Origin: Thermococcus thioreducens
Lineage (GTDB): Archaea; Methanobacteriota_B; Thermococci; Thermococcales; Thermococcaceae
Assembly: GCF_002214545.1 (NCBI RefSeq)
Contig: NZ_CP015105.1
Location: 1,860,001 to 1,924,000, forward strand
DNA: 64,000 bases
Direction of reading: 5' to 3'
Shown: in pieces, positions 1 through 64,000 of the stretch
How positions within the stretch are numbered: the first letter of the stretch is position 1
How the letters are laid out: every line of letters begins with the position of its first letter
The notes under the pieces: model-generated
The model's input: only the letters and a program-made list of their open reading frames with translations
Told to the model about the DNA's origin: nothing
The model's database searches: none
Made by a program: the position numbers and the translations under genes

Positions 1-49
1 CTTTGAGGACGTGAAGAGCGGTGTGGGTTCTAACCTCCACCGGCAACAT
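1..49 (-). CDS. alaX: AlaX-type alanyl-tRNA editing protein, N-terminal fragment
   Basis: Only the first 16 codons are inside the window. On the minus strand they read MLPVEVRTHTALHVLK. The run R-T-H-T-A-L-H-V-L-K matches the amino-terminal zinc-site motif (HxxxH) of short AlaX proteins, which hydrolyse mischarged Ser- or Gly-tRNA(Ala) in trans. An in-frame ATG at 58 is an alternative start. A weak TATA-like AGTTAATAG (78-86, minus strand) would place transcription start close to either ATG, so the mRNA may be nearly leaderless. The assignment rests on a short motif; the rest of the gene lies outside the window. Confidence 0.7.
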   Translation of the reverse strand, partial: MLPVEVRTHTALHVLK

Positions 50-236
50 AGGCGTCATAAAACCTTTGGGGAGGACCTATTAACTGTTGCGGCGACCGTA
101 GTAAGATACGCTGGGTTATTAACCAGCCGGGTAAATTCAAACGGAGATTATCCAGCGGCGCTTGAATGTTTTTCAGTTCACTTAAGTCTCCACCGAATAA
201 TTCACGCCAGAAGCTTGCACCATTAAACAAAAACCG

Positions 237-243
237 TTATAAA
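237..243 (+). promoter_or_regulatory. TATA box of the cGPS-like gene, in the 60-294 gap
   Basis: TTATAAA follows an A-rich BRE-like stretch, with the likely RBS GAGGTGG at 283-289 and ATG at 295. The 60-294 gap separates divergent alaX and the cGPS-like gene. It also holds an imperfect inverted repeat (GCTGG...CCAGC, about 109-126). No convincing gene is seen in it. Confidence 0.6.
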
Positions 244-294
244 TGCCAAAAACGATACACCAGTGCCAGGTTAAAAATTTTTGAGGTGGTCATC

Positions 295-1641
295 ATGGCC
301 GAAAAGAAGAGAAAGAGGGTTCTCATTTTGGGTGCAGCAGGTAGGGACTTCCACAACTTCAACGTGTTCTTCCGCGACAACCCGGAGTATGAGGTTGTAG
401 CTTTTACCGCCACCCAGATACCGGACATCGAGGGCAGGCTCTATCCACCTGAACTTGCCGGCGAGCTCTACCCGAACGGAATTCCGATCTGGAGCGAGGA
501 CGACCTTGAGAAGATAATCAAGGAGCACAACATTGACATAGTTGTCTTCGCCTACTCCGACGTCTCCCACGAGCACGTCATGCACCTGGCCTCTCGCGCT
601 CACTCAGCTGGCGCTGACTTCTGGCTCCTCGGCCCGAAGAGCACCATGCTCAAGTCCAGCAAGCCGGTCATAGCGGTCACCGCCGTCAGAACCGGGTGTG
701 GAAAGAGCCAGACCAGCAGGAAGGTCGCCCAGCTTCTCCAGGAGATGGGCTACAAGGTCGTCGCCATAAGGCACCCGATGCCCTACGGCGACCTCAGGAA
801 GCAGGTCGTCCAGCGCTTCGCAAGCTACGAGGACCTCGACAAGCACGAGTGCACCATCGAAGAGCGCGAGGAGTACGAGCCCTACATCGACAGGGGCATG
901 GTGGTCTATGCCGGCGTTGACTACGAGAAGATCCTCCGCGAGGCCGAGAAGGAGGCAGACATAATCCTCTGGGACGGCGGAAACAACGACTTCCCGTTCT
1001 ACGAGCCGGACCTCTGGATAGTAGTTACGGACCCGCACAGGCCCGGCCACGAACTCAAGTACCACCCAGGTGAGACCAACTTCCGCGCCGCTGACGTTAT
1101 CATCATCAACAAGATCGACACCGCCAACAGGGACGACATCCAGAAGGTCCGTGAGAGCATCGAGAAGGTCAACCCGAACGCCATCGTCATCGACGGTGCC
1201 TCACCGCTCTACGTCGACAAGCCGGAGCTCATCAAGGGCAAGCGCGTTTTGGTGGTTGAGGACGGCCCGACCCTCACCCACGGAGGCATGAAGTACGGTG
1301 CAGGCTACATCGCCGCCAAAAAGTACGGGGCTAAGGAAATAGTCGACCCGAGGCCCTACGCCGTTGGCTCAATCGTCGAGACCTACAAGAAGTACAGCCA
1401 CCTTGACGTCATCCTTCCCGCTATGGGCTACGGCGCCAAACAGATCAAGGAGCTTGAGGAGACCATCAACAGGGCCGATGCAGACGTCGTCATCATGGGT
1501 ACCCCAATCGACCTTAGGAGAGTCATGAAGCTCAACAAGCCGGCCGTTCGCGTCAGGTACGAGCTTGAGGAGATCGGCGAGCCGAAGCTCAGGGACATCC
1601 TCAAGGAGTTCGTCGAGAAGTGCGAGAAGCTCAAGAAGTGA
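295..1641 (+). CDS. Cyclic 2,3-diphosphoglycerate synthetase-like GTPase/ATPase
   Basis: A 448-residue cytoplasmic protein. It has an N-terminal Rossmann-like section (VLILGAAGRDFHNFN, residues 9-23), then a P-loop T-G-C-G-K-S-Q at about 133-139, then an Asp/Asn-rich nucleotide site with the N-K-I-D motif of P-loop GTPases. Family members in methanogens (CpgS) close 2,3-diphosphoglycerate into the cyclic thermoprotectant at the expense of ATP. Thermococcales carry close relatives whose physiological product is less certain, so cDPG synthesis here is inference. The ATG at 295 is chosen because GAGGTGG lies six bases before it and the protein begins MAEKKRKRVLILG. Reading further upstream gives low-complexity sequence across the promoter. 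It is followed by a T-rich stretch (1660-1680), probably a terminator. Confidence 0.85.
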   Translation: MAEKKRKRVLILGAAGRDFHNFNVFFRDNPEYEVVAFTATQIPDIEGRLYPPELAGELYPNGIPIWSEDDLEKIIKEHNIDIVVFAYSDVSHEHVMHLASRAHSAGADFWLLGPKSTMLKSSKPVIAVTAVRTGCGKSQTSRKVAQLLQEMGYKVVAIRHPMPYGDLRKQVVQRFASYEDLDKHECTIEEREEYEPYIDRGMVVYAGVDYEKILREAEKEADIILWDGGNNDFPFYEPDLWIVVTDPHRPGHELKYHPGETNFRAADVIIINKIDTANRDDIQKVRESIEKVNPNAIVIDGASPLYVDKPELIKGKRVLVVEDGPTLTHGGMKYGAGYIAAKKYGAKEIVDPRPYAVGSIVETYKKYSHLDVILPAMGYGAKQIKELEETINRADADVVIMGTPIDLRRVMKLNKPAVRVRYELEEIGEPKLRDILKEFVEKCEKLKK

Positions 1642-1701
1642 TTTCTTCAATCAGAAGAAAACTTTTTATTCTCTTCTTTTGTACTTCATACCGGTGATCC
1701 C

Positions 1702-1970
1702 ATGGTAGATGAAGGAACGATATTCGTATTTGTCGGGTGCTCTGGCTGTTGGGTCTCATTGGACTGATAACAGCAATATGGGTTGTCTATGATGTCCTTG
1801 CAAAGCAGACGAAGATGGACACAACCCAGAAACTTATCTGGATCCTCGTGGCCTTGTCCCTCTGGCTCATAGGCGCAATAATCTACTACATCATAATCAA
1901 AAGAGAGCACAAGTACGAGGAGACGCCGGAAGAAATCCCCAGTAGCTACGACGAGCCGTCCATCTACTGA
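1702..1970 (+). pseudogene. Small PLDc_N-type membrane protein with an apparent 1-base frameshift
   Basis: An ATG at 1702 with RBS GGTGAT reads MVDEGTIFVFVG and then leaves frame at the GGG run 1735-1737. From 1737 another frame reads LWLLGLIGLITAIWVVYDVL and continues to 1970. Adding one G (GGGG) joins the two into a roughly 90-residue protein: two membrane helices with a short charged linker, then an acidic tail. The helix-linker-helix pattern and the I-G-A-I-I-Y-Y turn resemble the PLDc_N membrane domain. Without the repair, only a GTG start at 1737 with no RBS would serve. Either a sequencing error in the G run or a recent loss. A TATA-like ACTTTTTATT (1661-1670) precedes it. Confidence 0.65.
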
Positions 1971-2118
1971 CCGGAAGCCTTTTTAGGCATGATGACCAAC
2001 ACACTCTGCCCGGGGAGTGCCGCCGAAGGCGGAGCCGATGAGCTTGGGCGGGTTATTACCCCCTTTGTGGCTGTTCTGGAGCGTTAATGACCAATTGTTC
2101 TCTCAAAAGCCTCACCAT
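1971..2118 (+). other. Gap with a GC hairpin and a possible 32-codon ORF
   Basis: CCTTTTTAGG (about 1977-1987) is TATA-like. Downstream, CCGCC-GAA-GGCGG (2020-2032) forms a perfect hairpin enclosed by GCCC/GGGC (2008-2011 and 2046-2049). The same bases encode an uninterrupted ORF from ATG 1989 to TAA 2087 (MMTNTLCPGSAAEGG...), which looks protein-like. I cannot decide between a small structured RNA, a microprotein and a gene remnant. The adjacent decayed genes favour a remnant. Confidence 0.3.
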
Positions 2119-2457
2119 TCAGGGCAGGGAAGAAGTCAGCCCTTCTCGCTTAACCGTCAGGATAAAAGAGTCGTTTCTCCCTCTGAACTCGCCGGGAGAA
2201 ATCACTACTGGGCTTATCAGCTCACCATAGTGAAGAAGAATCTCAGTTGAGACCTCAATCACATCGTCAAAGGGGACGTCTCCAACTATCAACACGTCTA
2301 CCTCGCTTTCCTCGTCATGGTTTCTTCGCATAGGAACTGAAAACAATAATGTAGTGGGTTCCATAATGGCATATTTAGAACTAGAAACACTCATGAAAGT
2401 TATGGAAACCCTGTTTGAATACTCAAATTGAGTACCAGTTGTCTCTTTAATCGTCAC
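2119..2457 (-). pseudogene. Degenerate MNT-type nucleotidyltransferase (antitoxin remnant)
   Basis: Read on the minus strand, the second half (about 2119-2330) gives E-S-E-V-D-V-L-I-V-G-D, then a helix and the segment GELISPVVISPGEFRGRND. This is typical of MNT/Pol-beta nucleotidyltransferase antitoxins. The expected G-S-x-A-R-G motif just before it is replaced by S-V-P-M-R-R, so the catalytic glycine-serine is lost. The N-terminal half has no family likeness and no start with an RBS. No HEPN partner follows. It is probably a decayed relative of the intact pair at 2578-3367. Confidence 0.5.
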
Positions 2458-2483
2458 GGTGGCAACGGAAATAAGTTACCGCA

Positions 2484-2561
2484 GTCTCAAGCCGCTTCGA
2501 GCAGGAAGAAATGCTCAAAAAACTTGCCGAGAAAATGTGTGAAAAGCTCGGGGGCTCATAG
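2484..2561 (+). pseudogene. C-terminal remnant of an unidentified gene
   Basis: Twenty-five codons to TAG at 2559 read SSRFEQEEMLKKLAEKMCEK..., a charged amphipathic helix that looks like a genuine protein end. The frame is closed upstream by TAA at 2472, and another frame just before it reads TVATEISYR. There is no start or promoter. Together these suggest the 3' end of a gene broken by frameshift or deletion. The family cannot be identified. Confidence 0.3.
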
Positions 2562-2577
2562 CAAGATGATCAAAAGA

Positions 2578-2973
2578 CTAAGCCCGCATAACCCAGTACC
2601 TTTCCTTTCTCAGCCCTTTCTTTTTCATCTCCTCGAACTTTTTCTTGGCCATGCCATAGAACCCGTTGTCGTGCAGAACTATCCCTTCCCTCATAGCATC
2701 GAGGGCAGATGGTGAGAGGTTTTCGAGCGCCTTCAAGAACTCCCAAGGAGTGTAGGCGATTATATCCACGTCCAAAAATTCCTTGTTCAGCTCGTAGAGA
2801 GGGCGCGTCCTCTGGAGCGGGTTCCCTATCAGTTTTTTCGAAATTACCACGAGATCGTAATCGCTTGCCCTGTTGAAATCACCCCTCGCTCTCGAACCGA
2901 AGAGGATTATAGTAACGTCACCATCGAAGTAATCCACGAGTCTTTTGACGAAAGGCTCAAGTTCTCCCCTCAT
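2578..2973 (-). CDS. MNT-domain nucleotidyltransferase, antitoxin of a HEPN/MNT pair
   Basis: A 131-residue minimal nucleotidyltransferase. The signature G-S-R-A-R-G-D followed by S-D-Y-D-L lies at about residues 26-42, and the third acidic residue (V-D-I-I-A-Y) near 75, so the metal-binding triad looks complete. In studied HEPN/MNT systems the MNT protein adenylylates the HEPN RNase and blocks it. That activity is inferred here from family and neighbourhood. The gene overlaps the upstream HEPN gene by 17 bases and is translated from the same mRNA. Confidence 0.85.
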   Translation of the reverse strand: MRGELEPFVKRLVDYFDGDVTIILFGSRARGDFNRASDYDLVVISKKLIGNPLQRTRPLYELNKEFLDVDIIAYTPWEFLKALENLSPSALDAMREGIVLHDNGFYGMAKKKFEEMKKKGLRKERYWVMRA

Positions 2974-3367
2974 TCACGAGCCCCCTGATGAAGTCCAAGA
3001 TTTTCTCGGCGTTGGAGATTAGTTCCCTCGCCACGTCTTCGGAATAGTATTCGAAGGGAGATCCTTCGGGATAGGCATCGGGGTATCTTGGGGCGATGTA
3101 ATTCCTGTCAAGCTCCATGGCAGCGTAAAAAAGCTCTCTGGGGACTTCAAACCCCTCGTTCCTCAGTTCTCTGAGCAAGCGTGTTATCGAGTGCCCAATT
3201 GGCGCCAGCCCTAATCCCCTCAACAGAGCTTTCACGGCAAGTTCAGCCGCCTGCTGGGCTTTAAAGCTTGCCCATTCGTAGTCACCACCATCCAAATCCC
3301 TGAGTGCCGATTTTAGTGTCCTCTCCGCCTGCCTCATCCAGCGCTCATACTCACTAAGCTTCATCAT
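2957..3367 (-). CDS. HEPN-domain protein, toxin of a HEPN/MNT pair
   Basis: A 136-residue all-helical protein with the HEPN features SFKAQQAAELAVKALL (about 34-49), GHSITRLLREL, and the R-N-Y-I-A-P-R-Y-P-D segment near 91-100. The strict R-x4-6-H RNase motif is not obvious, so nuclease activity is uncertain. It is the first gene of the pair. A TATA box (GTTAAATAC on the minus strand, 3388-3396) lies 25 bases before ATG 3367 and no RBS is visible, so the transcript is probably leaderless. A second ATG follows at 3364. Confidence 0.82.
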   Translation of the reverse strand: MMKLSEYERWMRQAERTLKSALRDLDGGDYEWASFKAQQAAELAVKALLRGLGLAPIGHSITRLLRELRNEGFEVPRELFYAAMELDRNYIAPRYPDAYPEGSPFEYYSEDVARELISNAEKILDFIRGLVNEGRT

Positions 3368-3460
3368 GATGAGGGATACGGCAGGCAGTATTTAACGCCT
3401 TCGCTATGTTATACCCTCCGGGAGGAGGGAAATACATAAATACCCGGAGGGAGGAGGGAA

Positions 3461-3850
3461 ATGAATCCTGCCGGTATCTTGGGGCTCCTGGGAGTTGTAC
3501 TGTATTTTGTGGCTATATTGGTTATAGATTTTCTAAGAGTCCACCCTTCTCCAAACGAGTGTAACTCTAAAGGATGCGCAAAGACTGGCATGAACTACGG
3601 GCTTAGTTTGATAGGCATTGCGATAGTCGCTTTCACTCTCATAGCACCTATGTTTCTATTTCCAAATACAAAAGTCTCTTCAGGATTTATGGACTCCATG
3701 TTCCTGGCTTTTTCTATTGTATCCACTGGACTTATACTGTACGGTATTTACACGTGGAAAAGTTATAGAGAAGTGCATAAAGAACTCCTTCTCCAAGAAG
3801 CTATCGCCAAAGGCGTCGAAATCGGCATGAAAAAGGCAAAGGAAACCTGA
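3461..3850 (+). CDS. Membrane protein of unknown function
   Basis: 129 residues. There are hydrophobic helices at about 5-25 (GILGLLGVVLYFVAILVIDF), 48-66 and 82-98. Between the first two is a short loop with two cysteines (C-N-S-K-G-C), a possible disulfide. The last 30 residues are a charged cytoplasmic helix ending in KKAKET. A GGAGGGAGGAGGG purine tract precedes the ATG, and TATA-like ATACATAAATAC (about 3431-3442) is 25 bases upstream. Codon use (ATA, AGA, TTT) is more AT-rich than the neighbours, which with the flanking repeats suggests acquisition. No family was recognised. Confidence 0.65.
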   Translation: MNPAGILGLLGVVLYFVAILVIDFLRVHPSPNECNSKGCAKTGMNYGLSLIGIAIVAFTLIAPMFLFPNTKVSSGFMDSMFLAFSIVSTGLILYGIYTWKSYREVHKELLLQEAIAKGVEIGMKKAKET

Positions 3851-3963
3851 AACTTTCCTGCGTTTCCAAATTCTACATCTTTAACGCCTTCGCATTGAAG
3901 TGCTTATAAATCCTGAGAACCCGCACTTCTCAACATTTATAAAGGTATGAGAACCGGAAGCTC

Positions 3964-4377
3964 TCACTCCCCCATCACCTGAACGATGACCCTCCTGTTC
4001 CTCGACCTCACGTCGAGTTCGACGAAGAAGATCTGCTGCCACGTCCCCCTCATGAGACGGCCGTTCACAACGGGAAAGCACTCGCTCGCGCCGAGTAGCG
4101 TGGCCCTCAGGTGGCTGTGGGCGTTGTCGTCTATCCTGTCGTGGAGGTAGCCCCTGCCCTTGGGGATAAGCTCCCTCAAAGCCCGCTTGAAGTCCTCCAG
4201 AAGACCGGACTCGTGCTCTATCGTAACTATCGCGCCGGTGGCGCCGGGTACGAAGACAAGAGCAACTCCATTTTCTATTCCAGACTCCTCGACGATTCTC
4301 TCCACCTCACGGGTTATGTCTATGAGGTCAACCTCTCCCCGGGTCTGAAACCTGAGCTCCCTTGTGAGAACCTTCAT
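3964..4377 (-). CDS. YjbQ/UPF0047 family protein (candidate thiamine-phosphate synthase)
   Basis: 137 residues from ATG 4377, which has GGTGGTTGC just before it. It has the YjbQ pattern: P-G-A-T-G-A-I near residue 43, E-H-E-S-G-L, D-N-A-H-S-H-L in the centre, and M-R-G-T-W-Q-Q-I-F-F-V-E-L-D near the end. The conserved His residues and W-Q-Q are present. Some bacterial YjbQ proteins have weak thiamine-phosphate synthase activity. Here the gene is the last of an operon led by the thiamine regulator ThiR, which supports a thiamine role, though by inference. It overlaps the VanZ-like gene by 50 bases. Confidence 0.85.
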   Translation of the reverse strand: MKVLTRELRFQTRGEVDLIDITREVERIVEESGIENGVALVFVPGATGAIVTIEHESGLLEDFKRALRELIPKGRGYLHDRIDDNAHSHLRATLLGASECFPVVNGRLMRGTWQQIFFVELDVRSRNRRVIVQVMGE

Positions 4378-4657
4378 GCAACCACCCGATGAGAACTCCA
4401 AGGGCAAACCCTATTAGGTTTGCGCCCATGTCTGCGAAGGAGAACGTTCTCCCCGGAACGAAGAGCTGAAAGAACTCCAGTAGAACCGGCAGCGGGAGCA
4501 GATACACCCACAGTGACCGCCCGAGGAGACCGAGGAGGGCGAACTCGAAGAAATGCACGAGTTTGTCCCCGTTTTGGACTGGGGAGGATGGAACGCTCGG
4601 TGTGATGTTCAGGAAAATAAGCAGGATAGTGTAAACCACAAGGAGTCCGCGCTTCAA
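4328..4657 (-). CDS. VanZ-like membrane protein
   Basis: 109 residues with three to four membrane helices. It has the VanZ-family features N-G-D-K-L-V-H-F-F-E-F-A near residue 29, E-F-F-Q-L-F-V-P-G-R-T-F-S-F-A-D-M near 61, and a final helix LIGFALGVLIGWL. The function of archaeal VanZ-like proteins is unknown; the name comes from teicoplanin resistance in bacteria. Its ATG overlaps the ThiR stop (ATGA), and its 3' end runs 50 bases into the YjbQ gene in another frame, so the three genes are co-transcribed. Confidence 0.8.
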   Translation of the reverse strand: MKRGLLVVYTILLIFLNITPSVPSSPVQNGDKLVHFFEFALLGLLGRSLWVYLLPLPVLLEFFQLFVPGRTFSFADMGANLIGFALGVLIGWLHEGSHKGAQVSDPGRG

Positions 4658-5547
4658 AGGTTTTTCACCAGCCTCTTGAGTTTCTCAACGACCTCTATGG
4701 GATGCTTTCCAAAGAGATACACGAGGGGCTCCACACCAAGGCCCCCGATGTCGATAACGGCATCGTAGGAATCCTCACGGAAGGCCTCCGCGATTGTGCT
4801 CACAGCCTCCTCCTCCTCACTCAGTCCGCCGGTTTTCACCCTGGTGACCTTGAAGCCGGCCGCTTCGATGGCCTTTTCCACGTCCGGCCCGTACCTGATG
4901 TTGAGAACGCTCCGTATCTCCGGCCTGATCCCAGCCAGCTTGACGAGTATTCCCGCGGTAAAGGTGCTCGCTCCAAATTCCGGTGGCAGGGCAAAGGCCT
5001 TGCCTTTAACGGCGGTTATCCTCCCGGGGATGGCGGCGACGTCCTCAATGCCCCCAGGCGATGGGAGAGCGTAGGCAAAGTTGCTCCTGACCTCCGGGAT
5101 GAGCGAGGGAAAGCCTTCGTCCTTGAGAAGCTCGTTGAGCGCCATGTTTAGAACCTCAAGTATCTCGCCGCGGCTGGAACCTATGGAGAACAGCGAGCGG
5201 CACGCCTCCTCGCCCACTCCCGCATATTCAGCGTAGAACCTGCACAAGAAGCCGTTCTGGAAGAGCTCAAAGAATCTCCTCGCCACGAGAAGGACAGCGT
5301 CCTCACGGCGCCCCCCGAAGAGAATGAACTTGGATACCTCGCTGGCGATGTCCTCCAGCTTCCGGGCAACTTCTTCAGGGGGTGTTTTGTATTTCCCGGC
5401 CAGATACTTGCTCACCATAGCCTGTGTTATACCCAGATACTCAGCTATCTGGGACTGCTTCATCCCCTCACGGTAAAGCCTCTCCGCTATCTTTGCCCTC
5501 AGAAACGGCATCAGCTCCTCGGCGATGTAAACGCTCGGCGTCCTCAT
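4654..5547 (-). CDS. thiR: ThiR-type transcription regulator (HTH + ThiN domain)
   Basis: 297 residues. Residues about 18-60 are an XRE-like helix-turn-helix (MKQSQIAEYLGITQAMVSKYL). The C-terminal half (about 120-295) is a ThiN domain: a segment beginning I-P-G-R-I-T-A-V-K-G-K, then GPDVEKAIEAAGF and DAVIDIGGLGVEPLVYLFG. ThiN domains make or bind thiamine phosphate. Fused to an HTH they form the archaeal ThiR repressors of thiamine genes, so ligand and role are by family. GGGTGGTAGC precedes the ATG. The gene heads an operon with VanZ and YjbQ genes and is divergent from pyrB. Confidence 0.85.
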   Translation of the reverse strand: MRTPSVYIAEELMPFLRAKIAERLYREGMKQSQIAEYLGITQAMVSKYLAGKYKTPPEEVARKLEDIASEVSKFILFGGRREDAVLLVARRFFELFQNGFLCRFYAEYAGVGEEACRSLFSIGSSRGEILEVLNMALNELLKDEGFPSLIPEVRSNFAYALPSPGGIEDVAAIPGRITAVKGKAFALPPEFGASTFTAGILVKLAGIRPEIRSVLNIRYGPDVEKAIEAAGFKVTRVKTGGLSEEEEAVSTIAEAFREDSYDAVIDIGGLGVEPLVYLFGKHPIEVVEKLKRLVKNL

Positions 5548-5602
5548 GCTACCACCCTAAAACCAGGTTATTGGATTTTCGAACCCATGCTTAAAGCCTT
5601 AC

Positions 5603-6600
<998 letters not shown>

Positions 6601-7056
6601 ATGGCCGAACTCAAGGTTACCGCGATTAGAGAGGGAACCGTCATAGACCACATCCCGGCCGGGAAGGGGCTGAAGGTCATCGAGATACTCCGCCTCAACA
6701 GGCCAAACGGAGGAGTTCTCCTCCTCGCCTCGAACGTCCACAGCGGGAAGCTCGGAAGGAAGGACATCGTCAAGATAGAGGGTAAGTTCCTGAGCGAGGA
6801 GGAGGTCAACAAGATAGCCCTCATCGCCCCGACGGCCACTGTGAACATAGTGCGGGACTACAGGGTGGCCGAGAAGTTCAAGGTCGAGACTCCCGATGAG
6901 ATAACCGGAATCCTCCGCTGTGCCAATCCAAACTGCGTCAGCAACCACGAGTACACCGTTTCAAAGTTCCACGTCGTCTCAAGGGAGCCCCTAAAGGTGC
7001 GCTGTCACTACTGCGAGAGGACGATGGAAGAGGAGGAAATACTGGGCAACCTCTGA
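6601..7056 (+). CDS. pyrI: Aspartate carbamoyltransferase regulatory subunit
   Basis: 151 residues. The N-terminal nucleotide-binding domain (K-V-T-A-I-R-E-G-T-V-I-D-H-I-P-A-G) binds CTP/ATP effectors in the family. The C-terminal zinc domain shows the four cysteines C-A-N-P-N-C and C-H-Y-C, which contact PyrB. It starts immediately after the pyrB stop. A short pyrimidine-rich stretch (7057-7076) separates it from the convergent ECF gene. Confidence 0.97.
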   Translation: MAELKVTAIREGTVIDHIPAGKGLKVIEILRLNRPNGGVLLLASNVHSGKLGRKDIVKIEGKFLSEEEVNKIALIAPTATVNIVRDYRVAEKFKVETPDEITGILRCANPNCVSNHEYTVSKFHVVSREPLKVRCHYCERTMEEEEILGNL

Positions 7057-7076
7057 GCCCTTTCTAGGTTTCATTT

Positions 7077-7667
7077 TCACTCCAGCAGGTAAGGAACGCG
7101 CCTTAACACTGGTATTGTGGCCGCCAGTCCAACAAAGACGTCAATGGCACTCTGTATCACGTTCGGAAGTCCTATGGCAACCCAGAAGGGAACCCCAGTC
7201 CATGCCTCAACCGTCTCGACAACCTTCTCCTGGGGAACGCCCAGCCATATCTCAAGGGCCACGTAGTAGTTGAGCGCTACCATCAGGGGGACCCTGACCG
7301 CGATGCCTATCAGGAAAGCCAGAACCGCAAAGGCCATGGTTCTCCTTCCGCTCGCGTTCTCGAAGTCAAAGCGGGTGAACCTTCTGGACACCTCCAGCCC
7401 AATGAGAACGCTGAATGTTGCGGTGGCCTTCATCATGCTTCCCAGCCAGCTCGCCGAGGATATAAGCCCCAGTCCCACGAACAGCAGGAATACCGCGATT
7501 ATACCTCCGGCGAATCCCGTGAGGAGGTAAGCCATTATTATGGGAACCGCCACGAGGTCTATTTTCATGCCCCAGACGGTGGGCATCTCCACTGGAATAA
7601 CCTCCAGCATGAGCGAAAGCCCGAGCATCATTCCGATTAGGGCTATCTCCCTCGAACTCATTCTCAT
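7077..7667 (-). CDS. ECF transporter S component (vitamin uptake, ligand uncertain)
   Basis: About 196 residues with five to six membrane helices: residues 8-25, 38-72, 84-100, 115-135 and 160-185. It has the ECF_trnsprt pattern: an early I-A-L-I-G-M-M-L-G-L-S-L helix, AVPIIMAYLLTGFAGGIIAVF, and a C-terminal P-N-V-I-Q-S-A-I-D helix. Such S components bind a vitamin and work with a shared EcfAA'T module, which is not in this window. Riboflavin or thiamine are candidates but no specific residue settles this. ATG 7667 is chosen, with GGGG upstream. The promoter contains paired direct repeats. Confidence 0.75.
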   Translation of the reverse strand: MRMSSREIALIGMMLGLSLMLEVIPVEMPTVWGMKIDLVAVPIIMAYLLTGFAGGIIAVFLLFVGLGLISSASWLGSMMKATATFSVLIGLEVSRRFTRFDFENASGRRTMAFAVLAFLIGIAVRVPLMVALNYYVALEIWLGVPQEKVVETVEAWTGVPFWVAIGLPNVIQSAIDVFVGLAATIPVLRRVPYLLE

Positions 7668-7686
7668 GGTCAAACCCCGGTGCGGA

Positions 7687-7718
7687 TTTTGTTCCGCAAT
7701 TTATAAATTTTTGTTCCG
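7687..7718 (-). promoter_or_regulatory. Operator-like direct repeats around the TATA box of the ECF gene
   Basis: On the minus strand CGGAACAAAA occurs twice, exactly 22 bases apart (7709-7718 and 7687-7696), with the TATA box TTTATAAAT between the copies. Just upstream, TTCC-N6-GGAA forms an inverted repeat that includes the first copy. Two copies on one helix face across a core promoter are typical of a repressor site. The regulator is unknown; a vitamin-responsive one is likely from the target. Confidence 0.6.
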
Positions 7719-7792
7719 TATTTGGAATATCGGACCAGGAACCCAGAAAGAACCCTTAAAAGCAGAGCCCTGGAGATACCTTGGGAGGGACT

Positions 7793-8593
7793 ATGTTCAC
7801 GGTCGAGGGGATATCAGAGCTGGTCAGGGGGATAAGGCGTGAGAACGGCTTTCCCGACAGCCCGTTCAGGATAGACGAGGTTCGCTACGACGAGGAGGAG
7901 GACAAGCTCTTCATAATCGCCCACGACAGAACCGACAAGAGCGTCGTCATAGGCAACAGCTTCGTCATCGGGAAGCTCCGCGAGAGGCTTGGAGTTAAGC
8001 AGGTCACCGTCTACTCAAACCTCGATCTGGAGATAAAAAGGGAGAAATTAGAGAAAGCCGAAAGGCTTGTTAAGGGGACAGAGCTTGAGTTCCTCCTCCC
8101 GATAATCGAGGCGGAGAAGAGGTTTCCACCGAGGAAGTGGCCCGACATCAGAGGAGACATCAAAACGCTCGTCTTCCTGAGCTTCAGCGCGAAAGCCCTG
8201 CTCGGCTTTGCCGAGCGGCTGAACCTTCCCTACGAGGCCGTTGGAATAAGATATTCCTTCCCGAGACTAAAGTACGAGCCTATCAAAGCTGAACCCAAAG
8301 AACTATTCTTTCCGGACGAAGGAAAACTGGTCGCCCTCGCAGAGGAGAGAGGAGCAAAGCTCGTCTTGGCGGATTTTCCCTTCGGCCTTAAGTCTGAGGG
8401 AGGGATTTATCTTCTCAATCCTTTCCGACTACTCCATATCGGCTTCTTCGAGCTGAAGTACCTGTTCGGCTCCGATATGCCGACCGTTTACGATAAAAAG
8501 GCGTTGATTAGATTCGTAACTTCCCTTACCTACGAAGGACTGATGGAGTCAACTGACGGGGCAAATCTAATCTGGAGGATGTGGAGAAAATGA
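7793..8593 (+). CDS. Conserved protein of unknown function
   Basis: 266 residues, soluble and mixed alpha/beta. It begins MFTVEGISELVRGIRRENGF. Visible features are an acidic-aromatic strand (YDEEEDKLFIIAHDRTDKSV, about 35-55), a basic helix near 80-95, and a C-terminal aromatic region (F-R-L-L-H-I-G-F-F-E-L-K-Y-L-F) ending in W-R-M-W-R-K. I do not recognise the family. GGGAGGG precedes the ATG, and an upstream TTG is rejected. A TATA-like CCTTAAAAG is near 7753. The stop overlaps the ATG of the kinase gene (ATGA), so the two are probably translated together. Confidence 0.75.
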   Translation: MFTVEGISELVRGIRRENGFPDSPFRIDEVRYDEEEDKLFIIAHDRTDKSVVIGNSFVIGKLRERLGVKQVTVYSNLDLEIKREKLEKAERLVKGTELEFLLPIIEAEKRFPPRKWPDIRGDIKTLVFLSFSAKALLGFAERLNLPYEAVGIRYSFPRLKYEPIKAEPKELFFPDEGKLVALAEERGAKLVLADFPFGLKSEGGIYLLNPFRLLHIGFFELKYLFGSDMPTVYDKKALIRFVTSLTYEGLMESTDGANLIWRMWRK

Positions 8594-9168
8594 TAGTGGG
8601 CGTCGTTGGAAAGATAGCCGCTGGAAAGACGACTGTCGCGAAGTTCTTCGAGGAGAAAGGCTTCTGCAGGGTTTCCTGCAGCGACCCCCTGATAGACCTG
8701 CTCACCCACAACGTCTCGGAATACTCGTGGATTCCGGAGCTGCCGGAGAAGGCCGAGCCCACCAGGGACAGGCTCATAGAGTTCGGGAAGTACCTGAAGG
8801 AGGAATATGGCGAGGACATACTCATAAGGCTCGCCGTGGACAAGATGAGGCACTGCGAAAAAGTAGTCATAGACGGCGTTCGCTCTCGGGAGGAGATAGA
8901 GGCCATCAAACGGCTCGGCGGAAAGGTCATCTACGTCGAGGCAAGCCGGAAGGTAAGGTTCGAGCGCCTGATGAAACGAAAGGCGAGTAAGGACAAGGGC
9001 ATAAAGAGCTTTGAGGACTTCAAGGCCATGGACGACGCCGAGGAGCGCTTATATCACACGAGCGAGCTGAAAGGCTTAGCCGACTACGTGATAGTCAACG
9101 AGGGAACCTTAGAAGAGCTGAGGGAGAAGGTGGAAAAGATAATTGAAGATGTCGCGGGGAAGGTTTAA
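8590..9168 (+). CDS. P-loop nucleotide kinase, dephospho-CoA kinase-like
   Basis: 192 residues. Walker A G-K-I-A-A-G-K-T-T is at residues about 7-15, a K-V-V-I-D-G-V-R-S-R Walker-B/substrate segment near 97, and an Arg-rich lid R-F-E-R-L-M-K-R-K near 125. This resembles the CoaE/adenylate-kinase fold. Archaeal CoA synthesis uses a different dephospho-CoA kinase, so the substrate here is unknown. It may act on a nucleotide or nucleoside. The start is the ATG overlapping the previous stop. Confidence 0.75.
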   Translation: MIVGVVGKIAAGKTTVAKFFEEKGFCRVSCSDPLIDLLTHNVSEYSWIPELPEKAEPTRDRLIEFGKYLKEEYGEDILIRLAVDKMRHCEKVVIDGVRSREEIEAIKRLGGKVIYVEASRKVRFERLMKRKASKDKGIKSFEDFKAMDDAEERLYHTSELKGLADYVIVNEGTLEELREKVEKIIEDVAGKV

Positions 9169-9201
9169 AGGGAGTTTCACCAAAGAAGATTGGGTGGAAC
9201 C

Positions 9202-9399
9202 ATGGAGGAGATCATAGAGGCCGTGTACGAGAACGGCGTTCTGAAGCCCCTAAAAAAACCCCATCTGCGCGATCATGAGAAAGTGAGGATAAAAATCATC
9301 GAAAGGGACTTAGATGAACTCCTTGATTCAATGGTCATCAGAAAGGTTGGGAAAATCGACTATAAGCGCCTGAAGGAGGCGTACTATGAGTCGTTCTGA
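9202..9399 (+). CDS. DUF104 (AF2212-like) antitoxin, VapB role
   Basis: 65 residues beginning MEEIIEAVYENGVLKPL, the characteristic DUF104 strand, followed by H-E-K-V-R-I-K-I and a C-terminal helical tail that should bind the toxin. GGGTGG precedes the ATG. It overlaps the PIN toxin gene by 14 bases, the standard toxin-antitoxin arrangement. By family it neutralises the PIN RNase and represses its own promoter. Confidence 0.88.
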   Translation: MEEIIEAVYENGVLKPLKKPHLRDHEKVRIKIIERDLDELLDSMVIRKVGKIDYKRLKEAYYESF

Positions 9400-9847
9400 A
9401 GTCTTTGTGGACTCATCGGTTTTCGTTGGTCTGCACCTTGGGGATCCACGGGCAAAGGCGCTCGTCAAGAAAGCCATAAATAAAGGACATACTCTGGTCA
9501 CGAACCTGGTAGTGTTTTCAGAGACAGTTTACAAGGTCATGTTTACCCTTGCCATTCAGGACGGCCTTAAAGGGGCATATGACCTCAAAAAGCATTTGAG
9601 AGACTACACTTTCGTGTATGGAAGGGTCAAGACAGCGCTTGAGGAACTCAGCGAGGCAGGGTTTTTGAAAATCGTCCCCATAAGCGAAAACACGATGAAG
9701 CTCGCATCCCAGCTTGGAGAGGACTATGAACTCCTACCAAACGATTCCCTCATCGCCGCGACGTGCAAAGAGCGTGAAATTGATCTGATTCTGACGTTTG
9801 ACTCCGACTTCAAGAGGATTCCCTTTCTAAAAACCTTCGAGGGATGA
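9386..9847 (+). CDS. PIN-domain RNase, VapC-type toxin
   Basis: 153 residues. PIN acidic residues are present: V-D-S-S (residue about 9), S-E-T (about 48), N-D-S-L-I-A-A (about 121) and T-F-D-S-D-F (about 138). This is the full Mg-binding set of VapC endoribonucleases, which cleave tRNA or rRNA in studied cases. It overlaps the DUF104 antitoxin gene upstream, and the DUF523-like gene follows within four bases, so that gene may be read from the same transcript. Confidence 0.88.
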   Translation: MSRSEVFVDSSVFVGLHLGDPRAKALVKKAINKGHTLVTNLVVFSETVYKVMFTLAIQDGLKGAYDLKKHLRDYTFVYGRVKTALEELSEAGFLKIVPISENTMKLASQLGEDYELLPNDSLIAATCKEREIDLILTFDSDFKRIPFLKTFEG

Positions 9848-9850
9848 ACC

Positions 9851-10429
9851 ATGAACCTCCTCATCATAGCCCCCTGCCTTTTAAGCCCCTTCTACGTCTA
9901 CCGCGGGCCTAAGGAGAAGGAGTATGAGACGGCCAGACTTTTGAGGGAGCTGATTGGAGAGCTCGGCGAGGACTGGCAGGTTCTCGCCTATCCCTGCCCC
10001 GAGTTCGAGGCAATGGGATGGCCAAGGGCACCTGCAAGCAGAGAAGTTTACGAGAGGCTCGGTATGCGCGAGAGGGCGAAGGTAATAGCAGACTTCATAG
10101 GGCGGGTTATAACCGAGGAAAGGCCGGAAAAGGTCGTCTTTCTCGGCGTTAAAGGCTCCCCGACCTGCGGCGTCTTCCACACGAGTTCGAGCGATCCGGA
10201 AGGCTATCCCTACAGGACCATGCAGGAGTTCTTCTACCTGAACAAGGAGGAGAGGCTGAAGCGTTCGAAGGAGCTGGTGATGGAGCAGAACTTCAGGCTC
10301 GTCCAGATGCCCGGAATACTGTTTGAAATTCTAATGGCGAGGTTCCCGGAGGCGGTTTACGTCGAGTTCGATAAGGAGGATATCGAGGGAAGCATCGAGG
10401 AGTTGAGGAATTCTTTAAACCGAGGATAA
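9851..10429 (+). CDS. DUF523-like (2-thiouracil desulfurase family) protein
   Basis: 192 residues. The N-terminus reads L-L-I-I-A-P-C-L-L-S-P with a conserved-type cysteine at about residue 9, then Y-P-C-P-E near 49 and G-S-P-T-C-G near 101. This Cys-Cys-Cys spacing with the G-V-K-G-S-P-T-C-G signature fits DUF523/2-thiouracil desulfurases, which bind an Fe-S cluster in studied members. The substrate in this organism is unknown. GGGATGAACC precedes the ATG, directly after the PIN stop. Confidence 0.6.
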   Translation: MNLLIIAPCLLSPFYVYRGPKEKEYETARLLRELIGELGEDWQVLAYPCPEFEAMGWPRAPASREVYERLGMRERAKVIADFIGRVITEERPEKVVFLGVKGSPTCGVFHTSSSDPEGYPYRTMQEFFYLNKEERLKRSKELVMEQNFRLVQMPGILFEILMARFPEAVYVEFDKEDIEGSIEELRNSLNRG

Positions 10430-10456
10430 CGGGAGGACACGGGAAATTTGACGCCA

Positions 10457-11806
10457 TCATGCCCTCGCTATTGCTCCCCTCACCAGCCTCTCAGCCTCCT
10501 CCATAAGCTCCTTTGCTTTCTCCTCGGTGTGGGCCTCCAGGGTTATGCGCATTATCGGTTCTGTTCCACTCGGCCTGAAGAGAATCCACCAATCACCGTT
10601 CTCAATCCTGACGCCGTCTATGTCTATGAGCCTCTTGTAATCGAAAGTCTTGAGGGCTTCCCTGGCGATTATCTCCATCGCTTTAGCTTTCTTCTCGTTG
10701 GGGCAGGGTATCTTTTTCCTTAACGTCACGTAGCGCGGGACTTCTTTAGCGAGTTCGCTAAGCGGGCCGAGCCTGTCAATCATCTCAAGAACTAAAGCAC
10801 CGGCGAAGATGCCATCGGGAGTCAGGTTCCACTTGGGCATTATCCAGGTCCCGCTCGGCTCGCCGCCGAAGACGCCGCCGTGCTTTGCCAGCTCCTCCGC
10901 GACGGCAACATCACCCACGCGCGTTCTGATGACCTCCCCACCAAGTGGTCTGACGTAGTCGTCGAGGGCAAAGCCCGCATCGACCGTCGTCACAATCTTG
11001 CCCTTCCCGAACTTCCTCAACATGTAGCCGGCTATAAGCGAGAGCATGACCTCGTACTCCACGAAGTTTCCCTCGTCATCGACTACTCCAATCCTGTCGG
11101 CGTCGCCGTCGTGCGCTATCCCAACGTCGGCCTTTATGGCCTTGACGGTCTTCGCCAGCATCGAGAGACTTTTAGCGTTCGGCTCAAGCTCCCTGACAAA
11201 GAAGCCGCTCGGGTGGGAGTTGAGCGAGATAACCTTATTTCCGAGCTCACGCTGGAGGTATGGGGAAACAACGCTCCCGGCACCGTTGCCGGAGTCAATG
11301 ACGACGGTGTAGGGGTTATCGAGGTGAACCATCTCAAGGGCTTTCCCTATGTACTCCTCCCTCGGGTCTGCCTTTCTGAGCGTTCCAAGTTCATTCCATG
11401 GAGCTTTTTTGAAGTTCCCGGATTCGAGAATGGCCTCAAGTTTGTCCTCCATTTCTGGAGTATATGCCATCCCGTTGGCCTGCCACACCTTTATTCCGTT
11501 GTATTGAGGGGGGTTGTGGCTGGCCGTTATCGTAACGCCCGCCCCTGCCCCGTAGAGCTTGATGGCGAAGCCTGTCAGGGGCGTTGGGGCCAAACCGATG
11601 TCTATAACGTCTATTCCCACCGATAGAAGCCCGCTTATTAAAGCCCTCTTCAGCATCTCGCCGCTCGTCCTTGTGTCCATGCCAACTACAACCGTCCCGG
11701 TTTCGAGGTAAGTTCCCAGAGCCCTGCCAACACTGAGGGCAAGCTCGGGGGTCAGCTTTTCGTTGACGACCTCTCGAATACCGCTGGTTCCGAAGTACTT
11801 CCCCAT
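10457..11806 (-). CDS. Phosphohexomutase (phosphoglucosamine/phosphomannomutase family)
   Basis: 449 residues. The catalytic phosphoserine loop [11 protein letters not shown] is at about 94-104 (Ser96), the metal loop D-G-D-A-D-R near 238, the sugar-specificity loop G-G-E-P-S-G near 322, and the phosphate-binding R-P-S-G-T-E-P near 410. It interconverts 6- and 1-phosphates of glucosamine or mannose for nucleotide-sugar synthesis. Family members in Thermococcales can be multifunctional, so the sugar is not assigned. GGTGGTCACC precedes ATG 11806. A TATA-like AAATTATAG lies on the minus strand near 11855. Confidence 0.9.
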
Positions 11807-11904
11807 GGTGACCACCTGTGAGAATGATGTAACCAGTCAGAAGGTAAAAGCTATAATTTTTTCGTCGATTGAAGAAACGCAAAGTGGAAAGCAGAAAAAA
11901 CAGC

Positions 11905-12288
11905 TCACTTCTTCACGAGCCTGTATATACCCACGGAAACCTCGTAGGAATCGACGTTCATTGGAGCCTTGTAGTCTATCCTCACCTGGAATCTCTGGGA
12001 AGAGCCGTAAATCATTTTCCCACCTTCGGATTCCGTTAGAACGTTCCCGTTCTCGTCGAGGATGCTTATCTTTTCGACTGTGCCTTCACTTTCCGCCTTT
12101 ATCAGGTACTTTCCGGGCTCAAGGACGTTGGAGAGGTAGAAGAAGTCTCCGCTGACGGTTTCGCTTTTGACCTCTACAGGAACCTGGTCGTAGGCGTTTT
12201 CGTAGTAGTACTGCATTCCAAAGACCCCGATGATGCCAATGAGTATCAGCAGAAAGAATCCACCGACGAGTTTCTTGATAATCCCCAT
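11905..12288 (-). CDS. Membrane-anchored extracytoplasmic protein
   Basis: 127 residues: MGIIKKLVGGFFLLILIG..., an N-terminal anchor helix (about 6-26), then an all-beta domain of roughly 95 residues outside the membrane (SGDFFYLSNVLEPGKYLIKA, ISILDENGNVLTES, YEVSVGIYRLVKK). The beta pattern resembles small jelly-roll or pre-peptidase-like domains, but no family is certain. GGAGGTGAGA before ATG 12288 decides the start. Last gene of the four-gene exported-protein operon; it starts inside the end of the previous gene. Confidence 0.75.
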   Translation of the reverse strand: MGIIKKLVGGFFLLILIGIIGVFGMQYYYENAYDQVPVEVKSETVSGDFFYLSNVLEPGKYLIKAESEGTVEKISILDENGNVLTESEGGKMIYGSSQRFQVRIDYKAPMNVDSYEVSVGIYRLVKK

Positions 12289-12301
12289 TTTCTCACCTCC
12301 T

Positions 12302-13042
12302 TCACTCCTTTTCAAGTTCGACTATCTTCACAGCATCCCCAAACTCCCCAGGAGAAAGTTCTCCGGAGAGGGCCTTCAGGAGAGCGTTGCTGGAAACGGA
12401 AACGCTGACGTTCCTCTCTCCGAGATAGAGGATCTCAACCCTTTCCACCCAGGGAGCGTCCTCCAGTATAGCAAGGCTCATCCTGGCGTAGTCCCTCCAG
12501 AAGGAGTCCTCTCCAGCAAGATACTCAAGGGAAACACTCGCTGTATCGTTCGTGACGGTTACATTGTGCACGAGTACATCGAAGAGGCCTAAGTCAGTCT
12601 CTATCCTGAACTCCGGCCTTCTAATGTCCTCAAAGACCGGATTGTCGAAGTCGCCGTTTTCTATTGTTAAAGCTAAGATGGGCTCCTCCCCGAAGTAAGC
12701 CTCCACCCTGATGTTCTCCGAGCCGTTTTCATGCTCCTTCTTCGCGAGGGCATACGCCACACCTATCAGGCTTTCGTCAATGACTTCTGTTTTGAACCGA
12801 ATGACCGTCCCGCTGTCAGAGGTGAGCACGGTGACGTTCTCAGCTATCGTTGTAGATCCTTCCGTTCCCGTGGAGGACGGGGTTTCGGTAACGCCGGAAG
12901 TCTCTCCAAGGCTGTTCGTCACGTTCTTGGCGGTGTCTATGAGTTGTTCGGGGCTTAGGTCGTCTGGAATCTGGAAGTCCCAGTTGAGGTACAGGTAGGC
13001 ACCTACGATTAGGAGGAGTACCAGGAGCAGCTTCCCCTTCAT
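12302..13042 (-). CDS. Membrane-anchored protein with Ser/Thr-rich linker
   Basis: 246 residues. A single N-terminal hydrophobic helix (about 4-20) anchors it outside the cell. A Thr/Ser/Gly-rich linker (V-T-E-T-P-S-S-T-G-T-E-G-S-T-T, about 50-66) is probably glycosylated and is followed by an alpha/beta domain with several N-x-T/S sites. Its ATG overlaps the stop of the 464-residue gene (ATGA), so translation is coupled. I do not recognise the domain. Third gene of the exported-protein operon. Confidence 0.75.
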   Translation of the reverse strand: MKGKLLLVLLLIVGAYLYLNWDFQIPDDLSPEQLIDTAKNVTNSLGETSGVTETPSSTGTEGSTTIAENVTVLTSDSGTVIRFKTEVIDESLIGVAYALAKKEHENGSENIRVEAYFGEEPILALTIENGDFDNPVFEDIRRPEFRIETDLGLFDVLVHNVTVTNDTASVSLEYLAGEDSFWRDYARMSLAILEDAPWVERVEILYLGERNVSVSVSSNALLKALSGELSPGEFGDAVKIVELEKE

Positions 13043-14433
13043 ATTACCCCCTCCTCGAAGAGCTTGTTGATGTAGAACCGTACCCTCGCTTCCTGGCTCT
13101 TAAAGTCGCCCTTGGAGTTCCTGTCGAGCATGTTGACCCTGTGCATCCCCATGGTGGTGTCACTCATCCCCTCTATCGTGTTCCTGATGACCTCGCGGTA
13201 CTTCATGCCGGCCTTTTTGTAGCGAATGGCAATCTCCGCAGTTTTTTCAAACTCCCACCTGTAGTCTTGAGCAAGGGTCTTCTTTATTGCCACGCCCATC
13301 GAGTTGAGGGCAATCTCTATAGGCTTCGTCCCGATGTTTGAAGGTACGGCGTTTTTGTAGGGCGACATCGCCTTCTCGCGGTTCTCTATGTCGGACATGC
13401 CGTTGTAGAGCGAGGCGCTCCTCTCGTCCACGTGCAGGTCTTTGGCGGTCTTCTTCACCATTTCATCGTCTGAGAAGACGTTGACCTCCTTGTCGGCCTT
13501 GAAGTAGTCCTTGAAGAGCCCCAGTGGCTTGGGAAGGTAGTTTGCTACTTGATCGATGAATGTATCGAGGGCCTTGTTGCCGTAGTACTTGGCCTTCCAG
13601 CCAAGGACTGAACCACCACCAGAATAGTCCGGGTTTGAGTTGACCACCCTGACGACCTCTCCCTTCGGCGTTTTGATGACCATAAAGCCGCCCCATTTTT
13701 CGCCGAGTCCCTTGAGCTTCTCGTTGGTATCCTTCATCCTCTTAACTGCCTCCTGACTCAGACCGGTTCCCGAAGTGCTTCCTGCCCCGGAGACATCAAC
13801 GGAGGCATTCACCGGAACCCTTACCGTGCTGTTGGGTATCCTGCTCAGGTAGAGGTTCAGCAGAACCGGGGCGATGCCCTCAAGGTTGCAGGCGTTTGTC
13901 CCCTCCTGGTAAGACGCCTCCGCGGTTACCCAGTAGTGGTCGTTAACCAGAGCCACATAGGTGTGCTTAATCGACGTGAACCCGCGGCCATCGAAGTACT
14001 TCTTGGTATACACGAACTTGAGGTCAGCGTACTCGGATCGCTCGCTAAACTCGTAGTGGTAGGATATTGTCCCCTCCTTCTCACCGCTCCAGAAGCCTAT
14101 GAGATCCTCCTCTCTGTCTGTGTAGTTCTTTCCCTGCTTGATGAACCATCTGAACTGCTCCACGGCCTCGTTATCGGTGTAGTATGTGACCATGACCTCG
14201 ATGTAGTTATTGTAATCGGGGCTGTGGTTGGCGCACATGAAGTCCTGATAGAAGTTGATGTAGTTCGAGCCCTCCCATCCGCCTCCCCCACCACCGTAGG
14301 AGATTATCAATCCAAGAGAGTTAGCTTCCTCCTTGGTTATCGAGGGCAACTGCTCTGGAAACCGGGAGGCAGAAACGGGTAAGGCAAGTAATAGCATAAC
14401 TCCCAGGAAAAGGACGGGTTTCTTTAACATCAT
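13039..14433 (-). CDS. Secreted protein of unknown function
   Basis: 464 residues. A signal peptide (KKPVLFLGVMLLLALPVSAS, about 4-23) is followed by a beta-rich domain to about 210 containing two cysteines (D-F-M-C near 68 and N-A-C-N near 182) that may pair. Then come a Ser/Gly linker (SGAGSTSGTG) and a helical Lys/Asp-rich C-terminal half. There is no C-terminal anchor, so it is released or held by partners. GGAGGTTGGC precedes two consecutive ATGs (14433, 14430). The first overlaps the stop of the 43-residue gene. No known family was recognised. Confidence 0.78.
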   Translation of the reverse strand: MMLKKPVLFLGVMLLLALPVSASRFPEQLPSITKEEANSLGLIISYGGGGGGWEGSNYINFYQDFMCANHSPDYNNYIEVMVTYYTDNEAVEQFRWFIKQGKNYTDREEDLIGFWSGEKEGTISYHYEFSERSEYADLKFVYTKKYFDGRGFTSIKHTYVALVNDHYWVTAEASYQEGTNACNLEGIAPVLLNLYLSRIPNSTVRVPVNASVDVSGAGSTSGTGLSQEAVKRMKDTNEKLKGLGEKWGGFMVIKTPKGEVVRVVNSNPDYSGGGSVLGWKAKYYGNKALDTFIDQVANYLPKPLGLFKDYFKADKEVNVFSDDEMVKKTAKDLHVDERSASLYNGMSDIENREKAMSPYKNAVPSNIGTKPIEIALNSMGVAIKKTLAQDYRWEFEKTAEIAIRYKKAGMKYREVIRNTIEGMSDTTMGMHRVNMLDRNSKGDFKSQEARVRFYINKLFEEGVI

Positions 14434-14561
14434 GCCAACCTCCGAAGAATCCCCAGAAACAACCTCGCGAGCAGGAGGAAAACTATAACTGCCCCAACAA
14501 GCAGGAAAAGCCCAAGTAATGGGCCAAGAACCTTCAAGCCCGTAAGTGGTTCAGGGGACAT
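14430..14561 (-). CDS. 43-residue single-helix membrane protein, first gene of the operon
   Basis: ATG 14561 with GGGAGTG eight bases upstream opens MSPEPLTGLKVLGPLLGLFL, continuing as one long hydrophobic helix (about 9-33) and a basic tail (A-R-L-F-L-G-I-L-R-R-L-A). The stop TGA overlaps the ATG of the 464-residue secreted protein. RBS, membrane character and the ATGA junction make this a convincing small gene that is easy to miss. The tail should face the cytoplasm by the positive-inside rule. Function unknown. Confidence 0.72.
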   Translation of the reverse strand: MSPEPLTGLKVLGPLLGLFLLVGAVIVFLLLARLFLGILRRLA

Positions 14562-14684
14562 ATATTCACACTCCCGATAAAACCTATCTCGCAGAAAAGG
14601 AAAGCGGGACAGGTTTTGCTTTTAGCATGTTACACATTAATGGGCAATAAGACTTTCGGAAAAGAAAATTCGAAATTGAAGAAA

Positions 14685-15470
14685 TTAAAGGTCATCTACC
14701 CGGAGTTTTTTCGCAAGTTCAACGAGTTTTCTGGCTCTTTCGGGTGAGACCTCGTTTTCAACTTTCCCATCGCGCTTTATAGAGGTGCCCACTATGAACG
14801 CATCTGCGTGCTTCCACAGCTCAGGAAGGTTGTCGTAGCTCGTTCCAGAACCCACAACCACAGGCACAGGTGAGATTTTCTTTGCGAGGGCGAGCTTTTC
14901 AACCTCGACCGGCTTTCCCGTCGCCCTGCCGCTGACAACGATGGCATCCGCTAATCCACGCTCGACGGTGTCCCTTACCGCATCCTCAAACTCGAAGAAG
15001 TGGACGGCGTGCTTGACATGGACGTCGGCGAAGACCTTTATCCCACTCGGGAGGAGCTTTCTGAGCCCTGCCAGCTCGTGGGCGATGCCCTCAATGAGGC
15101 CCTGGTCTGTGTAGGCTACACCGCTCAGCACGTTCACCCTTATGAAGTCAGCTTTAACCGCGTAGGCTATGGAGTATGAGGCAATTCCGTCGTTGCGGAG
15201 GACATTTATTCCCAGGGGCAAGCTCACCTCGTCACGGATTGCCTTGGCAACGGCTGTGAATGCCGCGACGGTCGTCTTGTCAACAAATTTTGGGAACGGG
15301 ACGTCGCCGAAGTTCTCGACCATTATCGCGTCGAAGCCCGCCTCCTCCAGCGTTTTAGCGTCCCTCAGGGCGGAATCAATGACCTCATCCAAGTTCCCAT
15401 CGTAGAGGTAGGAACCTGGGAGGGGTTTCAGGTGAACCATGCCTATGAGGGGCTTTCTCTCGAAGTCCAT
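14685..15470 (-). CDS. BtpA/SgcQ family TIM-barrel protein
   Basis: 261 residues. It begins with the family pattern I-G-M-V-H-L-K-P-L-P-G-S near residue 8, then I-M-V-E-N-F-G-D near 49, D-F-I-R-V-N-V near 108, and the phosphate-binding-like V-G-S-G-T-S-Y-D-N near 203. BtpA stabilises photosystem I in cyanobacteria; archaeal members have no established function and may act on a phosphorylated sugar or nucleoside. CCGGTGGTACT precedes the ATG. A TATA-like CCTTAACTA on the minus strand (near 15507) fits its own promoter. Confidence 0.85.
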   Translation of the reverse strand: MDFERKPLIGMVHLKPLPGSYLYDGNLDEVIDSALRDAKTLEEAGFDAIMVENFGDVPFPKFVDKTTVAAFTAVAKAIRDEVSLPLGINVLRNDGIASYSIAYAVKADFIRVNVLSGVAYTDQGLIEGIAHELAGLRKLLPSGIKVFADVHVKHAVHFFEFEDAVRDTVERGLADAIVVSGRATGKPVEVEKLALAKKISPVPVVVGSGTSYDNLPELWKHADAFIVGTSIKRDGKVENEVSPERARKLVELAKKLRVDDL

Positions 15471-15562
15471 AGTACCACCGGAGATGAGACGTCAGTGAGG
15501 TAGTTAAGGGTTTTGGAAGGTGGATGCATCGATGACCAAACTTTTACATCAATGAAAAGCCT

Positions 15563-15573
15563 TATATAACCCA
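15563..15573 (+). promoter_or_regulatory. TATA box of the transglutaminase-MoxR cluster
   Basis: CCTTATATAAC lies about 26 bases before ATG 15594, so the transcript is leaderless or nearly so, although a purine run (AGGAGAAG) lies between. It is the only clear promoter before the tightly packed genes up to 22857. Confidence 0.65.
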
Positions 15574-15593
15574 CAGGAGAAGTAGAAAATATC

Positions 15594-18500
15594 ATGGCGA
15601 GGCGGAAATACGTCTCCTTTCTCACCCTCACACTGCTCTCCTTCCTCCTTACCTCCGTCGTGCTGGGGCCAGCCCTCATCGAGGCTCCCCCCGAAACCAA
15701 GAGCATCGAGGATATACTATCGCCAAAGCTTCCGCCCGGAAACGAGACCAACGAAACCGGACCGCCTGCTGAGGTTCCAGTTTCACCGCGCTTTGTCCTC
15801 CTCGTGACCGGAGCGGCACACACCCACTACCTCAGGCTCAACGTCTACACCGACTACGTGGACGGAGGGTGGCTGACCAGAAACGCCACCAAGATCCCGA
15901 GCAATGTCCTTGCCCCCCCCGAGATAAAAGTCCCCCACCACAGCGAAAGGGATAGAATAACCGTTGTCTCGTTTCTGCCCATTAGGGGCAACCTGTTCAC
16001 ATCTCTCTACACGACCCGCGTTGACGGTGCCGGGGCAGAGGCCATTCCCGAGTACAACCTTTTCATGACCCCCCTGAACGTGACCACTTACTCGTTCTCC
16101 GCGGTGAGCTACACCTTCGAGTGGCCTTATCTAGTCAACCTCACTGCTGGAAATCAGACCGAGTATCTAGAGGCTCCCAACAACACGGAGCTGAAGAACC
16201 TCGCCGAGAGCATAACCCTGGGGGCACGTTCGGATTACGGGAAGGCCATTCAGATAATCAGATACCTAGCAAACAACTACAGGCACGTGGAGAACGCCAC
16301 ACCACCGGCCGGCACCGACAGGCTGAAGTGGTTCCTGTTCGAGTCCAAGGCAGGGAGTTCCTACGACTTCGCCTCGGCCTTCGTGGTGCTGGCCAGGCTG
16401 AACGGCCTTCCTGCGAGGCTCGTCGAAGGGGTCTACATCGACGCAGTTCCGGAGACGCAGGCGGTCACCGAAGAGAACAGACACTTCTGGGCGGAGGTTT
16501 ACTTTAAGGGCGCGGGCTGGCTCACCTTCGACCCCCTTCACCCCGACCCGAACGTCTACATGCCCTTTGAGCTGGAGGTTTCACCGCCAAAGATGGTGCT
16601 CAACCCCAACTCGACGGGGGAAGTTGAGGTCAAGTTCGAGCGCGTCGCGAGCGGAACGAACTCAACGGTCACTGTGGAAGTCCCCACCCTCGGGAAGATA
16701 GCGCTCATCAACGAATCGGGGATATACACACTGACCGTAGGGCCATTTGAGGAGCCCGGCTATTATCCCCTCATAGTCAACGCCTCCACAAACGCGGGGA
16801 CGCCGATGTCCATGCTCCTCTTTACGGCAGTCACGGTTCCAGGTAGGATAACCGTCACTCCAGACCAGGCCGCGGTTGCGCTCCTCAAGACCGACCAGGT
16901 TGTCCTTGGCCTCGCGATACAGGGCGCCACCCAGGATGTGCGGCTCGAAACCACCTCCCCCTTGGTCGAAACGTGGTTCTGGTGGGGAACTCCAGGAAGC
17001 GAGACCGGGATATACGCTAGACTGGCCTCTCCGCTGAGATATCCCCTCGGATGGCACGTTGTGAACATGACCGTGACAAGCGGCGCAAAGAGGTATCCCC
17101 TCCACATCCCGGTCTTTGTCATGGAATCAACCGAGATCAGTATGGATATCCCCCACACCCTGACGGCTGGTGATTCTCTCGTCATAAACGGCACCGTGAG
17201 CGGAATCTCCACCGGAAGCGCCCCACCGCTGGGGAGCATCGTGGTGCTCCTGAGTGACGGCCGGAGAGACATACTGATAGGGTACGGCAACCTCTCAAAC
17301 GGCGGGTTCTCACTCCCCATCAGGATTCCCAAATACCTGAAGCCCATGACTGGCCAGGTGAAGGTGTACTACGTCGCACCTCTCGGGTACCCGTACCTGT
17401 CCTCAAGCACCACGCTGGTGGTCCGGATAAAGGGGCTGGCGAAGTTTTCGCTCCCCGGGCTGATTTTAGCCCGGCCTGGAAACGTCACAGTGGTGGGAAG
17501 CCTTATCGACGGTGCTGGTGAGCCGATAGCCAACGCCACCATCCCATACTACCTGGACGGAAGGTACATAGGGAACGCAACGAGCAGAACTGACGGCAGG
17601 TTCTCCCTGAGGCTGGAGATTCCGGGGATAGAACAGCACACGCTGACCCTTGAGTATCCGGGGAGCGCCAACTATTCCCCGGCAACTATGAAAGCCACAC
17701 TTGCGACCGTTGAACTTGACGTTCCAGATAAGATAACTGGCGAACTCGGAAAGCCCATCAGAATCAGCGGCAGGGTCATCGGAATTGAAAACGCCACGCT
17801 AAAGGCCTACGTATTCCCGGGCAAGACCTACACCATCAACGTCGTCAACGGAAGCTTCGATTTCACCGTTGAGCCCTTCCAGACCGTCGGTGAGAGGTCC
17901 TTGGAGTTCAGACACGGCGCCAGCATTCTGAAGCGGATAACCTTTGCGGTTGTCTCCCCCGTGAGGATAGAACTGCTGACGAAGGAGGCGAGGGGCGAAA
18001 AAACCGCCCGGCTGAAGTTCCGAGTTGTGGATTCGGTCAACGACCCCGTCAGCGGGATATACCTAAACGTCAGCGTGGACGGCTTTGCGATGCGCGTGAT
18101 GACCAACGGCTCCGGAATAGCAACCCTCGACGTCCCAGTGCCGGAGGAGGAAACCAACGCAACTGTGACGGTTGCCTTCGACGGCTCCCCCTACTACCTG
18201 CCCGCCAGCGGAAGGTTCCACGTCGTAATCGGTAAAAAGCGGAAGATACCATGGCTCTACATCGGCGTGATCGTGATAATCGGCGCCCTGGTGGCCAGAT
18301 ACAGGCTCGTGAAGAGGAAACCAGAGGATAGGAGGCAGGAGAGGATTCTGAAGATAATATTCAACAACGGCATACCCCTGTTCCAGGAGGGCGAGACCAT
18401 GGAGATAAGCGTGGAGTGCGACGGCGAGCCCGAGCTCTACGTCGACGGGAAACCCTTCGGGAGGGGGCGGGACTTCAAATTAACTCTGCCGCTGGGAGAC

Positions 18501-18821
18501 CACACGATAGAGGCCAGGTGCAACGGTCTTGTTGAGACCGCCAGAGCCAGGATACTGCCCAGCTACAACGACGCCGTCGTGGAGTACTACGAGAGGTGCT
18601 TCCTCCCCTGGGCGAAGGGTGTGGGGGTGGACGTGGACGAACTGACGCCCAGGGAAATAGCGGAGACCCTCACAGACATGATGTACCCGTGGGAGCCCAT
18701 AGACACCCTTACGGAGATATTCGAGAAGGCCAAGTACAGCGGAAGGAGGGTCTCAAGGGAGGAGTTCATACGGTTCTACCGCTCGGTGCTCGAGGTGATA
18801 GGAGGTGGCTGCGTTGTTTAA
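15594..18821 (+). CDS. Transglutaminase-like membrane protein with Ig-like repeats and DUF4129-like tail
   Basis: 1075 residues. N-terminal signal/anchor (about 6-29), a transglutaminase-like domain (about 200-320), several Ig-like beta domains with many N-x-T/S sites (about 330-870), one membrane helix (about 884-905) and a cytoplasmic tail ending in a DUF4129-like segment (L-T-P-R-E-I-A-E...E-K-A-K-Y-S-G). The His and Asp of the catalytic triad are present (H297 in H-F-W-A-E-V, D313 in T-F-D-P). The usual Cys position (G-x-C-x-D-F-A) reads G-S-S-Y-D-F-A, so Ser256 replaces Cys. The Ser may be inactive, binding only, or an alternative nucleophile. Leads the MoxR/DUF58 cluster and overlaps the next gene. 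Confidence 0.88.
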   Translation: MARRKYVSFLTLTLLSFLLTSVVLGPALIEAPPETKSIEDILSPKLPPGNETNETGPPAEVPVSPRFVLLVTGAAHTHYLRLNVYTDYVDGGWLTRNATKIPSNVLAPPEIKVPHHSERDRITVVSFLPIRGNLFTSLYTTRVDGAGAEAIPEYNLFMTPLNVTTYSFSAVSYTFEWPYLVNLTAGNQTEYLEAPNNTELKNLAESITLGARSDYGKAIQIIRYLANNYRHVENATPPAGTDRLKWFLFESKAGSSYDFASAFVVLARLNGLPARLVEGVYIDAVPETQAVTEENRHFWAEVYFKGAGWLTFDPLHPDPNVYMPFELEVSPPKMVLNPNSTGEVEVKFERVASGTNSTVTVEVPTLGKIALINESGIYTLTVGPFEEPGYYPLIVNASTNAGTPMSMLLFTAVTVPGRITVTPDQAAVALLKTDQVVLGLAIQGATQDVRLETTSPLVETWFWWGTPGSETGIYARLASPLRYPLGWHVVNMTVTSGAKRYPLHIPVFVMESTEISMDIPHTLTAGDSLVINGTVSGISTGSAPPLGSIVVLLSDGRRDILIGYGNLSNGGFSLPIRIPKYLKPMTGQVKVYYVAPLGYPYLSSSTTLVVRIKGLAKFSLPGLILARPGNVTVVGSLIDGAGEPIANATIPYYLDGRYIGNATSRTDGRFSLRLEIPGIEQHTLTLEYPGSANYSPATMKATLATVELDVPDKITGELGKPIRISGRVIGIENATLKAYVFPGKTYTINVVNGSFDFTVEPFQTVGERSLEFRHGASILKRITFAVVSPVRIELLTKEARGEKTARLKFRVVDSVNDPVSGIYLNVSVDGFAMRVMTNGSGIATLDVPVPEEETNATVTVAFDGSPYYLPASGRFHVVIGKKRKIPWLYIGVIVIIGALVARYRLVKRKPEDRRQERILKIIFNNGIPLFQEGETMEISVECDGEPELYVDGKPFGRGRDFKLTLPLGDHTIEARCNGLVETARARILPSYNDAVVEYYERCFLPWAKGVGVDVDELTPREIAETLTDMMYPWEPIDTLTEIFEKAKYSGRRVSREEFIRFYRSVLEVIGGGCVV

Positions 18822-19803
18822 GCTCAACCCGGGAAGAATCGCGATATACATCGGTGCCCTGACGCTCATATATGCCCTCTCCACCCAGATGGAGGAGCTG
18901 AAAACCCTCCTAATGCCTGCAGTGGTGCTCGCCCTGTTTTTAACCGCCGGAGACGTTGCCGGGGCGATAAAGGGGGAAAACGAGGCCTTCGCCCTCAGGC
19001 TCCTCGGAGTAACCCTCGCGGCGCTCTTCCTGCCAGCCGAATGGAACATCCCCGCGGCCATGATAGTGCTCGGAGCGGGGACTGCCATAATAGCACCGAA
19101 ACTGGAGGGCCATCCCAGGTTCGTCAGGGGCGCGGGGCTCTTGATTGGCCTCTACGGCGTCTCAAGGCTTCCCCCTCTCGGAGCGATGGGGAGCGTCTTC
19201 AGCTACGCGGGCCTTTTCCTGTTCCTCGGATACTCGATAGCAGAGCTCGGCGAGAGGTACCCTTGGACCGAGCCCGTTGAAAGAAACCTGCTTGGACTGG
19301 GCGCCCTCGGTGCGATCCTCGGGCTCTACACAGCGGTAAGGGGAAGCCTGAGCGAGAGCCACCCGGAGCTGGTATTCTACGGGGAGTGGCTGGTTCTTCT
19401 CCTGGGAGTCATCGTGGCCGGAAGCATGGTCTACTCGTACGTCAGCGAAAAAGACCCGGAGGCGTATCTCCTTTCCCAGTGGAGAAAGCACGAGGCGAGA
19501 ACCGTGAAAAAGCTCGGCCCGGAACTCGCGGAGGCGAGTAAAGCAGTTGAGGACTTCGTGGTGCGTGGGAAGAAGGCGGCACTGGTGGCGTTCATAGCCT
19601 ACTACGGGGCAAGGCTCTTCGATGATAGGAAAAAGTTCGAGGCGCTCATAGGGAAGATAGCCGACTACAGGGGCAGGCAGACCTCCCGGCTGACGCCGCT
19701 CTGGATAAGGCACGCCTACGAGAAGAGAGAACTTGAGAGGAGGATTAGAATCGTTGAGGAGGTTTTTGAGGAACTGAAAACGCTCATGAGGTGGGAGTCA
19801 TGA
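18814..19803 (+). CDS. Multi-helix membrane protein of the MoxR/DUF58 cluster
   Basis: 329 residues from TTG 18814, chosen because GGAGGT (18801-18806) is seven bases before it; a GTG at 18805 would lie inside the RBS. About nine hydrophobic helices fill residues 8-215 (IAIYIGALTLIYAL, LLMPAVVLALFLTAGDVAG, and so on). A cytoplasmic helical domain of about 110 charged residues follows. The gene begins inside the transglutaminase end and stops on the MoxR ATG. The family was not recognised; position suggests a membrane partner of MoxR and DUF58. Confidence 0.8.
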   Translation: MFKLNPGRIAIYIGALTLIYALSTQMEELKTLLMPAVVLALFLTAGDVAGAIKGENEAFALRLLGVTLAALFLPAEWNIPAAMIVLGAGTAIIAPKLEGHPRFVRGAGLLIGLYGVSRLPPLGAMGSVFSYAGLFLFLGYSIAELGERYPWTEPVERNLLGLGALGAILGLYTAVRGSLSESHPELVFYGEWLVLLLGVIVAGSMVYSYVSEKDPEAYLLSQWRKHEARTVKKLGPELAEASKAVEDFVVRGKKAALVAFIAYYGARLFDDRKKFEALIGKIADYRGRQTSRLTPLWIRHAYEKRELERRIRIVEEVFEELKTLMRWES

Positions 19804-20774
19804 TGGATATTAAAGAGGCGTTTGAAACCCTTGAGGAAATCGTTGAGGCGGTTTCTCGGGTGTATATTGGTAATGAGGTTGTTGTTAGGAAGACTTTGGC
19901 TGCGGCGTTGGTGAATGGGAATGTCCTCTTCGAGGATTATCCTGGCTTGGGCAAGACGCTCTTAGCCAAAGCCTTCGGAAAAGTCCTCGGCTTGAAGTAC
20001 ACGCGCGTCCAATTCACTCCAGACTTGCTTCCAGCCGACATTCTGGGCACCAAAGTCTGGCGCCAAAACCTCGGAACCTTCGAGTTAATCAAAGGCCCAA
20101 TCTTCACGCACGTTCTATTAGCGGATGAAATCAACCGGGCTCCCCCAAAGACTCAGTCGGCTCTGCTCGAAGCCATGGAGGAGAAGCAGGTAACCATCGA
20201 GGGCGAAACCTTCACCCTGGAGAGGCCGTTCTTCGTCATTGCCACCCAAAACCCCATCGAGTTCGAGGGGACTTACCCCCTCCCAGAGGCTCAGCTCGAC
20301 CGCTTTCTCTTAAGGCTCCGCGTGGGTTATCCGAAATCGCTTGAGGATGAGGTGGCTATCCTTGAGGCGCGCTTGAGCTGGCGGAAGGATGATCCGACGG
20401 TTGACATGAGGGCCTTGATTGATCGAGAGACTTTTGTCGAGATGCAGGATTTGGTCGAGCGGGGGATTTTCATCAGCCGGGACTTGTTGAAGTACATTGC
20501 TGAGTTGATTAGGAATGCCCGCGCTGATGAGAGGGTTGAGGCTGGCCCGAGTCCTCGTGGGGGGATTGCCTTGATGAAGGTGGCTAAGGCTAATGCTTTG
20601 CTTGAGGGGCGGGATTTTGTCCTGCCGGATGATGTTAAGGCTTACGCGGTGGATGCTTTGGCTCACAGGGTTGTGGTCAAGCCTGAGTACGCTTTTGAAG
20701 GCATAAACGGGGAGGAGATTGTTAGGGAAGCCCTAGAAAAAACACCCGTACCGAAAGAGGCGGGGGAGAGATGA
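19800..20774 (+). CDS. MoxR-family AAA+ ATPase
   Basis: 324 residues. Walker A G-L-G-K-T is near residue 47, Walker B L-L-A-D-E-I-N-R-A-P near 105, sensor-1 A-T-Q-N-P near 147, and a lid helix with G-P-S-P-R-G near 252. MoxR proteins act as chaperones that load or activate partner VWA/DUF58 proteins. Such a partner gene follows with a four-base overlap. Codon use is mosaic: about 19805-19925 and 20340-20710 are rich in TTG, GTT and GAT, while 19926-20330 is C-ending like the neighbours. GGTGGGAGTC precedes ATG 19800; ATG 19803 is an alternative. Confidence 0.93.
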   Translation: MMDIKEAFETLEEIVEAVSRVYIGNEVVVRKTLAAALVNGNVLFEDYPGLGKTLLAKAFGKVLGLKYTRVQFTPDLLPADILGTKVWRQNLGTFELIKGPIFTHVLLADEINRAPPKTQSALLEAMEEKQVTIEGETFTLERPFFVIATQNPIEFEGTYPLPEAQLDRFLLRLRVGYPKSLEDEVAILEARLSWRKDDPTVDMRALIDRETFVEMQDLVERGIFISRDLLKYIAELIRNARADERVEAGPSPRGGIALMKVAKANALLEGRDFVLPDDVKAYAVDALAHRVVVKPEYAFEGINGEEIVREALEKTPVPKEAGER

Positions 20775-22024
20775 GGAAAAGCCTGACCGGATACATCCTC
20801 TGGGCACTGCTCCTCGGGACGGCATTCCTCTCTCCAGGGATGATAGGCCTAGCCATAGTGCCGCTCTCCCTTCTCGCCCTGGCGATGCTCGTTGACCCCC
20901 CGAGGGAGGTTAGGGTGAAGAGAAGGCTCTCAAGGCGCGAGATAAGGCTCGGCGAGGAGGTCGAAATCAGGGTCGAGGTCACAGTGGAGAAGGGACTCGG
21001 ACTGGTCGTCGTCAGGGACCCGCTTCCAAAGAACGTTGCCCTCACATTGGGAAACAACGTAGGAGTATTCTTCAAGGGTCTGAAGCCGCTGAAGGCAGAG
21101 TACACCTACCGGATACGGCCGATGCTCCGGGGAGTCTATACGCTGCCAAGGAGCGAAGTAACCACCAGAAATCCGCTGGGGACGAGGTACATCTGGGGGC
21201 TCTACGGTGAGGAGCTCGGGCTCAGGGCCGTTCCCAAGGTCATCAGGGCGGTTCCGATAGCGGAAACACGGAGGAAGGCCAAGATAAGCGTCCCCGAGAC
21301 GAGCTTCTCGATAAGGGGGCCCATCTCCACAGACTTCAAGGAGATAAGGGACTACCAGACCGGCGACCCGATGAAGCTCATAAACTGGAAGGCCACCGCG
21401 AGAACGGGGCGGGTTCTCGTCAACGAGTTCGAGAGGGAGGGCAAGAAGACGGTCCTGTTCATAGTCGACGCCAGGGAGGCGATGAAGATAGGAATTGAGA
21501 GTGAGAGCCCCTACGAGCACGCCATGAACCTCGTCGCCTCGATGGCGCACCGCTTCCTCAGGAAGGACTACCATGTGGGGCTGTACCTACTCGGGGCCAG
21601 AAAGTTCCTGCCGCCGGCAACGGGGCCCAGACAGCTGCACACGATGGTCCGGACGATGATGGACTTCGAGAGGGTTCAGGCAGAGGAGGAAAGCTTTGCC
21701 GATGCCGTTGAAAGGCTGAAGAGGATACTCGTCCAGTACACGCCGCTCGTCATATACGTCTCCAACGTGCTCGATAGGACGGCCGGAGAGACCAAGAAGG
21801 GAGTTCTGACCGTAATGGCCGTCCACAGGGGGAAATCCAGACCCGTGGTGGTGGACATATCGGTCTATCCGACCCTCGACCCCAAGACGGGCACACTCAT
21901 AGAGATGGAAAAGCGGGCGATAACATCTGAGCTGGAGGGCACCGGAGCTTACGTCGTCCGCTGGGTTCCGGGGCGGGAGGATATAGGAGAGGTTCTGAGC
22001 AAGCTGCTGGGGGAGATAAGATGA
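20771..22024 (+). CDS. DUF58-family protein
   Basis: 417 residues. Two N-terminal membrane helices (about 5-40) are followed by a beta domain and the DUF58 signature F-K-E-I-R-D-Y-Q-T-G-D-P-M-K-L-I-N-W-K-A-T-A-R-T at about 194-217. A VWA-like fold follows, with L-F-I-V-D-A-R-E-A near 237. DUF58 proteins pair with MoxR ATPases; in bacteria the set often includes TgpA-type transglutaminases, as here. ATG overlaps the MoxR stop. Location: membrane, with the large domain in the cytoplasm by inference. Confidence 0.9.
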   Translation: MRKSLTGYILWALLLGTAFLSPGMIGLAIVPLSLLALAMLVDPPREVRVKRRLSRREIRLGEEVEIRVEVTVEKGLGLVVVRDPLPKNVALTLGNNVGVFFKGLKPLKAEYTYRIRPMLRGVYTLPRSEVTTRNPLGTRYIWGLYGEELGLRAVPKVIRAVPIAETRRKAKISVPETSFSIRGPISTDFKEIRDYQTGDPMKLINWKATARTGRVLVNEFEREGKKTVLFIVDAREAMKIGIESESPYEHAMNLVASMAHRFLRKDYHVGLYLLGARKFLPPATGPRQLHTMVRTMMDFERVQAEEESFADAVERLKRILVQYTPLVIYVSNVLDRTAGETKKGVLTVMAVHRGKSRPVVVDISVYPTLDPKTGTLIEMEKRAITSELEGTGAYVVRWVPGREDIGEVLSKLLGEIR

Positions 22025-22857
22025 ACTTCAGGGCAGTAAAGCTGGCGGTGGTGCTCCCGGCGATAATCCTTACGTCTCTGGCGTATTCCGACGTATTCCG
22101 CCCCGGGGACTACCTCCTGGCGGCGGCCATTGGGATAATCCTTCTGGGAACGTTCCTCTCCAGGGGTTCCGCCAGCGGGACGGTCTTTCTCTCAACGGTG
22201 CTCTACGCGGTGCCCTACTCGATAGCTCTCTCTCAGTTCCTCCCGATAGCGTTCCCCGAAGCATACAGGAACCTGAGCGAGGCGATACTGGCGAGCCCCT
22301 ACTTCTCCAGCCCTCTGGCAATCTTTGCCCTGATGGCCCTGAGCATACTCGCCGACTACGTTGACACCGCGGAGGCATGGGAGAACGTCCTAAGGGGGCT
22401 TGGATGGAGGGGAGCCGGTGGAAAAACTCTGCTCTACGGCCTTCCCGTCGTCCTGCTGGCCTTTGCCCTCTCACTGGGACTTCTGTGGCTCGGGAAAAGC
22501 CTGGGCCTCTCAACAGCGGGAATATTACTGCCGGTTTTCCTGCTCGTTCTCGGCGTGGCTATGGCCTATTCCTCAATCGAGAGCGGGAGCTATCGGAGGG
22601 TCATCGTTGCGGTCGAGGTTCCTCCATTGAACGGCGAGGTAGTGATAGAGACGCCAGATGGGAGCAGGATCATGCCCCTGAGCCGTTCTTCAGCGTTCGA
22701 GTGGGATACGCTGAGGCTGGAGGCCGAGCTTAAGAGGAGGCCTAAACGGGTCGTCCTGAGGGCAGGAGACAGAAGCGAGCTCCTAACCCCCCTCATAGAG
22801 AGTGCTGACGGCGAGACGCTCTTCCTGCTCTACCGAAAGAAGGGAGGAGAAGGTTAA
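22021..22857 (+). CDS. Membrane protein, last gene of the MoxR/DUF58 overlap series
   Basis: 278 residues. About six helices up to residue 188 (VVLPAIILTSLAY, YLLAAAIGIILLGTF, and so on) are followed by a roughly 90-residue beta-rich domain (VVIETPDGSRIMPLSRSSAF) ending in basic residues. The ATG overlaps the DUF58 stop. No family was recognised. Its position fits a membrane component of the same complex, but this is inference. Confidence 0.75.
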   Translation: MNFRAVKLAVVLPAIILTSLAYSDVFRPGDYLLAAAIGIILLGTFLSRGSASGTVFLSTVLYAVPYSIALSQFLPIAFPEAYRNLSEAILASPYFSSPLAIFALMALSILADYVDTAEAWENVLRGLGWRGAGGKTLLYGLPVVLLAFALSLGLLWLGKSLGLSTAGILLPVFLLVLGVAMAYSSIESGSYRRVIVAVEVPPLNGEVVIETPDGSRIMPLSRSSAFEWDTLRLEAELKRRPKRVVLRAGDRSELLTPLIESADGETLFLLYRKKGGEG

Positions 22858-22893
22858 TATATTACGCCAACCAAAAACAGGAGGGGGATGGAG

Positions 22894-23472
22894 ATGGGAG
22901 ATGAGTTGCCGAAAGCGGTGAATAAAGTTCTCGAACCGGGCGAGAAGGTCCTTTTCTCTGTAAAGAAAAAGATAAGCCTCGAAAAGCCGAAGTGGGTTCT
23001 CGTGACGGATAGGAGGATAATCTACCTCGACGAAAAAATCCTGGGCAGGTACGATATAAAGGCCATACCGTACCAGAAGCTTGAGGAGGTCACCGTTGAG
23101 CTGGGCATCATCTCCTCGGAGTTCCTCATAAAGGGCGAGGAGGACATAAGGCTCAAGCTCGGCTGGATGAACAAGGAGCAGGCGAGAAAGACGATAAACG
23201 CCATAAAGGACGCCCTCAACGCGATAGCCATCGAGCCGGTAACGATAGAGGTCAAGAAGGGTCTGACCCACGAGACGTGGGTTCTGAAGAAGCCAAAGGA
23301 ACTCGTGAGCAGGGTCGTCCCGGGAGGAACCCCAGTCCAGCAAGCGCCCCCTGTGGAGAAGGAGGAAGACCCGCTGGAAAAACTCAAGAAGCTGAAGGAG
23401 CTCTACGACATGGGTGTGATAAGCCAGGAGGAGTACGAGGAAAAGAGAAAGAAACTTTTGGAGCAGATTTAA
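22894..23472 (+). CDS. PH-like domain protein with C-terminal SHOCT motif
   Basis: 192 residues from ATG 22894, six bases after AGGAGGGGG; ATG 22888 abuts the RBS. Residues about 10-115 form a bacterial-PH-like beta domain (PGEKVLFSVKKK, W-V-L-V-T-D-R-R-I-I-Y-L). The C-terminal 35 residues are a SHOCT helix pair (L-K-K-L-K-E-L-Y-D-M-G-V-I-S-Q-E-E-Y-E-E-K-R). SHOCT motifs usually mediate oligomerisation. It has its own TATA-like TTAATATATTA near 22854. The 3' end overlaps the convergent GH13 gene by four bases. Confidence 0.82.
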   Translation: MGDELPKAVNKVLEPGEKVLFSVKKKISLEKPKWVLVTDRRIIYLDEKILGRYDIKAIPYQKLEEVTVELGIISSEFLIKGEEDIRLKLGWMNKEQARKTINAIKDALNAIAIEPVTIEVKKGLTHETWVLKKPKELVSRVVPGGTPVQQAPPVEKEEDPLEKLKKLKELYDMGVISQEEYEEKRKKLLEQI

Positions 23473-25640
23473 CCCCTTTTCTTCCAGATTATCAGAGCCG
23501 CCCCGAGCAGCAGGAGAGCGGCGAGGAGGTAGGGCAGGGGATTTTCCCCGATGGGCCCCTGAACTACCGTCGTTGTTGGCATCGCTGGAGCGGTTTCGGT
23601 GGCATGGGGTTCCTCCCTCAGAACCACCACCGTTGAGTTCACGAAGCCGTAGAGCTTCACCCCAAGGGGCCTGAGCTCACCCCAGTAGGGGCCCTCGTAG
23701 AGCTCCACGGAGAAAGATGCCCCTTTAGGGAGGGGAGCCACCGTGAAGTAATAGCCCGTTGAGGACTTGAGGAGGGGCCTCGGCTCGGCAAGCTCTGATA
23801 GGTTGCCTTTAATCCAGAGGTTTGCCCTGGAGAGGTTCACGAGACTGGCGTTGAGTGCTATTAATGCCGGAACGCCATTTCCCGAATAGTAGCGGAGCTT
23901 AGCAACGTTACTGACCTTTCCGCCGGTTTCAACTACCACGTCAAGCCAGGCCTTTCCGGTTTTTGTTGATGGAACCTCAACCAGTATCTCTGTTGAGTTC
24001 CAGGAGAGAACCCTCGCTTCAACGCCGCCGATGGTAACCCTCCCACCGCTTCCAAAGCCGGCCCCGGCTATGAGGATTTCCTGGCCGGGTCTTGCGGTGT
24101 AGGGGGTTAAGGAACCTATTAAAGGCCCTTCCTGCTCGCGCTCAATGTGGAAGACGTAGAAGCTGTTTCTCGGCAGTTCTACCGTCGCTTTGCCGTTCTC
24201 AACCACCATCTCTGCTCCGTAGAGGACATCAGCGTAAGTTCCATCGGGCCAGTCGAGGTTGATGCTGAGCTCTGCCGGCGAGCCCTTGTTCATCACAACC
24301 AGAAGTCTGTGCGCTCCAAAGGTTCTCTCAAAGGCCCAGACCGAGTAGTTGGCGTAAACCGTTCTGAAGTCTCCGAAAGCCAAAGCGTCATTGGTCTTTC
24401 TGAGCTTAGCTAAAGTTCTGATTATTCTTGCCGCCTCGGTGGTGTTGTTGAAGACCATCATGGGCCTGTTGTAGGGGTCGCCCTTTCCGTCCCTGCTCAC
24501 AAGGTAGCTCTCGTCGCCGTAGTAGATGACGGGAATACCCGGCAGGGTCATCGTCAGCGCCAGGGCCATGTGGAAGCGCTCTACGGCGTCTTCCCTCCTC
24601 GCTCCATTGAGGAAGCGGATTAAGTCATGGCTGTCGAGGAAGTTTAACTGCTTGTTCGGATAGAGGAAACGGGAGTAGTAGTCCCCAAGCTGGGCCGAGA
24701 GAGTCTCAAGGCTTCCGACGAAGCCAAAGGTTTTCACTATATCCGCCCTTATAGGTATGTTCAGAACCGGCGAGACGTTGGAGTAGCGGTAGAACTCGTA
24801 TAAATCGTCGCTCTTCCCGGGCGATGGTGTGTAGTACTCCCCGTAGATGAAGAGGGGCCTTTCCGAGTACAGGCGGAGGTAAAAGCTTTCAAGCCAGCCA
24901 AGCTCCATGTGCTTGACCGCGTCGATTCTAAGGCCGCAGGCACCGTTCTCGATGAAAAGTCTCGCTCCCTCCGTGAGGTAGGAATCCACCCACGGATTGA
25001 GCTGGTTGAAGTCAGCTAAGCCGTAGAGGTTGGCGTATTTCAGCTGTATTCCCGACCAGATAAAGATGTTGCCGTTGTGGTGGTAGACCTCTTCCCTTAT
25101 GCCCGTTATCGGGTTCACGCTCGCGTTCTTCGTGTCCTCAAAGTAGTCAGTGATTTTGGTCCCGTTGTCGTACAGGGAACCGAACTCACCGTCCATTGCC
25201 GGATTGGAGTGGTTGGGGACGTAATCAACGATTATACAAATCCCCCTCTTTTTGGCCTCCTCTACCAGCTTAAGGAAGTCCTTCCAGGTTCCGAAGTGCT
25301 CCTCTATGCGTTTGTAATCCCTCGTCCAGTAGCCGTGGTATGGAGCGGAGCCATGTGCCATCTTGTTGATGTTGTCGTTGAGCGGGGAGACCCATATCAT
25401 CGAGACGCCGAGGCTTGCTATGTAGTCGAGGTTCTCCGTGAGGCCCTCCAGGTCGCCTCCCCAGTAAAGGCGGTAGTTTCTGTGCTCCGGATCGTAGAAG
25501 GGCCCGTTGTTGCTCTGATTGCCATCGTAGAAACGGTCGACCATAACCTGATAGACGACGCCCCTTTCAGGGACGGGATAGGCCCCCACTGCAGGAAATG
25601 CAAGAAGTAGCACGATAAAGATAACCTTCACCAGCCTCAT
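23469..25640 (-). CDS. Secreted, membrane-anchored GH13 glycoside hydrolase/CGTase-like enzyme
   Basis: 723 residues. Signal peptide (1-20), GH13 barrel (about 25-400), a beta C-domain (about 420-505), an IPT/TIG domain (about 510-600), a further beta segment, a Thr/Pro linker and a C-terminal helix (YLLAALLLLGAALIIW) with K-K-R-G. Catalytic regions are intact: D-Y-V-P-N-H (139-144), G-L-R-I-D-A-V-K-H with nucleophile D240, acid/base E268 in G-E-Y-Y, and D339 in S-H-D. The domain order recalls archaeal cyclodextrin glucanotransferases/alpha-amylases, but the product is not determinable by eye. The cell-surface anchor suggests starch processing for maltodextrin uptake. Its promoter carries a TGM operator. 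Confidence 0.88.
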   Translation of the reverse strand: MRLVKVIFIVLLLAFPAVGAYPVPERGVVYQVMVDRFYDGNQSNNGPFYDPEHRNYRLYWGGDLEGLTENLDYIASLGVSMIWVSPLNDNINKMAHGSAPYHGYWTRDYKRIEEHFGTWKDFLKLVEEAKKRGICIIVDYVPNHSNPAMDGEFGSLYDNGTKITDYFEDTKNASVNPITGIREEVYHHNGNIFIWSGIQLKYANLYGLADFNQLNPWVDSYLTEGARLFIENGACGLRIDAVKHMELGWLESFYLRLYSERPLFIYGEYYTPSPGKSDDLYEFYRYSNVSPVLNIPIRADIVKTFGFVGSLETLSAQLGDYYSRFLYPNKQLNFLDSHDLIRFLNGARREDAVERFHMALALTMTLPGIPVIYYGDESYLVSRDGKGDPYNRPMMVFNNTTEAARIIRTLAKLRKTNDALAFGDFRTVYANYSVWAFERTFGAHRLLVVMNKGSPAELSINLDWPDGTYADVLYGAEMVVENGKATVELPRNSFYVFHIEREQEGPLIGSLTPYTARPGQEILIAGAGFGSGGRVTIGGVEARVLSWNSTEILVEVPSTKTGKAWLDVVVETGGKVSNVAKLRYYSGNGVPALIALNASLVNLSRANLWIKGNLSELAEPRPLLKSSTGYYFTVAPLPKGASFSVELYEGPYWGELRPLGVKLYGFVNSTVVVLREEPHATETAPAMPTTTVVQGPIGENPLPYLLAALLLLGAALIIWKKRG

Positions 25641-25642
25641 TA

Positions 25643-25659
25643 TATCACCAAAAGTGATA
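25643..25659 (-). promoter_or_regulatory. Thermococcales glycolytic motif (TGM), Tgr/TrmBL1 operator
   Basis: TATCAC-N5-GTGATA matches the TGM consensus exactly. It lies between the TATA box (TTTTTAAGG on the minus strand, about 25670-25678) and ATG 25640. TGMs downstream of the TATA box mark genes repressed by Tgr (TrmBL1) and released by maltodextrins, which fits a starch-degrading enzyme. Confidence 0.88.
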
Positions 25660-25679
25660 AGAAAAGGGCCTTAAAAACT

Positions 25680-26342
25680 TCACGTTCTTTCTATGTCCTT
25701 GAAGCTCATGGACACCTCTGAACCAAGGATCTCGTCATTCGCAGCCTTCACGGCCCTGAGTCGGTACTTCCCCCTTTCAGCCTCCCACTGGAGCACCGTG
25801 CTGGCAGTCTCCTCAAGGAGGGGCAACAACTCAGGGGTTCTTTTCTCCAGCACGTCGCGGTTTATGAAGTAGAGGGCAAAGCGACTCTTCCTTCCGACAA
25901 AGGTCGAGATGTTGCGGACGAGCCTTATCACGTCCTGCCTCTCGAGGGCCACGAAGAGCTTGTGTATGCCGAGGACCGGATTGCACACGACCTTTTCAGG
26001 CACGACCTTGTCGTATATCTTGCCATAATACTTGAAGTCGAGGGAGTACTTGTCCACCTCGACCCTGCCAACGACGTTGCCGAACTCCCTGCTGCCGCCT
26101 ATCTTTATCACAGGAATCTCCATTAAATCATCCGTATCCAGCCCCATAAGTTCAAGCCGGGTCACGTATTCGGCGAAGGTATCGGAGATGTCATCGATGA
26201 GAACTGGGCGGCCGGCATTCGTGCACCCCCTGCAGATCAGGTACAGAAGTATTTCCGGGGAGGACACCGAACTGTACTCGACGAGCACAGTCTCACCTGG
26301 CAGGATATTGAAAAGTATCAAGTCAATCCCGCGGTATGCCAT
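25680..26342 (-). CDS. DUF257-family protein
   Basis: 220 residues. The pattern G-E-T-V-L-V-E-Y-S-S near residue 16, then I-C-R-G-C, V-L-I-D-D-I-S-D-T near 48, and G-I-H-K-L-F-V-A-L near 127 matches the DUF257 family, seen mainly in Thermococcales. The fold resembles a RecA/KaiC core without a clear Walker A motif. Function unknown. ATG 26342 is taken rather than the GTG six bases earlier. AGCTTTTATAG (minus strand, about 26379-26389) is a suitable TATA box. Confidence 0.72.
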   Translation of the reverse strand: MAYRGIDLILFNILPGETVLVEYSSVSSPEILLYLICRGCTNAGRPVLIDDISDTFAEYVTRLELMGLDTDDLMEIPVIKIGGSREFGNVVGRVEVDKYSLDFKYYGKIYDKVVPEKVVCNPVLGIHKLFVALERQDVIRLVRNISTFVGRKSRFALYFINRDVLEKRTPELLPLLEETASTVLQWEAERGKYRLRAVKAANDEILGSEVSMSFKDIERT

Positions 26343-26406
26343 ACACACGCACCCAAATAGCTTTTAAGACGTGTAACTATAAAAGCTTACCTAAGAACAT
26401 CGAAAT

Positions 26407-27696
26407 TTACACAAGCCTGGCAATGCCAAGAACCCTGGGCGAATAAAATGAGCCTTTTCTGTAGACTTTACGTCCTATTGCGTTTAGAGCGCGGAGGAAC
26501 TCGAAGGCGTTCCCAACGAGCATGTTGTCCCGGAACGGTATGACCTCTCCACCCCTGACAAGGTAGCCCAGCTCCACGGTCAGCGAGAAGTCGCCGCTGA
26601 CCGGGTTTGCAGTGTGCTCGCCGAAGACCTTCTTAACAACTACGCCCTCAAACTCCTCCAGGTTGTCCCTTCCTGCCCCAACCACCACGTTGCTCGTCCC
26701 GATATGGGGCATCGTCCTGAAGTCTCTGACAGCGTTTCCAGTACTCTCCATGTTCAAAAAGCGTGCGTAAGTCTCATCGAGAAGGAACGAGCGTATAACG
26801 CCATCTTCCACCAGAACTGTCCTCTCGCCGGGGTTTCCTTCACCGTCAAAGGGGAAGCTCCCGACACCCGCAGGTATCGTTGCGTCGTCAATGACTTCCA
26901 GTCCCTCCGGGGCCACGTCTTCCCCCGGCTTGGAAAAGCGGCTCCTCCCGTAGTAAACACCGTCGCCGAATAGGTTCTCAAGGAGGATTCCAAGGATGGC
27001 GCGGAATGCCTCGGGCTCAAGAAGAATCTCACCCGAGTAAGGCTCCGCCTTCCCGGCGCGGTAGCTCAGTTCGGCCTCCTCGACCGCTTTTTGAATCGCC
27101 CCCTCAAGCTCCTCAAAGGGCTGGAGTGACCGATAAGCCTGATAGTACGAACCGGAGCCAGTCCGCTCACCCCTCTTCACGGCGTAGGCAGAGACGCTCA
27201 TTCCGGTGCCCCTCCCCTCAAAGAAAATTCCGTTGGAGTTCGCTATCCCGTAATTGCTGACCGCAAGGGCTATCGAACCCGAGAGGGTCAGTGAGTCATA
27301 TTTCAGCTCGCGCATCTTGGCGGCGAACTCCCCAGCGAGGGAATGGGCCTCTTCAAAGGGAATCTCATCTATCCTCCTGTCGTAGAGCCCGTCAACGCGG
27401 GGCACCCTGGAAGGGGTCGGGAAACCACTGAAGGGGACCTCGCTAACTCTGGCGAGCTTTACGGTTCTCTTCACGAGCTCCTCAAGGGCCTTCCGCTCGT
27501 GGTTAAGGCCGGTTATGTAGGAAAAGCCCAGCTTCCCATTATAGCCCACGCGGAGGCCTATGCCGGAGTGGAACTTCCGCTGGGAGCGCTCAAGCCTCTC
27601 CCTCTCTATCCGGAAGGAGCCTCCCCGTCCCTTTTCCCAGTAAATCTCCCACTCAACGTTCTCACGTTCGAGTATGCCGATGAGCTCGTCGATCAC
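26407..27696 (-). CDS. pmbA: PmbA/TldE-like subunit of the TldD/TldE protease
   Basis: 429 residues from GTG 27696, which overlaps the tldD stop as GTGA. Its first residues are M-I-D-E-L-I-G-I-L-E. It shows the PmbA pattern (G-L-R-V-G-Y-N-G-K-L-G-F-S, and G-N-A-V-R-D-F-R-T-M-P-H-I-G-T-S-N near 325) and lacks the HExxxH metal motif, as TldE/PmbA subunits do. The TldD/E heterodimer is a metalloprotease that degrades unfolded peptides in bacteria; archaeal substrates are unknown. Confidence 0.9.
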   Translation of the reverse strand: MIDELIGILERENVEWEIYWEKGRGGSFRIERERLERSQRKFHSGIGLRVGYNGKLGFSYITGLNHERKALEELVKRTVKLARVSEVPFSGFPTPSRVPRVDGLYDRRIDEIPFEEAHSLAGEFAAKMRELKYDSLTLSGSIALAVSNYGIANSNGIFFEGRGTGMSVSAYAVKRGERTGSGSYYQAYRSLQPFEELEGAIQKAVEEAELSYRAGKAEPYSGEILLEPEAFRAILGILLENLFGDGVYYGRSRFSKPGEDVAPEGLEVIDDATIPAGVGSFPFDGEGNPGERTVLVEDGVIRSFLLDETYARFLNMESTGNAVRDFRTMPHIGTSNVVVGAGRDNLEEFEGVVVKKVFGEHTANPVSGDFSLTVELGYLVRGGEVIPFRDNMLVGNAFEFLRALNAIGRKVYRKGSFYSPRVLGIARLV

Positions 27697-29054
27697 CGCA
27701 ATCCCCCCACGAGGGCCCTTGTAAGAACGTGAGGCCCGCCATCGTCGACCGGCACCCACTGACCTTTCCCACAGTATCCCGGGAACTCTATCCTGAGGTC
27801 GTCCCCTATGGCGCGGATGTTCCTCAGGACGTTGAGGATCCATCCAGAGAGTGCCACATCTCTCACCTGGGCTTTAATTTCGCCGTTCTCGATTATGTAA
27901 CCCTCCTTGGCACCAAAGGTGAAGGTGCCGTTGGCCGTGTCAACTTCGCCGCCCTTGTCCCCTATCATGTAGAGGCCGTTCTTGACCTCTTCGACCATTT
28001 CCTCAAAGCTCCAGTCTCCGGGCTCGACGTAGGTGTTGCTCATCCTCACGAGGGGCTGGTAGCTGTAGCCCTGAGCCCTGCCGTGACCATTTGGTTCGAG
28101 ACCGAGCAAAGCGCTCGTCTCGCGGTCGGTGAGGTAATTCACCAGAACGCCGTTCTTTATTATCTCAACCCTCCTGGCCTTTATTCCCTCGTCATCGTAA
28201 ACATAGGAGCCAAACTTGCCCGGAAGCGTTGGGTCGTCCACGACAGTTAGCCCCTCGACGGCTATTCTCTCACCCAGCTTACCAGCCAAGATGCTGTCGC
28301 CGTTCTTAACGGAATCGGCCTCGACGGCGTGGCCCAAAGCCTCGTGGATGAAGACGCCAGTGAGCTCGGGATCCATTATCACAGGGAACTCGCCGGAAGG
28401 GGGCGACTGGGCGTGGAGAAGTGAAATTGCTTTCTCCCTCACGAAGGCAGTCCAGCGGTTCAGATCTATCCTTTCAACCAGCTCCCACCCGGCCGTTCCG
28501 CCAAAGCTCTTCCAGTAGCTCTGCATCTCGCCGTTCCCCCTGGCAGTCACAGAGAAGCTCAGCCTCAGCCTTGGGACGACCGTCTCTATCTCGCTTCCGA
28601 GGGAGTTGAAGTAGAAGCTCTCCTTGAGGCCGTCCCCGTAGTAAACGCTCCTGTTGGATATATCACCTCCACGGAGGAGCGAATCGATTTCCTTTACGAG
28701 GGCGAGCTTGTCTTCGATATCCAGGTCCAGAAAGCTCTTTTTGGGCCTTATCTCTGCCCTGTCCTTCACGGGGTCGCCAAGGTAAATCTTCGAGTCCCCC
28801 CTAGAAAGCTTCGCTATCTTCATGGCGGCCTCTATGGCATCCCCTGCTCGGCTCATATCGTTGGCGCTCGAAAATCCCCACGCACCGTTGAAGGCCCTGA
28901 CTCCTATACCCACCTCAGTGTTCATCCCCAGCTCTTCCAGCTGGCCGTTCTGCATTGAGAGGTGTGATGCGGTAACCCGGGTTACACGTATCTCATAATA
29001 GGATATACCGTAACGTCCCGCGAGCTCCTCGGCGGTTCTTAATAGACCCTCCAT
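27693..29054 (-). CDS. tldD: TldD-like metalloprotease subunit
   Basis: 453 residues from ATG 29054 (M-E-G-L-L-R-T-A-E-E-L). The metal site H-E-A-L-G-H-A-V-E is near residue 230 and the family end G-K-G-Q-W-V-P-V-D-D-G-G-P-H-V is present. Catalytic partner of the PmbA-like subunit. The TATA box (TTTATAT, 29086-29092, read on the minus strand) puts transcription start at about 29064, so the leader is only some ten bases and carries GGTGGGAGG. An in-frame ATG at 29072 is less likely. Confidence 0.92.
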   Translation of the reverse strand: MEGLLRTAEELAGRYGISYYEIRVTRVTASHLSMQNGQLEELGMNTEVGIGVRAFNGAWGFSSANDMSRAGDAIEAAMKIAKLSRGDSKIYLGDPVKDRAEIRPKKSFLDLDIEDKLALVKEIDSLLRGGDISNRSVYYGDGLKESFYFNSLGSEIETVVPRLRLSFSVTARGNGEMQSYWKSFGGTAGWELVERIDLNRWTAFVREKAISLLHAQSPPSGEFPVIMDPELTGVFIHEALGHAVEADSVKNGDSILAGKLGERIAVEGLTVVDDPTLPGKFGSYVYDDEGIKARRVEIIKNGVLVNYLTDRETSALLGLEPNGHGRAQGYSYQPLVRMSNTYVEPGDWSFEEMVEEVKNGLYMIGDKGGEVDTANGTFTFGAKEGYIIENGEIKAQVRDVALSGWILNVLRNIRAIGDDLRIEFPGYCGKGQWVPVDDGGPHVLTRALVGGLR

Positions 29055-29136
29055 CCTCCCACCGATGGACATAAAAGGGATAGCGTTTATATGGGTTCCC
29101 ATAGAGGGATGAACCACAAGCGTTTAAGTGTTGGGT

Positions 29137-29646
29137 ATGGAGAGGCGTAATGAAATACTCCAGTACATCCAGAGCAAACCGGGGATAACCTTCAGGGAGC
29201 TGGCAAGGGAGCTCGGAATAGGCATAGGTGACCTGCAGTACCACCTCTACCGGCTGGAGAAGGAGAAGAAGGTGTTTTCAAGGAAGCTCGGAAAGAGGCG
29301 CTACATATTCCCCGAGGGCTTTGAAGGGGAGTGCCAGAAGCTCATCATAGCAATCTCGACCGAGACCCGGAGGAGGATCCTCCTGCTCCTGATGGAAGGC
29401 CCCATGACCCAGAGCGAGATAGCCAAAAGGCTAAGGCTCAGCCAGCCTACCGTGAGCTACCACATGGGGGAGCTCCTGAAGCTCGGCATCGTCGATGCCA
29501 GGAAGGAGGGGAAGAGTGTGGTGTACACCCTCTCCTATGACCCGGGGATAATAGCGCGCGTCATAAAGGACTACCGGCCGAGCCTCTGGGAGAAGCTGGC
29601 CGACAACCTGATAGATCTGCTCACCAGCGTGGGTGATGAGGAATGA
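29137..29646 (+). CDS. Transcription regulator with two winged-helix domains
   Basis: 169 residues. Two tandem winged helices: residues about 3-60 (M-E-R-R-N-E-I-L-Q-Y-I-Q...L-A-R-E-L-G-I) and about 70-135 in ArsR style (T-E-T-R-R-R-I-L-L-L-L...S-E-I-A-K-R-L-R-L-S-Q-P-T-V-S-Y-H). No ligand domain is seen. It is divergent from tldD and overlaps the next membrane-protein gene (ATGA). This regulator/membrane pair layout often means that the membrane protein senses or modulates the regulator. ATG 29137 has no RBS. Confidence 0.85.
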   Translation: MERRNEILQYIQSKPGITFRELARELGIGIGDLQYHLYRLEKEKKVFSRKLGKRRYIFPEGFEGECQKLIIAISTETRRRILLLLMEGPMTQSEIAKRLRLSQPTVSYHMGELLKLGIVDARKEGKSVVYTLSYDPGIIARVIKDYRPSLWEKLADNLIDLLTSVGDEE

Positions 29647-29897
29647 TTGAAACCATACTTACAGTCACGGCACTGATCCTCGCACTGGCCCTTGCGGGGA
29701 TCTCGTTGATAGCCTACAAGAAGAGCCATCTCCGCGCGGCGCTCTACCTGATAGCCGCGTTCCTCCTGCTGGCAATAAAGAAGGTCATAGAGACCCTGCA
29801 TCTGGCGGCGTGGATAGAGAGAGACGTGAGCATAGCCGTCGGCACACTGGAGGTCATAGTCCTAGTTCTCTTTGTTCTGGCACTTTGGAAGCGCTAG
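29643..29897 (+). CDS. Three-helix membrane protein partnered with the HTH regulator
   Basis: 84 residues, three hydrophobic helices: about 4-24, 32-50 and 61-80. A conserved-looking K-K-V-I-E-T-L-H-L sits in the second loop. No known domain. Translated with the upstream double winged-helix regulator through an ATGA overlap. Its 3' end overlaps the convergent UspA gene by four bases. Confidence 0.75.
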   Translation: MIETILTVTALILALALAGISLIAYKKSHLRAALYLIAAFLLLAIKKVIETLHLAAWIERDVSIAVGTLEVIVLVLFVLALWKR

Positions 29898-30343
29898 CGA
29901 ACCACCAACACCGGAGGCTCTATCGAGCCAACGACCTCCTCCAGAAGGCTTCCTATCCTCGTTTTTCCACTCCTCCCGTAGGCCCCCATGACGACAAGCC
30001 CGTACTTTCCGGAGTTGGCTTCCCCAAGAATTGTGTCCTTTGCTGAGCCCTCCACAATCCTTATCGAACAGTTGACGCCCTCCTGGTGGCAGAGCTCAAG
30101 GAGGTTCGTCATTATGTCCTTTATACTGGTTTTCATCTCCCTCCATATCTCCTCCTCGAACTTCTGAACATTTTTTAAATCCTGGCTCAGCATCCCCATG
30201 TTGAAGGCGAGAGCCTTGGCCTCTCTCCTGTCCAATACTGAGAAGAGCGTGAGCTTACCTCCCCTCCTCTTCGCTATGGCTATCGCGTGCAGGGCTGCCT
30301 TCTGGCTCCACTTCGAACCATCAACGAGCACGAGTATCCTCAT
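29894..30343 (-). CDS. Universal stress protein (UspA family)
   Basis: 149 residues. It starts [11 protein letters not shown] and carries the ATP-binding pattern G-A-Y-G-R-S-G-K-T-R-I-G-S near 118-130 (G-2x-G-9x-G-S). It is probably an ATP-binding regulator. The gene begins three bases after the transporter stop, so it is the last gene of a UspA-transporter-UspA operon and likely acts on that transporter. Confidence 0.9.
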   Translation of the reverse strand: MRILVLVDGSKWSQKAALHAIAIAKRRGGKLTLFSVLDRREAKALAFNMGMLSQDLKNVQKFEEEIWREMKTSIKDIMTNLLELCHQEGVNCSIRIVEGSAKDTILGEANSGKYGLVVMGAYGRSGKTRIGSLLEEVVGSIEPPVLVVR

Positions 30344-30346
30344 AGA

Positions 30347-31633
30347 TCACACCCCTATGTATCTTATCCAAATCAGAACCATACCCACGCCGACCGTGCT
30401 CAGCATTATTACAAGGCCTATCTTAAGGAAGTCCATGAAGGTTATGTTGAGCCTCTCCCTGGCGGCAATACCCAGAACGACGATGTTGGCGCTCGCACCT
30501 ATCGCGGTGCCGTTTCCACCGAGACAGGCCCCGAGGGACAGCGCCCACCAGAGGGGATAGACGTCCATAGAGACGCTCATGGATTTTATCAGAGGTATCA
30601 TTGCCGCAGTCAGGGGTATGTTGTCCACTATGGCCGAGGCTATGGCCGAGAACCACGTGACCATCACTATGGCCTGTCCCGTCGTGTGGACGTAGCCGAG
30701 AAGCCAGCGCGCAACGTCGTCTATAACCCCGGTCTCAACGAGTGAACCAACGACTATGAAGAGCCCCATGAAGAAGAATATGGCAGTCCACTCAATCTTT
30801 TCGAGGACTTCCGTGGGCTCCATCCTGCTCCAGAGCAGGAGAACTGAAGCGCCGCTGAGGGCCACGACGGCGGGGTGTATTCCAAGCCTGTCGTGAATGA
30901 AGAACAGCAGCACAACTGCCAGTATCACGATGACCGACTTCCGGAAGAGGGAGCGGTCCCTTATGGCCTCGTCCTCCCTGAGCATCTGGATGGTCGACTG
31001 AATCCTCTCCATCTTTGCGGGGGTTATCCTCATGGCGTCCCGGTAGACAAGGTATATTATACCGAGGGTTATGAGGAGGTCTATGGCCGCTATGGGCCCC
31101 ATGTTCAGGAGGAACTCGGTGAAGCTCAGTCCAGCGGCAGAGCCTATCATTATGTTGGGGGGGTCGCCTATCAGTGTTGCCGTTCCGCCGATGTTTGATG
31201 CAAATATCTCGGCCAGCAGGTAAGGAATCGGGTTAACGTCCATGAGGCGGGTTATATAGAGGAGCATCGGCGTCAGGAGAAGGACGGTGGTAACGTTGTC
31301 GAGAACGGAGCTTACAAGGGCGGTCACTATGGAAAACAGTATGAGAACCTTCATGGGGCTGCCCCTGGCAAACTTCGCCGTTTTTATCGCTATGAACTCG
31401 AAGAGACCGCTTTCCTTGGCCGTGTTGACTATCATCATCATGCCGATAAGCAGGAGGAGCGTGCCGAGGTCAAGGTACTCGGGCATTTTCTCCCAGGGGA
31501 CGACCCCCATAAAGAGCACTATTGATGCCCCAAACAGGGCAGCAACGGTCCTGTGAACCCTTTCACTGATTATCAGGGCGTAGATAAAGATGAACACTGC
31601 AACAGCCACTGCTACTTGTCCATCCGGAGTCAT
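30347..31633 (-). CDS. ArsB/NhaD-type (ion transporter superfamily) permease
   Basis: 428 residues with about eleven membrane helices. Family features: N-V-T-T-V-L-L-L-T-P-M near residue 110 and S-N-I-G-G-T-A-T-L-I-G-D-P-P-N-I-M-I-G near 146, with a repeat-related D-N-I-P-L-T-A-A-M and G-G-N-G-T-A-I-G-A-S-A-N in the second half. Substrate may be an oxyanion, a dicarboxylate or Na+/H+; it cannot be told from sequence. ATG 31633 follows GGGTGGTCTCG. Flanked on both sides by UspA genes in one operon. Confidence 0.88.
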   Translation of the reverse strand: MTPDGQVAVAVAVFIFIYALIISERVHRTVAALFGASIVLFMGVVPWEKMPEYLDLGTLLLLIGMMMIVNTAKESGLFEFIAIKTAKFARGSPMKVLILFSIVTALVSSVLDNVTTVLLLTPMLLYITRLMDVNPIPYLLAEIFASNIGGTATLIGDPPNIMIGSAAGLSFTEFLLNMGPIAAIDLLITLGIIYLVYRDAMRITPAKMERIQSTIQMLREDEAIRDRSLFRKSVIVILAVVLLFFIHDRLGIHPAVVALSGASVLLLWSRMEPTEVLEKIEWTAIFFFMGLFIVVGSLVETGVIDDVARWLLGYVHTTGQAIVMVTWFSAIASAIVDNIPLTAAMIPLIKSMSVSMDVYPLWWALSLGACLGGNGTAIGASANIVVLGIAARERLNITFMDFLKIGLVIMLSTVGVGMVLIWIRYIGV

Positions 31634-31643
31634 CGAGACCACC

Positions 31644-32195
31644 CTAATACACTATCGTTGGCTTGTCCACGTGCTGGACTATCTTAAGGACCAGCGGGCT
31701 TATTGGGGATATCTTCGTAACCTCGGAGCCGTAGCTCCTCGAAATAACAAGCAGGTCAAACTCTTCCCCCTCCATCATCTTCACAACGTCATCGCTTTTG
31801 CTGCCTATGAACTGTCTGTGCCTGACACGAAGCCCGTGCATTTCAAGCCTTGAAGCTATCTCAGCGGCAACCCGTTCGGCGAATTCCATCTTGGCCCTTT
31901 TGAGTTTTTCAGCCTCATCCCTGCCGAGGGTCTGCTCTATCAGCAGGAGGGTCCTCTTCTCGGAGATGTAAACAACGGTAACCGATGCACCGGGGTAAGC
32001 ACTCAGTATTTCGTAGAGCTCCTCGGGTATGTTTCCAGAGAACCTGTCCACAGGCATGAGAATCGAGTGTATTTCCGGTAAAACGAACTCTTCGGGTAGG
32101 AGAAGGAACTCGCGGTAGCGCTTCGCTATCTCCTCGTATCTCCCGCCGGCAATGTTCCTGAACTTCCTGGCGATAAGCCTGCTGAATACATCCAT
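31644..32195 (-). CDS. Universal stress protein-like protein, divergent member
   Basis: 183 residues from ATG 32195, preceded by GGGGATGAC; ATG 32201 is an alternative. The UspA core is recognisable (I-L-M-P-V-D-R-F-S-G near 48, V-T-V-V-Y-I-S, D-L-L-V-I-S-R-S-Y-G-S-E near 155), but the N-terminal 40 residues are an extra basic helix. The final G-9x-G(S/T) ATP loop is weak, so it may not bind ATP. First gene of the UspA-transporter-UspA operon. TATA-like GCTTAAATC on the minus strand near 32232. Confidence 0.82.
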   Translation of the reverse strand: MDVFSRLIARKFRNIAGGRYEEIAKRYREFLLLPEEFVLPEIHSILMPVDRFSGNIPEELYEILSAYPGASVTVVYISEKRTLLLIEQTLGRDEAEKLKRAKMEFAERVAAEIASRLEMHGLRVRHRQFIGSKSDDVVKMMEGEEFDLLVISRSYGSEVTKISPISPLVLKIVQHVDKPTIVY

Positions 32196-32313
32196 TGTCA
32201 TCCCCAGACTGGGAAGATAAGGAGATGATTTAAGCTTTTTGCCGGTTCGTTTTAGAGGGTTGAACCATAAACGCTTTATTAAAGCCCTGCGAGCTAAAAT
32301 CGGGGTGAGAAAA

Positions 32314-34242
32314 ATGAAAAAGGCACTAGTACCGCTGCTGATACTCATGCTTCTGCTGCCATTCGCATCATTTGCCGCAGCAGAGTGTCCGAGCGAGGGA
32401 CACACGGTGGTTCTCAAGGCGCCCGCGGTTTCAAAAACCGCCGACGGCCAGCTCATAGGTGTCGCCACAGACTTTGTAATCACAGTCGCACCGGGAACAG
32501 GCCACGTCTACGTCGAGACGTGGCCTCTAGCTGAAGTGGATATGCAGGCGAGTGCCAGATTGGCCGCACAGATAGCGGGCAAAGTCCTCGGGGTGGATAT
32601 GAGCAAGTACGACGTGTTCATTCAGATCAAGGCAGATTCCCCAATAATCGGCGGTCCCTCCGCCGGAGGAACCATGACAGTTGGAATAATCGCGGCCCTT
32701 GAGGGGTGGAAGGTCAACCCCAAGGTCATGATGACCGGGATGATAAACCCGGACGGAACCATAGGGCCGGTGGGCGGGATACTTGAGAAGGCCTCCGCGG
32801 CCCACGACGTCGGGGCCGAGCTGTTTTTAATCCCCCAGGGACAGCGCATCCAGTACGTTCAGGAGACCCAGAAAAAGGAGATTGGCGGCATAGTGGAGAT
32901 AAACACCCAGACGAAGAAGGTTGACGTCGTTGACTACGCCAAGGAGCGCTGGGGACTGACGGTCGTTGAGATTAAGGATATTTACGATGCCGTTTACTAC
33001 TTCACGGGGCACAGGATACCACGCCCGGAGGCCCCTGCGTACATCAAGATAGACACGTCTTTCCTGAAGGACGACGCCGTGAAGGACTACGACAACACCA
33101 CCGCCTACTACCAGTCAACGCTGGAGAAGCTCAAAAAGAGCGACGTTGACTACGCCACCTACACGACCCTGATGGAGGCGCTGAACGAGGCAAACGCCAT
33201 ACTCAATCAGTCCAAGAAGAGCCTCGAAGGAGGGATGTACTACACGACCCTGAGCAAGGACTTCCAGGCCAGGATCATCATAAGGCACGTGGACTGGTAC
33301 TTGGGCGTAAAGTCTGGAGATGACGTTCAGAGGATTCTAAAAACGACGGGTTCGCAGATAAACACCTCCGAGAGCAGGGTCTCGAACATCACCATCAGAG
33401 GCACGACAATGCTCCAGGCGGTTGCCGCCGCAGAGGAGAGAGTCGAGCAGGCAAAGGCGCTCCTCCAGAGCGCATGGAAGTACTACTACAACGGCGACTA
33501 CTGGGATGCAATAGGTGAAGCCGCCTATGCCTACGAGAGGGCGAAGACAGCTATTTTCTGGGCGGGCCTCGGCGAGAGGTTTGCGAGCGGTGACGTGATA
33601 AGCAGAGACGTCGTGAAGGCAACTGCCAGGGACTACATAGACGAGTCCAACCTCATAGTGACCTACATAGAGTCGATGTACGGTACCGTTGGGGGCGACC
33701 TGAGCCAGGGAATTCAGCAGGCGGAGCAGTACTACGAGGACGGCAAGTACTCCGCGGCGCTCTTCACGGCGATGGAGGCGAGGGTCAGGGCACAGGTCTT
33801 TCTGGACACGCTGGGAATAGACAACCAAACGATTCTCAAAGACAAGCTGGCGGGAATGAAGGAAAGCGCCAAGGTGGCCATAGCGATGGCCCAGAACCAG
33901 GGCATAACTCCCGTCTTGGCTATAGCATACTATGAGTTCGCGGAGAGCTACGAGCAGAGCGCGGAGGAGAACGGCAGCATGGAGGACCTCCAGACGGCAA
34001 TGATATTCTACCAGTACGCCAGGGAAACTGCGAACCTGTTCCTCAGCAAGCCGAGCCAGACAACGATTCAAACGAACACCACCGCAACGGACATACCCCA
34101 GATAGTCATCCCCACGCCATCGGCAACCGAAACTACAACCCCAATCCCGGGAGAAGGCGGTGGAAGAGTTCCCGAGACGGCAATAATCCTGATAGCCCTC
34201 GGCGCTTTCCTCGTGGGTGCCGCGGTTGGTAAGAAGCTGTGA
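32314..34242 (+). CDS. Secreted S16 (Lon-type) serine protease with membrane anchor
   Basis: 643 residues. Signal peptide (1-24), then a Lon protease domain without ATPase (about 28-210). Catalytic Ser116 is in G-G-P-S-A-G-G-T and Lys159 in I-L-E-K-A-S-A-A-H-D-V-G-A-E. A long helical, repeat-like region (about 240-590) follows, with a Thr-rich linker and a C-terminal helix (about 615-640) ending K-K-L. The protease should act outside the cell or face outward at the membrane. GGGGTGAG precedes the ATG. TATA-like CTTTATTAAAG (32276-32286) is divergent from the UspA promoter. Confidence 0.88.
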   Translation: MKKALVPLLILMLLLPFASFAAAECPSEGHTVVLKAPAVSKTADGQLIGVATDFVITVAPGTGHVYVETWPLAEVDMQASARLAAQIAGKVLGVDMSKYDVFIQIKADSPIIGGPSAGGTMTVGIIAALEGWKVNPKVMMTGMINPDGTIGPVGGILEKASAAHDVGAELFLIPQGQRIQYVQETQKKEIGGIVEINTQTKKVDVVDYAKERWGLTVVEIKDIYDAVYYFTGHRIPRPEAPAYIKIDTSFLKDDAVKDYDNTTAYYQSTLEKLKKSDVDYATYTTLMEALNEANAILNQSKKSLEGGMYYTTLSKDFQARIIIRHVDWYLGVKSGDDVQRILKTTGSQINTSESRVSNITIRGTTMLQAVAAAEERVEQAKALLQSAWKYYYNGDYWDAIGEAAYAYERAKTAIFWAGLGERFASGDVISRDVVKATARDYIDESNLIVTYIESMYGTVGGDLSQGIQQAEQYYEDGKYSAALFTAMEARVRAQVFLDTLGIDNQTILKDKLAGMKESAKVAIAMAQNQGITPVLAIAYYEFAESYEQSAEENGSMEDLQTAMIFYQYARETANLFLSKPSQTTIQTNTTATDIPQIVIPTPSATETTTPIPGEGGGRVPETAIILIALGAFLVGAAVGKKL

Positions 34243-34301
34243 ACCTCCGGTTCTATTTTTATCCCATTTAGCGGTCCCTTCCACGGAGCCCCAACAAAAA
34301 G

Positions 34302-34309
34302 ATTTTAGG
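34302..34309 (+). promoter_or_regulatory. TATA box of the C/D box sRNA
   Basis: ATTTTAGG, preceded by A-rich BRE-like sequence, lies about 25 bases before the predicted sRNA start near 34330. Confidence 0.55.
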
Positions 34310-34327
34310 AAACACCCGAACTTTGCA

Positions 34328-34387
34328 CTGCCGATGATGAGAACTCCCTGCCCTGAGAGGTGAGGACAACCGGCTCCCTGAGGCTAC
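34328..34387 (+). ncRNA. C/D box small guide RNA (2'-O-methylation guide)
   Basis: All four boxes occur with correct spacing: C ATGATGA (34334-34340), 12 bases, D' CTGA (34353-34356), 4 bases, C' TGAGGA (34361-34366), 11 bases, D CTGA (34378-34381). Flanking GCCG/GGCT can close the terminal K-turn stem. The guide stretches are GAACTCCCTGCC (D') and CAACCGGCTCC (D). By the archaeal rule the RNA base paired to the fifth guide base before D or D' is methylated. Targets, probably rRNA or tRNA, were not checked. It has its own TATA box and reaches into the last bases of the convergent M20 gene. Confidence 0.85.
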
Positions 34388-35490
34388 ACCAAACCCTTGA
34401 GAAACTCAACGTAAACCCTTTTCACCCTCGTCACAGATTCGATGCTCACCCATTCATCCGAGGAATGCCAGTTTCCACCTATCGGGCCGTAGACAAGGGT
34501 CGGCTTGCCCAGATAGGTTCCAAAGTAGTTGAAATCGCCCACGCTCTTCCCGTAGGTTACCTCAGGCTCCCTTCCGAAGAGCGCAGCGTGAACTCTCCTG
34601 AACGCTCCTGCGAACCTGCTGTTTTCCCTGACGACATAGGGGAGCATGTCCGGCGTCGGCCTCTCAAACTTCTCGATCCTCAGCTCCACCCTGAGCTTCA
34701 GCCTCTCTGCGAGTCCAAGGAGCTCGGCCTTGACCCTCTCCCAGTCCTCCCCGGGTACAATGTGACGGTCAACTATGGCGGTAGCCCCATCGGGAACGCT
34801 GAGACCGTCGGCGGAGCCTTCGATATGGAGCGTGCAGTACGAACCGGAACCGAGCTTTCTGTGCCTCCTGAGCCGGATTCTCCAGAGGCTTCCCAGAAAC
34901 CTCCCCAGCTCCTCGATGGCGTTGATTCCGAGGTGCGGTCTGGCGGCGTGGGCCTTTCTGCCGAGGGCCTCCACCCGAATCACAAACCTCCCCCTCGCGC
35001 CCAGCATAAGCCTCTCATTGGTCGGTTCGGCAACGAGCACAAGGTCTGCCGCGTCCAGCTTTCCGCTCTTTATGAGCTCCCAGGTTCCACGGGAATAGCC
35101 CTCCTCGTCACTGACGGCGGTGAATATTACCTCCGGCCTCTCGCGTTTGGGAAGCTCGGCAAGCTCAATGAAAGCGCTCATCAGAGCGGCGAGGCCAGCC
35201 TTCATGTCGGCACTGCCGAGGCCATAAAAGCGGTCGCCGTCGAGCTCGCCCCACGGGTTGCGCGTCCATCCCGGAGATGGGTTCACTGTATCCATGTGGC
35301 CGTTCAGAACGACCGTAGTCTTCCGTCCGGAGAGGTACGCTATCACGTCCTCGCCGAAGCCATCGACTGGGAGGGTCTCAACTTTGAAGCCCCTTTCCTC
35401 AAGGAAAGACGCTATAAAGCGCGATATATCCCCCTCCTCACCGAAGGGGGAGCGGATGGAAACGAGCCTTTTTAGGAGCTCAATCTCCAT
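34384..35490 (-). CDS. M20-family metallopeptidase (ArgE/DapE-like)
   Basis: 368 residues. Metal-site pattern: G-H-M-D-T near residue 64, G-S-A-D-M-K-A-G near 92, D-E-E-G-Y near 127 and a C-terminal H-S-S-D-E. The lid domain is present, as are the ends expected of the family. It hydrolyses an N-acyl amino acid or a dipeptide; the substrate is not clear. The ATG lies inside the end of the interrupted host gene (stop at 35480-35482), so it was once translationally coupled with it. Its mRNA now probably starts within the inserted element. Confidence 0.88.
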   Translation of the reverse strand: MEIELLKRLVSIRSPFGEEGDISRFIASFLEERGFKVETLPVDGFGEDVIAYLSGRKTTVVLNGHMDTVNPSPGWTRNPWGELDGDRFYGLGSADMKAGLAALMSAFIELAELPKRERPEVIFTAVSDEEGYSRGTWELIKSGKLDAADLVLVAEPTNERLMLGARGRFVIRVEALGRKAHAARPHLGINAIEELGRFLGSLWRIRLRRHRKLGSGSYCTLHIEGSADGLSVPDGATAIVDRHIVPGEDWERVKAELLGLAERLKLRVELRIEKFERPTPDMLPYVVRENSRFAGAFRRVHAALFGREPEVTYGKSVGDFNYFGTYLGKPTLVYGPIGGNWHSSDEWVSIESVTRVKRVYVEFLKGLV

Positions 35491-35533
35491 CTTCCATCCC
35501 CCTCAGCTCCCTGAGAAAGTCCCTAAAGCTCAT
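35480..35533 (-). pseudogene. 3' remnant of the gene split by the IS605-type element
   Basis: Seventeen codons, (M)SFRDFLRELRGMEDGD then TGA, lie between the element end and the M20 gene. Joined to the other flank at 37146 they continue in frame as ...K-A-I-E-S-D-F-F-L-F-(M)-S-F-R-D-F-L. The stop overlaps the M20 ATG region, an ordinary operon junction. Read as the lost C-terminus of the gene at 37683. Confidence 0.6.
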
Positions 35534-35534
35534 C

Positions 35535-35740
35535 TGACTCCTCCCCGCTTTGGAGGGGTTCTAACGAGTTAACCCCTCGCCAATGACGGGGAGGTTTGAG
35601 GGGTTCTCATCAGGGAACCCACTAAAACGGGTTCTTCGAACCCCCTCTGGCCCGGTCTTAGGCCAATTACCCCTACCTGCCAGAGCAGGCAGGGTCGGGG
35701 TTATGGTTTTGACCACCTTCCTCAAAATGTTAAAAGCTCC
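35535..35740 (-). ncRNA. Candidate TnpB guide RNA (omega/reRNA) at the element's right end
   Basis: TnpB guide RNAs arise from the 3' end of tnpB and the right end, with the guide copied from the flank. Here that stretch contains GAACCC-N8-GGGTTC (about 35626-35647), GAGGGGTT-N10-AACCCCTC and a terminal hairpin. The guide would start near 35534 with ATGAGCTTTAGG. The 5' limit is uncertain and processing is assumed from the family. Confidence 0.45.
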
Positions 35741-36883
35741 AACCAAGTCCGCATTCATCACAACACCCTCTCCACGGCACTTAAACAAACCCCTAACAAA
35801 GCGAGCATCAGAATGGCGTTGGCCACAGAGAGGGCAGGTTTGAGAAGTGAAAGCCTCATCAACAACCACAACGCTAATACCATACTCCTCAGCAACCTCC
35901 TTCAAGCGTTTGATGAGGTAATTAAACCGCCAGACGTGGGAGAGAAGGAAATTCTGCTTTCTGCCCTTCTCAGAGTTTCTGGCGATACCCCTGGGATAAC
36001 CGACGACAATCTTAGAAACGCCAAGCTCGTAAAGCCTTCTAACAGCCCCTCTTACTGCCGTGTTAATGTAGTGTTTCGCCCGAAGTTTCGCCTTCTCGTG
36101 CATTCTTTTGAGTTTTCTGCCCGTTTTGGCTCCAGACTTGTTGAGTTTCGACTGATACTCTGCTATTCTCTTCTGCCAGTAAAAGGCGATACTTTTGAGA
36201 GGCCTTCCATTGACTAGAAAGCTCTCTCCATTTTCAACGTAAACGGCCATCAAATTGTTCACTCCCAAGTCAATTCCTGCCGAGAAGTTTCCTTTTGGTG
36301 TTCTTGGGAGTTTAACCCACTTGTCCTTCTCCAGCTTCTCCCCAACTTTGGAGAAGCTGATGTGGGCGTACCACTTGCGTTTAACATCATCATAGATTAT
36401 TTCTAACCTCCCCTGCTTTCCCTTCAAGTGGATTCTTCCCTTGAACTGGATTTCGAGTTTTCCAAACTTGCCGAGTCTTCGCAGTTCGAGAACATTTCCA
36501 TTAATCCGGTACTGGTCGTTCCTGAGTGGGATTACGAAGATTTTTCTGCCGTTCTCTTCTCTAATAAATTTGGGCGGTTTTGGTTTGAACCATTCTGGCA
36601 GTTCTCCATTCTTTTTCTTCTTGTTGAGGGAAAAGAAGCTCCTCCAAGCTTCTGCGTTCTTTCTGGCTAACTGTTGGACTGTTGAGCCACCAATCCAGTT
36701 TTTGAACTCGTGGTATGCTTCCTTTTCTGTTCCGTTAAAGTCGATTTTGCCGAATTCTTTGAACTGTTTTAAGCGCTGGTAGTTGAGCTTGTTCCAGATT
36801 ATTGCCGAAGCGTAAGCTAACTCAAAAAGGGTTTTCTCCTGCTCCCTAGAGGGTTGGAGTTTAACCGTTACTGCTCGCCTCAT
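35561..36883 (-). CDS. tnpB: TnpB, RNA-guided nuclease of an IS605-type element
   Basis: 440 residues. RuvC motifs: G-I-D-L-G-V-N-N near 205 (first Asp), V-V-D-E-A-F-T-S-Q near 348 (Glu) and M-N-A-D-L-V-G-A near 385 (Asp). The zinc finger begins C-P-L-C-G, but its second half reads F-K-C-R-G-E-G instead of C-x-x-C, a feature I believe occurs in Thermococcales relatives, so not proof of decay. The last 50 codons lie over the likely guide RNA. ATG overlaps the RHH gene stop (ATGA). Looks full length and could be active. Confidence 0.9.
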   Translation of the reverse strand: MRRAVTVKLQPSREQEKTLFELAYASAIIWNKLNYQRLKQFKEFGKIDFNGTEKEAYHEFKNWIGGSTVQQLARKNAEAWRSFFSLNKKKKNGELPEWFKPKPPKFIREENGRKIFVIPLRNDQYRINGNVLELRRLGKFGKLEIQFKGRIHLKGKQGRLEIIYDDVKRKWYAHISFSKVGEKLEKDKWVKLPRTPKGNFSAGIDLGVNNLMAVYVENGESFLVNGRPLKSIAFYWQKRIAEYQSKLNKSGAKTGRKLKRMHEKAKLRAKHYINTAVRGAVRRLYELGVSKIVVGYPRGIARNSEKGRKQNFLLSHVWRFNYLIKRLKEVAEEYGISVVVVDEAFTSQTCPLCGQRHSDARFVRGLFKCRGEGVVMNADLVGAFNILRKVVKTITPTLPALAGRGNWPKTGPEGVRRTRFSGFPDENPSNLPVIGEGLTR

Positions 36884-37035
36884 TTCTTCTCCCGTTCGAC
36901 TTTTTCAATCCAGAGTTTCATTGCTTCAGTTACTGCAACTCCTAATGCCCCTCTAATCCGTCCATACTTCTCTGCCACAAGCTTTCTGAACTTCCTCTCA
37001 ACATCATCATCGACGGAGACAGTTATTACTCCCAC
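36880..37035 (-). CDS. Ribbon-helix-helix protein of the IS element
   Basis: 51 residues from GTG 37035, with GGTGAGAGA just before it and TATA-like CTTAAATAC upstream on the minus strand. Sequence: M-G-V-I-T-V-S-V-D-D-D-V-E-R-K-F then helices to the end (TEAMKLWIEKVEREKK). The V-T-V-S-V-D-D strand is typical of RHH DNA-binding proteins. It probably binds the element's own promoter or ends. Translated with TnpB through an ATGA overlap. Confidence 0.75.
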   Translation of the reverse strand: MGVITVSVDDDVERKFRKLVAEKYGRIRGALGVAVTEAMKLWIEKVEREKK

Positions 37036-37145
37036 TCTCTCACCAGTAAGTATTAATACATACAAGTATTTAAGCCTTTCTTTTGCTTTCCTGCTCAAGA
37101 GCCAAATTCTCGAACACTGTACCCCACCCTAAAGGGCGAGGCTTG

Positions 37146-37683
37146 AAAAAGAAAAAAGTCAGATTCTATGGCCTTCACTTTTTCATACTCTTCCTTCAAA
37201 GTGACGTAGTTGCTCCTCGACAGCCCGGCGAGCTCCAGCATCAGGAACTTTCCCTCACCGGTGAGCCTCCCGGAGAGGTATGAATAGACCCTTTCTCCGA
37301 GCTCTTCAAGCTCCATGACGACCTCCAGGACTTTAAGATACTCCCCGACGGTTGCTATCTCAAGCTTCTGATCAAGAAACATCCTGCTCCATTCCCTGGC
37401 CTCACCCTCAAACTCGATATCGGGGTACAGCTCCCTGACAACCCTCCTGAGCTTCTCCTCTCCGCGAAGCTTTTTCTCCACAAATTCCCCAAACCTTATC
37501 TTCCAAATAATCGTCCGGGAGGGTATTCCTAAGCAAAACGTATATACCTGCTGAGTACTGCTCACTCCTAACGAGGTACGAGAGAACCTCCAGCAGGGGC
37601 CTTTTTGAAACATCACTCAAAACAGCCTTTATTTCTTCGAACAAATCTTCCCCACCCATAAAGGCATCAAGAGGCGTTGGCAT
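37146..37683 (-). pseudogene. 5' part of a split gene: frameshift plus IS605 insertion
   Basis: ATG 37683 with RBS GGGTGATA and TATA-like ATTTTTAAC opens MPTPLDAFMGGEDLFEEIKA and runs 63 codons to about 37495. There one extra G (AAGGTTT for AAGTTT) shifts the frame. The protein then continues F-G-E-F-V-E-K-K-L-R-G-E... to K-A-I-E-S-D-F at 37146, where the element begins. The C-terminus lies at 35480-35533. The rebuilt protein is about 195 residues, all helical. The late helices resemble ferritin/rubrerythrin-like helices without the metal ligands, a weak idea only. Two separate lesions suggest the gene is dead. Confidence 0.6.
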
Positions 37684-37741
37684 TGTATCACCCAGTTAAA
37701 AATAGGCCCCACGAGTAAAAATCGTTTTCGTATAATTGTAG

Positions 37742-37816
37742 TGGACCGGGCGGGATTTGAACCCGCGGCCTCCGCCTTGCGAGGGCGGCGCTCATACCAG
37801 GCTGAGCTACCGGCCC
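37742..37816 (-). tRNA. tRNA-Ala(CGC)
   Basis: Full cloverleaf on the minus strand. Acceptor GGGCCGG pairs with CCGGTCC, including the G3-U70 pair that specifies alanine. Anticodon stem CCGCC/GGCGG holds loop CTCGCAA, anticodon CGC (codon GCG). T arm contains GGTTCAAATCC. Discriminator A73; CCA is not encoded. No intron. TATA-like CTTTTTAAACC (about 37845-37855, minus strand) lies upstream. It separates the broken gene from the malic enzyme gene. Confidence 0.95.
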
Positions 37817-37954
37817 ACACCCGGTTATATGGGAAGCGGGGTGGTTTAAAAAGTTTTGGTCTCAACGCGGGGAGTGATACACATTTTTGAGTTCAATTTC
37901 TACTGGAAAAGAAGGGTTTTTAACTTTCACATGCCAATCAAACCCGGTGGTCTG

Positions 37955-39235
37955 ATGGACGCTCTTAACTTTCACCGGAACAACTTCCCCGGCAACGGGA
38001 AGATAGAGGTCATTCCAAAGATTCCCCTCACCGGGGAGACCCTCAGCCTAGCTTACACCCCCGGCGTGGCGGAGGTTTCGAGAGCGATAGCAGACGGAGA
38101 AGACCCCTGCGAGTACACCAACAGATGCAACACTGTCGCAGTTGTGAGCGACGGAACGCGGGTGCTGGGCCTCGGCGATGTTGGGGCTTCGGCGGCACTC
38201 CCCGTCATGGAGGGAAAGGCACTCCTCTTCAAGGCATTCGGTGGAGTAGATGCTTTCCCACTCGTTCTGGCCGAGAGGGATCCCGAGAGGTTCATCGAGG
38301 TCGTCAAGGCAGTTTCCCCCTCATTCGGAGGGATAAACCTTGAGGACATAGCCTCGCCAAAGTGCTTCCCCGTCCTCGAAAGGCTCCGCAACGAGCTGAA
38401 CATCCCTGTTTTCCACGACGACCAGCAGGGGACGGCTTCGGTTGTTCTGGCGGGGCTGATAAACGCCCTGAAGGTCGTCGGTAAGAGGCTGGGGGAGGTA
38501 AGCGTTGCACTCTTCGGTGCCGGGGCGGCAGGTTTCGCAACACTCAGGATAGTGACCGAAGCCGGTGTTAAGCCGGAAAACGTTCGCGTCGTCGAGCTTG
38601 TTGGCGGAAGGCAGAGAGCCTTAACACCAGACCTCCCACTTGAGCGGCTCTTTCCCCACCGGGGAGAACTGCTCTCCAGGACGAACGGCGAGGGTATCGA
38701 AAGCGTTGAGGGAGCGGTTAAAGGTGCCGACGTTCTCATATCCTTCACGAAGCCCGGTCCCGGCGTGATAAAGCCGGAATGGATAAGGCTCATGGCCGAC
38801 GACGCGATAGTCTTTCCGCTGGCAAACCCAACTCCCGAGATACTCCCAGAGGAGGCGAAGAAAGCCGGGGCAAGAATAGTTGCAACGGGAAGGAGCGACT
38901 ACCCGAATCAAGTTAACAACCTCCTCGGCTTCCCGGCTATATTCAGGGGGGCCCTGGACGTGAGGGCCAAGACGATAACCGACGGAATGATAATTGCCGC
39001 ATCAAAGGCTATCGCCTCGGTGATAGAGCCCAGTGAAGATGAGATAATCCCCTCCCCGTTCCACCCCGAGGTCCACCCGAAGGTTGCCAGGGCAGTCGCC
39101 GAGGAAGCAATGAAGGAAGGGGTCGCGAGGGTTCGTGTTAGCCCCGATGAGATAGAAGAACGGTTGAGGAAATGGAGGGAGTTCTATGAGCGGGAGATAG
39201 CGCCTCTCAACGACCGTAGAGGGAGCTACCGTTAG
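37955..39235 (+). CDS. Malate dehydrogenase (decarboxylating), malic enzyme
   Basis: 426 residues from ATG 37955, preceded by GGTGGT; an upstream ATG (37931) fits the TATA position less well. It converts malate to pyruvate and CO2 with NAD(P). It starts M-D-A-L-N-F-H-R-N-N-F-P-G-N-G-K. The Tyr of S-L-A-Y-T-P-G-V-A-E (near 30) and the Lys of M-E-G-K-A-L-L-F-K are present, with metal site F-H-D-D-Q-Q-G-T (near 152) and Rossmann loop L-F-G-A-G-A-A-G. The gene ends inside the convergent fumarase beta gene, so both sides of malate share a locus. Confidence 0.94.
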   Translation: MDALNFHRNNFPGNGKIEVIPKIPLTGETLSLAYTPGVAEVSRAIADGEDPCEYTNRCNTVAVVSDGTRVLGLGDVGASAALPVMEGKALLFKAFGGVDAFPLVLAERDPERFIEVVKAVSPSFGGINLEDIASPKCFPVLERLRNELNIPVFHDDQQGTASVVLAGLINALKVVGKRLGEVSVALFGAGAAGFATLRIVTEAGVKPENVRVVELVGGRQRALTPDLPLERLFPHRGELLSRTNGEGIESVEGAVKGADVLISFTKPGPGVIKPEWIRLMADDAIVFPLANPTPEILPEEAKKAGARIVATGRSDYPNQVNNLLGFPAIFRGALDVRAKTITDGMIIAASKAIASVIEPSEDEIIPSPFHPEVHPKVARAVAEEAMKEGVARVRVSPDEIEERLRKWREFYEREIAPLNDRRGSYR

Positions 39236-39725
39236 CATCTATCGCCACCAGCAGAGGGAAGTCCTCAACCTCAAGAACCCACACCGCCTCTGGAATCCCC
39301 AGCTCCTCCAGCCAGAGGACGTCAACGACGCGTTTTACGCTCTTTGCCGCGAGTGAGCCGGCTCCCCCTGTAAAGGAGAAGTAAACGGCGCGGTCTTTGA
39401 ACGGCTCCCTGTTCATGCCCCCCTTCCCTATTATTCCGCGGACGCCGAGGGAGAGGATTTTGTCCAGATAGCGGTTCATCCTTGCGCTCGTCGTCGGTCC
39501 GGCGGAGAGTATCCCATAACCATTGGACGTTTTCCTCACCACCGGCCCGCAGTGATAGATAACGGCACCGTTGAGGTCGAAGGGAAGTTCCCCCTTTCCG
39601 ACTAGTTTGAGAATTCTACTGTGGGCCGAGTCCCTGGCGGTGTAGATTACCCCGGAGAGGTGAACTACGTCTCCAGCATTGAGGTTCAGGATGTCATCCC
39701 CACTCAGGGGAGTCTTCAGCCTCAC
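39207..39725 (-). CDS. Fumarate hydratase, beta (C-terminal) subunit
   Basis: 172 residues from GTG 39725, which overlaps the alpha stop as GTGA. It starts M-R-L-K-T-P-L-S-G-D-D. The family features G-P-T-T-S-A-R-M near residue 74 and I-G-K-G-G-M near 98 carry the substrate-binding Ser/Arg/Lys set of class I fumarases. With the alpha subunit it hydrates fumarate to malate. The 3' end overlaps malic enzyme by 29 bases on the other strand. Confidence 0.93.
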   Translation of the reverse strand: MRLKTPLSGDDILNLNAGDVVHLSGVIYTARDSAHSRILKLVGKGELPFDLNGAVIYHCGPVVRKTSNGYGILSAGPTTSARMNRYLDKILSLGVRGIIGKGGMNREPFKDRAVYFSFTGGAGSLAAKSVKRVVDVLWLEELGIPEAVWVLEVEDFPLLVAIDANGSSLYGR

Positions 39726-40573
39726 TGCCACACGTCCACCCTCCCGTCGGGCTTTATCTCGATGAACGCCCTCCTGTTGGCCCAGCACTGGACGACCAGA
39801 CCCACCGGAAAGCTCGCCGGATGCCTGTGGGCGACCTCTATCCTGACGTCCAGAGCGGTGGTCCTTCCCCCCATCCCCATGGGGCCGATTCCTGTGCCGT
39901 TCACTGCCGTCAGAAGTTCCTCCTCGATTTTCGCTATCTTATCATTCGGGTTCCTCTCGCCCACCTTTCTCAGCAGGGCCTTTTTGGCCAGGAGCGGGGC
40001 GTAATCTGCACCTCCACCAACCCCTATGCCCAGGATGACCGGTGGACACGGCTTTCCGCCGCAGGCCTTAACGTGCTCGACTACGAAGCGCTTTAGGCCT
40101 TCCCAGCCCTCGGCAGGGGTCAGCATCGCTAAAGCAGAGCAGTTCTCACTTCCGCCGCCCTTTGGAAGAACAGCTATCCTTATTCTGTCTCCTGGAACGG
40201 GCTCCCAGTGGATTAGAGGAACGTTCCTGCCGGTGTTGTCGCCGGAGTTCTTTCCGGTGAGGACGTCAACGGCGTTTGGCCTGAGGGGTATTTCCCCAGT
40301 TGCCCTCCTCGTCGCCTCTATGAGCAGGTCCCTGAGTCCACCGAGGTAGGGACTTTCTACTCCCGCCTCAACGAAGAAGGTAATCGTGCCCGTGTCCTGA
40401 CAGACGGGAACCCGGTCGGCGAAGCCGAGGTCTATGGCCTTAATTATATTCCCGAGGTTGAAGCGCGCTGTCTCGTCCTCCTCCTCGGCGTAGGCCTTCC
40501 TGATGGCGGAGAAGGTGTCTTCGGGGATCTTGGTGACGGCCAGCCTTATCGCCTCGACGATGGCCTCAATCAA
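39722..40573 (-). CDS. Fumarate hydratase, alpha (Fe-S) subunit
   Basis: 283 residues. The Fe-S cluster cysteines are seen in V-P-V-C-Q-D-T-G-T (near 58), S-E-N-C-S-A-L-A (near 175) and H-V-K-A-C-G-G-K-P-C-P-P (near 202), the class I fumarase set. The start is TTG 40573, with GGTGG seven bases before; no better ATG is in frame. First gene of the two-subunit enzyme. Confidence 0.93.
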   Translation of the reverse strand: MIEAIVEAIRLAVTKIPEDTFSAIRKAYAEEEDETARFNLGNIIKAIDLGFADRVPVCQDTGTITFFVEAGVESPYLGGLRDLLIEATRRATGEIPLRPNAVDVLTGKNSGDNTGRNVPLIHWEPVPGDRIRIAVLPKGGGSENCSALAMLTPAEGWEGLKRFVVEHVKACGGKPCPPVILGIGVGGGADYAPLLAKKALLRKVGERNPNDKIAKIEEELLTAVNGTGIGPMGMGGRTTALDVRIEVAHRHPASFPVGLVVQCWANRRAFIEIKPDGRVDVWQ

Positions 40574-40588
40574 TTGGCATCCACCTGT

Positions 40589-41881
40589 CTAAGACTGAAC
40601 CGATGGATTAAAAAGATTGATGCGGGAATTTAAAAGCCACCTCCAGAGCGGGACGGCCTTCACCTTCAGTTCATCTCGCCTTATTTCCCCCGAGTAGTCC
40701 CACGTCACGAGCGTTCCAGTTTTCACATCGAAGAGTTCCATGACTCTGAATAGGTTTTCCAGCTCCCTCTTCGCTATTTCTCCCTCGTCCGAGGCGTAGG
40801 TGACTTGAATCAGCTCAACACTCCCGTTCTCCCTGGCGACGAAGTCTACCTCTCCCTTGGTATCTCTGTAGTAGTAAAGCTCAAGCTCTGGCCTCCCGTA
40901 GTGTTTGAGCCTTAGGAGTTCAAGAAAGACTGCATTCTCCATCAGCCTGCCGATGTTCTCGGACACCTTCGGCACGACGGCGTTAAGCATTCCTGTGTCA
41001 ACTGCGTAGACCTTCTTATAGCCCCTGAGAACTTCTTTTGGCTTGAAAGAGAACTTGGGGAGCTCAAAGAGAAGGTATGCCGATTCAAGATACTCGACAT
41101 AGTTCTTCACCGTCTCAACGTTCCCGATTCCAAGGACGTTCTTCACCTTCCTGTATGTAAACCGCCCAGAGAAGTTCGAGAAGAGGTAGAAAGCTACCTC
41201 CTTAAGCTCGCGGACGTTTCTAACGCCGTAGCGGACTATAACGTCCCTCGTGATGATATCGCTGTAGAGGTTTACCAGGTACTCCCGGCCGAAGCGTAGC
41301 GCCTCCGGAAAGCCTCCGCGCTCGATATATTCAAGTAAAGCCCGCTTTATCCGCGCCTCGTCCTTTGTTGTCTCGACCTCCAGCTCAACTCCTTTGTAGG
41401 CCAGAAACTCCCCGAATGAGAAGGGCAGAAGGGTGTAGCTCAGATATCTTCCGGTCAAATAGGTAGAGAACTCCCTCGAAAGCAGCCGGGCGTTGCTTCC
41501 GGTAACGACTGTGGGATAGCTCTCCCTTAAAGCGGAGACCATTCTCTCCCAGCCCTCAACTTCCTGAACCTCATCGAGAACTATGTAATCGAAGTCTCCA
41601 AAAAGCTCGTAGCCCGCCTGAAGGAGTTTTTTGTAATCCCTAATGGTGAAACCCGCCATCGTGGGATCCTCAAAGTTTACGTAGAGCGGTCTACCCGGGA
41701 GAGTCGCCGAGAGAACGGATTTTCCGGAGCGTCTTGGTCCTGTTATTATGTGGGCTGTTGGGCCGAAGTTTTTCAGGATCTTTTCCCTCAGCTCCCGCTC
41801 GACGATGTTCTCTCTTTCGAGCTTCTCACTCATGGTCTCCCACTGGTCGGCCAAAATCCTCTTGAGTTCCTCAACGTTCAT
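40589..41881 (-). CDS. AAA ATPase with DUF4143 domain
   Basis: 430 residues. Walker A G-P-R-R-S-G-K-S near residue 48, Walker B Y-I-V-L-D-E-V-Q-E near 105, and V-V-T-G-S-N-A-R-L-L near 127 form the AAA_14 part. The C-terminal half is DUF4143 (P-K-F-S-F-K-P-K-E-V near 275, R-D-T-K-G-E-V-D-F-V near 370). Role unknown; such proteins are abundant and patchy in Archaea and often move horizontally. The start ATG 41881 follows a TATA box (CTTTATATGG, minus strand, about 41901-41910), so the leader is short. Three 34-bp-spaced repeats lie upstream. Confidence 0.86.
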   Translation of the reverse strand: MNVEELKRILADQWETMSEKLERENIVERELREKILKNFGPTAHIITGPRRSGKSVLSATLPGRPLYVNFEDPTMAGFTIRDYKKLLQAGYELFGDFDYIVLDEVQEVEGWERMVSALRESYPTVVTGSNARLLSREFSTYLTGRYLSYTLLPFSFGEFLAYKGVELEVETTKDEARIKRALLEYIERGGFPEALRFGREYLVNLYSDIITRDVIVRYGVRNVRELKEVAFYLFSNFSGRFTYRKVKNVLGIGNVETVKNYVEYLESAYLLFELPKFSFKPKEVLRGYKKVYAVDTGMLNAVVPKVSENIGRLMENAVFLELLRLKHYGRPELELYYYRDTKGEVDFVARENGSVELIQVTYASDEGEIAKRELENLFRVMELFDVKTGTLVTWDYSGEIRRDELKVKAVPLWRWLLNSRINLFNPSVQS

Positions 41882-41911
41882 GGACCAAACTGGTACGAAC
41901 CCCATATAAAG

Positions 41912-42004
41912 TTTGCCATTATGATAGTAAATTTTACAGAAAAATTGTACCAACATACCGGCAAATTTTGTGCCAAAAATGTACCATTATACTGGTAAAC
42001 TTTT
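41912..42004 (-). repeat. Three operator-like repeats at exact 34-bp spacing
   Basis: On the plus strand, TTTGCCATTATGATAGTAAA, TGTACCAACATACCGGCAAA and TGTACCATTATACTGGTAAA begin at 41912, 41946 and 41980. Each repeats the core A/GCCATTAT-N-TGGTAAA and is partly self-complementary (TACCA...TGGTA). A diverged half copy (ACCAAACTGGTA) overlaps the ATPase start at about 41884-41895. The spacing is close to three helical turns, suggesting cooperative binding by a regulator of the ATPase gene. Confidence 0.65.
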
Positions 42005-42084
42005 CCACCGAGCTCCACTGGCATGGGTAAAAGCTTTCGAGAACCAGGAAAAAGGGTTGAGGATGTTAAAAGGGAAATAAGGGT

Positions 42085-43002
42085 TCAGCCCCTCAGAATC
42101 TCAACTATCTGCTCCGCCACCTGGACGCCCGCCCTCATCTGTGCCTCGACGGTCGAGGCTCCGATGTGCGGGGTGAGGACGACGTTGTTGAGCTTCGTGA
42201 GCGGGTGGTCCTTCGGGAGGGGCTCCTCCTCGAAGACGTCGAGGCCAGCCCCAGCGATCCATCCCTCCTGGAGGGCCTTTACGAGGGCCTCGGTGTCAAC
42301 GACGGCACCCCTAGCCGCGTTGATTAGTATCGCGGTCGGCTTCATGAGCCTGAGCCTCTCCTCGTTGATGAGGTGGTAGGTAGCATCGATGAGCGGGACG
42401 TGGAGCGTTACAACGTCGCTCTCCCTCAGGAGGGTCTCAAGGTCGACGAACTTCCCACCGACCTCTTTGGCCCTCTCCTCGTTCGGGTAGGGGTCGTAGA
42501 GGAGGACGTTCATGCCGAGGGCTTTGGCTATCTTGGCTATCTGGTAGCCTATCCTGCCGAAGCCGACTATTCCGAGGGTCTTGCCCTCAAGCTCGATCCC
42601 CATGCACTGCTTCTTGGCCCAGACGCCTTCCCTCATCTTTCTGTCGGCGAAGGCCACCTTCCTGGCGACGTTGAACATCAGGGCAAGGACGAGCTCTGCG
42701 ACGCTTCTGCTTGAGGCACCAGGGCTGTTGACGACCTTAATGCCCCTCTCCTTTGCCGCCTCAAGGTCTATGTTGTCCAGCCCGACGCCGGCCCTTCCGA
42801 TGACCTTGAGCTTTGGAGCGGCCTCGATGACCTTCCTCGTCACCTTCGGCTTGCTCCTGACGATGATGGCGTCAACGTCCCCGACGAGCCCGATGAGCCT
42901 CCCCTCATCGGGGTACTCCTCGTAAAGAACCTCAAAACCGGCGTTCTTCAAGACCTCAATAGCCTTTTCGTGGAGCGGTGCTGCAACGAGAACCTTCACC
43001 AT
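42085..43002 (-). CDS. serA: D-3-phosphoglycerate dehydrogenase
   Basis: 305 residues from ATG 43002. The NAD-binding G-F-G-R-I-G is near 148, catalytic Arg in N-A-A-R-G-A near 232, Glu in D-V-F-E-E-E-P near 260, and His in T-P-H-I-G near 281. Length is that of the short form without an ACT domain. It oxidises 3-phosphoglycerate for serine synthesis; the related glyoxylate/hydroxypyruvate reductases are an alternative. GAGGTGAT precedes the ATG. Confidence 0.88.
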   Translation of the reverse strand: MVKVLVAAPLHEKAIEVLKNAGFEVLYEEYPDEGRLIGLVGDVDAIIVRSKPKVTRKVIEAAPKLKVIGRAGVGLDNIDLEAAKERGIKVVNSPGASSRSVAELVLALMFNVARKVAFADRKMREGVWAKKQCMGIELEGKTLGIVGFGRIGYQIAKIAKALGMNVLLYDPYPNEERAKEVGGKFVDLETLLRESDVVTLHVPLIDATYHLINEERLRLMKPTAILINAARGAVVDTEALVKALQEGWIAGAGLDVFEEEPLPKDHPLTKLNNVVLTPHIGASTVEAQMRAGVQVAEQIVEILRG

Positions 43003-43012
43003 ATCCATCACC

Positions 43013-43660
43013 TCATCCCCTTCTCTTTATTGCCATGAGCATGACCTGGTCGGAAGTGTCCTCCGCACGGTCTGCTATGTCGCCTATCTTTGTCAGTATC
43101 TGGTTCCAGATAATCTTGGCATAGGTCGTGACGGTCTCGCTTTCAAAAACCTTCCCCTTCACGTCATACTCCACATCGTCTGCTTCTTCTTCAGAGTCCT
43201 CAACAGCCTTTGCCAGCTCTATGGCCCTGTCAACGTCGCGGTTTAATGCCTTCACCGCCTCAACCAGAACCGTATAGCTCCTGATCGATGAGTCCACAAG
43301 CTCCATAATTTCGTCTTTGAGCTCCGCCGGCACCTTTGGCCTTGCAAGGATCAGGGTGTGTGCAGCGCTTTCAGCGGCGTCCGCCACCTGGTCTATGAGC
43401 TCGCTGAGCCTTACGTAGTCACCCCTGTTTGCGGGCAGAAAAGCGCCCTCATACAGCATGGTCTCTATGTCCCTCCTCAGCCTGTCGGCCTTGCTTTCGA
43501 GCTGGTCAACCTCCCGCTCAAAGGCCTTTGCCTTCTCAAGGTCGCCCTCAAGGTACACCCTCATGAGCTCCCTGAACGCCACAAGGGTCTCGTCCACGAC
43601 CGCGAGGTGGTTTTCAATAGCCTCAAAGACGTTGCTCTCCTTACCACCGAATATGGGCAT
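43013..43660 (-). CDS. PhoU-like DUF47 (TIGR00153) protein
   Basis: 215 residues, all helical. It has the DUF47 pattern F-R-E-L-M-R-V-Y-L-E-G-D near residue 32, E-S-K-A-D-R-L-R-R-D near 53, L-I-D-Q-V-A-D-A-A-E near 88 and the final I-A-D-R-A-E-D-T-S-D-Q. Family members regulate PiT phosphate permeases and are usually adjacent; here the PiT gene is about 6.9 kb away. GGGGGTTGAAG precedes ATG 43660. Confidence 0.88.
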   Translation of the reverse strand: MPIFGGKESNVFEAIENHLAVVDETLVAFRELMRVYLEGDLEKAKAFEREVDQLESKADRLRRDIETMLYEGAFLPANRGDYVRLSELIDQVADAAESAAHTLILARPKVPAELKDEIMELVDSSIRSYTVLVEAVKALNRDVDRAIELAKAVEDSEEEADDVEYDVKGKVFESETVTTYAKIIWNQILTKIGDIADRAEDTSDQVMLMAIKRRG

Positions 43661-43661
43661 C

Positions 43662-43696
43662 TTCAACCCCCCGGTTTAAGTTCAACCGCCCGGTTT
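43662..43696. repeat. 16-bp direct repeat at the panE-DUF47 junction
   Basis: TTCAACCCCCCGGTTT (43662-43677) and TTCAACCGCCCGGTTT (43681-43696) differ at one base and repeat every 19 bases. Each also holds an AACC/GGTT inverted pair. The second copy covers the end of panE, and the first contains the DUF47 RBS. May be an operator or a chance slippage. Confidence 0.45.
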
Positions 43697-44590
43697 ATTT
43701 AGATTTTCCTTCGCCTTGATGAGTGCCCAGAGTAGTTCGTTCCTCGGAGCCTCAAGGCCTATCGAGTGGGCGTACTCAACTATCTTTCCGTGTATGTAGT
43801 CAACCTCGGTCCTCTTCCCCCTCCTTATGTCCTGGAGCGTCGAGTTGTAGTTCTCCCGCGTGCGTTCGATGGTGTCCCAGAGGAGCTCAAGGGGGTGCAT
43901 CTCAAACTGGACGCCGAGCTGCTGGGCGACGATGCAGCCCTCCCTCGCTATTTCTATAGATATGGCCTCAAGGTGGGGGTCATCCTTCAAAGCCCCGTTT
44001 TTGACTTCAAGAACCGTCCCAAGGCCGTTGATGACAGAATTCACTATAGCTTTCGCCCACTTCCAGCCGTTCACGTTTTCCGTGACGTGGGTTTCCAGGC
44101 CGGAGGCATTGAAAACCTCGGCGACCTTCCCGACGAAGGGGTCGTTTCCGCTCGGATACCTGCCGATTACGGTAATTCCCTTTCCTGTCCACCTCACGTG
44201 CCCCCACTCGACCAGCATTGCCCCGTTCGTGGTTATCCCACCCATAACGTTGGGGGTGACCTTCAAAGCCAGTTCCTCATTGCCCAGACCGTTCTGGATG
44301 CTGAGGATCCATGTGTCGGGCCCGATGCAGTTGCGGGCACATTCGAGGGCGGTTTTCGTCGAATATGACTTTGTGGCCAGGATCAGAAGCTGGGGAGGCT
44401 CGTCAGGCGCGTAGAGGCTTGCCTCAGGGTAGACCGTGAACTCCTCGAAGCCCGAGACGTGAAGCCCGTTCTCGTTTACGGCCCTCACCTGCTCCTTCCG
44501 CCCGATGAGCGTTACGTCGTTGCCGGCCCTCCCGAGCAAAGCCCCAAAGAGGGAACCTATGCTCCCCGCACCGAGTACGTAAACCTTCAT
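43682..44590 (-). CDS. panE: Ketopantoate reductase (2-dehydropantoate 2-reductase)
   Basis: 302 residues. N-terminal [11 protein letters not shown] (near 7), K-S-Y-S-T-K-T (near 74) with the catalytic Lys region, Q-N-G-L-G-N-E, and the helix [14 protein letters not shown] near 175. It reduces ketopantoate to pantoate for coenzyme A. The Thermococcus enzyme is known to use NADH and to be inhibited by CoA. The gene starts 45 bases from divergent trmJ-like. Confidence 0.92.
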
Positions 44591-44635
44591 CCCACCACCG
44601 CAAGCGTTTAAAGCCCCACCCTTAAAGCCCTATCG

Positions 44636-45352
44636 ATGATAAGCGTTGTTCTCGTTGAGCCGGAGGGGCCGGCAAACATAGGGATGGTAGCGAGAACCAT
44701 GAAGAACTTCGGGTTCTCAAGGTTAGTCCTCGTCAATCCAAACATCACCGAGGAGAGCTACAGCTACGCCGTCCACGCGGTGGATGTTCTTGAAGACGCA
44801 CTGATATTGGAGAGCTTTGAAGAGGCGCTGGAGCTTTTCGATTTGTCCGTCGGAACAACGGGAAAGCCCGGAAAAAGCTACATCCCCGAGAGGGCGCCAC
44901 TGATGCCGTGGGAGCTGAGGGAAACCATACGGGACTACCCGGGGAGGGTCGGCCTGTTCTTCGGCAGGGAGAGCATCGGCCTGAAAAACGAGGAGCTGGA
45001 GAGGCTTGACTTCACCGTAACGATTCCAACCAGCGAGGCTTACCCCGTTATGAACATCGCGCAATCCGTTGCCGTTATCCTCTACGAGCTGGCAAAGAGG
45101 AAGCCAGAAGCGAAGGTTCACTCCCTTGAGCCCGCCACGAGGGGGGAGAAGGACGAGCTGGTGAATGCCTGGGAAAAACTGTTAGAGGTTCTTAATTATC
45201 CAAAAGACGCCGAGAGAAGAGCGATCTTCGTCAAGATTTTCAGGCGCTTCGTTGGCAGGGCGGCCCTCTACGGGAGGGAGGTTCACACCCTCATAGGCCC
45301 GCTGAGGAAGGCCGCTATGGAACTGGAGGAATGCCGGAATGCTGAGCGTTGA
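44636..45352 (+). CDS. TrmJ-like SpoU (SPOUT) RNA 2'-O-methyltransferase
   Basis: 238 residues. SPOUT motifs: E-P-E-G-P-A-N-I-G-M-V-A-R near residue 8, F-F-G-R-E-S-I-G-L near 104, and the knot motif I-P-T-S-E-A-Y-P-V-M-N-I-A-Q-S-V near 129. By family it methylates ribose in the tRNA anticodon loop (position 32). Not the same gene as the separate tRNA-Trp intron-guided system. TATA-like GTTTAAAGCC (44605-44614). It overlaps ogt. Confidence 0.88.
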   Translation: MISVVLVEPEGPANIGMVARTMKNFGFSRLVLVNPNITEESYSYAVHAVDVLEDALILESFEEALELFDLSVGTTGKPGKSYIPERAPLMPWELRETIRDYPGRVGLFFGRESIGLKNEELERLDFTVTIPTSEAYPVMNIAQSVAVILYELAKRKPEAKVHSLEPATRGEKDELVNAWEKLLEVLNYPKDAERRAIFVKIFRRFVGRAALYGREVHTLIGPLRKAAMELEECRNAER

Positions 45353-45875
45353 TAGCTTTGAAATAGCCGGAAGAAGGGTGTGGATAGGGGTCTTTTTCAG
45401 CGAGAAAATTCAGGGAATAACGTTCTCCCTTGAGAAGGGGCAGTTTAAGAGCAACATAAACCGCCTCACGGGCTTTCTGAGGAGGAGGGGCGTTAGCGTT
45501 GATACAGCAAGGAAACAGAGCGAGTACCCCTCGCTTGTGATGGAGGTGATCACCGGAGAGCTCGACAACGGGGAGCTCCTTCCGATGATGTCCTTTGAGG
45601 GCCTTACACCTTTTGAGAGACGGGTTTACGAATGGCTCACGAAAAACGTTAAAAGAGGGAGCGTTATAACCTACGGTAGCCTTGCCGAGGCTCTCAAGAC
45701 GTCACCAAGGGCCATCGGCGGTGCCATGAAGAGAAATCCGTACCCGATAGTCGTCCCCTGCCACAGGGTTGTGGCTCGCGATGGCATCGGTTACTACACT
45801 CCGAGACTGGAGGAGAAGGTCTTCCTGCTCGAAATTGAGGGGGTGAAAGGATGGACAGGCTCAAGGCGTACCTGA
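45339..45875 (+). CDS. ogt: Methylated-DNA-protein cysteine methyltransferase
   Basis: 178 residues. Active-site P-C-H-R-V is near residue 141, preceded by the DNA-binding R-A-I-G-G-A-M-K-R-N-P. It removes methyl groups from O6-methylguanine in one step (suicidal repair). GGAGGA is nine bases upstream of ATG 45339. The ogt gene overlaps the TrmJ-like gene by 14 bases and the TPR gene by 25. Confidence 0.95.
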   Translation: MLSVDSFEIAGRRVWIGVFFSEKIQGITFSLEKGQFKSNINRLTGFLRRRGVSVDTARKQSEYPSLVMEVITGELDNGELLPMMSFEGLTPFERRVYEWLTKNVKRGSVITYGSLAEALKTSPRAIGGAMKRNPYPIVVPCHRVVARDGIGYYTPRLEEKVFLLEIEGVKGWTGSRRT

Positions 45876-46882
45876 TAGCGTTCATTCTCGTCGTTCTGGG
45901 AATAGCGGCCGGGGTAGTCTGGTACGGCGGCTGGAAGCTTCTACTCCAGGTGATACTCACCCTCGGCTTCCTTGGGGTCACCCTCATGCTGCTCTTCTTC
46001 ACGGGGCTTACTCTCTACGCGGAGAGCTGGAAGTACGGGGCAATCCTGGCGGTCTTCACCGCGATAAGCGGCTACGGCCTGTACCTGAGCGCCACGTGGC
46101 AGAGGTTAAACGTCGTTGCTGGGATAATAGTCTTCTTCATAGCCATCCTCGCCTTCGGCATCTGGTACATCAGCGAGCCCGACCTTGGACTGGTCGACCG
46201 CTTCAAGAGTCCGGAAAGCCTCGAAAGGGCCGGAAAGTACAAGCAGGCCGCCAGAAAGTACGAGAAGGCCGGCAACTACCTGAAGGCCGCCGAGATGTAC
46301 GAGAGGCTCGGGTGGATGGAGAGTGCCGCCTGGGCCTACGAGAAGGCCGGGAAGTACGAAAAAGCTGCGGAGATTTACGAGCAGCTGTACGAGAAGGAGA
46401 AGGACACCTACTACCTCAAGGAGGCCCATGAGTACTGGAAGAAGGCGGGAAACATGGACAGAGCGGCGAAGGCTCTCGAAAAATACGCCGAGGAGGAGCC
46501 CTGGTTCTGGGAGGACGTTGCAAAGCTCTACGAAGAACTCGGCAACGAGGAGAAGGCCAGGGAAGCATGGAAAAAGGCACTGGAGTACTACCAGAAGGAA
46601 GCCCAGGAGGAGGGGGTCTTTTACGAGGACGTCGGCAACATAGCGAGAAAGCTCGGAAGGGAGGAGCTGGCTCGCGAGGCTTACCAGAGGTTCCTCGAAT
46701 ACTGTCTGAAGGAGGCCGAGGCCGATCCGATGTGGTGGAAGCACGTCGCCGAGGCCTATGACTACCTTGGGGAAAAGGAGAAGGCAGAGGAGGCAAGAAG
46801 GAAGTACGAGGAGTACCGGGCAAAGATAATGAAGGCCAGCGAGGAGACCTCGAAGTTCCCGGAGGAGGGAAGCCAGAGCTAA
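45851..46882 (+). CDS. Membrane protein with cytoplasmic TPR-like repeats
   Basis: 343 residues. Four membrane helices (about 8-25, 32-52, 61-79, 86-106) precede about six 34-38-residue helical repeats of the form G-K-Y-x-x-A-A-x-x-Y-E-K-A-G, typical of TPR or SEL-type scaffolds, to about 325. The tail is Ser/Glu-rich. Scaffolding of a membrane complex is likely, partner unknown. ATG overlaps ogt and GGGGGTGAAAGG supplies the RBS, so the two are co-translated. Confidence 0.85.
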   Translation: MDRLKAYLIAFILVVLGIAAGVVWYGGWKLLLQVILTLGFLGVTLMLLFFTGLTLYAESWKYGAILAVFTAISGYGLYLSATWQRLNVVAGIIVFFIAILAFGIWYISEPDLGLVDRFKSPESLERAGKYKQAARKYEKAGNYLKAAEMYERLGWMESAAWAYEKAGKYEKAAEIYEQLYEKEKDTYYLKEAHEYWKKAGNMDRAAKALEKYAEEEPWFWEDVAKLYEELGNEEKAREAWKKALEYYQKEAQEEGVFYEDVGNIARKLGREELAREAYQRFLEYCLKEAEADPMWWKHVAEAYDYLGEKEKAEEARRKYEEYRAKIMKASEETSKFPEEGSQS

Positions 46883-47253
46883 AAGACCCTCTCTATTTCC
46901 TCAATTTTGTCGAAGTCTCTGTCATTCGAGAGTATCCTCTTTACGCCATACCTCTTCATTGTGGTGTAGTGAATGGCATCATCAAAATCCAGCTTTTCTA
47001 CTCTCTCCACTTCCAGAAGAATTTCAGGTGTCAGCGGGACGATCCGAACCCCCAGTTCCGGAAGTATTTCCATGAGGTTAAACCTCACTTCCCTGTTCAA
47101 CCTTCTAAGGAGTATGTAAAGCTGCCAGACGGTCAGCGATGAAGTTATCATTGACCCGTAATGTTCTTCCAGCAAATCGGTGGCCCTATCGGAGAACTCG
47201 GGGTTATCAGTAAGGTGGTAGTAGATCACGTTAACATCAACGTAGACCCTCAC
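46879..47253 (-). CDS. PIN-domain RNase, VapC-type toxin
   Basis: 124 residues. PIN acids: Y-V-D-V-N (near 5), a conserved W-Q-L-Y region, L-D-F-D-D-A-I-H-Y near 90 and S-N-D-R-D-F near 109. Overlaps the upstream AbrB-type antitoxin gene by four bases. The stop overlaps the convergent TPR gene. Endoribonuclease toxin by family. Confidence 0.88.
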   Translation of the reverse strand: MRVYVDVNVIYYHLTDNPEFSDRATDLLEEHYGSMITSSLTVWQLYILLRRLNREVRFNLMEILPELGVRIVPLTPEILLEVERVEKLDFDDAIHYTTMKRYGVKRILSNDRDFDKIEEIERVF

Positions 47254-47492
47254 AGCTCTCCCCTCAGGAGCTTTTCAGTTTCTTCGTCCACGATTTCGTC
47301 AATTTCTTCACCTGTAAGGTTTTCCCCCCGGAAAATTCCCCGGTATTTCATCAGCTTTTCCCTGACGGGGATCAGGATAATCCTGCCGTCCTTCTCCTCG
47401 ACGTAGAACTCCCTAGAGTGGAGTCTCTTCCTGATGCTGGCAGGGAGATAAACCCTCCCGTTGTCATCGAGCCTCACAACTTCCACTGCCAT
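47250..47492 (-). CDS. AbrB-type antitoxin (VapB)
   Basis: 80 residues from ATG 47492. The swapped-hairpin AbrB domain M-A-V-E-V-V-R-L-D-D-N-G-R-V-Y-L-P-A-S-I-R-K-R is at 1-23, and the C-terminal helix (TGEEIDEIVDEETEKLL) should bind the PIN toxin. TATA box ATTTATTTT-like sequence lies about 25 bases upstream on the minus strand, so the transcript is leaderless or short. Confidence 0.88.
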   Translation of the reverse strand: MAVEVVRLDDNGRVYLPASIRKRLHSREFYVEEKDGRIILIPVREKLMKYRGIFRGENLTGEEIDEIVDEETEKLLRGEL

Positions 47493-47543
47493 GGTAAAGA
47501 TTAGATTTTTGGAAAATAAATAGTTTTTGGCAAACACGATTCC

Positions 47544-47726
47544 CTAATACACTTCTCCTGTTTCCTCAAGCTCCTCCAGTTCCTCCTCGATTTCCCGCTC
47601 CTTCCTCTCCGCATAGCGCTCTATCCAGTCAAAGAAGAACCAGGTCGCTAGGAGAAGCAGGGCTATACCTAAGAAACCGAATACAATCTGAAAATCCGTG
47701 GGAACCGTCTGGGGGATATACGGCAT
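47544..47726 (-). CDS. 60-residue single-helix membrane protein
   Basis: MPYIPQTVPTDFQIVFGFLG..., one helix (about 13-35, ending WFFFDW), then a highly charged Arg/Glu coiled segment (E-R-Y-A-E-R-K-E-R-E-I-E-E-E-L-E-E-L). GGTGGGAGC precedes the ATG. The charged tail is likely cytoplasmic and may bind a partner. No family recognised. Confidence 0.7.
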   Translation of the reverse strand: MPYIPQTVPTDFQIVFGFLGIALLLLATWFFFDWIERYAERKEREIEEELEELEETGEVY

Positions 47727-47813
47727 GCTCCCACCGGATGGATTTTTCAGGGCACCTAAAAAACTTTGCCAACCTTTTTAAAATCTGGGTGAAACTTTCC
47801 TCAGGTGGTAGCG

Positions 47814-48149
47814 ATGATGGGAATGAACCCCAGGCAGATGAAGAAGCTCATGCGCCAGATGGGCATCAAGATGGAGGAGCTTGATGGCGTTAAAGAGGTA
47901 GTAATCAGGCTGGAAAACAAGGAGATAATCCTCAAAGACCCCGTGATTACGATAATCACCGCTCAGGGGGAAAAGAGCTACCAGATAGTCCCGGGCAGTG
48001 AAGAAGTAAGGACAGTGATCAGCATCCCGGAGGAGGACATAAAGCTCGTCATGGAGCAGGCCGGCGTCGACTACGATACCGCAAAGAAAGCCCTGGAAGA
48101 GGCCAAAGGGGACCTGGCAGAGGCGATACTCAAACTCACAGAGGAATGA
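47814..48149 (+). CDS. nac: Nascent polypeptide-associated complex protein
   Basis: 111 residues from ATG 47814 (GGTGGTAGCG before it). Basic N-terminus [15 protein letters not shown] beta-barrel (about 20-60) and a C-terminal UBA domain ([16 protein letters not shown]). Archaeal NAC forms a homodimer at the ribosome tunnel and shields new chains. TATA-like CTTTTTAAAATC is near 47775. Confidence 0.95.
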
Positions 48150-48162
48150 AAAAGAAAAGCCC

Positions 48163-48522
48163 TCAATCCTTTTCAGCTCCCTTCTGGAAGTTTTCTATTG
48201 CCTTCATAAGTGGGATCAGGTGCATTAGAGCGGGCCCGCCGGCCATGAGAACCGCGACAAGTCCTGCCTCTATAAGCTCCTCAGGCTTTGCGCCGGCTTC
48301 GAGAGCCTTATGGGTGTGGAGTGCGATACACCACTCACATCCCTGGGCTATTCCGAGAGCCACCGCTATAAGCTCCTTTTCCCGCGTTGTGAGGGTTTTG
48401 TTGTCAATAACCTCCTTCAGGAACCTCGAAAAAGCCCCCATTTCCTTGGGGTGTTTTTTTCCAAGAATATCCAGGAGTTCTTCTATTTCCCTAAGTTTGA
48501 CGTTAACCTCTTCGCAGTCCAC
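48163..48522 (-). CDS. AhpD/carboxymuconolactone decarboxylase-family protein
   Basis: 119 residues from GTG 48522, chosen because GGTGG is five bases before it and TATA box CTTTAAACC (minus strand, about 48553) puts transcription start near 48531. The active site Q-G-C-E-W-C-I-A-L-H is present (CxxC with His), as in AhpD-like peroxidase/thiol proteins. Substrate unknown; a redox role in an anaerobe is plausible. Four-helix fold by pattern. Confidence 0.82.
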   Translation of the reverse strand: MDCEEVNVKLREIEELLDILGKKHPKEMGAFSRFLKEVIDNKTLTTREKELIAVALGIAQGCEWCIALHTHKALEAGAKPEELIEAGLVAVLMAGGPALMHLIPLMKAIENFQKGAEKD

Positions 48523-48628
48523 GGGAACCACCATAAATAACTCGCATTTTAGGTTTAAAGGCATATCCCCAACTGTAGGTTGGAAACCATGCCAAAAGGA
48601 TATAAAGGCCACAGTGTAGGCGGTGGTG

Positions 48629-49939
48629 ATGAGGGCGATAGGCGTCATAAGGAAATCACGGCGGGAAAGAATAAGCCGAGAGGAGTTTGAAGAGCTCCTC
48701 AGGAGTGCCGGCTACGATGTAGTGGCGGTTCTGGAGCAGAACAGAGAGGAGCACCCCAAGTACAACATCGGAAAGGGTAAACTGGAGGAACTGAAGGAGC
48801 TTGTGAGGGAGCTTGGACCCGACAAGGTCGTATTCGCCAACCGCTTAACTCCCTCCCAGGCCTACAACCTCTGGAAGGAGCTTGGAATTGAAATCATCGA
48901 CAAGTGGCAGCTCGTCCTTGAGATATTCGGAAAGAGGGCCCACTCAAAGGAGGCCAAGCTTCAAGTTGAGCTGGCTTCACTCCAGTACGAGGTTCCCCTC
49001 GTGAAAGAGGCCATACGGAGAATAAAACTCGGCGATAGGGCGGGATTCAAGGGTATGGGTGAGTATCAGACGCAGCAGTACCTCAAGCACATCCGCTACA
49101 GGATGGGGAGGATCAGAAAGGAGCTGGAGAAGGTCAAGGCAGACAGGGAGGTCAAGAGGAAAAGGCGCGAAGAGGTCGGGTTCATACTCCTTGCTTTGGC
49201 AGGCTACACCAACGCGGGTAAGTCCACGCTCCTGAACGCGCTCTCGGGGGAAGGGATCGAGGCCAAGAACCAGATGTTCACGACCCTGGATACGACCACC
49301 AGGCGGTTTAAACTCGGCGGGAAGAGGGTTCTCGTTACCGATACCGTCGGGTTCATAGACGGGCTTCCTCCATTCATAGTGGAGGCATTTCACTCGACGC
49401 TGGAGGAGATAGTGAAGGCGGACATAATACTCCTCGTCCTCGACGTCAGTGAACCGTGGGGCGAGATAAAGAGGAAGTTTCTGGCGTCCATTAACGTCCT
49501 GAGGGAGCTCAAAACACTAGATAAGCCGATGATAGTGGTGCTCAACAAGAGAGACCTGACCACCGAGGAGGACGTAAGGGACAAGGCAATGAAGATAGGG
49601 GAAATAATCGAGGAGCGCGGTGTAAACGTTTCCCGCGTCGTTTCGATATCAGCCAAGCTCGGCCAGCTGGAGGAGCTTTACAGTGCCCTCGAAGAGGTCA
49701 TACTGACCCTGCCCAAGTACGGTGCCTTCGAGATAACTGTAGGCGAACCGGAGAAGGTCCCCCAGGTCATGGCGCTGATAAACGCCATCGGCGAGGTTCT
49801 GAATGTGGAGTACGGGGAGGAAACGAGGATAGAGGCCTACATCCAGACGGGGATGATAAAGGAGCTGACAAGGCTTGGAGTCGGGATAAGGAGGCTAAAC
49901 CAGCCCAACCAGCGAGAAGGCCTTGAAGATGGCCAGTGA
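48629..49939 (+). CDS. hflX: GTPase HflX
   Basis: 436 residues. The N-terminal HflX domain has the G-K-G-K-L-E-E-L motif (near 49) and R-L-T-P-S-Q-A-Y; the central coiled coil has G-D-R-A-G-F-K-G-M-G-E-Y-Q-T-Q. G1 G-Y-T-N-A-G-K-S-T is near 191, G3 D-T-V-G-F near 238 and N-K-R-D near 308. By family it binds and splits stalled ribosomes. A TATA box ATATAAA (48600-48606) is 25 bases upstream, so the leader is very short. The 3' end overlaps the convergent PiT gene by 45 bases. Confidence 0.94.
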   Translation: MRAIGVIRKSRRERISREEFEELLRSAGYDVVAVLEQNREEHPKYNIGKGKLEELKELVRELGPDKVVFANRLTPSQAYNLWKELGIEIIDKWQLVLEIFGKRAHSKEAKLQVELASLQYEVPLVKEAIRRIKLGDRAGFKGMGEYQTQQYLKHIRYRMGRIRKELEKVKADREVKRKRREEVGFILLALAGYTNAGKSTLLNALSGEGIEAKNQMFTTLDTTTRRFKLGGKRVLVTDTVGFIDGLPPFIVEAFHSTLEEIVKADIILLVLDVSEPWGEIKRKFLASINVLRELKTLDKPMIVVLNKRDLTTEEDVRDKAMKIGEIIEERGVNVSRVVSISAKLGQLEELYSALEEVILTLPKYGAFEITVGEPEKVPQVMALINAIGEVLNVEYGEETRIEAYIQTGMIKELTRLGVGIRRLNQPNQREGLEDGQ

Positions 49940-50857
49940 AATGAATATCGCCGTCAGCGGCGTGGCGACCCAACCGAAGATAATGTCCCTGATTACCGAC
50001 TTTTCAACCCCTTCACCGGCGAGGAGGCCAACTCCAACAACGCCGCCGACTATGGACTGGCTTGAGCTGACTGGCAGTCCGAAGAAGTTCGCCAGGCTGA
50101 CCGCTATGGCCGAGCCGAACTGGGCCGCGAAGGCCGAAACCGGACCGAGGGCGGTTATCTTCTTTCCGACTGTGTGCATAACAGCGTAGCTGAAGGTCAG
50201 GGACCCAACAGCCAAGCTGAGCGCCACCACTATCCCAGCCGTCTTGGGCTCCATGAAGCCCGCTCCCACTATTGGCCCGGAGGCGTTCGCCACCTCATTG
50301 GTTCCGAAGTTGAAGGCCATGTAGGAGCCTCCCAGTATGGCCAGGGCCTTATAAAGGGCCTCGATCGTTGACATACTCCCAATTTTAGAGACTACCCACG
50401 AGTAGAACCTGTAAAGGAGCATCGCAAGTATCCCCGAGAGAAGGGGTGAAACGACCCACGCCGCGGCTATCTTCCCGAGGGTGTACCAGTTGACGGGTGC
50501 GTGGGTGGCCAGGCCCACTCCGATGACGCCCCCAACTATAGCCTGAGTTGTCGAGACGGGAAGGCCTTTCACGGTCGCTATCGTGACCCACACTCCCGCC
50601 GCTAGGAGCGCTATGACAGCCATCTCCATCGTGAGGTACCCTTCCGGAACTATGCCTTTCCCGACGGTCTTCATGACCTTGTAGCCCTTGAGGTACGCCC
50701 CCATAAGGACAAAGATGGCTATCGTCAGCGTCGCCTGGCGGAAGCTGAGTATGCCCGCGCCGACAGCTGTACCCATAGCGTTGGCGGAATCGTTGGAGCC
50801 TATGTTCCAGGCGATGTAGAATGCCACTGCTATCGCTGCGAGGGCAATGCCTTCCAT
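49895..50857 (-). CDS. pit: PiT-family inorganic phosphate permease
   Basis: 320 residues from ATG 50857 (GGTGGTGCTC before it). Ten or so helices and the two family repeats: A-W-N-I-G-S-N-D-S-A-N-A-M-G-T near residue 15 and F-G-T-N-E-V-A-N-A-S-G-P near 200. Phosphate uptake with cation. The DUF47 regulator that usually neighbours it is at 43013-43660. Its TATA box is inside the palindrome TATATAGTCTATATA. Confidence 0.92.
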   Translation of the reverse strand: MEGIALAAIAVAFYIAWNIGSNDSANAMGTAVGAGILSFRQATLTIAIFVLMGAYLKGYKVMKTVGKGIVPEGYLTMEMAVIALLAAGVWVTIATVKGLPVSTTQAIVGGVIGVGLATHAPVNWYTLGKIAAAWVVSPLLSGILAMLLYRFYSWVVSKIGSMSTIEALYKALAILGGSYMAFNFGTNEVANASGPIVGAGFMEPKTAGIVVALSLAVGSLTFSYAVMHTVGKKITALGPVSAFAAQFGSAIAVSLANFFGLPVSSSQSIVGGVVGVGLLAGEGVEKSVIRDIIFGWVATPLTAIFISLAIFKAFSLVGLV

Positions 50858-50867
50858 GAGCACCACC

Positions 50868-50882
50868 TATATAGTCTATATA
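50868..50882 (-). promoter_or_regulatory. Palindromic TATA region of the PiT gene
   Basis: TATATAGTCTATATA is an interrupted palindrome about 20 bases before the PiT ATG. It supplies a TATA box on the minus strand and may double as a binding site. The following 190 bases to the porG promoter show no gene. Confidence 0.55.
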
Positions 50883-51023
50883 CCGGCATGTAGTTTATGG
50901 GCTTAAAAATTTAGCGGACGAACTTTTTTCGGGAAATGATGCCCCAGTTAAGCCATTGACGACTGACAACGTTCACGCCTACCCAAAGACACCTGCCGAA
51001 GGGCGGTTAAGCCAATACCGAAA

Positions 51024-51032
51024 CTTAAATAA
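51024..51032 (+). promoter_or_regulatory. TATA box of the POR/VOR cluster
   Basis: CTTAAATAA lies after A-rich BRE-like sequence, about 48 bases before the porG ATG, with AAGGAGG as RBS. It likely drives the gamma and vor genes; a second promoter precedes porD. Confidence 0.65.
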
Positions 51033-51075
51033 ATGCATTAGATGAATAAAGTTTGACAAACTTAAGGAGGCAGGA

Positions 51076-51636
51076 ATGATGATAGAGATCCGTTTTCACG
51101 GTAGGGGTGGACAGGGCGCAGTTACCGCGGCCAACATACTGGCATCAGCCGCTTTCCTTGAGGGCAAATACGTCCAGGCGTTCCCGTTCTTTGGCGTCGA
51201 GAGGCGTGGAGCGCCGGTTACAGCGTTTACCAGGATTGACGAGAAGCCGATAAGGATAAAGACCCAGATTTACGAGCCCGACATTGTCGTCGTCCTCGAC
51301 CCGAGCCTTCTCGACACCGTCGATGTTACCGCTGGACTGAAAGAGGACGGAATCGTCATCGTCAACACAGAGAAGAGCAAGGACGAGGTTCTTGCCAAGC
51401 TCAAGAAGAAGCCTGCCAAGCTGGCCCTGGTCGATGCTACCACCATAGCTCTTGATGTCCTCGGCCTGCCCATCACCAACACGGCAATCCTCGGTGCCGT
51501 CGCCAAGGCCACCGGCGTCGTCACGCTGGAGCACGTCCAGAAGGCAATACAGGACGTCTTCTCAGGGACACTTGGCGAGAAGAATGCCAAGGCCGCAGAG
51601 GAAGCCTTCAACAAGACCACAGTCTACGAGCTCTGA
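51076..51636 (+). CDS. porG: 2-oxoacid:ferredoxin oxidoreductase gamma subunit, shared by POR and VOR
   Basis: 186 residues. It begins [18 protein letters not shown] with the CoA/nucleotide-binding loop, and G-V-E-R-R-G-A-P-V near 46. GGAGG precedes ATG 51076. In Pyrococcus the same gene order exists, with one gamma serving both the pyruvate and the 2-oxoisovalerate enzyme. This is inferred here because the window has a single gamma and two delta-alpha-beta sets. Confidence 0.92.
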
Positions 51637-51674
51637 TTCTCTTTCCTTCATAATCCTTGCAAGGGGTGAAAAGC

Positions 51675-51992
51675 GTGAACACGTTGTTTGGTGAAAGAAA
51701 AGAGGGAGCGACCAAAATCGTCCTCAAGTCGGTGGACGAGTATCCTGAGGCACCAGTTACTTTAGGGACGACCCTCACCAACTTCACCGGTGACTGGAGG
51801 ACGTTCATACCAGTCATTGATGACAGCAAGTGTGTCAAGTGCTACATCTGCTGGAAGTTCTGCCCGGAGCCGGCCATATTCATCCGCGAGGACGGCTACG
51901 TTGGGGTGGACTACGACTACTGTAAGGGGTGCGGAATCTGCGCCAACGAGTGCCCGACCAATGCCATAACAATGGAGAAGGAGGAGAAGTGA
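51675..51992 (+). CDS. vorD: 2-oxoisovalerate oxidoreductase delta (ferredoxin-like) subunit
   Basis: 105 residues from GTG 51675 (GGGGTGAAAAG before it). Two 4Fe-4S sites: C-V-K-C-Y-I-C-W-K-F-C-P near 53 and C-K-G-C-G-I-C-A-N-E-C-P near 83. Carries electrons from the thiamine-diphosphate site to external ferredoxin. The assignment to VOR rather than POR follows the Pyrococcus gene order. Confidence 0.9.
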   Translation: MNTLFGERKEGATKIVLKSVDEYPEAPVTLGTTLTNFTGDWRTFIPVIDDSKCVKCYICWKFCPEPAIFIREDGYVGVDYDYCKGCGICANECPTNAITMEKEEK

Positions 51993-51993
51993 G

Positions 51994-53184
51994 ATGGCGG
52001 AGTACAAGCCGATTAGAAAGGTTGTGAGCGGCAACTACGCGGCCGCTTACGCTGTCAAGCACGCCCGCGTTGAGGTTGTGGCCGCTTACCCGATCACTCC
52101 CCAGACGAGCATCATCGAGAAGATAGCCGAGTTCATAGCCAACGGTGAAGTCGAGAACCTTGAGTACGTTCCAGTTGAGAGCGAGCACTCTGCCATGGCG
52201 GCATGTATAGGAGCGAGCGCGGCAGGAGCGAGGGTCTTCACTGCCACCTCCGCGCAGGGTCTCGCGCTCATGCACGAGATGCTCCACTGGGCATCTGGAG
52301 CCAGACTTCCTGTTGTGATGGTCGACGTCAACCGTGCCATGGCCCCACCTTGGAGCGTCTGGGACGACCAGACCGACAGTTTAGCGCAGAGGGACACCGG
52401 CTGGATGCAGTTCTATGCGGAGAACAACCAGGAGGTTTACGATGGTGTTTTGATGGCCTTCAAAATAGCGGAAACAGTTAACCTTCCTGCGATGGTCATC
52501 GAGAGCGCGTTCATTCTGAGCCACACCTACGACGTCGTCGAGATGATACCTCAGGAGCTTGTGGACGAGTTCCTCCCACCGAGGAAGCCGCTCTACGACC
52601 TCACCAACTTCGAAAGGCCCTTCTCAATAGGAGCCCTCGGAACTCCTGCCGACTACTACGAGTTCCGCTACAAGATACAGAGGGCCATGGAGAAGGCCAA
52701 GGAGGTCATCCACGAGGTCGGCAAGGAGTTCGGGGAGCGCTTCGGAAGGGACTACAGCCAGATGATCGAGCTTTACAGAACGGAGGATGCAGACTTCGTC
52801 TTCATGGGGATGGGCTCCCTTATGGGAACCGTCAAGCAGGCCGTTGACGTTCTCCGCGATGAGGGCTACAAGGTAGGAGCCGCCAAGGTGCGCTGGTTCA
52901 GGCCCTTCCCGAAGGAAGAACTTTATGAGCTCGCCAAGAACGTTGAGGGGATAGCAGTCCTGGACAGGAACTACTCCTTTGGCATGGAGGGTATACTCTT
53001 CACCGAGGCTAAGGGCGCGCTCTACAACACCAATGCAAAGCCCATCATGAAGAACTACATCGTCGGCCTTGGCGGAAGGGACTTCACCGTCAGCGATGTC
53101 AGGAAGATAGCCGAGAATATGAGGGCCATAATCGAGAAGGGAGAGCTTGACGTAGAGGTGGACTGGTACCACCTTAAGAGGTGA
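51994..53184 (+). CDS. vorA: 2-oxoisovalerate oxidoreductase alpha subunit
   Basis: 396 residues. N-terminal PYR-type domain (A-A-Y-P-I-T-P-Q-T-S near 29, V-E-S-E-H-S-A-M-A near 55, [13 protein letters not shown] near 82) binds thiamine diphosphate with the beta subunit. C-terminal domain II has G-S-L-M-G-T near 271. Starts two bases after the vorD stop. Confidence 0.93.
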   Translation: MAEYKPIRKVVSGNYAAAYAVKHARVEVVAAYPITPQTSIIEKIAEFIANGEVENLEYVPVESEHSAMAACIGASAAGARVFTATSAQGLALMHEMLHWASGARLPVVMVDVNRAMAPPWSVWDDQTDSLAQRDTGWMQFYAENNQEVYDGVLMAFKIAETVNLPAMVIESAFILSHTYDVVEMIPQELVDEFLPPRKPLYDLTNFERPFSIGALGTPADYYEFRYKIQRAMEKAKEVIHEVGKEFGERFGRDYSQMIELYRTEDADFVFMGMGSLMGTVKQAVDVLRDEGYKVGAAKVRWFRPFPKEELYELAKNVEGIAVLDRNYSFGMEGILFTEAKGALYNTNAKPIMKNYIVGLGGRDFTVSDVRKIAENMRAIIEKGELDVEVDWYHLKR

Positions 53185-53189
53185 GAACG

Positions 53190-54125
53190 ATGGAGATTCC
53201 CGAGAACGTTAAAAAGAGGCTGAGCATCCCCGGGGATGAGCACTTCTATGCAGGCCACACCGCCTGTCAGGGCTGTGGTGCCTCCCTGGGACTTCGCTAC
53301 GTCCTTAAGGCTTACGGAAGGAAGACCATCTTCGCCATTCCGGCGTGCTGTTCGACCATCATAGCCGGCCCGTGGCCCTACAGCGCCCTCGATGCCAACC
53401 TGTTCCACACCGCCTTCGAGACGACCGGGGCCGTTATAGGCGGTATCGAAGCTGCCTTAAAGGCTAGGGGCTTTAAGGTCAAGGGCGAAGACGGCATAAT
53501 GGTAGTCGGCTGGGCCGGCGACGGCGGTACAGCCGATATAGGCCTCCAGGCCCTTTCGGGCTTCCTTGAGAGGGGCCATGATGCCGTCTACATCATGTAC
53601 GACAACGAGGCATACATGAACACCGGAATCCAGAGGTCTGGTTCAACCCCCTATGGAGCCTGGACCACCAACACCCCAGGTGGAAAGAGGCACTTCCTGG
53701 AAAAGCGGCACAAGAAGAAGGTCATTGACATAGTCATCGCCCACGAGGTGCCCTATGCGGCAACCGCCAGCATTGCTTACCCCGAGGACTTCATAAGGAA
53801 GCTCAAGAAGGCCCAGAAGATTCCAGGGCCGAGCTTTATACAGCTCTTCGCGCCGTGCCCGACCGGCTGGCGCTCACCCACAGACAAGAGCATCGAGCTT
53901 GCCCGCTTAGCCGTCCAGACTGCCTACTTCCCGCTCTTCGAGTACGAGAACGGAAAGTACAAGATTAACATGCCTTCAACGAAGAAGGAACCGAAGCCCA
54001 TCGAGGAGTTCCTCAAGTACCAGGGCAGGTTCAAGTACATGACAAAGGAGGACATTGAAGTGCTCCAGCAGTGGGTTCTCCATGAATGGGAGAAGCTCAA
54101 GAAGCTCGCCGAGATCTTCGGCTGA
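53190..54125 (+). CDS. vorB: 2-oxoisovalerate oxidoreductase beta subunit
   Basis: 311 residues from ATG 53190. Thiamine-diphosphate motif G-D-G-G-T-A-D-I near 111 with D-N-E-A-Y-M-N-T-G near 139. Cysteines of its own Fe-S site: C-Q-G-C-G near 25 and C-C-S near 53. Four-subunit complex with alpha, delta and gamma. Oxidises branched-chain 2-oxoacids to acyl-CoA. A short terminator-like stretch follows before the porD promoter. Confidence 0.93.
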   Translation: MEIPENVKKRLSIPGDEHFYAGHTACQGCGASLGLRYVLKAYGRKTIFAIPACCSTIIAGPWPYSALDANLFHTAFETTGAVIGGIEAALKARGFKVKGEDGIMVVGWAGDGGTADIGLQALSGFLERGHDAVYIMYDNEAYMNTGIQRSGSTPYGAWTTNTPGGKRHFLEKRHKKKVIDIVIAHEVPYAATASIAYPEDFIRKLKKAQKIPGPSFIQLFAPCPTGWRSPTDKSIELARLAVQTAYFPLFEYENGKYKINMPSTKKEPKPIEEFLKYQGRFKYMTKEDIEVLQQWVLHEWEKLKKLAEIFG

Positions 54126-54191
54126 GCTTTCCATCTTTAATTCCTCGCAAGGTTTAAGTTCCAATCTGATAACTCACCCGAGGTGATACGC

Positions 54192-54509
54192 ATGGCCGAG
54201 AGTCCGTTTAAGGCCGAGATTGAGAGGGTTCAGAAGGAGTATAGCGAAAAGATGACCCCCGGAGCCATAGCCGTAATTCCGGGAAGCAGCGTCGTCAACA
54301 AGACCGGCTCGTGGAGAGTCTTCATGCCGGAGTTCAACAGGGACAAGTGCGTCCGCTGCTACCTCTGCTACATCTACTGTCCGGAGCCAGCTATCTATCT
54401 GGACGAGGAGAACTATCCGGTTTTTGACTACGACTACTGTAAGGGCTGCGGCATCTGTGCGAACGAGTGCCCTGTTGATGCCATAACAATGGTTAGGGAA
54501 GTCAAGTGA
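54192..54509 (+). CDS. porD: Pyruvate oxidoreductase delta (ferredoxin-like) subunit
   Basis: 105 residues from ATG 54192, after GAGGTGATACGC. Two 4Fe-4S motifs, C-V-R-C-Y-L-C-Y-I-Y-C-P and C-K-G-C-G-I-C-A-N-E-C-P. It has its own TATA-like GGTTTAAGT (54148-54160), so porDAB could be transcribed separately from vorDAB. Its sequence is clearly related to vorD, a duplication. Confidence 0.9.
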   Translation: MAESPFKAEIERVQKEYSEKMTPGAIAVIPGSSVVNKTGSWRVFMPEFNRDKCVRCYLCYIYCPEPAIYLDEENYPVFDYDYCKGCGICANECPVDAITMVREVK

Positions 54510-54520
54510 GGTGGTGAAAA

Positions 54521-55705
54521 ATGCCGATTAGGAAGGTTATGAAGGCCAACGAAGCGGCTGCCTGGGCGGCCAAGCTGGCCAAGCCGAAGGTTATAGCCGC
54601 ATTCCCAATTACACCGTCCACCCTGGTTCCGGAGAAGATCAGCGAGTTTGTCGCGGATGGGGAGCTCGACGCCGAGTTCATCAAGGTCGAGAGCGAGCAC
54701 TCAGCGATTTCAGCCTGTGTAGGTGCCTCAGCCGCTGGAGTCAGAACCTTCACGGCCACAGCTTCCCAGGGTCTCGCCCTCATGCACGAGATACTCTTCA
54801 TTGCAGCAGGAATGCGCCTCCCGATAGTCATCGCCGTCGGAAACAGGGCTTTGAGCGCTCCGATTAACATCTGGAACGACTGGCAGGACACCATCAGCGA
54901 GCGCGACACCGGGTGGCTCCAGTTCTACGCCGAGAACAACCAAGAAGCTTTAGACCTCATCCTGATAGCGTTCAAGGTCGCGGAGGACGAGAGGGTTCTC
55001 CTCCCGGCCATGGTCGGCTTTGACGCGTTCATCCTGACCCACACCGTCGAGCCGGTTGAGATTCCCGACCAGGAGCTCGTTGACGAGTTCCTCGGCGAGT
55101 ATGTGCCAAAGCACGCCTACCTCGACCCGAGCAGGCCGATAACCCAGGGTACCCTCGCCTTCCCGGCCCACTACATGGAGGCGAGATACACCGTCTGGGA
55201 GGCAAACGAGAACGCCAAGAAGGTCATTGACGAGGCCTTTGCTGAGTTCGAGAAGAGGTTTGGAAGGAAGTACCAGAAGATTGAGGAGTACCGCACAGAT
55301 GACGCCGAGATAATCTTCGTCACCATGGGTTCACTCGCCGGAACCGTCAAGGAGTACGTTGACATGCTCCGCGAGAAGGGCGTTAAGGTTGGAGTCGCCA
55401 AGCTCACCGTCTACAGGCCCTTCCCGACCGAAGAGGTTAGGGAGCTGGCGAAGAAGGCCAAGGTCTTAGCTCTGCTTGAGAAGAACGTCACATTCAGCGT
55501 CGGCGGGGCACTCTTCCAGGACTTCAGCAGGGCACTTATCAACGAGAAGGAGAAGCCCGTCATAGTTGACTTCATCCTCGGCCTTGGTGGAAGGGACGTC
55601 ACCTTCAAGGACCTCGACGAGGCCCTCGGCATAGCCCAGAAGGCCCTCGCTGGAGAGGAGTTTGATGAAGTCAACTGGATAGGACTGAGGAAGGAGATAC
55701 TGTGA
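54521..55705 (+). CDS. porA: Pyruvate oxidoreductase alpha subunit
   Basis: 394 residues, paralogue of vorA. P-I-T-P-S-T-L near 29, V-E-S-E-H-S-A-I-S near 52, domain II G-S-L-A-G-T. Oxidative decarboxylation of pyruvate to acetyl-CoA with CO2 and reduced ferredoxin. GAGGTGGTGAAAA precedes the ATG. Confidence 0.93.
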
Positions 55706-55715
55706 GGTGAGGAAG

Positions 55716-56711
55716 ATGGCCGTTAGGAAGCCCCCGATCACTACTCGCGAGTACTGGGCCCCAGGACACGCCGCCTGTGCCGGCTGCGGCTGTGCTGCCG
55801 CCCTGAGGCTCGCCACCAAAGCCTTTAGCGAGGCCATGGAGGAGAAGTATGGAGACCCGAACGCCTTTGCAATAGCCCAGGCCACCGGATGTATGGAGGT
55901 CGTCAGCGCTGTCTTCCCGTACACCGCCTGGAAGGCCCCGTGGCTGCACGTCGCCTTTGAGAACGCGGCTGCCGCTGCCAGCGGTGTCGAGGCTGCCTGG
56001 AAGAAGCTCGGGAGAAAGGGCAAGATACTCGCCATTGGTGGCGACGGCGGTACGGCAGACATTGGTATGCAGGCCCTCTCAGGTATGCTGGAGCGCTGGC
56101 ACAACGTCGTATACCTCATGTACGACAACGAGGCATACATGAACACCGGAATCCAGAGGTCGAGCTCAACCCCATACGGAGCCTGGACGACAACTTCACC
56201 TCCGGGCAAATACTCCATAGGTGAGGACAAGCCCAAGAAGTGGGTCGCCCTCATCGCTGCGGCACACCAGATACCCTACGTCGCCACCGCCAGCGTCGCC
56301 AACCCCTACGACTACATCAGGAAGATGAAGAAGGCCGCCAAGATCGACGGCCCCGCATTCATCCAGGTTCAGTGTACCTGTGTTCCGGGCTGGCGCGCCC
56401 CCCCTGAGAAGAGCATTGAGATCACCAGGCTCGCCATCGAGACCGGTGTCTGGCCGCTCTTTGAGATCGAGAACGGCGACTTCCACAACATCAAGATACA
56501 GGCACCGGGTGGAGGCGCAAAGGTCAAGCGCGAGGGAGGAAGGGTCGTCGCTATCGAGTTCAAGAAGCCCATCGAGGAGTACCTCAAGCTCCAGGGCAGG
56601 TTCAAGCACCTCTTCAAGCAGCCGGAGGCAATTGACCAGCTCCGCGAGCAGATCAAAGCTATGTGGAAGACCCTCGGTGTCGAAGTCACCCTCCCGAAGC
56701 CGGAGGAGTGA
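55716..56711 (+). CDS. porB: Pyruvate oxidoreductase beta subunit
   Basis: 331 residues from ATG 55716 (GAGGTGAGGAAG before it). Cys pattern C-A-G-C-G near 22, T-G-C-M-E near 57, and thiamine motif G-D-G-G-T-A-D-I near 110 with D-N-E-A-Y-M-N-T-G. An insertion near 230-265 distinguishes it from vorB. Final gene of the cluster. Confidence 0.93.
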
Positions 56712-56833
56712 TTTCTCCCTTTTCTCTTGTGTTTTCCCCCATGAAAGTTCTTACACAGATTTGTCCAGGATTGCTATATTTTGAGGCAAAGCTTTTAAGC
56801 CCTTAGGGGAACCTAACCCAGAGGTGGTTGAAA

Positions 56834-57736
56834 ATGACGATAAAGACTCCCCCGACACTCAACATAGCCGGACTCGGCGCTGATCCCCTTACCCAGAGAA
56901 TAAACGAGAAACAGAGGAAGTGGAGGTACAAGATAGCCGTGCTGAGCGGCAAGGGCGGCGTGGGAAAGAGCACCGTCGCTGTCAATCTGGCGACGGCACT
57001 GGCCAAGAAGGGCTACTTTGTAGGAATACTCGACGCGGACATACACGGACCGAACGTCGCCAAGATGCTCGGCGTTGACAAGGCGGATGTTCTGGCGGAG
57101 AAAATGGAAGACGGCAGGTTTGAAATGATACCGCCGATGAACGACTTCCTCGGACAGACAACACCTATAAAGGTAATGAGCATGGGCTTTCTGGTTCCAG
57201 AAGACCAGCCGATAATCTGGCGCGGCTCACTCGTCACAAAGGCGATAAAACAGCTCCTCGGCGACGTCAAGTGGGGCGAGCTCGACTTCATGATAATCGA
57301 CTTCCCGCCCGGGACAGGTGACCAGATACTCACCGTCACTCAGACGGTAAAGCTTGATGCGGCGATAATAGTCACCACCCCACAGGAGGTGGCTTTGCTC
57401 GATACGGGCAAGGCCGTTAACATGATGAAGAAGATGGAAGTGCCATACATAGCGGTCGTTGAGAACATGAGCTACCTCATCTGCCCGCACTGCGGCAACG
57501 AGATAGACCTCTTCGGCAAGGGAGGCGGTAGAAAGCTCGCCGAGAAGGAGGGAGTTGACTTCCTTGGAGAGATCCCAATAGACCTCAAGGCTAGAGAAGC
57601 GAGCGACGCTGGTATGCCTATAGTCCTCTATGAGGACACCGTGGCGGCGAAGGCATTCATGGAGATAGTGGAGAAGCTCGTGAAAAGGCTTGAGGAGATG
57701 AAGGAAGGGGAGAAGGAGAGCCCCGAATCGGAGTGA
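56834..57736 (+). CDS. Mrp/NBP35-type iron-sulfur cluster carrier ATPase
   Basis: 300 residues. Walker A G-K-G-G-V-G-K-S-T near residue 41, D-A-D-I-H-G-P-N near 66, and the cluster-binding C-P-H-C near 219. ApbC/Nbp35 proteins assemble and pass 4Fe-4S clusters; the location behind the Fe-S-rich POR/VOR genes fits, though it has its own TATA box (GCTTTTAAG, 56790-56798). GAGGTGGTTGAAA precedes ATG 56834. Confidence 0.92.
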   Translation: MTIKTPPTLNIAGLGADPLTQRINEKQRKWRYKIAVLSGKGGVGKSTVAVNLATALAKKGYFVGILDADIHGPNVAKMLGVDKADVLAEKMEDGRFEMIPPMNDFLGQTTPIKVMSMGFLVPEDQPIIWRGSLVTKAIKQLLGDVKWGELDFMIIDFPPGTGDQILTVTQTVKLDAAIIVTTPQEVALLDTGKAVNMMKKMEVPYIAVVENMSYLICPHCGNEIDLFGKGGGRKLAEKEGVDFLGEIPIDLKAREASDAGMPIVLYEDTVAAKAFMEIVEKLVKRLEEMKEGEKESPESE

Positions 57737-57826
57737 AGCTTTTAAGTCTGTGGTATTATCCACAGCCAGCGCGGCTCAGACCGGCTGGGGCCGAAGCGAT
57801 GGGGCCGCGCTGGGCCGGGCTACATT
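57737..57826 (+). ncRNA. Possible structured RNA (H/ACA-like?) between nbp35-like and membrane gene
   Basis: A TATA-like AGCTTTTAAG (57737-57746) is followed by CTGTGG-TATTAT-CCACAG (57748-57765), then a perfect ten-base stem CCAGCGCGGC (57766-57775) with GCCGCGCTGG (57804-57813). Inside is CGGC-TGGG-GCCG. An ACA triplet (57822-57824) stands after GGCT, about 14 bases from the upper stem end, as in H/ACA guides. The 3' T-rich run at 57830 may stop transcription or serve the next gene's promoter. Function unproven. Confidence 0.4.
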
Positions 57827-57868
57827 AACTTTTTAACCAGTTCTGGGTATCTCATCGGGAGGGAGATT

Positions 57869-59230
57869 ATGAAACGGGCCCTCATTCTCATCGCGTTCAT
57901 CCTCACCGTAGCCCTTCCCCTAGTTTCCGCTGAAACACTAAGCTATTACCCCAACCAGAGTGCTTTTCAGGCGTTTCTCGACTCAAACTCATCGTACACC
58001 ATCGTTGCCGGCAACGAGAGCTGGGCGAGGGGCTGGGCATATTACATCGATGAGAGGCTCCACACGATAAAGCCCCACGGGAACGACACCCTTGTTCTCG
58101 TCGGCAACGTCTACAACAACCCCCTGATGATGAGGGTGTGGAACCGGACAGGCCTTTCCGAAAACGCTTCCCTCCTCCCATCCATCATCGTCCTCAATGA
58201 CACCGTTCTCATAACCGGCTCCAAGGACAACATCTACATGACAGAGCGGGCATTTGAAGGGCTCTGGAACCCTCCAAGGAGCTCGGTGGTGGCGTTCTCT
58301 TCAATCTCCTTCCTGATATTCATGATATTTCTCGTCTGTCTGAGCCGCGATAACAGCCACGCCGGGAGCTTTTATCTCCTCGCATCTTCCCTCCTCGGCC
58401 TCTGGTACCTCACCGCTGAAAGGCCTGTTCTGACGGAGGGATTCCTGCGCTATCTCTTCCAGGGATTGGAGTTCGCCACCGGAGGGGCCCCGGGCTCTCC
58501 ACTGGGCGCGATAATTGGTGCAACGTTCAGGGTCGTGGCACCCATAGAGGAGAACATAGTGTTCATCCACTGGACCCTCATTCTGCTGATACTATCATTC
58601 TCATTCTATTTGGCCCCAAAGCGGGCGCGTGAGCTCGGATTCATGATATTCGGACTCATTTTTGTATCTCCAATGTTCAGAGAGAACCTGTACCATATCA
58701 ATGGCAGCACCCTCGGCCTGGCGGCCCTTGCAATAGTCCTTGCAATAATAAGCAACGTGGCGTTCTCTCCGGAGAAATGGAAGGCACTGCTCCAGACGTT
58801 CATCCTCTCAATTTTCACGCTCCTGACGATAGCAATAAACCCGTATCTGGTTCTCATCCCGATAATCTTCGTCCTGACGTTCCCCAAGAGGCACCTACGG
58901 AACTACGCCTACCTGATGATAACCAGCATTGGAGTATTTCTGATGTACACACAGTTCGGCATGCCACCCGGAATACCTAAGAGCATAGACCCCAGCGGAT
59001 GGAGATACCTCGAAAGGTTCCTCTTTAACAGCTCCCTTGCACTAACTGCAATGGCCTATACGGCCCTAAAGGGTCGGAGAAGAATAAAGATGAGGGGACA
59101 GACTGCCTTCCTGTTACTGATGACGATGGTGTCCCTGCCAATAGCCCTCTTCGTGCCCCCGCTGTTCCCGTACTGCTTCATCCTGCTGGCGGCGCTCACC
59201 ATCAGGATGATCCACAGCTTCACTCCCTGA
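57869..59230 (+). CDS. Multi-helix membrane protein of unknown function
   Basis: 453 residues. Signal peptide (1-21), an extracellular domain with several N-x-S/T sites (to about 145), then about nine helices. No known family. The arrangement (exported domain first, many helices later) resembles glycosyltransferase-like or S-layer-anchoring membrane proteins only in outline. GGGAGGGAG precedes the ATG. TATA-like CTTTTTAACC at about 57830. Confidence 0.78.
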   Translation: MKRALILIAFILTVALPLVSAETLSYYPNQSAFQAFLDSNSSYTIVAGNESWARGWAYYIDERLHTIKPHGNDTLVLVGNVYNNPLMMRVWNRTGLSENASLLPSIIVLNDTVLITGSKDNIYMTERAFEGLWNPPRSSVVAFSSISFLIFMIFLVCLSRDNSHAGSFYLLASSLLGLWYLTAERPVLTEGFLRYLFQGLEFATGGAPGSPLGAIIGATFRVVAPIEENIVFIHWTLILLILSFSFYLAPKRARELGFMIFGLIFVSPMFRENLYHINGSTLGLAALAIVLAIISNVAFSPEKWKALLQTFILSIFTLLTIAINPYLVLIPIIFVLTFPKRHLRNYAYLMITSIGVFLMYTQFGMPPGIPKSIDPSGWRYLERFLFNSSLALTAMAYTALKGRRRIKMRGQTAFLLLMTMVSLPIALFVPPLFPYCFILLAALTIRMIHSFTP

Positions 59231-59954
59231 ACTTCATCGCCCCTATCACTGTCCCCCGGAGGTGGGGGCCTATCTCTTTGATTATGCCCGGCGCTTGGGT
59301 GCCCTTCTTGAGTACGAGGAGGGTCTCCATTAGGCCGAGCTCCTCAATCCGCTTGACATCCCTTCCGTGCCCCGTCTTTATGAGGGCCTTCTCCACGTTC
59401 TCGCTTACCGTCCCAGCGATGAAGAGCTTGTCGTGGCCGTCGCTGAGCCAGGTCTTTATGCGTTTTAACTGGGCATCGCTGAAGGCCAGCTCGACTTCTC
59501 TGGCACCGAATTCAACGCCAGTCACAACGACCTCGACTGGCAGGTTGTCCACCCAGCCGAACTCCCTTATCATCTGCCTGACAGGCATTTCGCCAAAGAT
59601 CTCCTTCAGATAGTAGAGGGGGAGAAGGGCATCCTTGGGCTTGGGAGTGAAAATCCCAATATCGACGTAGGCGCCGTAGCCAACCTTTCCGAGGTCTATA
59701 AAGCGCCCCCTATATGTCCTTCCCTCCCTGACGGCGCTCAGCCTGTAGGGGACCTCCCCGAACTCCTCACGGACGAGGTTCGCGCTTATTTCCTCGTCCT
59801 CACCGTTGAGGCTTACCTTGACCCAGTTCTTTTTCACAGCCGAGAGCTTCCATTCAACTTCCAGATCACCAAGCAGAGCTTTGAGCTTCCTATCGAGCTT
59901 AAGAAAACCGCTCCTGTCTCCATAAACCTTCTCAAGAATAACTACTTCCTGCAT
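59220..59954 (-). CDS. DUF2110-family protein
   Basis: 244 residues from ATG 59954, after GGTGAGG. A central strand set R-G-R-F-I-D-L-G-K-V-G-Y-G-A-Y-V-D-I-G looks like an S1/OB-type RNA-binding fold, and the C-terminus is rich in charged helix (LIKTGHGRDVKRIEELGLME). DUF2110 is archaeal and uncharacterised. It shares a strand with and lies 36 bases after tfe, so it may be co-transcribed. Translation or RNA role is a guess. Confidence 0.8.
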   Translation of the reverse strand: MQEVVILEKVYGDRSGFLKLDRKLKALLGDLEVEWKLSAVKKNWVKVSLNGEDEEISANLVREEFGEVPYRLSAVREGRTYRGRFIDLGKVGYGAYVDIGIFTPKPKDALLPLYYLKEIFGEMPVRQMIREFGWVDNLPVEVVVTGVEFGAREVELAFSDAQLKRIKTWLSDGHDKLFIAGTVSENVEKALIKTGHGRDVKRIEELGLMETLLVLKKGTQAPGIIKEIGPHLRGTVIGAMKFRE

Positions 59955-59998
59955 CCTCACCATCCCCGAAGTTCATCCAAACGGCCGTTCAAACATTC

Positions 59999-60535
59999 TC
60001 ACTTCTTCTTCCTGGGCTTCTTCCTGAGGCCCAGCTCAATCTCAAGCTCCTCTATGCGTTTTTTCAGCTCCTCAACGACAGCTGTGTTGTCGTACTGCAT
60101 GAGCATGGCCCCGCATATCGGGCACTGGAACTGATAGTCCATGGCCTCGTCGAAGGTCAGCTTTGGATGCCCCGGTGTGCCGCAGTGGTAGTAAATTTCG
60201 CTGGTCTCCTCGTCAAGCATCTCCTTCAGCTTCTTCAGCTCAGCCATCTTCTTTGCCCGGATAATCTCCGGCAATCTTTTCGTCTCAAGACGCCAGTAGT
60301 AGTAATACCAGCCGGTTTCCTTGTCCCTTATGCGCTTGAACTCAGCCAATCCCTGGTCGTAGAGCATGTAGAGGACCTTTCTGACGGTGTTGACCCTGAT
60401 ACCGGTTATCTCGGCGAGCTCCTCGTCGGTAGATTCTTTCTTCTTTTCGAGAGCCTTGATTACCTCAACGGCCTCCTCACCGCCCATGTCCATCGCAAGC
60501 TCAAGGAGCTCCTTGTTTTTTCTCCTCGCCACCAT
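59999..60535 (-). CDS. tfe: Transcription factor E, alpha subunit
   Basis: 178 residues. N-terminal winged helix (about 5-85, [10 protein letters not shown]...[13 protein letters not shown]), then a zinc ribbon: C-G-T-P-G-H-P-K near 117 and C-P-I-C-G near 138, in which His may take the place of the second Cys. Opens promoter DNA with RNA polymerase, TBP and TFB. GGAGGTCGTTA precedes ATG 60535. TATA-like GTTAAATATTC on the minus strand. Confidence 0.95.
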
Positions 60536-60674
60536 TAACGACCTCCAGAGAATATTTAACCACGCTGAATTTTAGCGCATAAGTATCGTCCAATAACAAG
60601 ATATGTGTGCTGGACTATATATAGGTTTTTGTCATTTTTCCAACGCCAGTGAACAGAAAAGAACGTTAAATGGA

Positions 60675-60962
60675 CTAATCGGTGAAATACTCATTGAGGA
60701 GCTCCTTTGCGGATGGCTTGTAGAGCTCCAGAACCTCGATGTCCTCAATGACGTTGCCCTCTCTAAGACGGAGCTTCACCTTCCCGCCGTAGACCTGGAG
60801 GTCATCAAGCATGCCGTATATGGCATCTTCCGCCTCAAGAGGGGTCTTAAACTTCATTATATACTCCTCACCCTCCGACAGAATAAGCTTGACCCAGTAC
60901 TCGTTCTTTCTCTTGAAGGGACGGGTGATTTTCGGCTTAAAGTTGTCGATTATGATTTCCAA
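60675..60962 (-). CDS. Conserved hypothetical protein
   Basis: 95 residues from TTG 60962 (GGAGGT seven bases before; the GTG at 60971 lies in the RBS). A small alpha/beta protein: M-E-I-I-I-D-N-F-K-P-K-I-T-R-P-F, a W-V-K-L strand, then K-V-K-L-R-L-R-E-G-N and a C-terminal helix (AKELLNEYFTD). Family not known to me. TATA-like CCTTAAAAATC on the minus strand at about 61018-61028, next to the CCCTAA-type sites. Confidence 0.65.
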   Translation of the reverse strand: MEIIIDNFKPKITRPFKRKNEYWVKLILSEGEEYIMKFKTPLEAEDAIYGMLDDLQVYGGKVKLRLREGNVIEDIEVLELYKPSAKELLNEYFTD

Positions 60963-60996
60963 GTGCTCCACCTCCAGCCCAAAGACTTTTTGGTCT

Positions 60997-61046
60997 CCCT
61001 AAGGCTTTTAGGGTGCAGATTTTTAAGGGTTTCCTAGAGGACCCTT
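60997..61046. promoter_or_regulatory. Cluster of CCCTAA-type half-sites in the divergent ABC promoter region
   Basis: CCCTAA-N5-TTAGGG (60997-61013) and AAGGGT-N10-ACCCTT (61025-61046) are two inverted repeats sharing the half-site CCCT(T)A. They overlap the promoter of the 95-residue protein and lie about 20 bases before the ABC exporter TATA region (about 61067-61075). A regulator of one or both genes is likely. Confidence 0.5.
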
Positions 61047-61127
61047 AGATTAAATGATGTCAGCTATTATTTAAACGTTATGAGACAATATCATTATTGA
61101 AATTCACAAACTCAAGAGGGGCAGGCT

Positions 61128-62102
61128 ATGTGGGCCATAGAAGCAGAGGGGCTCAAAAAAAGCTATCCCAAGAAGATCCCCTTACCTTTCAGGAAGGTAG
61201 AGTGGGTGGAAGCCGTAAAGGGCGTCAGCTTCAAAGTTAGGAAGGGGGAGCTCTTCGGACTTCTCGGGCCCAACGGTGCTGGGAAAACCACCACGATAAA
61301 GATGCTGACGACCCTTCTAGAGCCCAGTGGAGGGACTGCAAGGGTTCTAGGACTGGATATACGGAAGGACGCCAGGAAGATCAGGAGGAGAATAAACCTA
61401 GTGGCAGAGGGCGAGAGAACCCTCTACTGGCGCCTGTCCGCCTATGAGAACCTCAAGTACTTCGCCAGGATATACTACGTCCCCAAAAGAGAAGAAAAGG
61501 AAAGAATAGAAAGCCTCCTTAAGCTTGTAGGCCTCTGGGAGAGGCGGAACGACCTGGTGATGAACTTTTCCCGCGGCATGAAACAGCGCTTGGCCATAGC
61601 CAAGGCGCTCATAAACGACCCCGAGGTTCTCTTTCTGGACGAGCCCACACTGGGCCTCGACGTGCAGAGTGCGATATTTGTGAGGGAGTTCGTGAAGAGG
61701 CTCGTGAAGGAGGAAGGCAAGACTGTTCTTCTAACGACCCACTATATGGCTGAGGCGGAGGAGCTGTGCGACAGGATAGCGATCATCGACCACGGGAGGA
61801 TAATAGCCATGGACACTCCTGGGGGCCTGAAGAGGCTCGTTAAGGACCAAGAGACCGTCGAGATCAGGGTAAGGGAGCTAAAACCCCAAATCCTCGAAGA
61901 GAGCCCCTTCAGTATGGCGGTGATTGAGGATGACGCCTCGACCAGAACCGTAAGGCTCAGGGCACAGGTTGACGAGGAAGACCTGCCCCGGCTCGTGGAA
62001 TGGCTCGTAAAACGGGGCGCCAAGGTGCTTTCGGTCGAGAAAATGGAGCCGACCCTGGAGGACGTCTTCATAAAGCTCACCGGAAGGGGGCTGAGGGATT
62101 GA
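61128..62102 (+). CDS. ABC transporter ATP-binding protein (DrrA-type)
   Basis: 324 residues. Walker A G-P-N-G-A-G-K-T-T near 47, signature region F-S-R-G-M-K-Q-R near 147 (N-F-S-R-G in place of L-S-G-G), Walker B V-L-F-L-D-E-P near 168, switch T-T-H near 203. C-terminal DUF4162-like domain near 230-320. It partners with the two following ABC-2 permeases. GAGGGGCAGGCT precedes the ATG. Substrate unknown. Confidence 0.9.
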   Translation: MWAIEAEGLKKSYPKKIPLPFRKVEWVEAVKGVSFKVRKGELFGLLGPNGAGKTTTIKMLTTLLEPSGGTARVLGLDIRKDARKIRRRINLVAEGERTLYWRLSAYENLKYFARIYYVPKREEKERIESLLKLVGLWERRNDLVMNFSRGMKQRLAIAKALINDPEVLFLDEPTLGLDVQSAIFVREFVKRLVKEEGKTVLLTTHYMAEAEELCDRIAIIDHGRIIAMDTPGGLKRLVKDQETVEIRVRELKPQILEESPFSMAVIEDDASTRTVRLRAQVDEEDLPRLVEWLVKRGAKVLSVEKMEPTLEDVFIKLTGRGLRD

Positions 62103-62899
62103 TACTGGCTGTTGTGGAGAAGGAATTCCAGATGTTCTTCCGCTACCCCCTAAGGGTCATAAGCTCGATCCTCGTGGGGATAGTCTTCCTCCTCCAGTTC
62201 GTCTACTTCGGGCAGGCCGTTCTCGGAGGCAGATACTCGGCCCTTCTTGAGACCTCCACAGGAATGGGGGACTATCCAACCTACGCCCTCATAGGCTACG
62301 TCCTCTGGTGGGTCTCCGTCTCGCCAATGGAGGCTTACGTCTGGGGCGTCAGGAGGGAGCTCCAGAGGGGGACATTTGAAACCAACGTCCTGTCTCCGGC
62401 GAGGCTTATCAGCCTGCTCTTCGGGCTCTCTCTGAGCTGGCTCCTCATGGATTCAATCCTCATGGCGATAGTCTTTGTCATGGGGGTGATAATCTTCAAA
62501 ATCCCCATAACCGCGGCCATCGTTCTGAAGTCCCTGCCGGCTGTAGCGGCGTCTCTCCTGGCGTTTTTGGGCTTCGGCTTTGTATTTGCCGGCTTAGTTA
62601 TGCTCCTGAAGAACATCGGGCCCTTCGCCCAGATATTCGAGTTCGCAATGCTGTTCCTGTCCGGGATATTCTTTCCCCTCACTGTAATGCCAGCGACCAT
62701 CCGGACTCTATCCAGTCTGTTCCCGCTGACCCATTCGGCACGAATCGTCAGGACGCTCTTTGCAGGCGAGGGGTACTCCACAGTCTCGGGCTCCGTGGCG
62801 TGGCTGCTGCTCCTGATACCCGCTTACTGGGCCATCGGCTACCTGCTCTTCCGGTGGGCGGAGAGAACGACGAGAGTGATAGGGTATGGCGGCTACTGA
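62099..62899 (+). CDS. ABC-2 family permease
   Basis: 266 residues from TTG 62099, overlapping the ATPase stop as TTGA. It begins M-I-L-A-V-V-E-K-E-F-Q-M-F-F-R-Y-P-L-R and has six helices. Short GGGGCTGAGG acts as RBS. The ABC-2 pattern R-Y-P-L-R-V-I-S-S and the closing G-I-F-F-P-L-T-V-M-P are present. Probably forms a heterodimer with the next gene product. Confidence 0.85.
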   Translation: MILAVVEKEFQMFFRYPLRVISSILVGIVFLLQFVYFGQAVLGGRYSALLETSTGMGDYPTYALIGYVLWWVSVSPMEAYVWGVRRELQRGTFETNVLSPARLISLLFGLSLSWLLMDSILMAIVFVMGVIIFKIPITAAIVLKSLPAVAASLLAFLGFGFVFAGLVMLLKNIGPFAQIFEFAMLFLSGIFFPLTVMPATIRTLSSLFPLTHSARIVRTLFAGEGYSTVSGSVAWLLLLIPAYWAIGYLLFRWAERTTRVIGYGGY

Positions 62900-63704
62900 G
62901 CTCAGGGCCCTCTGGGGGGTGGCCGTTAAAAGCTGGCGCATCTTCCTGAGCTACAAGCTCTGGTTCGTCAGCGATATAGCCCTCGGCTTCTTCTTCGTTG
63001 GACAGGCCCTCCTCATAGGGATAGGCCTCACAGGGGAGAGAAACTCCGAGGCTCTCCGCGAGCTGACCGGCTACTCAGACTACGTGACATTCGCCGTCCT
63101 CGGCTTCATGGTTCTGGGGTTCGGGTTGACGTTTCTCAGCGGTTTCGTCTGGAGCGTTGTGGATGAGCTCTACGCCGGAACCCTTGAGTACTCCTTCGCC
63201 GCCCCGATGAGGAGAATAACCTTCTTCCTCGGCAACGTCCTCACGAGACTGCTCCTTTCATTCGCGTACATGGCGGTTTACGTCCCCCTGTTCGTACTCC
63301 TGTTCGGGCTGAACTTCGACATAGTAGCGTTCTCAAGGGCCATCCCGGTGCTCCTGATCGGCGCCGTCGGGATGGTGGGCATGGGAATGGCCACAGCCGG
63401 GATAGTGCTCTATCTGCGGGATCCGGGGCCGTTCATAAGCATACTGGAGATGCTGGTGTTCGCGTTGAGCGGTGCGATGTACCCCATCTCGGTACTCCCC
63501 GGCGGACTTCAGTTCCTGGCCAGAATACTGCCCTACGCACCCACAACTGAGGCCGTGAGAAGCGTCGTCGCCTACGGTTATGGGGCAGCGGCGGGGGAAA
63601 TAGCGTATCTTCTAGTTCTCTCAACAGCATACGGCCTTCTCGGCTACTTGGCATATAAATGGAGTGAAAAGCAGGCAAAAACCGTCGGTCTCAAGGCCTA
63701 CTGA
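62886..63704 (+). CDS. ABC-2 family permease
   Basis: 272 residues, six helices, starting [18 protein letters not shown]. It has the ABC-2 helix pattern ([13 protein letters not shown] near 200) and is a paralogue of the preceding permease. The ATG overlaps its predecessor by 14 bases. Exports an unknown substrate, possibly a drug-like or lipid molecule. Confidence 0.85.
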
Positions 63705-64000
63705 AGGGAAGCGCGATGCCCGTCTCTTTCGCGACTTCTATGACCCTCTCCAGTGGCACCACAGCGCTCCTCGCACCGACCTTCTGAACGGTGAGATACG
63801 CCAGCACCATGCCCAGCCTTGCGGCTTCCTCCAGCGACCAGCCGTTGAGGACTCCGTAGATAACACCCGCATCAAAGGAATCTCCAGCTCCGGTCGAGTC
63901 CACAACCCGGGCGCTCAGCCCCCTTACCTCGTGCACATTTCCGTCCTCGTCCCTCACCAGGGCCCCGCCACCGTTTAGGGTTACTACGAGGTTTTTAGCT
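63691..64000 (-). CDS. PfkB-family carbohydrate kinase, C-terminal part
   Basis: The last 102 codons are in the window; the start lies beyond 64000. The PfkB signature [12 protein letters not shown] is visible (catalytic Asp in G-A-G-D), preceded by [11 protein letters not shown]. The C-terminal helical end is normal. Substrate (ribose, fructose phosphate or nucleoside) cannot be told. It overlaps the convergent ABC permease gene by 14 bases. Confidence 0.9.

What the first reader, a model, noticed from the sequence alone, without database searches (positions are those of the whole stretch)
11905..14561. Uncharacterised four-gene operon for exported proteins
A 43-residue membrane peptide, a 464-residue secreted protein, a 246-residue membrane-anchored protein with a Ser/Thr-rich linker and a 127-residue anchored beta protein are chained by overlaps. 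None has a recognisable domain. All are outside the cell or in the membrane, which suggests one surface complex.
Basis: partly seen in the sequence, partly recalled or inferred. Interest (0 to 1): 0.65.

Follow-up and report, generated by a model that had tools for sequence, protein, structure and literature searches.

The report
Shuffling archaeal surface-protein module
The four small genes are one version of an apparently undescribed, frequently exchanged gene module of heat-loving Thermococcus-type archaea: a secreted protein with swappable parts and its own matched membrane partner, headed by a shared mRNA leader hairpin; it probably builds a variable cell-surface complex, or possibly a weapon with its antidote.

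Summary
A (464 aa, secreted) and B (246 aa, membrane-anchored), preceded by a 43-aa membrane peptide and followed by a 127-aa anchored protein, match no Pfam, NCBIfam, PADLOC or solved-structure family. It is more than an operon: it is one allele of a modular locus, mostly between BtpA and phosphosugar-mutase genes, carried by about 46 of 94 Thermococcaceae genomes; its type was found in none of 21 other genomes of the phylum. A has an exchangeable head and one of two unrelated C-terminal tips, C1 or C2; B has one of two unrelated partner domains. Pairing is strict: C1 with B1 in 29/29, C2 with B2 in 16/16, while heads move between tips (74% identical heads on different tips). A and B evolve together but independently of their chromosomal neighbours, so they travel horizontally. 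Nearly every copy starts with the same promoter and a covarying hairpin, absent from Rfam. P43 and P127 come and go. Most likely mechanism (0.45): A's tip docks on cognate B outside the membrane and displays a fast-changing head. Main rival (0.35): secreted toxin plus membrane-anchored immunity protein. By the features tested it is neither VARTIG nor a standard polymorphic-toxin system. Molecular function is untested.

The parts
14645..14659 (-). predicted archaeal BRE/TATA-like promoter (CCGAAAGTCTTATTG)
   Evidence: aligned at the same place in the leaders of about 20 loci; consensus reading, no transcript data
14579..14617 (-). leader hairpin (probable 5'-UTR): conserved pyrimidine-rich loop and C/G inner stem, covarying outer stem
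   Evidence: fold z=-2.3; 21 both-side changes vs 8.5+-2.4 shuffled, 90.6% cells paired vs at most 50% when slid; covariance model hits 60 of 94 genomes, strong ones at module loci except one; no Rfam match
14430..14561 (-). P43, 43-aa single-span membrane peptide, optional first gene
13039..14433 (-). A protein (464 aa), secreted: signal peptide ~1-23, head N1 ~34-200, disordered linker ~205-226, tip C1 ~221-464
13759..14361 (-). exchangeable N1 head of A (residues 25-225); predicted alpha/beta domain weakly resembling Mog1/PsbP-like secreted proteins
   Evidence: AlphaFold pLDDT about 90, Foldseek; most variable part, mean identity 0.41
13042..13773 (-). C1 tip of A (residues 221-464), mostly helical
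   Evidence: always followed by B1, 29/29; mean identity 0.66
12302..13042 (-). B protein (246 aa): N-terminal membrane anchor, Ser/Thr-rich linker 21-65, outer B1 domain 67-246
11905..12288 (-). P127, membrane-anchored beta-rich protein; travels with the module, also found alone

Best explanation
The operon is one allele of a horizontally exchanged surface-display module. Shown by sequence: A carries an export signal and B a membrane anchor; A's C-terminal tip and B's outer domain form an obligate matched pair that exists in two unrelated versions (C1/B1, C2/B2); A's head is exchanged and diverges fastest; the cassette moves horizontally; copies share a promoter and leader hairpin. Inferred: B stands on the outside of the membrane on its Ser/Thr-rich stalk, A's tip docks onto it non-covalently, and the head is held at or beyond the S-layer, where it meets partners that change quickly (viruses, other cells, other strains). 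Two incompatible docking pairs would explain why tip and partner are always replaced together while heads move freely. P43, P127 and the optional genes are accessory membrane or surface subunits. The hairpin, near the predicted 5' end of the mRNA, would set expression of whatever module is present through a factor that recognises its loop.
For: Strict pairing 29/29 and 16/16; no intact orphan partner in 94 genomes. Heads shared across tips: L113 (C1) vs L104 (C2) 74% over 221 aa; N1 head on a C2 tip in L118. Head-only replacement: L115/L116 51-65% DNA identity in the head, then 90-99% in the rest of A; L099/L100 head dN 0.335 vs tip 0.061. Conservation order head 0.41 < B1 0.62 ~ C1 0.66 < P127 0.80 < flanks 0.86-0.88, the reverse of a toxin whose tip varies. 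Tip and B distances correlate (r 0.83) but tip and BtpA do not (r -0.02, p 0.51), although BtpA and the mutase correlate (0.83). The N1 head model weakly resembles PsbP/LpqN/MTC28/Apa/DcrB folds, several of them envelope proteins or adhesins. B carries Ca-binding-type repeats (B2) or an extra conserved 190-aa domain, more like a scaffold than a small immunity protein.
Against: No direct evidence that A binds B or stays on the cell. Co-replacement of tip plus next gene is also the textbook logic of toxin/immunity cassettes (PMC3482391). Foldseek matches are weak (no E<0.001 for A; low TM-scores) and the C1 fold matched nothing. The reading of the head as ligand-facing rests on divergence alone.
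Confidence: 0.45

Rival explanations
1. Toxin-immunity module: A is a secreted bacteriocin-like protein whose variable head binds receptors on competitors and whose tip (C1 or C2) harms the target envelope; B is the membrane-anchored, outward-facing immunity protein that neutralises only the cognate tip.
For: Tip and next gene always replaced together, as in toxin-immunity cassettes (PMC3482391); B always follows A; both pairs in tandem in L101 and L104; horizontal spread unlinked to flanks; a variable head could be a receptor-binding domain.
Against: Only two tip types in about 46 genomes, both well conserved; heads, not tips, are the variable part; no intact orphan immunity gene in genomes without A; no toxin or nuclease family or fold for the tips; B is large and multi-domain.
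Confidence: 0.35
2. Ordinary envelope function (substrate capture, S-layer or vesicle component) whose variation reflects drift and niche differences rather than conflict or recognition.
For: Optional lipoprotein-like, CGP-CTERM and Ca-binding-type proteins look like surface scaffolds; purifying selection throughout; many genomes lack it, so it is dispensable.
Against: Head swapping, tandem alternative pairs and decay remnants are unusual for housekeeping surface proteins; no transporter or enzyme gene is consistently linked within the module.
Confidence: 0.15
3. A VARTIG locus (the Ig-domain hypervariable module of Thermococcales, PMC8416519).
For: Same lineage; operon led by a large secreted variable protein followed by membrane proteins; recombination in place.
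Against: No CARDB/Ig Pfam match in A, no D[ND]NxxxG[GD] C-terminal motif, the variable part is N-terminal, downstream genes are not homologous to A's C-terminus.
Confidence: 0.03

Closest known systems
VARTIG module of Thermococcales (arCOG07710; PMC8416519)
   Same: Thermococcales-restricted, horizontally shuffled operon led by a secreted multidomain protein, followed by membrane proteins; function unknown; PTS-like layout
   Different: VARTIG varies in its C-terminal Ig domain, carries a DNNxxxGG C-terminal motif, recombines next to an RNase III homologue and has downstream relatives of the large protein's C-terminus; here the head varies most, tips are two unrelated types with cognate partners, the main site is BtpA/mutase, and there is a dedicated leader hairpin
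Polymorphic toxin systems (PMC3482391)
   Same: modular secreted protein; 3' tip and following gene exchanged as one cassette; tandem cassettes
   Different: no toxin domain recognised, only two tips, tip more conserved than head, no orphan tip or immunity cassettes seen
Mog1/PsbP-like secreted proteins (PsbP, LpqN, MTC28, Apa, DcrB)
   Same: weak structural resemblance of the N1 head
   Different: no sequence similarity; Foldseek E above 0.001; only the head, not the architecture
CamS/cAM373 sex-pheromone precursor lipoproteins of Firmicutes
   Same: best Foldseek match of B: 3n2q E 8e-5, probability 1.0, plus 2qx2, 3ib5, 4hn3
   Different: low TM-score (0.24), no sequence similarity, membrane-span anchor here instead of a lipid anchor

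Membership tests
Polymorphic toxin system | C-terminal tip and adjacent downstream gene exchanged together as a matched pair | tested here: met
   C1-B1 29/29, C2-B2 16/16; same heads on both tips
Polymorphic toxin system | C-terminal tip is a recognisable toxin domain | tested here: not met
   no match in Pfam, NCBIfam, PADLOC, PDB; C1 fold without match
Polymorphic toxin system | constant N-terminal trafficking body, diverse C-terminal tips | tested here: not met
   heads are more variable (0.41) than tips (0.66); two tip types only
Polymorphic toxin system | standalone toxin cassettes or orphan immunity genes | tested here: not met
   only decayed fragments of B without A (G026, G091, G029, G041) in 94 genomes
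Polymorphic toxin system | downstream protein neutralises the tip | not testable with these tools
   needs an expression experiment
VARTIG | large protein with several CARDB/Ig domains | tested here: not met
   no Pfam Ig/CARDB match in A of either type, though N3/N4 heads contain Ig-like-looking stretches by eye
VARTIG | D[ND]NxxxG[GD] motif near the C-terminus | tested here: not met
   C-termini of A and B in alignments A1 and A2 and the sequences
VARTIG | downstream smaller proteins homologous to the large protein's C-terminus | tested here: not met
   blast clustering and HMM maps show no such genes
VARTIG | direct profile match to arCOG07710 | not tested
   no VARTIG sequence was fetched
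Cohesin-dockerin type docking pair (considered for C2/B2) | dockerin or cohesin domain match | tested here: not met
   B2 has Asp-rich repeats but only sub-threshold EF-hand/dockerin scores (E 0.009-0.06)

The most novel reading that the evidence does not exclude
A categorically new archaeal self/non-self or conflict system: a secreted effector with freely exchanged recognition heads, two alternative effector/partner pairs, and a dedicated, trans-regulated RNA leader that marks the locus whatever genes it contains.
Probability: 0.3. Interest if true: 0.8.

Novelty: new variant of a known kind. Interest (0 to 1): 0.6.

Why it matters
Little is known of how archaea recognise or fight one another. 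This module is common in a genetically tractable group, differs from VARTIG and polymorphic toxins in defined ways, and gives clean natural variants (same head with different tip and partner; same tip with different head) that make docking versus toxin directly testable. The covarying leader hairpin is a candidate new archaeal RNA element tied almost entirely to one locus per genome.

Tried and rejected
Family scans with single proteins and alignments (Pfam, NCBIfam, PHROGs, PADLOC, PDB) gave nothing usable; the Psb28, Gp38 and Wzt_C hits and the OXA beta-lactamase hits are sub-threshold noise. Tip C1 vs tip C2 by hhalign: no similarity, only the first ~70 residues of the heads align; B1 vs B2 share only the optional BC domain. 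Viral contigs, plasmids and BFVD structures: no relative, so no sign of a virus or plasmid origin. tRNA-linked integration: the only tRNA in the window is 23 kb away. Minus-strand ORFs called in some loci (cluster CL6) were dismissed as antisense artefacts of my gene calling. Literature on Thermococcales found only VARTIG; Makarova 2019 mBio on archaeal toxins is not held, so a mention there cannot be excluded.

Full report
WHAT IS THERE. The window is G000:C1:1860001-1924000 of a complete 2.07-Mb Thermococcaceae genome. Two links overlap by 4 nt; B to P127 is a 13-nt gap from the conserved ATG. None has a family assignment.

THE LOCUS IN RELATIVES. A-like proteins of the window's type occur in 33 of 94 Thermococcaceae genomes (30 with the C1 tip, 3 with fragments or a head only), B-like in 30, P127-like in 57. 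A profile search of the phylum found none outside the family, but only 21 other genomes were available. I fetched 70 loci and mapped them with HMMs. In 57 loci both flanks are resolved: 32 have an A-B pair between BtpA and the mutase, 11 have P127 alone or with remnants, 14 have neither. Modules also sit at other chromosomal sites (L095, L115-L117, L129, L160). Other genes that join the module are a 235-aa lipoprotein-like protein (G238), a 150-aa protein without a signal peptide (G155) and a 570-aa protein with a near-threshold CGP-CTERM surface signal (G570).

MODULARITY. A is built of a head and a tip. Tip C1 (window) and tip C2 (~330 aa, starting with an acidic Cys-containing stretch) are not detectably related. 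B is built of a membrane anchor, a low-complexity linker, a domain B1 or B2 (B2 with Asp-rich, Ca-binding-type repeats), and an optional 190-aa BC domain shared by both. Tip and B domain never mix: C1 is followed by B1 in 29 of 29 cases and C2 by B2 in 16 of 16 (one more C2 ends at a contig end). Whole-genome searches with both B profiles and both A profiles found no intact partner on its own; C2 occurs in 18 genomes, two of which (G023, G042) have both pairs in tandem, so about 46 of 94 genomes carry a pair. Heads, in contrast, are found on both tips: L113 (C1) and L104 (C2) heads are 74% identical over 221 residues, and L118 has an N1 head like the window's on a C2 tip. I treat these counts as descriptive because the genomes are related.

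EXCHANGE AND SELECTION. Pairwise distances of tip C1 and B1 correlate (Mantel r 0.83, 0 of 2000 permutations) but tip C1 and BtpA do not (r -0.02, p 0.51), while BtpA and the mutase do (0.83). The window and G037 show a recent transfer: BtpA dS 0.89, but 0.01-0.11 from P127 to A and 0.12 in the mutase, with 80-88% DNA identity in BtpA and 89-100% from the leader through most of the mutase gene. Head-only replacement is visible in L115/L116 and L099/L100. In C2-type loci BC follows P127 in its distances (r 0.90 in the 45-pair set; 0.60 over all loci), which suggests a second breakpoint inside B; this is weaker evidence. Mean identity runs head 0.41, B1 0.62, C1 0.66, P127 0.80, flanks 0.86-0.88. 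Tips and B are under purifying selection.

STRUCTURE. AlphaFold of A (20-sequence alignment) gives a confident alpha/beta head (about 34-200), a disordered linker and a helical tip of mixed confidence. Foldseek matches of the head centre on PsbP, MTC28, LpqN, Apa and DcrB, i.e. the Mog1/PsbP-like fold, at E 0.003-0.05: a lead, not an assignment. B's domain is confident (pLDDT about 90) and is closest to CamS/cAM373 lipoproteins (E 8e-5, low TM-score).

A LEADER HAIRPIN. Upstream of the first gene, in the window at 14659-14579 (minus strand), lies a BRE/TATA-like element followed by a 10-bp stem, a C.A mismatch, a 3-bp C/G stem and a pyrimidine loop, then the ribosome-binding site. The same leader precedes the first gene of the module in nearly every locus, at the main site and at other sites, and before each of two tandem modules in L101 and L121, whether the first gene is P43, A, P127 or G238. 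In 36 distinct copies 90.6% of pair cells are standard against 30-50% when the partner is slid, and 21 cells change on both sides against 8.5 +- 2.4 in shuffles (0/500). A covariance model finds it in 60 of 94 genomes; the strong hits lie at module loci except one in G033, ahead of a mucin-like secreted lipoprotein, where the stem is different and the loop the same. The weakest hits (E above 0.001) are probably chance. Rfam has nothing. That it is transcribed and acts as RNA is inferred from its position and covariation.

MECHANISM. Shown: export and anchoring signals, obligate matched pairing, head exchange, horizontal movement, common leader. Inferred: physical A-B binding, outward display, ligand-facing head, regulation by the hairpin. 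I prefer docking/display (0.45) to toxin/immunity (0.35) because the tip is the conserved part, only two tips exist, no orphan immunity genes were found, and B is a large multi-domain protein; but co-replacement of tip and next gene is precisely what toxin cassettes do (PMC3482391), so this is close. The remaining weight covers ordinary envelope roles and unknowns.

KNOWN SYSTEMS. VARTIG (PMC8416519) is the only described hypervariable Thermococcales module I found. The tested VARTIG features are not met, nor are three of the four tested features of polymorphic toxin systems. I therefore call it a new variant of the general kind 'shuffled exported-protein module', not a member of either family.

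Noticed in passing
L168 4738-4792 (+), G033:C1:1154738: The same loop in a different stem precedes an 851-aa secreted, mucin-like Thr/Ser-rich lipoprotein, so the leader hairpin may serve other surface proteins too.
   Followed up: partly
window 15594-20774 (+): Divergent neighbour operon: transglutaminase-like Ig-domain membrane protein (1075 aa) followed by genes including a MoxR-type AAA ATPase; its first gene varies strongly between genomes (31-90% identity) beside BtpA.
   Followed up: no
window 9190-9847 (+): Small ORF plus PIN-type ORF that look like a VapBC-style toxin-antitoxin pair (by eye; not scanned).
   Followed up: no
window 9851-10429 (+): Protein related to TudS-type desulfidases, below the curated NCBIfam cut-off (49.6 of 130 bits).
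   Followed up: no
L123 2067-6685, L129 8948-11512: Fragments of BtpA and of the 570-aa CGP-CTERM protein beside module copies suggest duplication and decay at the locus.
   Followed up: no
L131 vs L149, B2 domain: Two loci nearly identical across the module (dS 0.00-0.10) differ in B2 (dS 0.25), a small patch exchange inside the partner domain.
   Followed up: no
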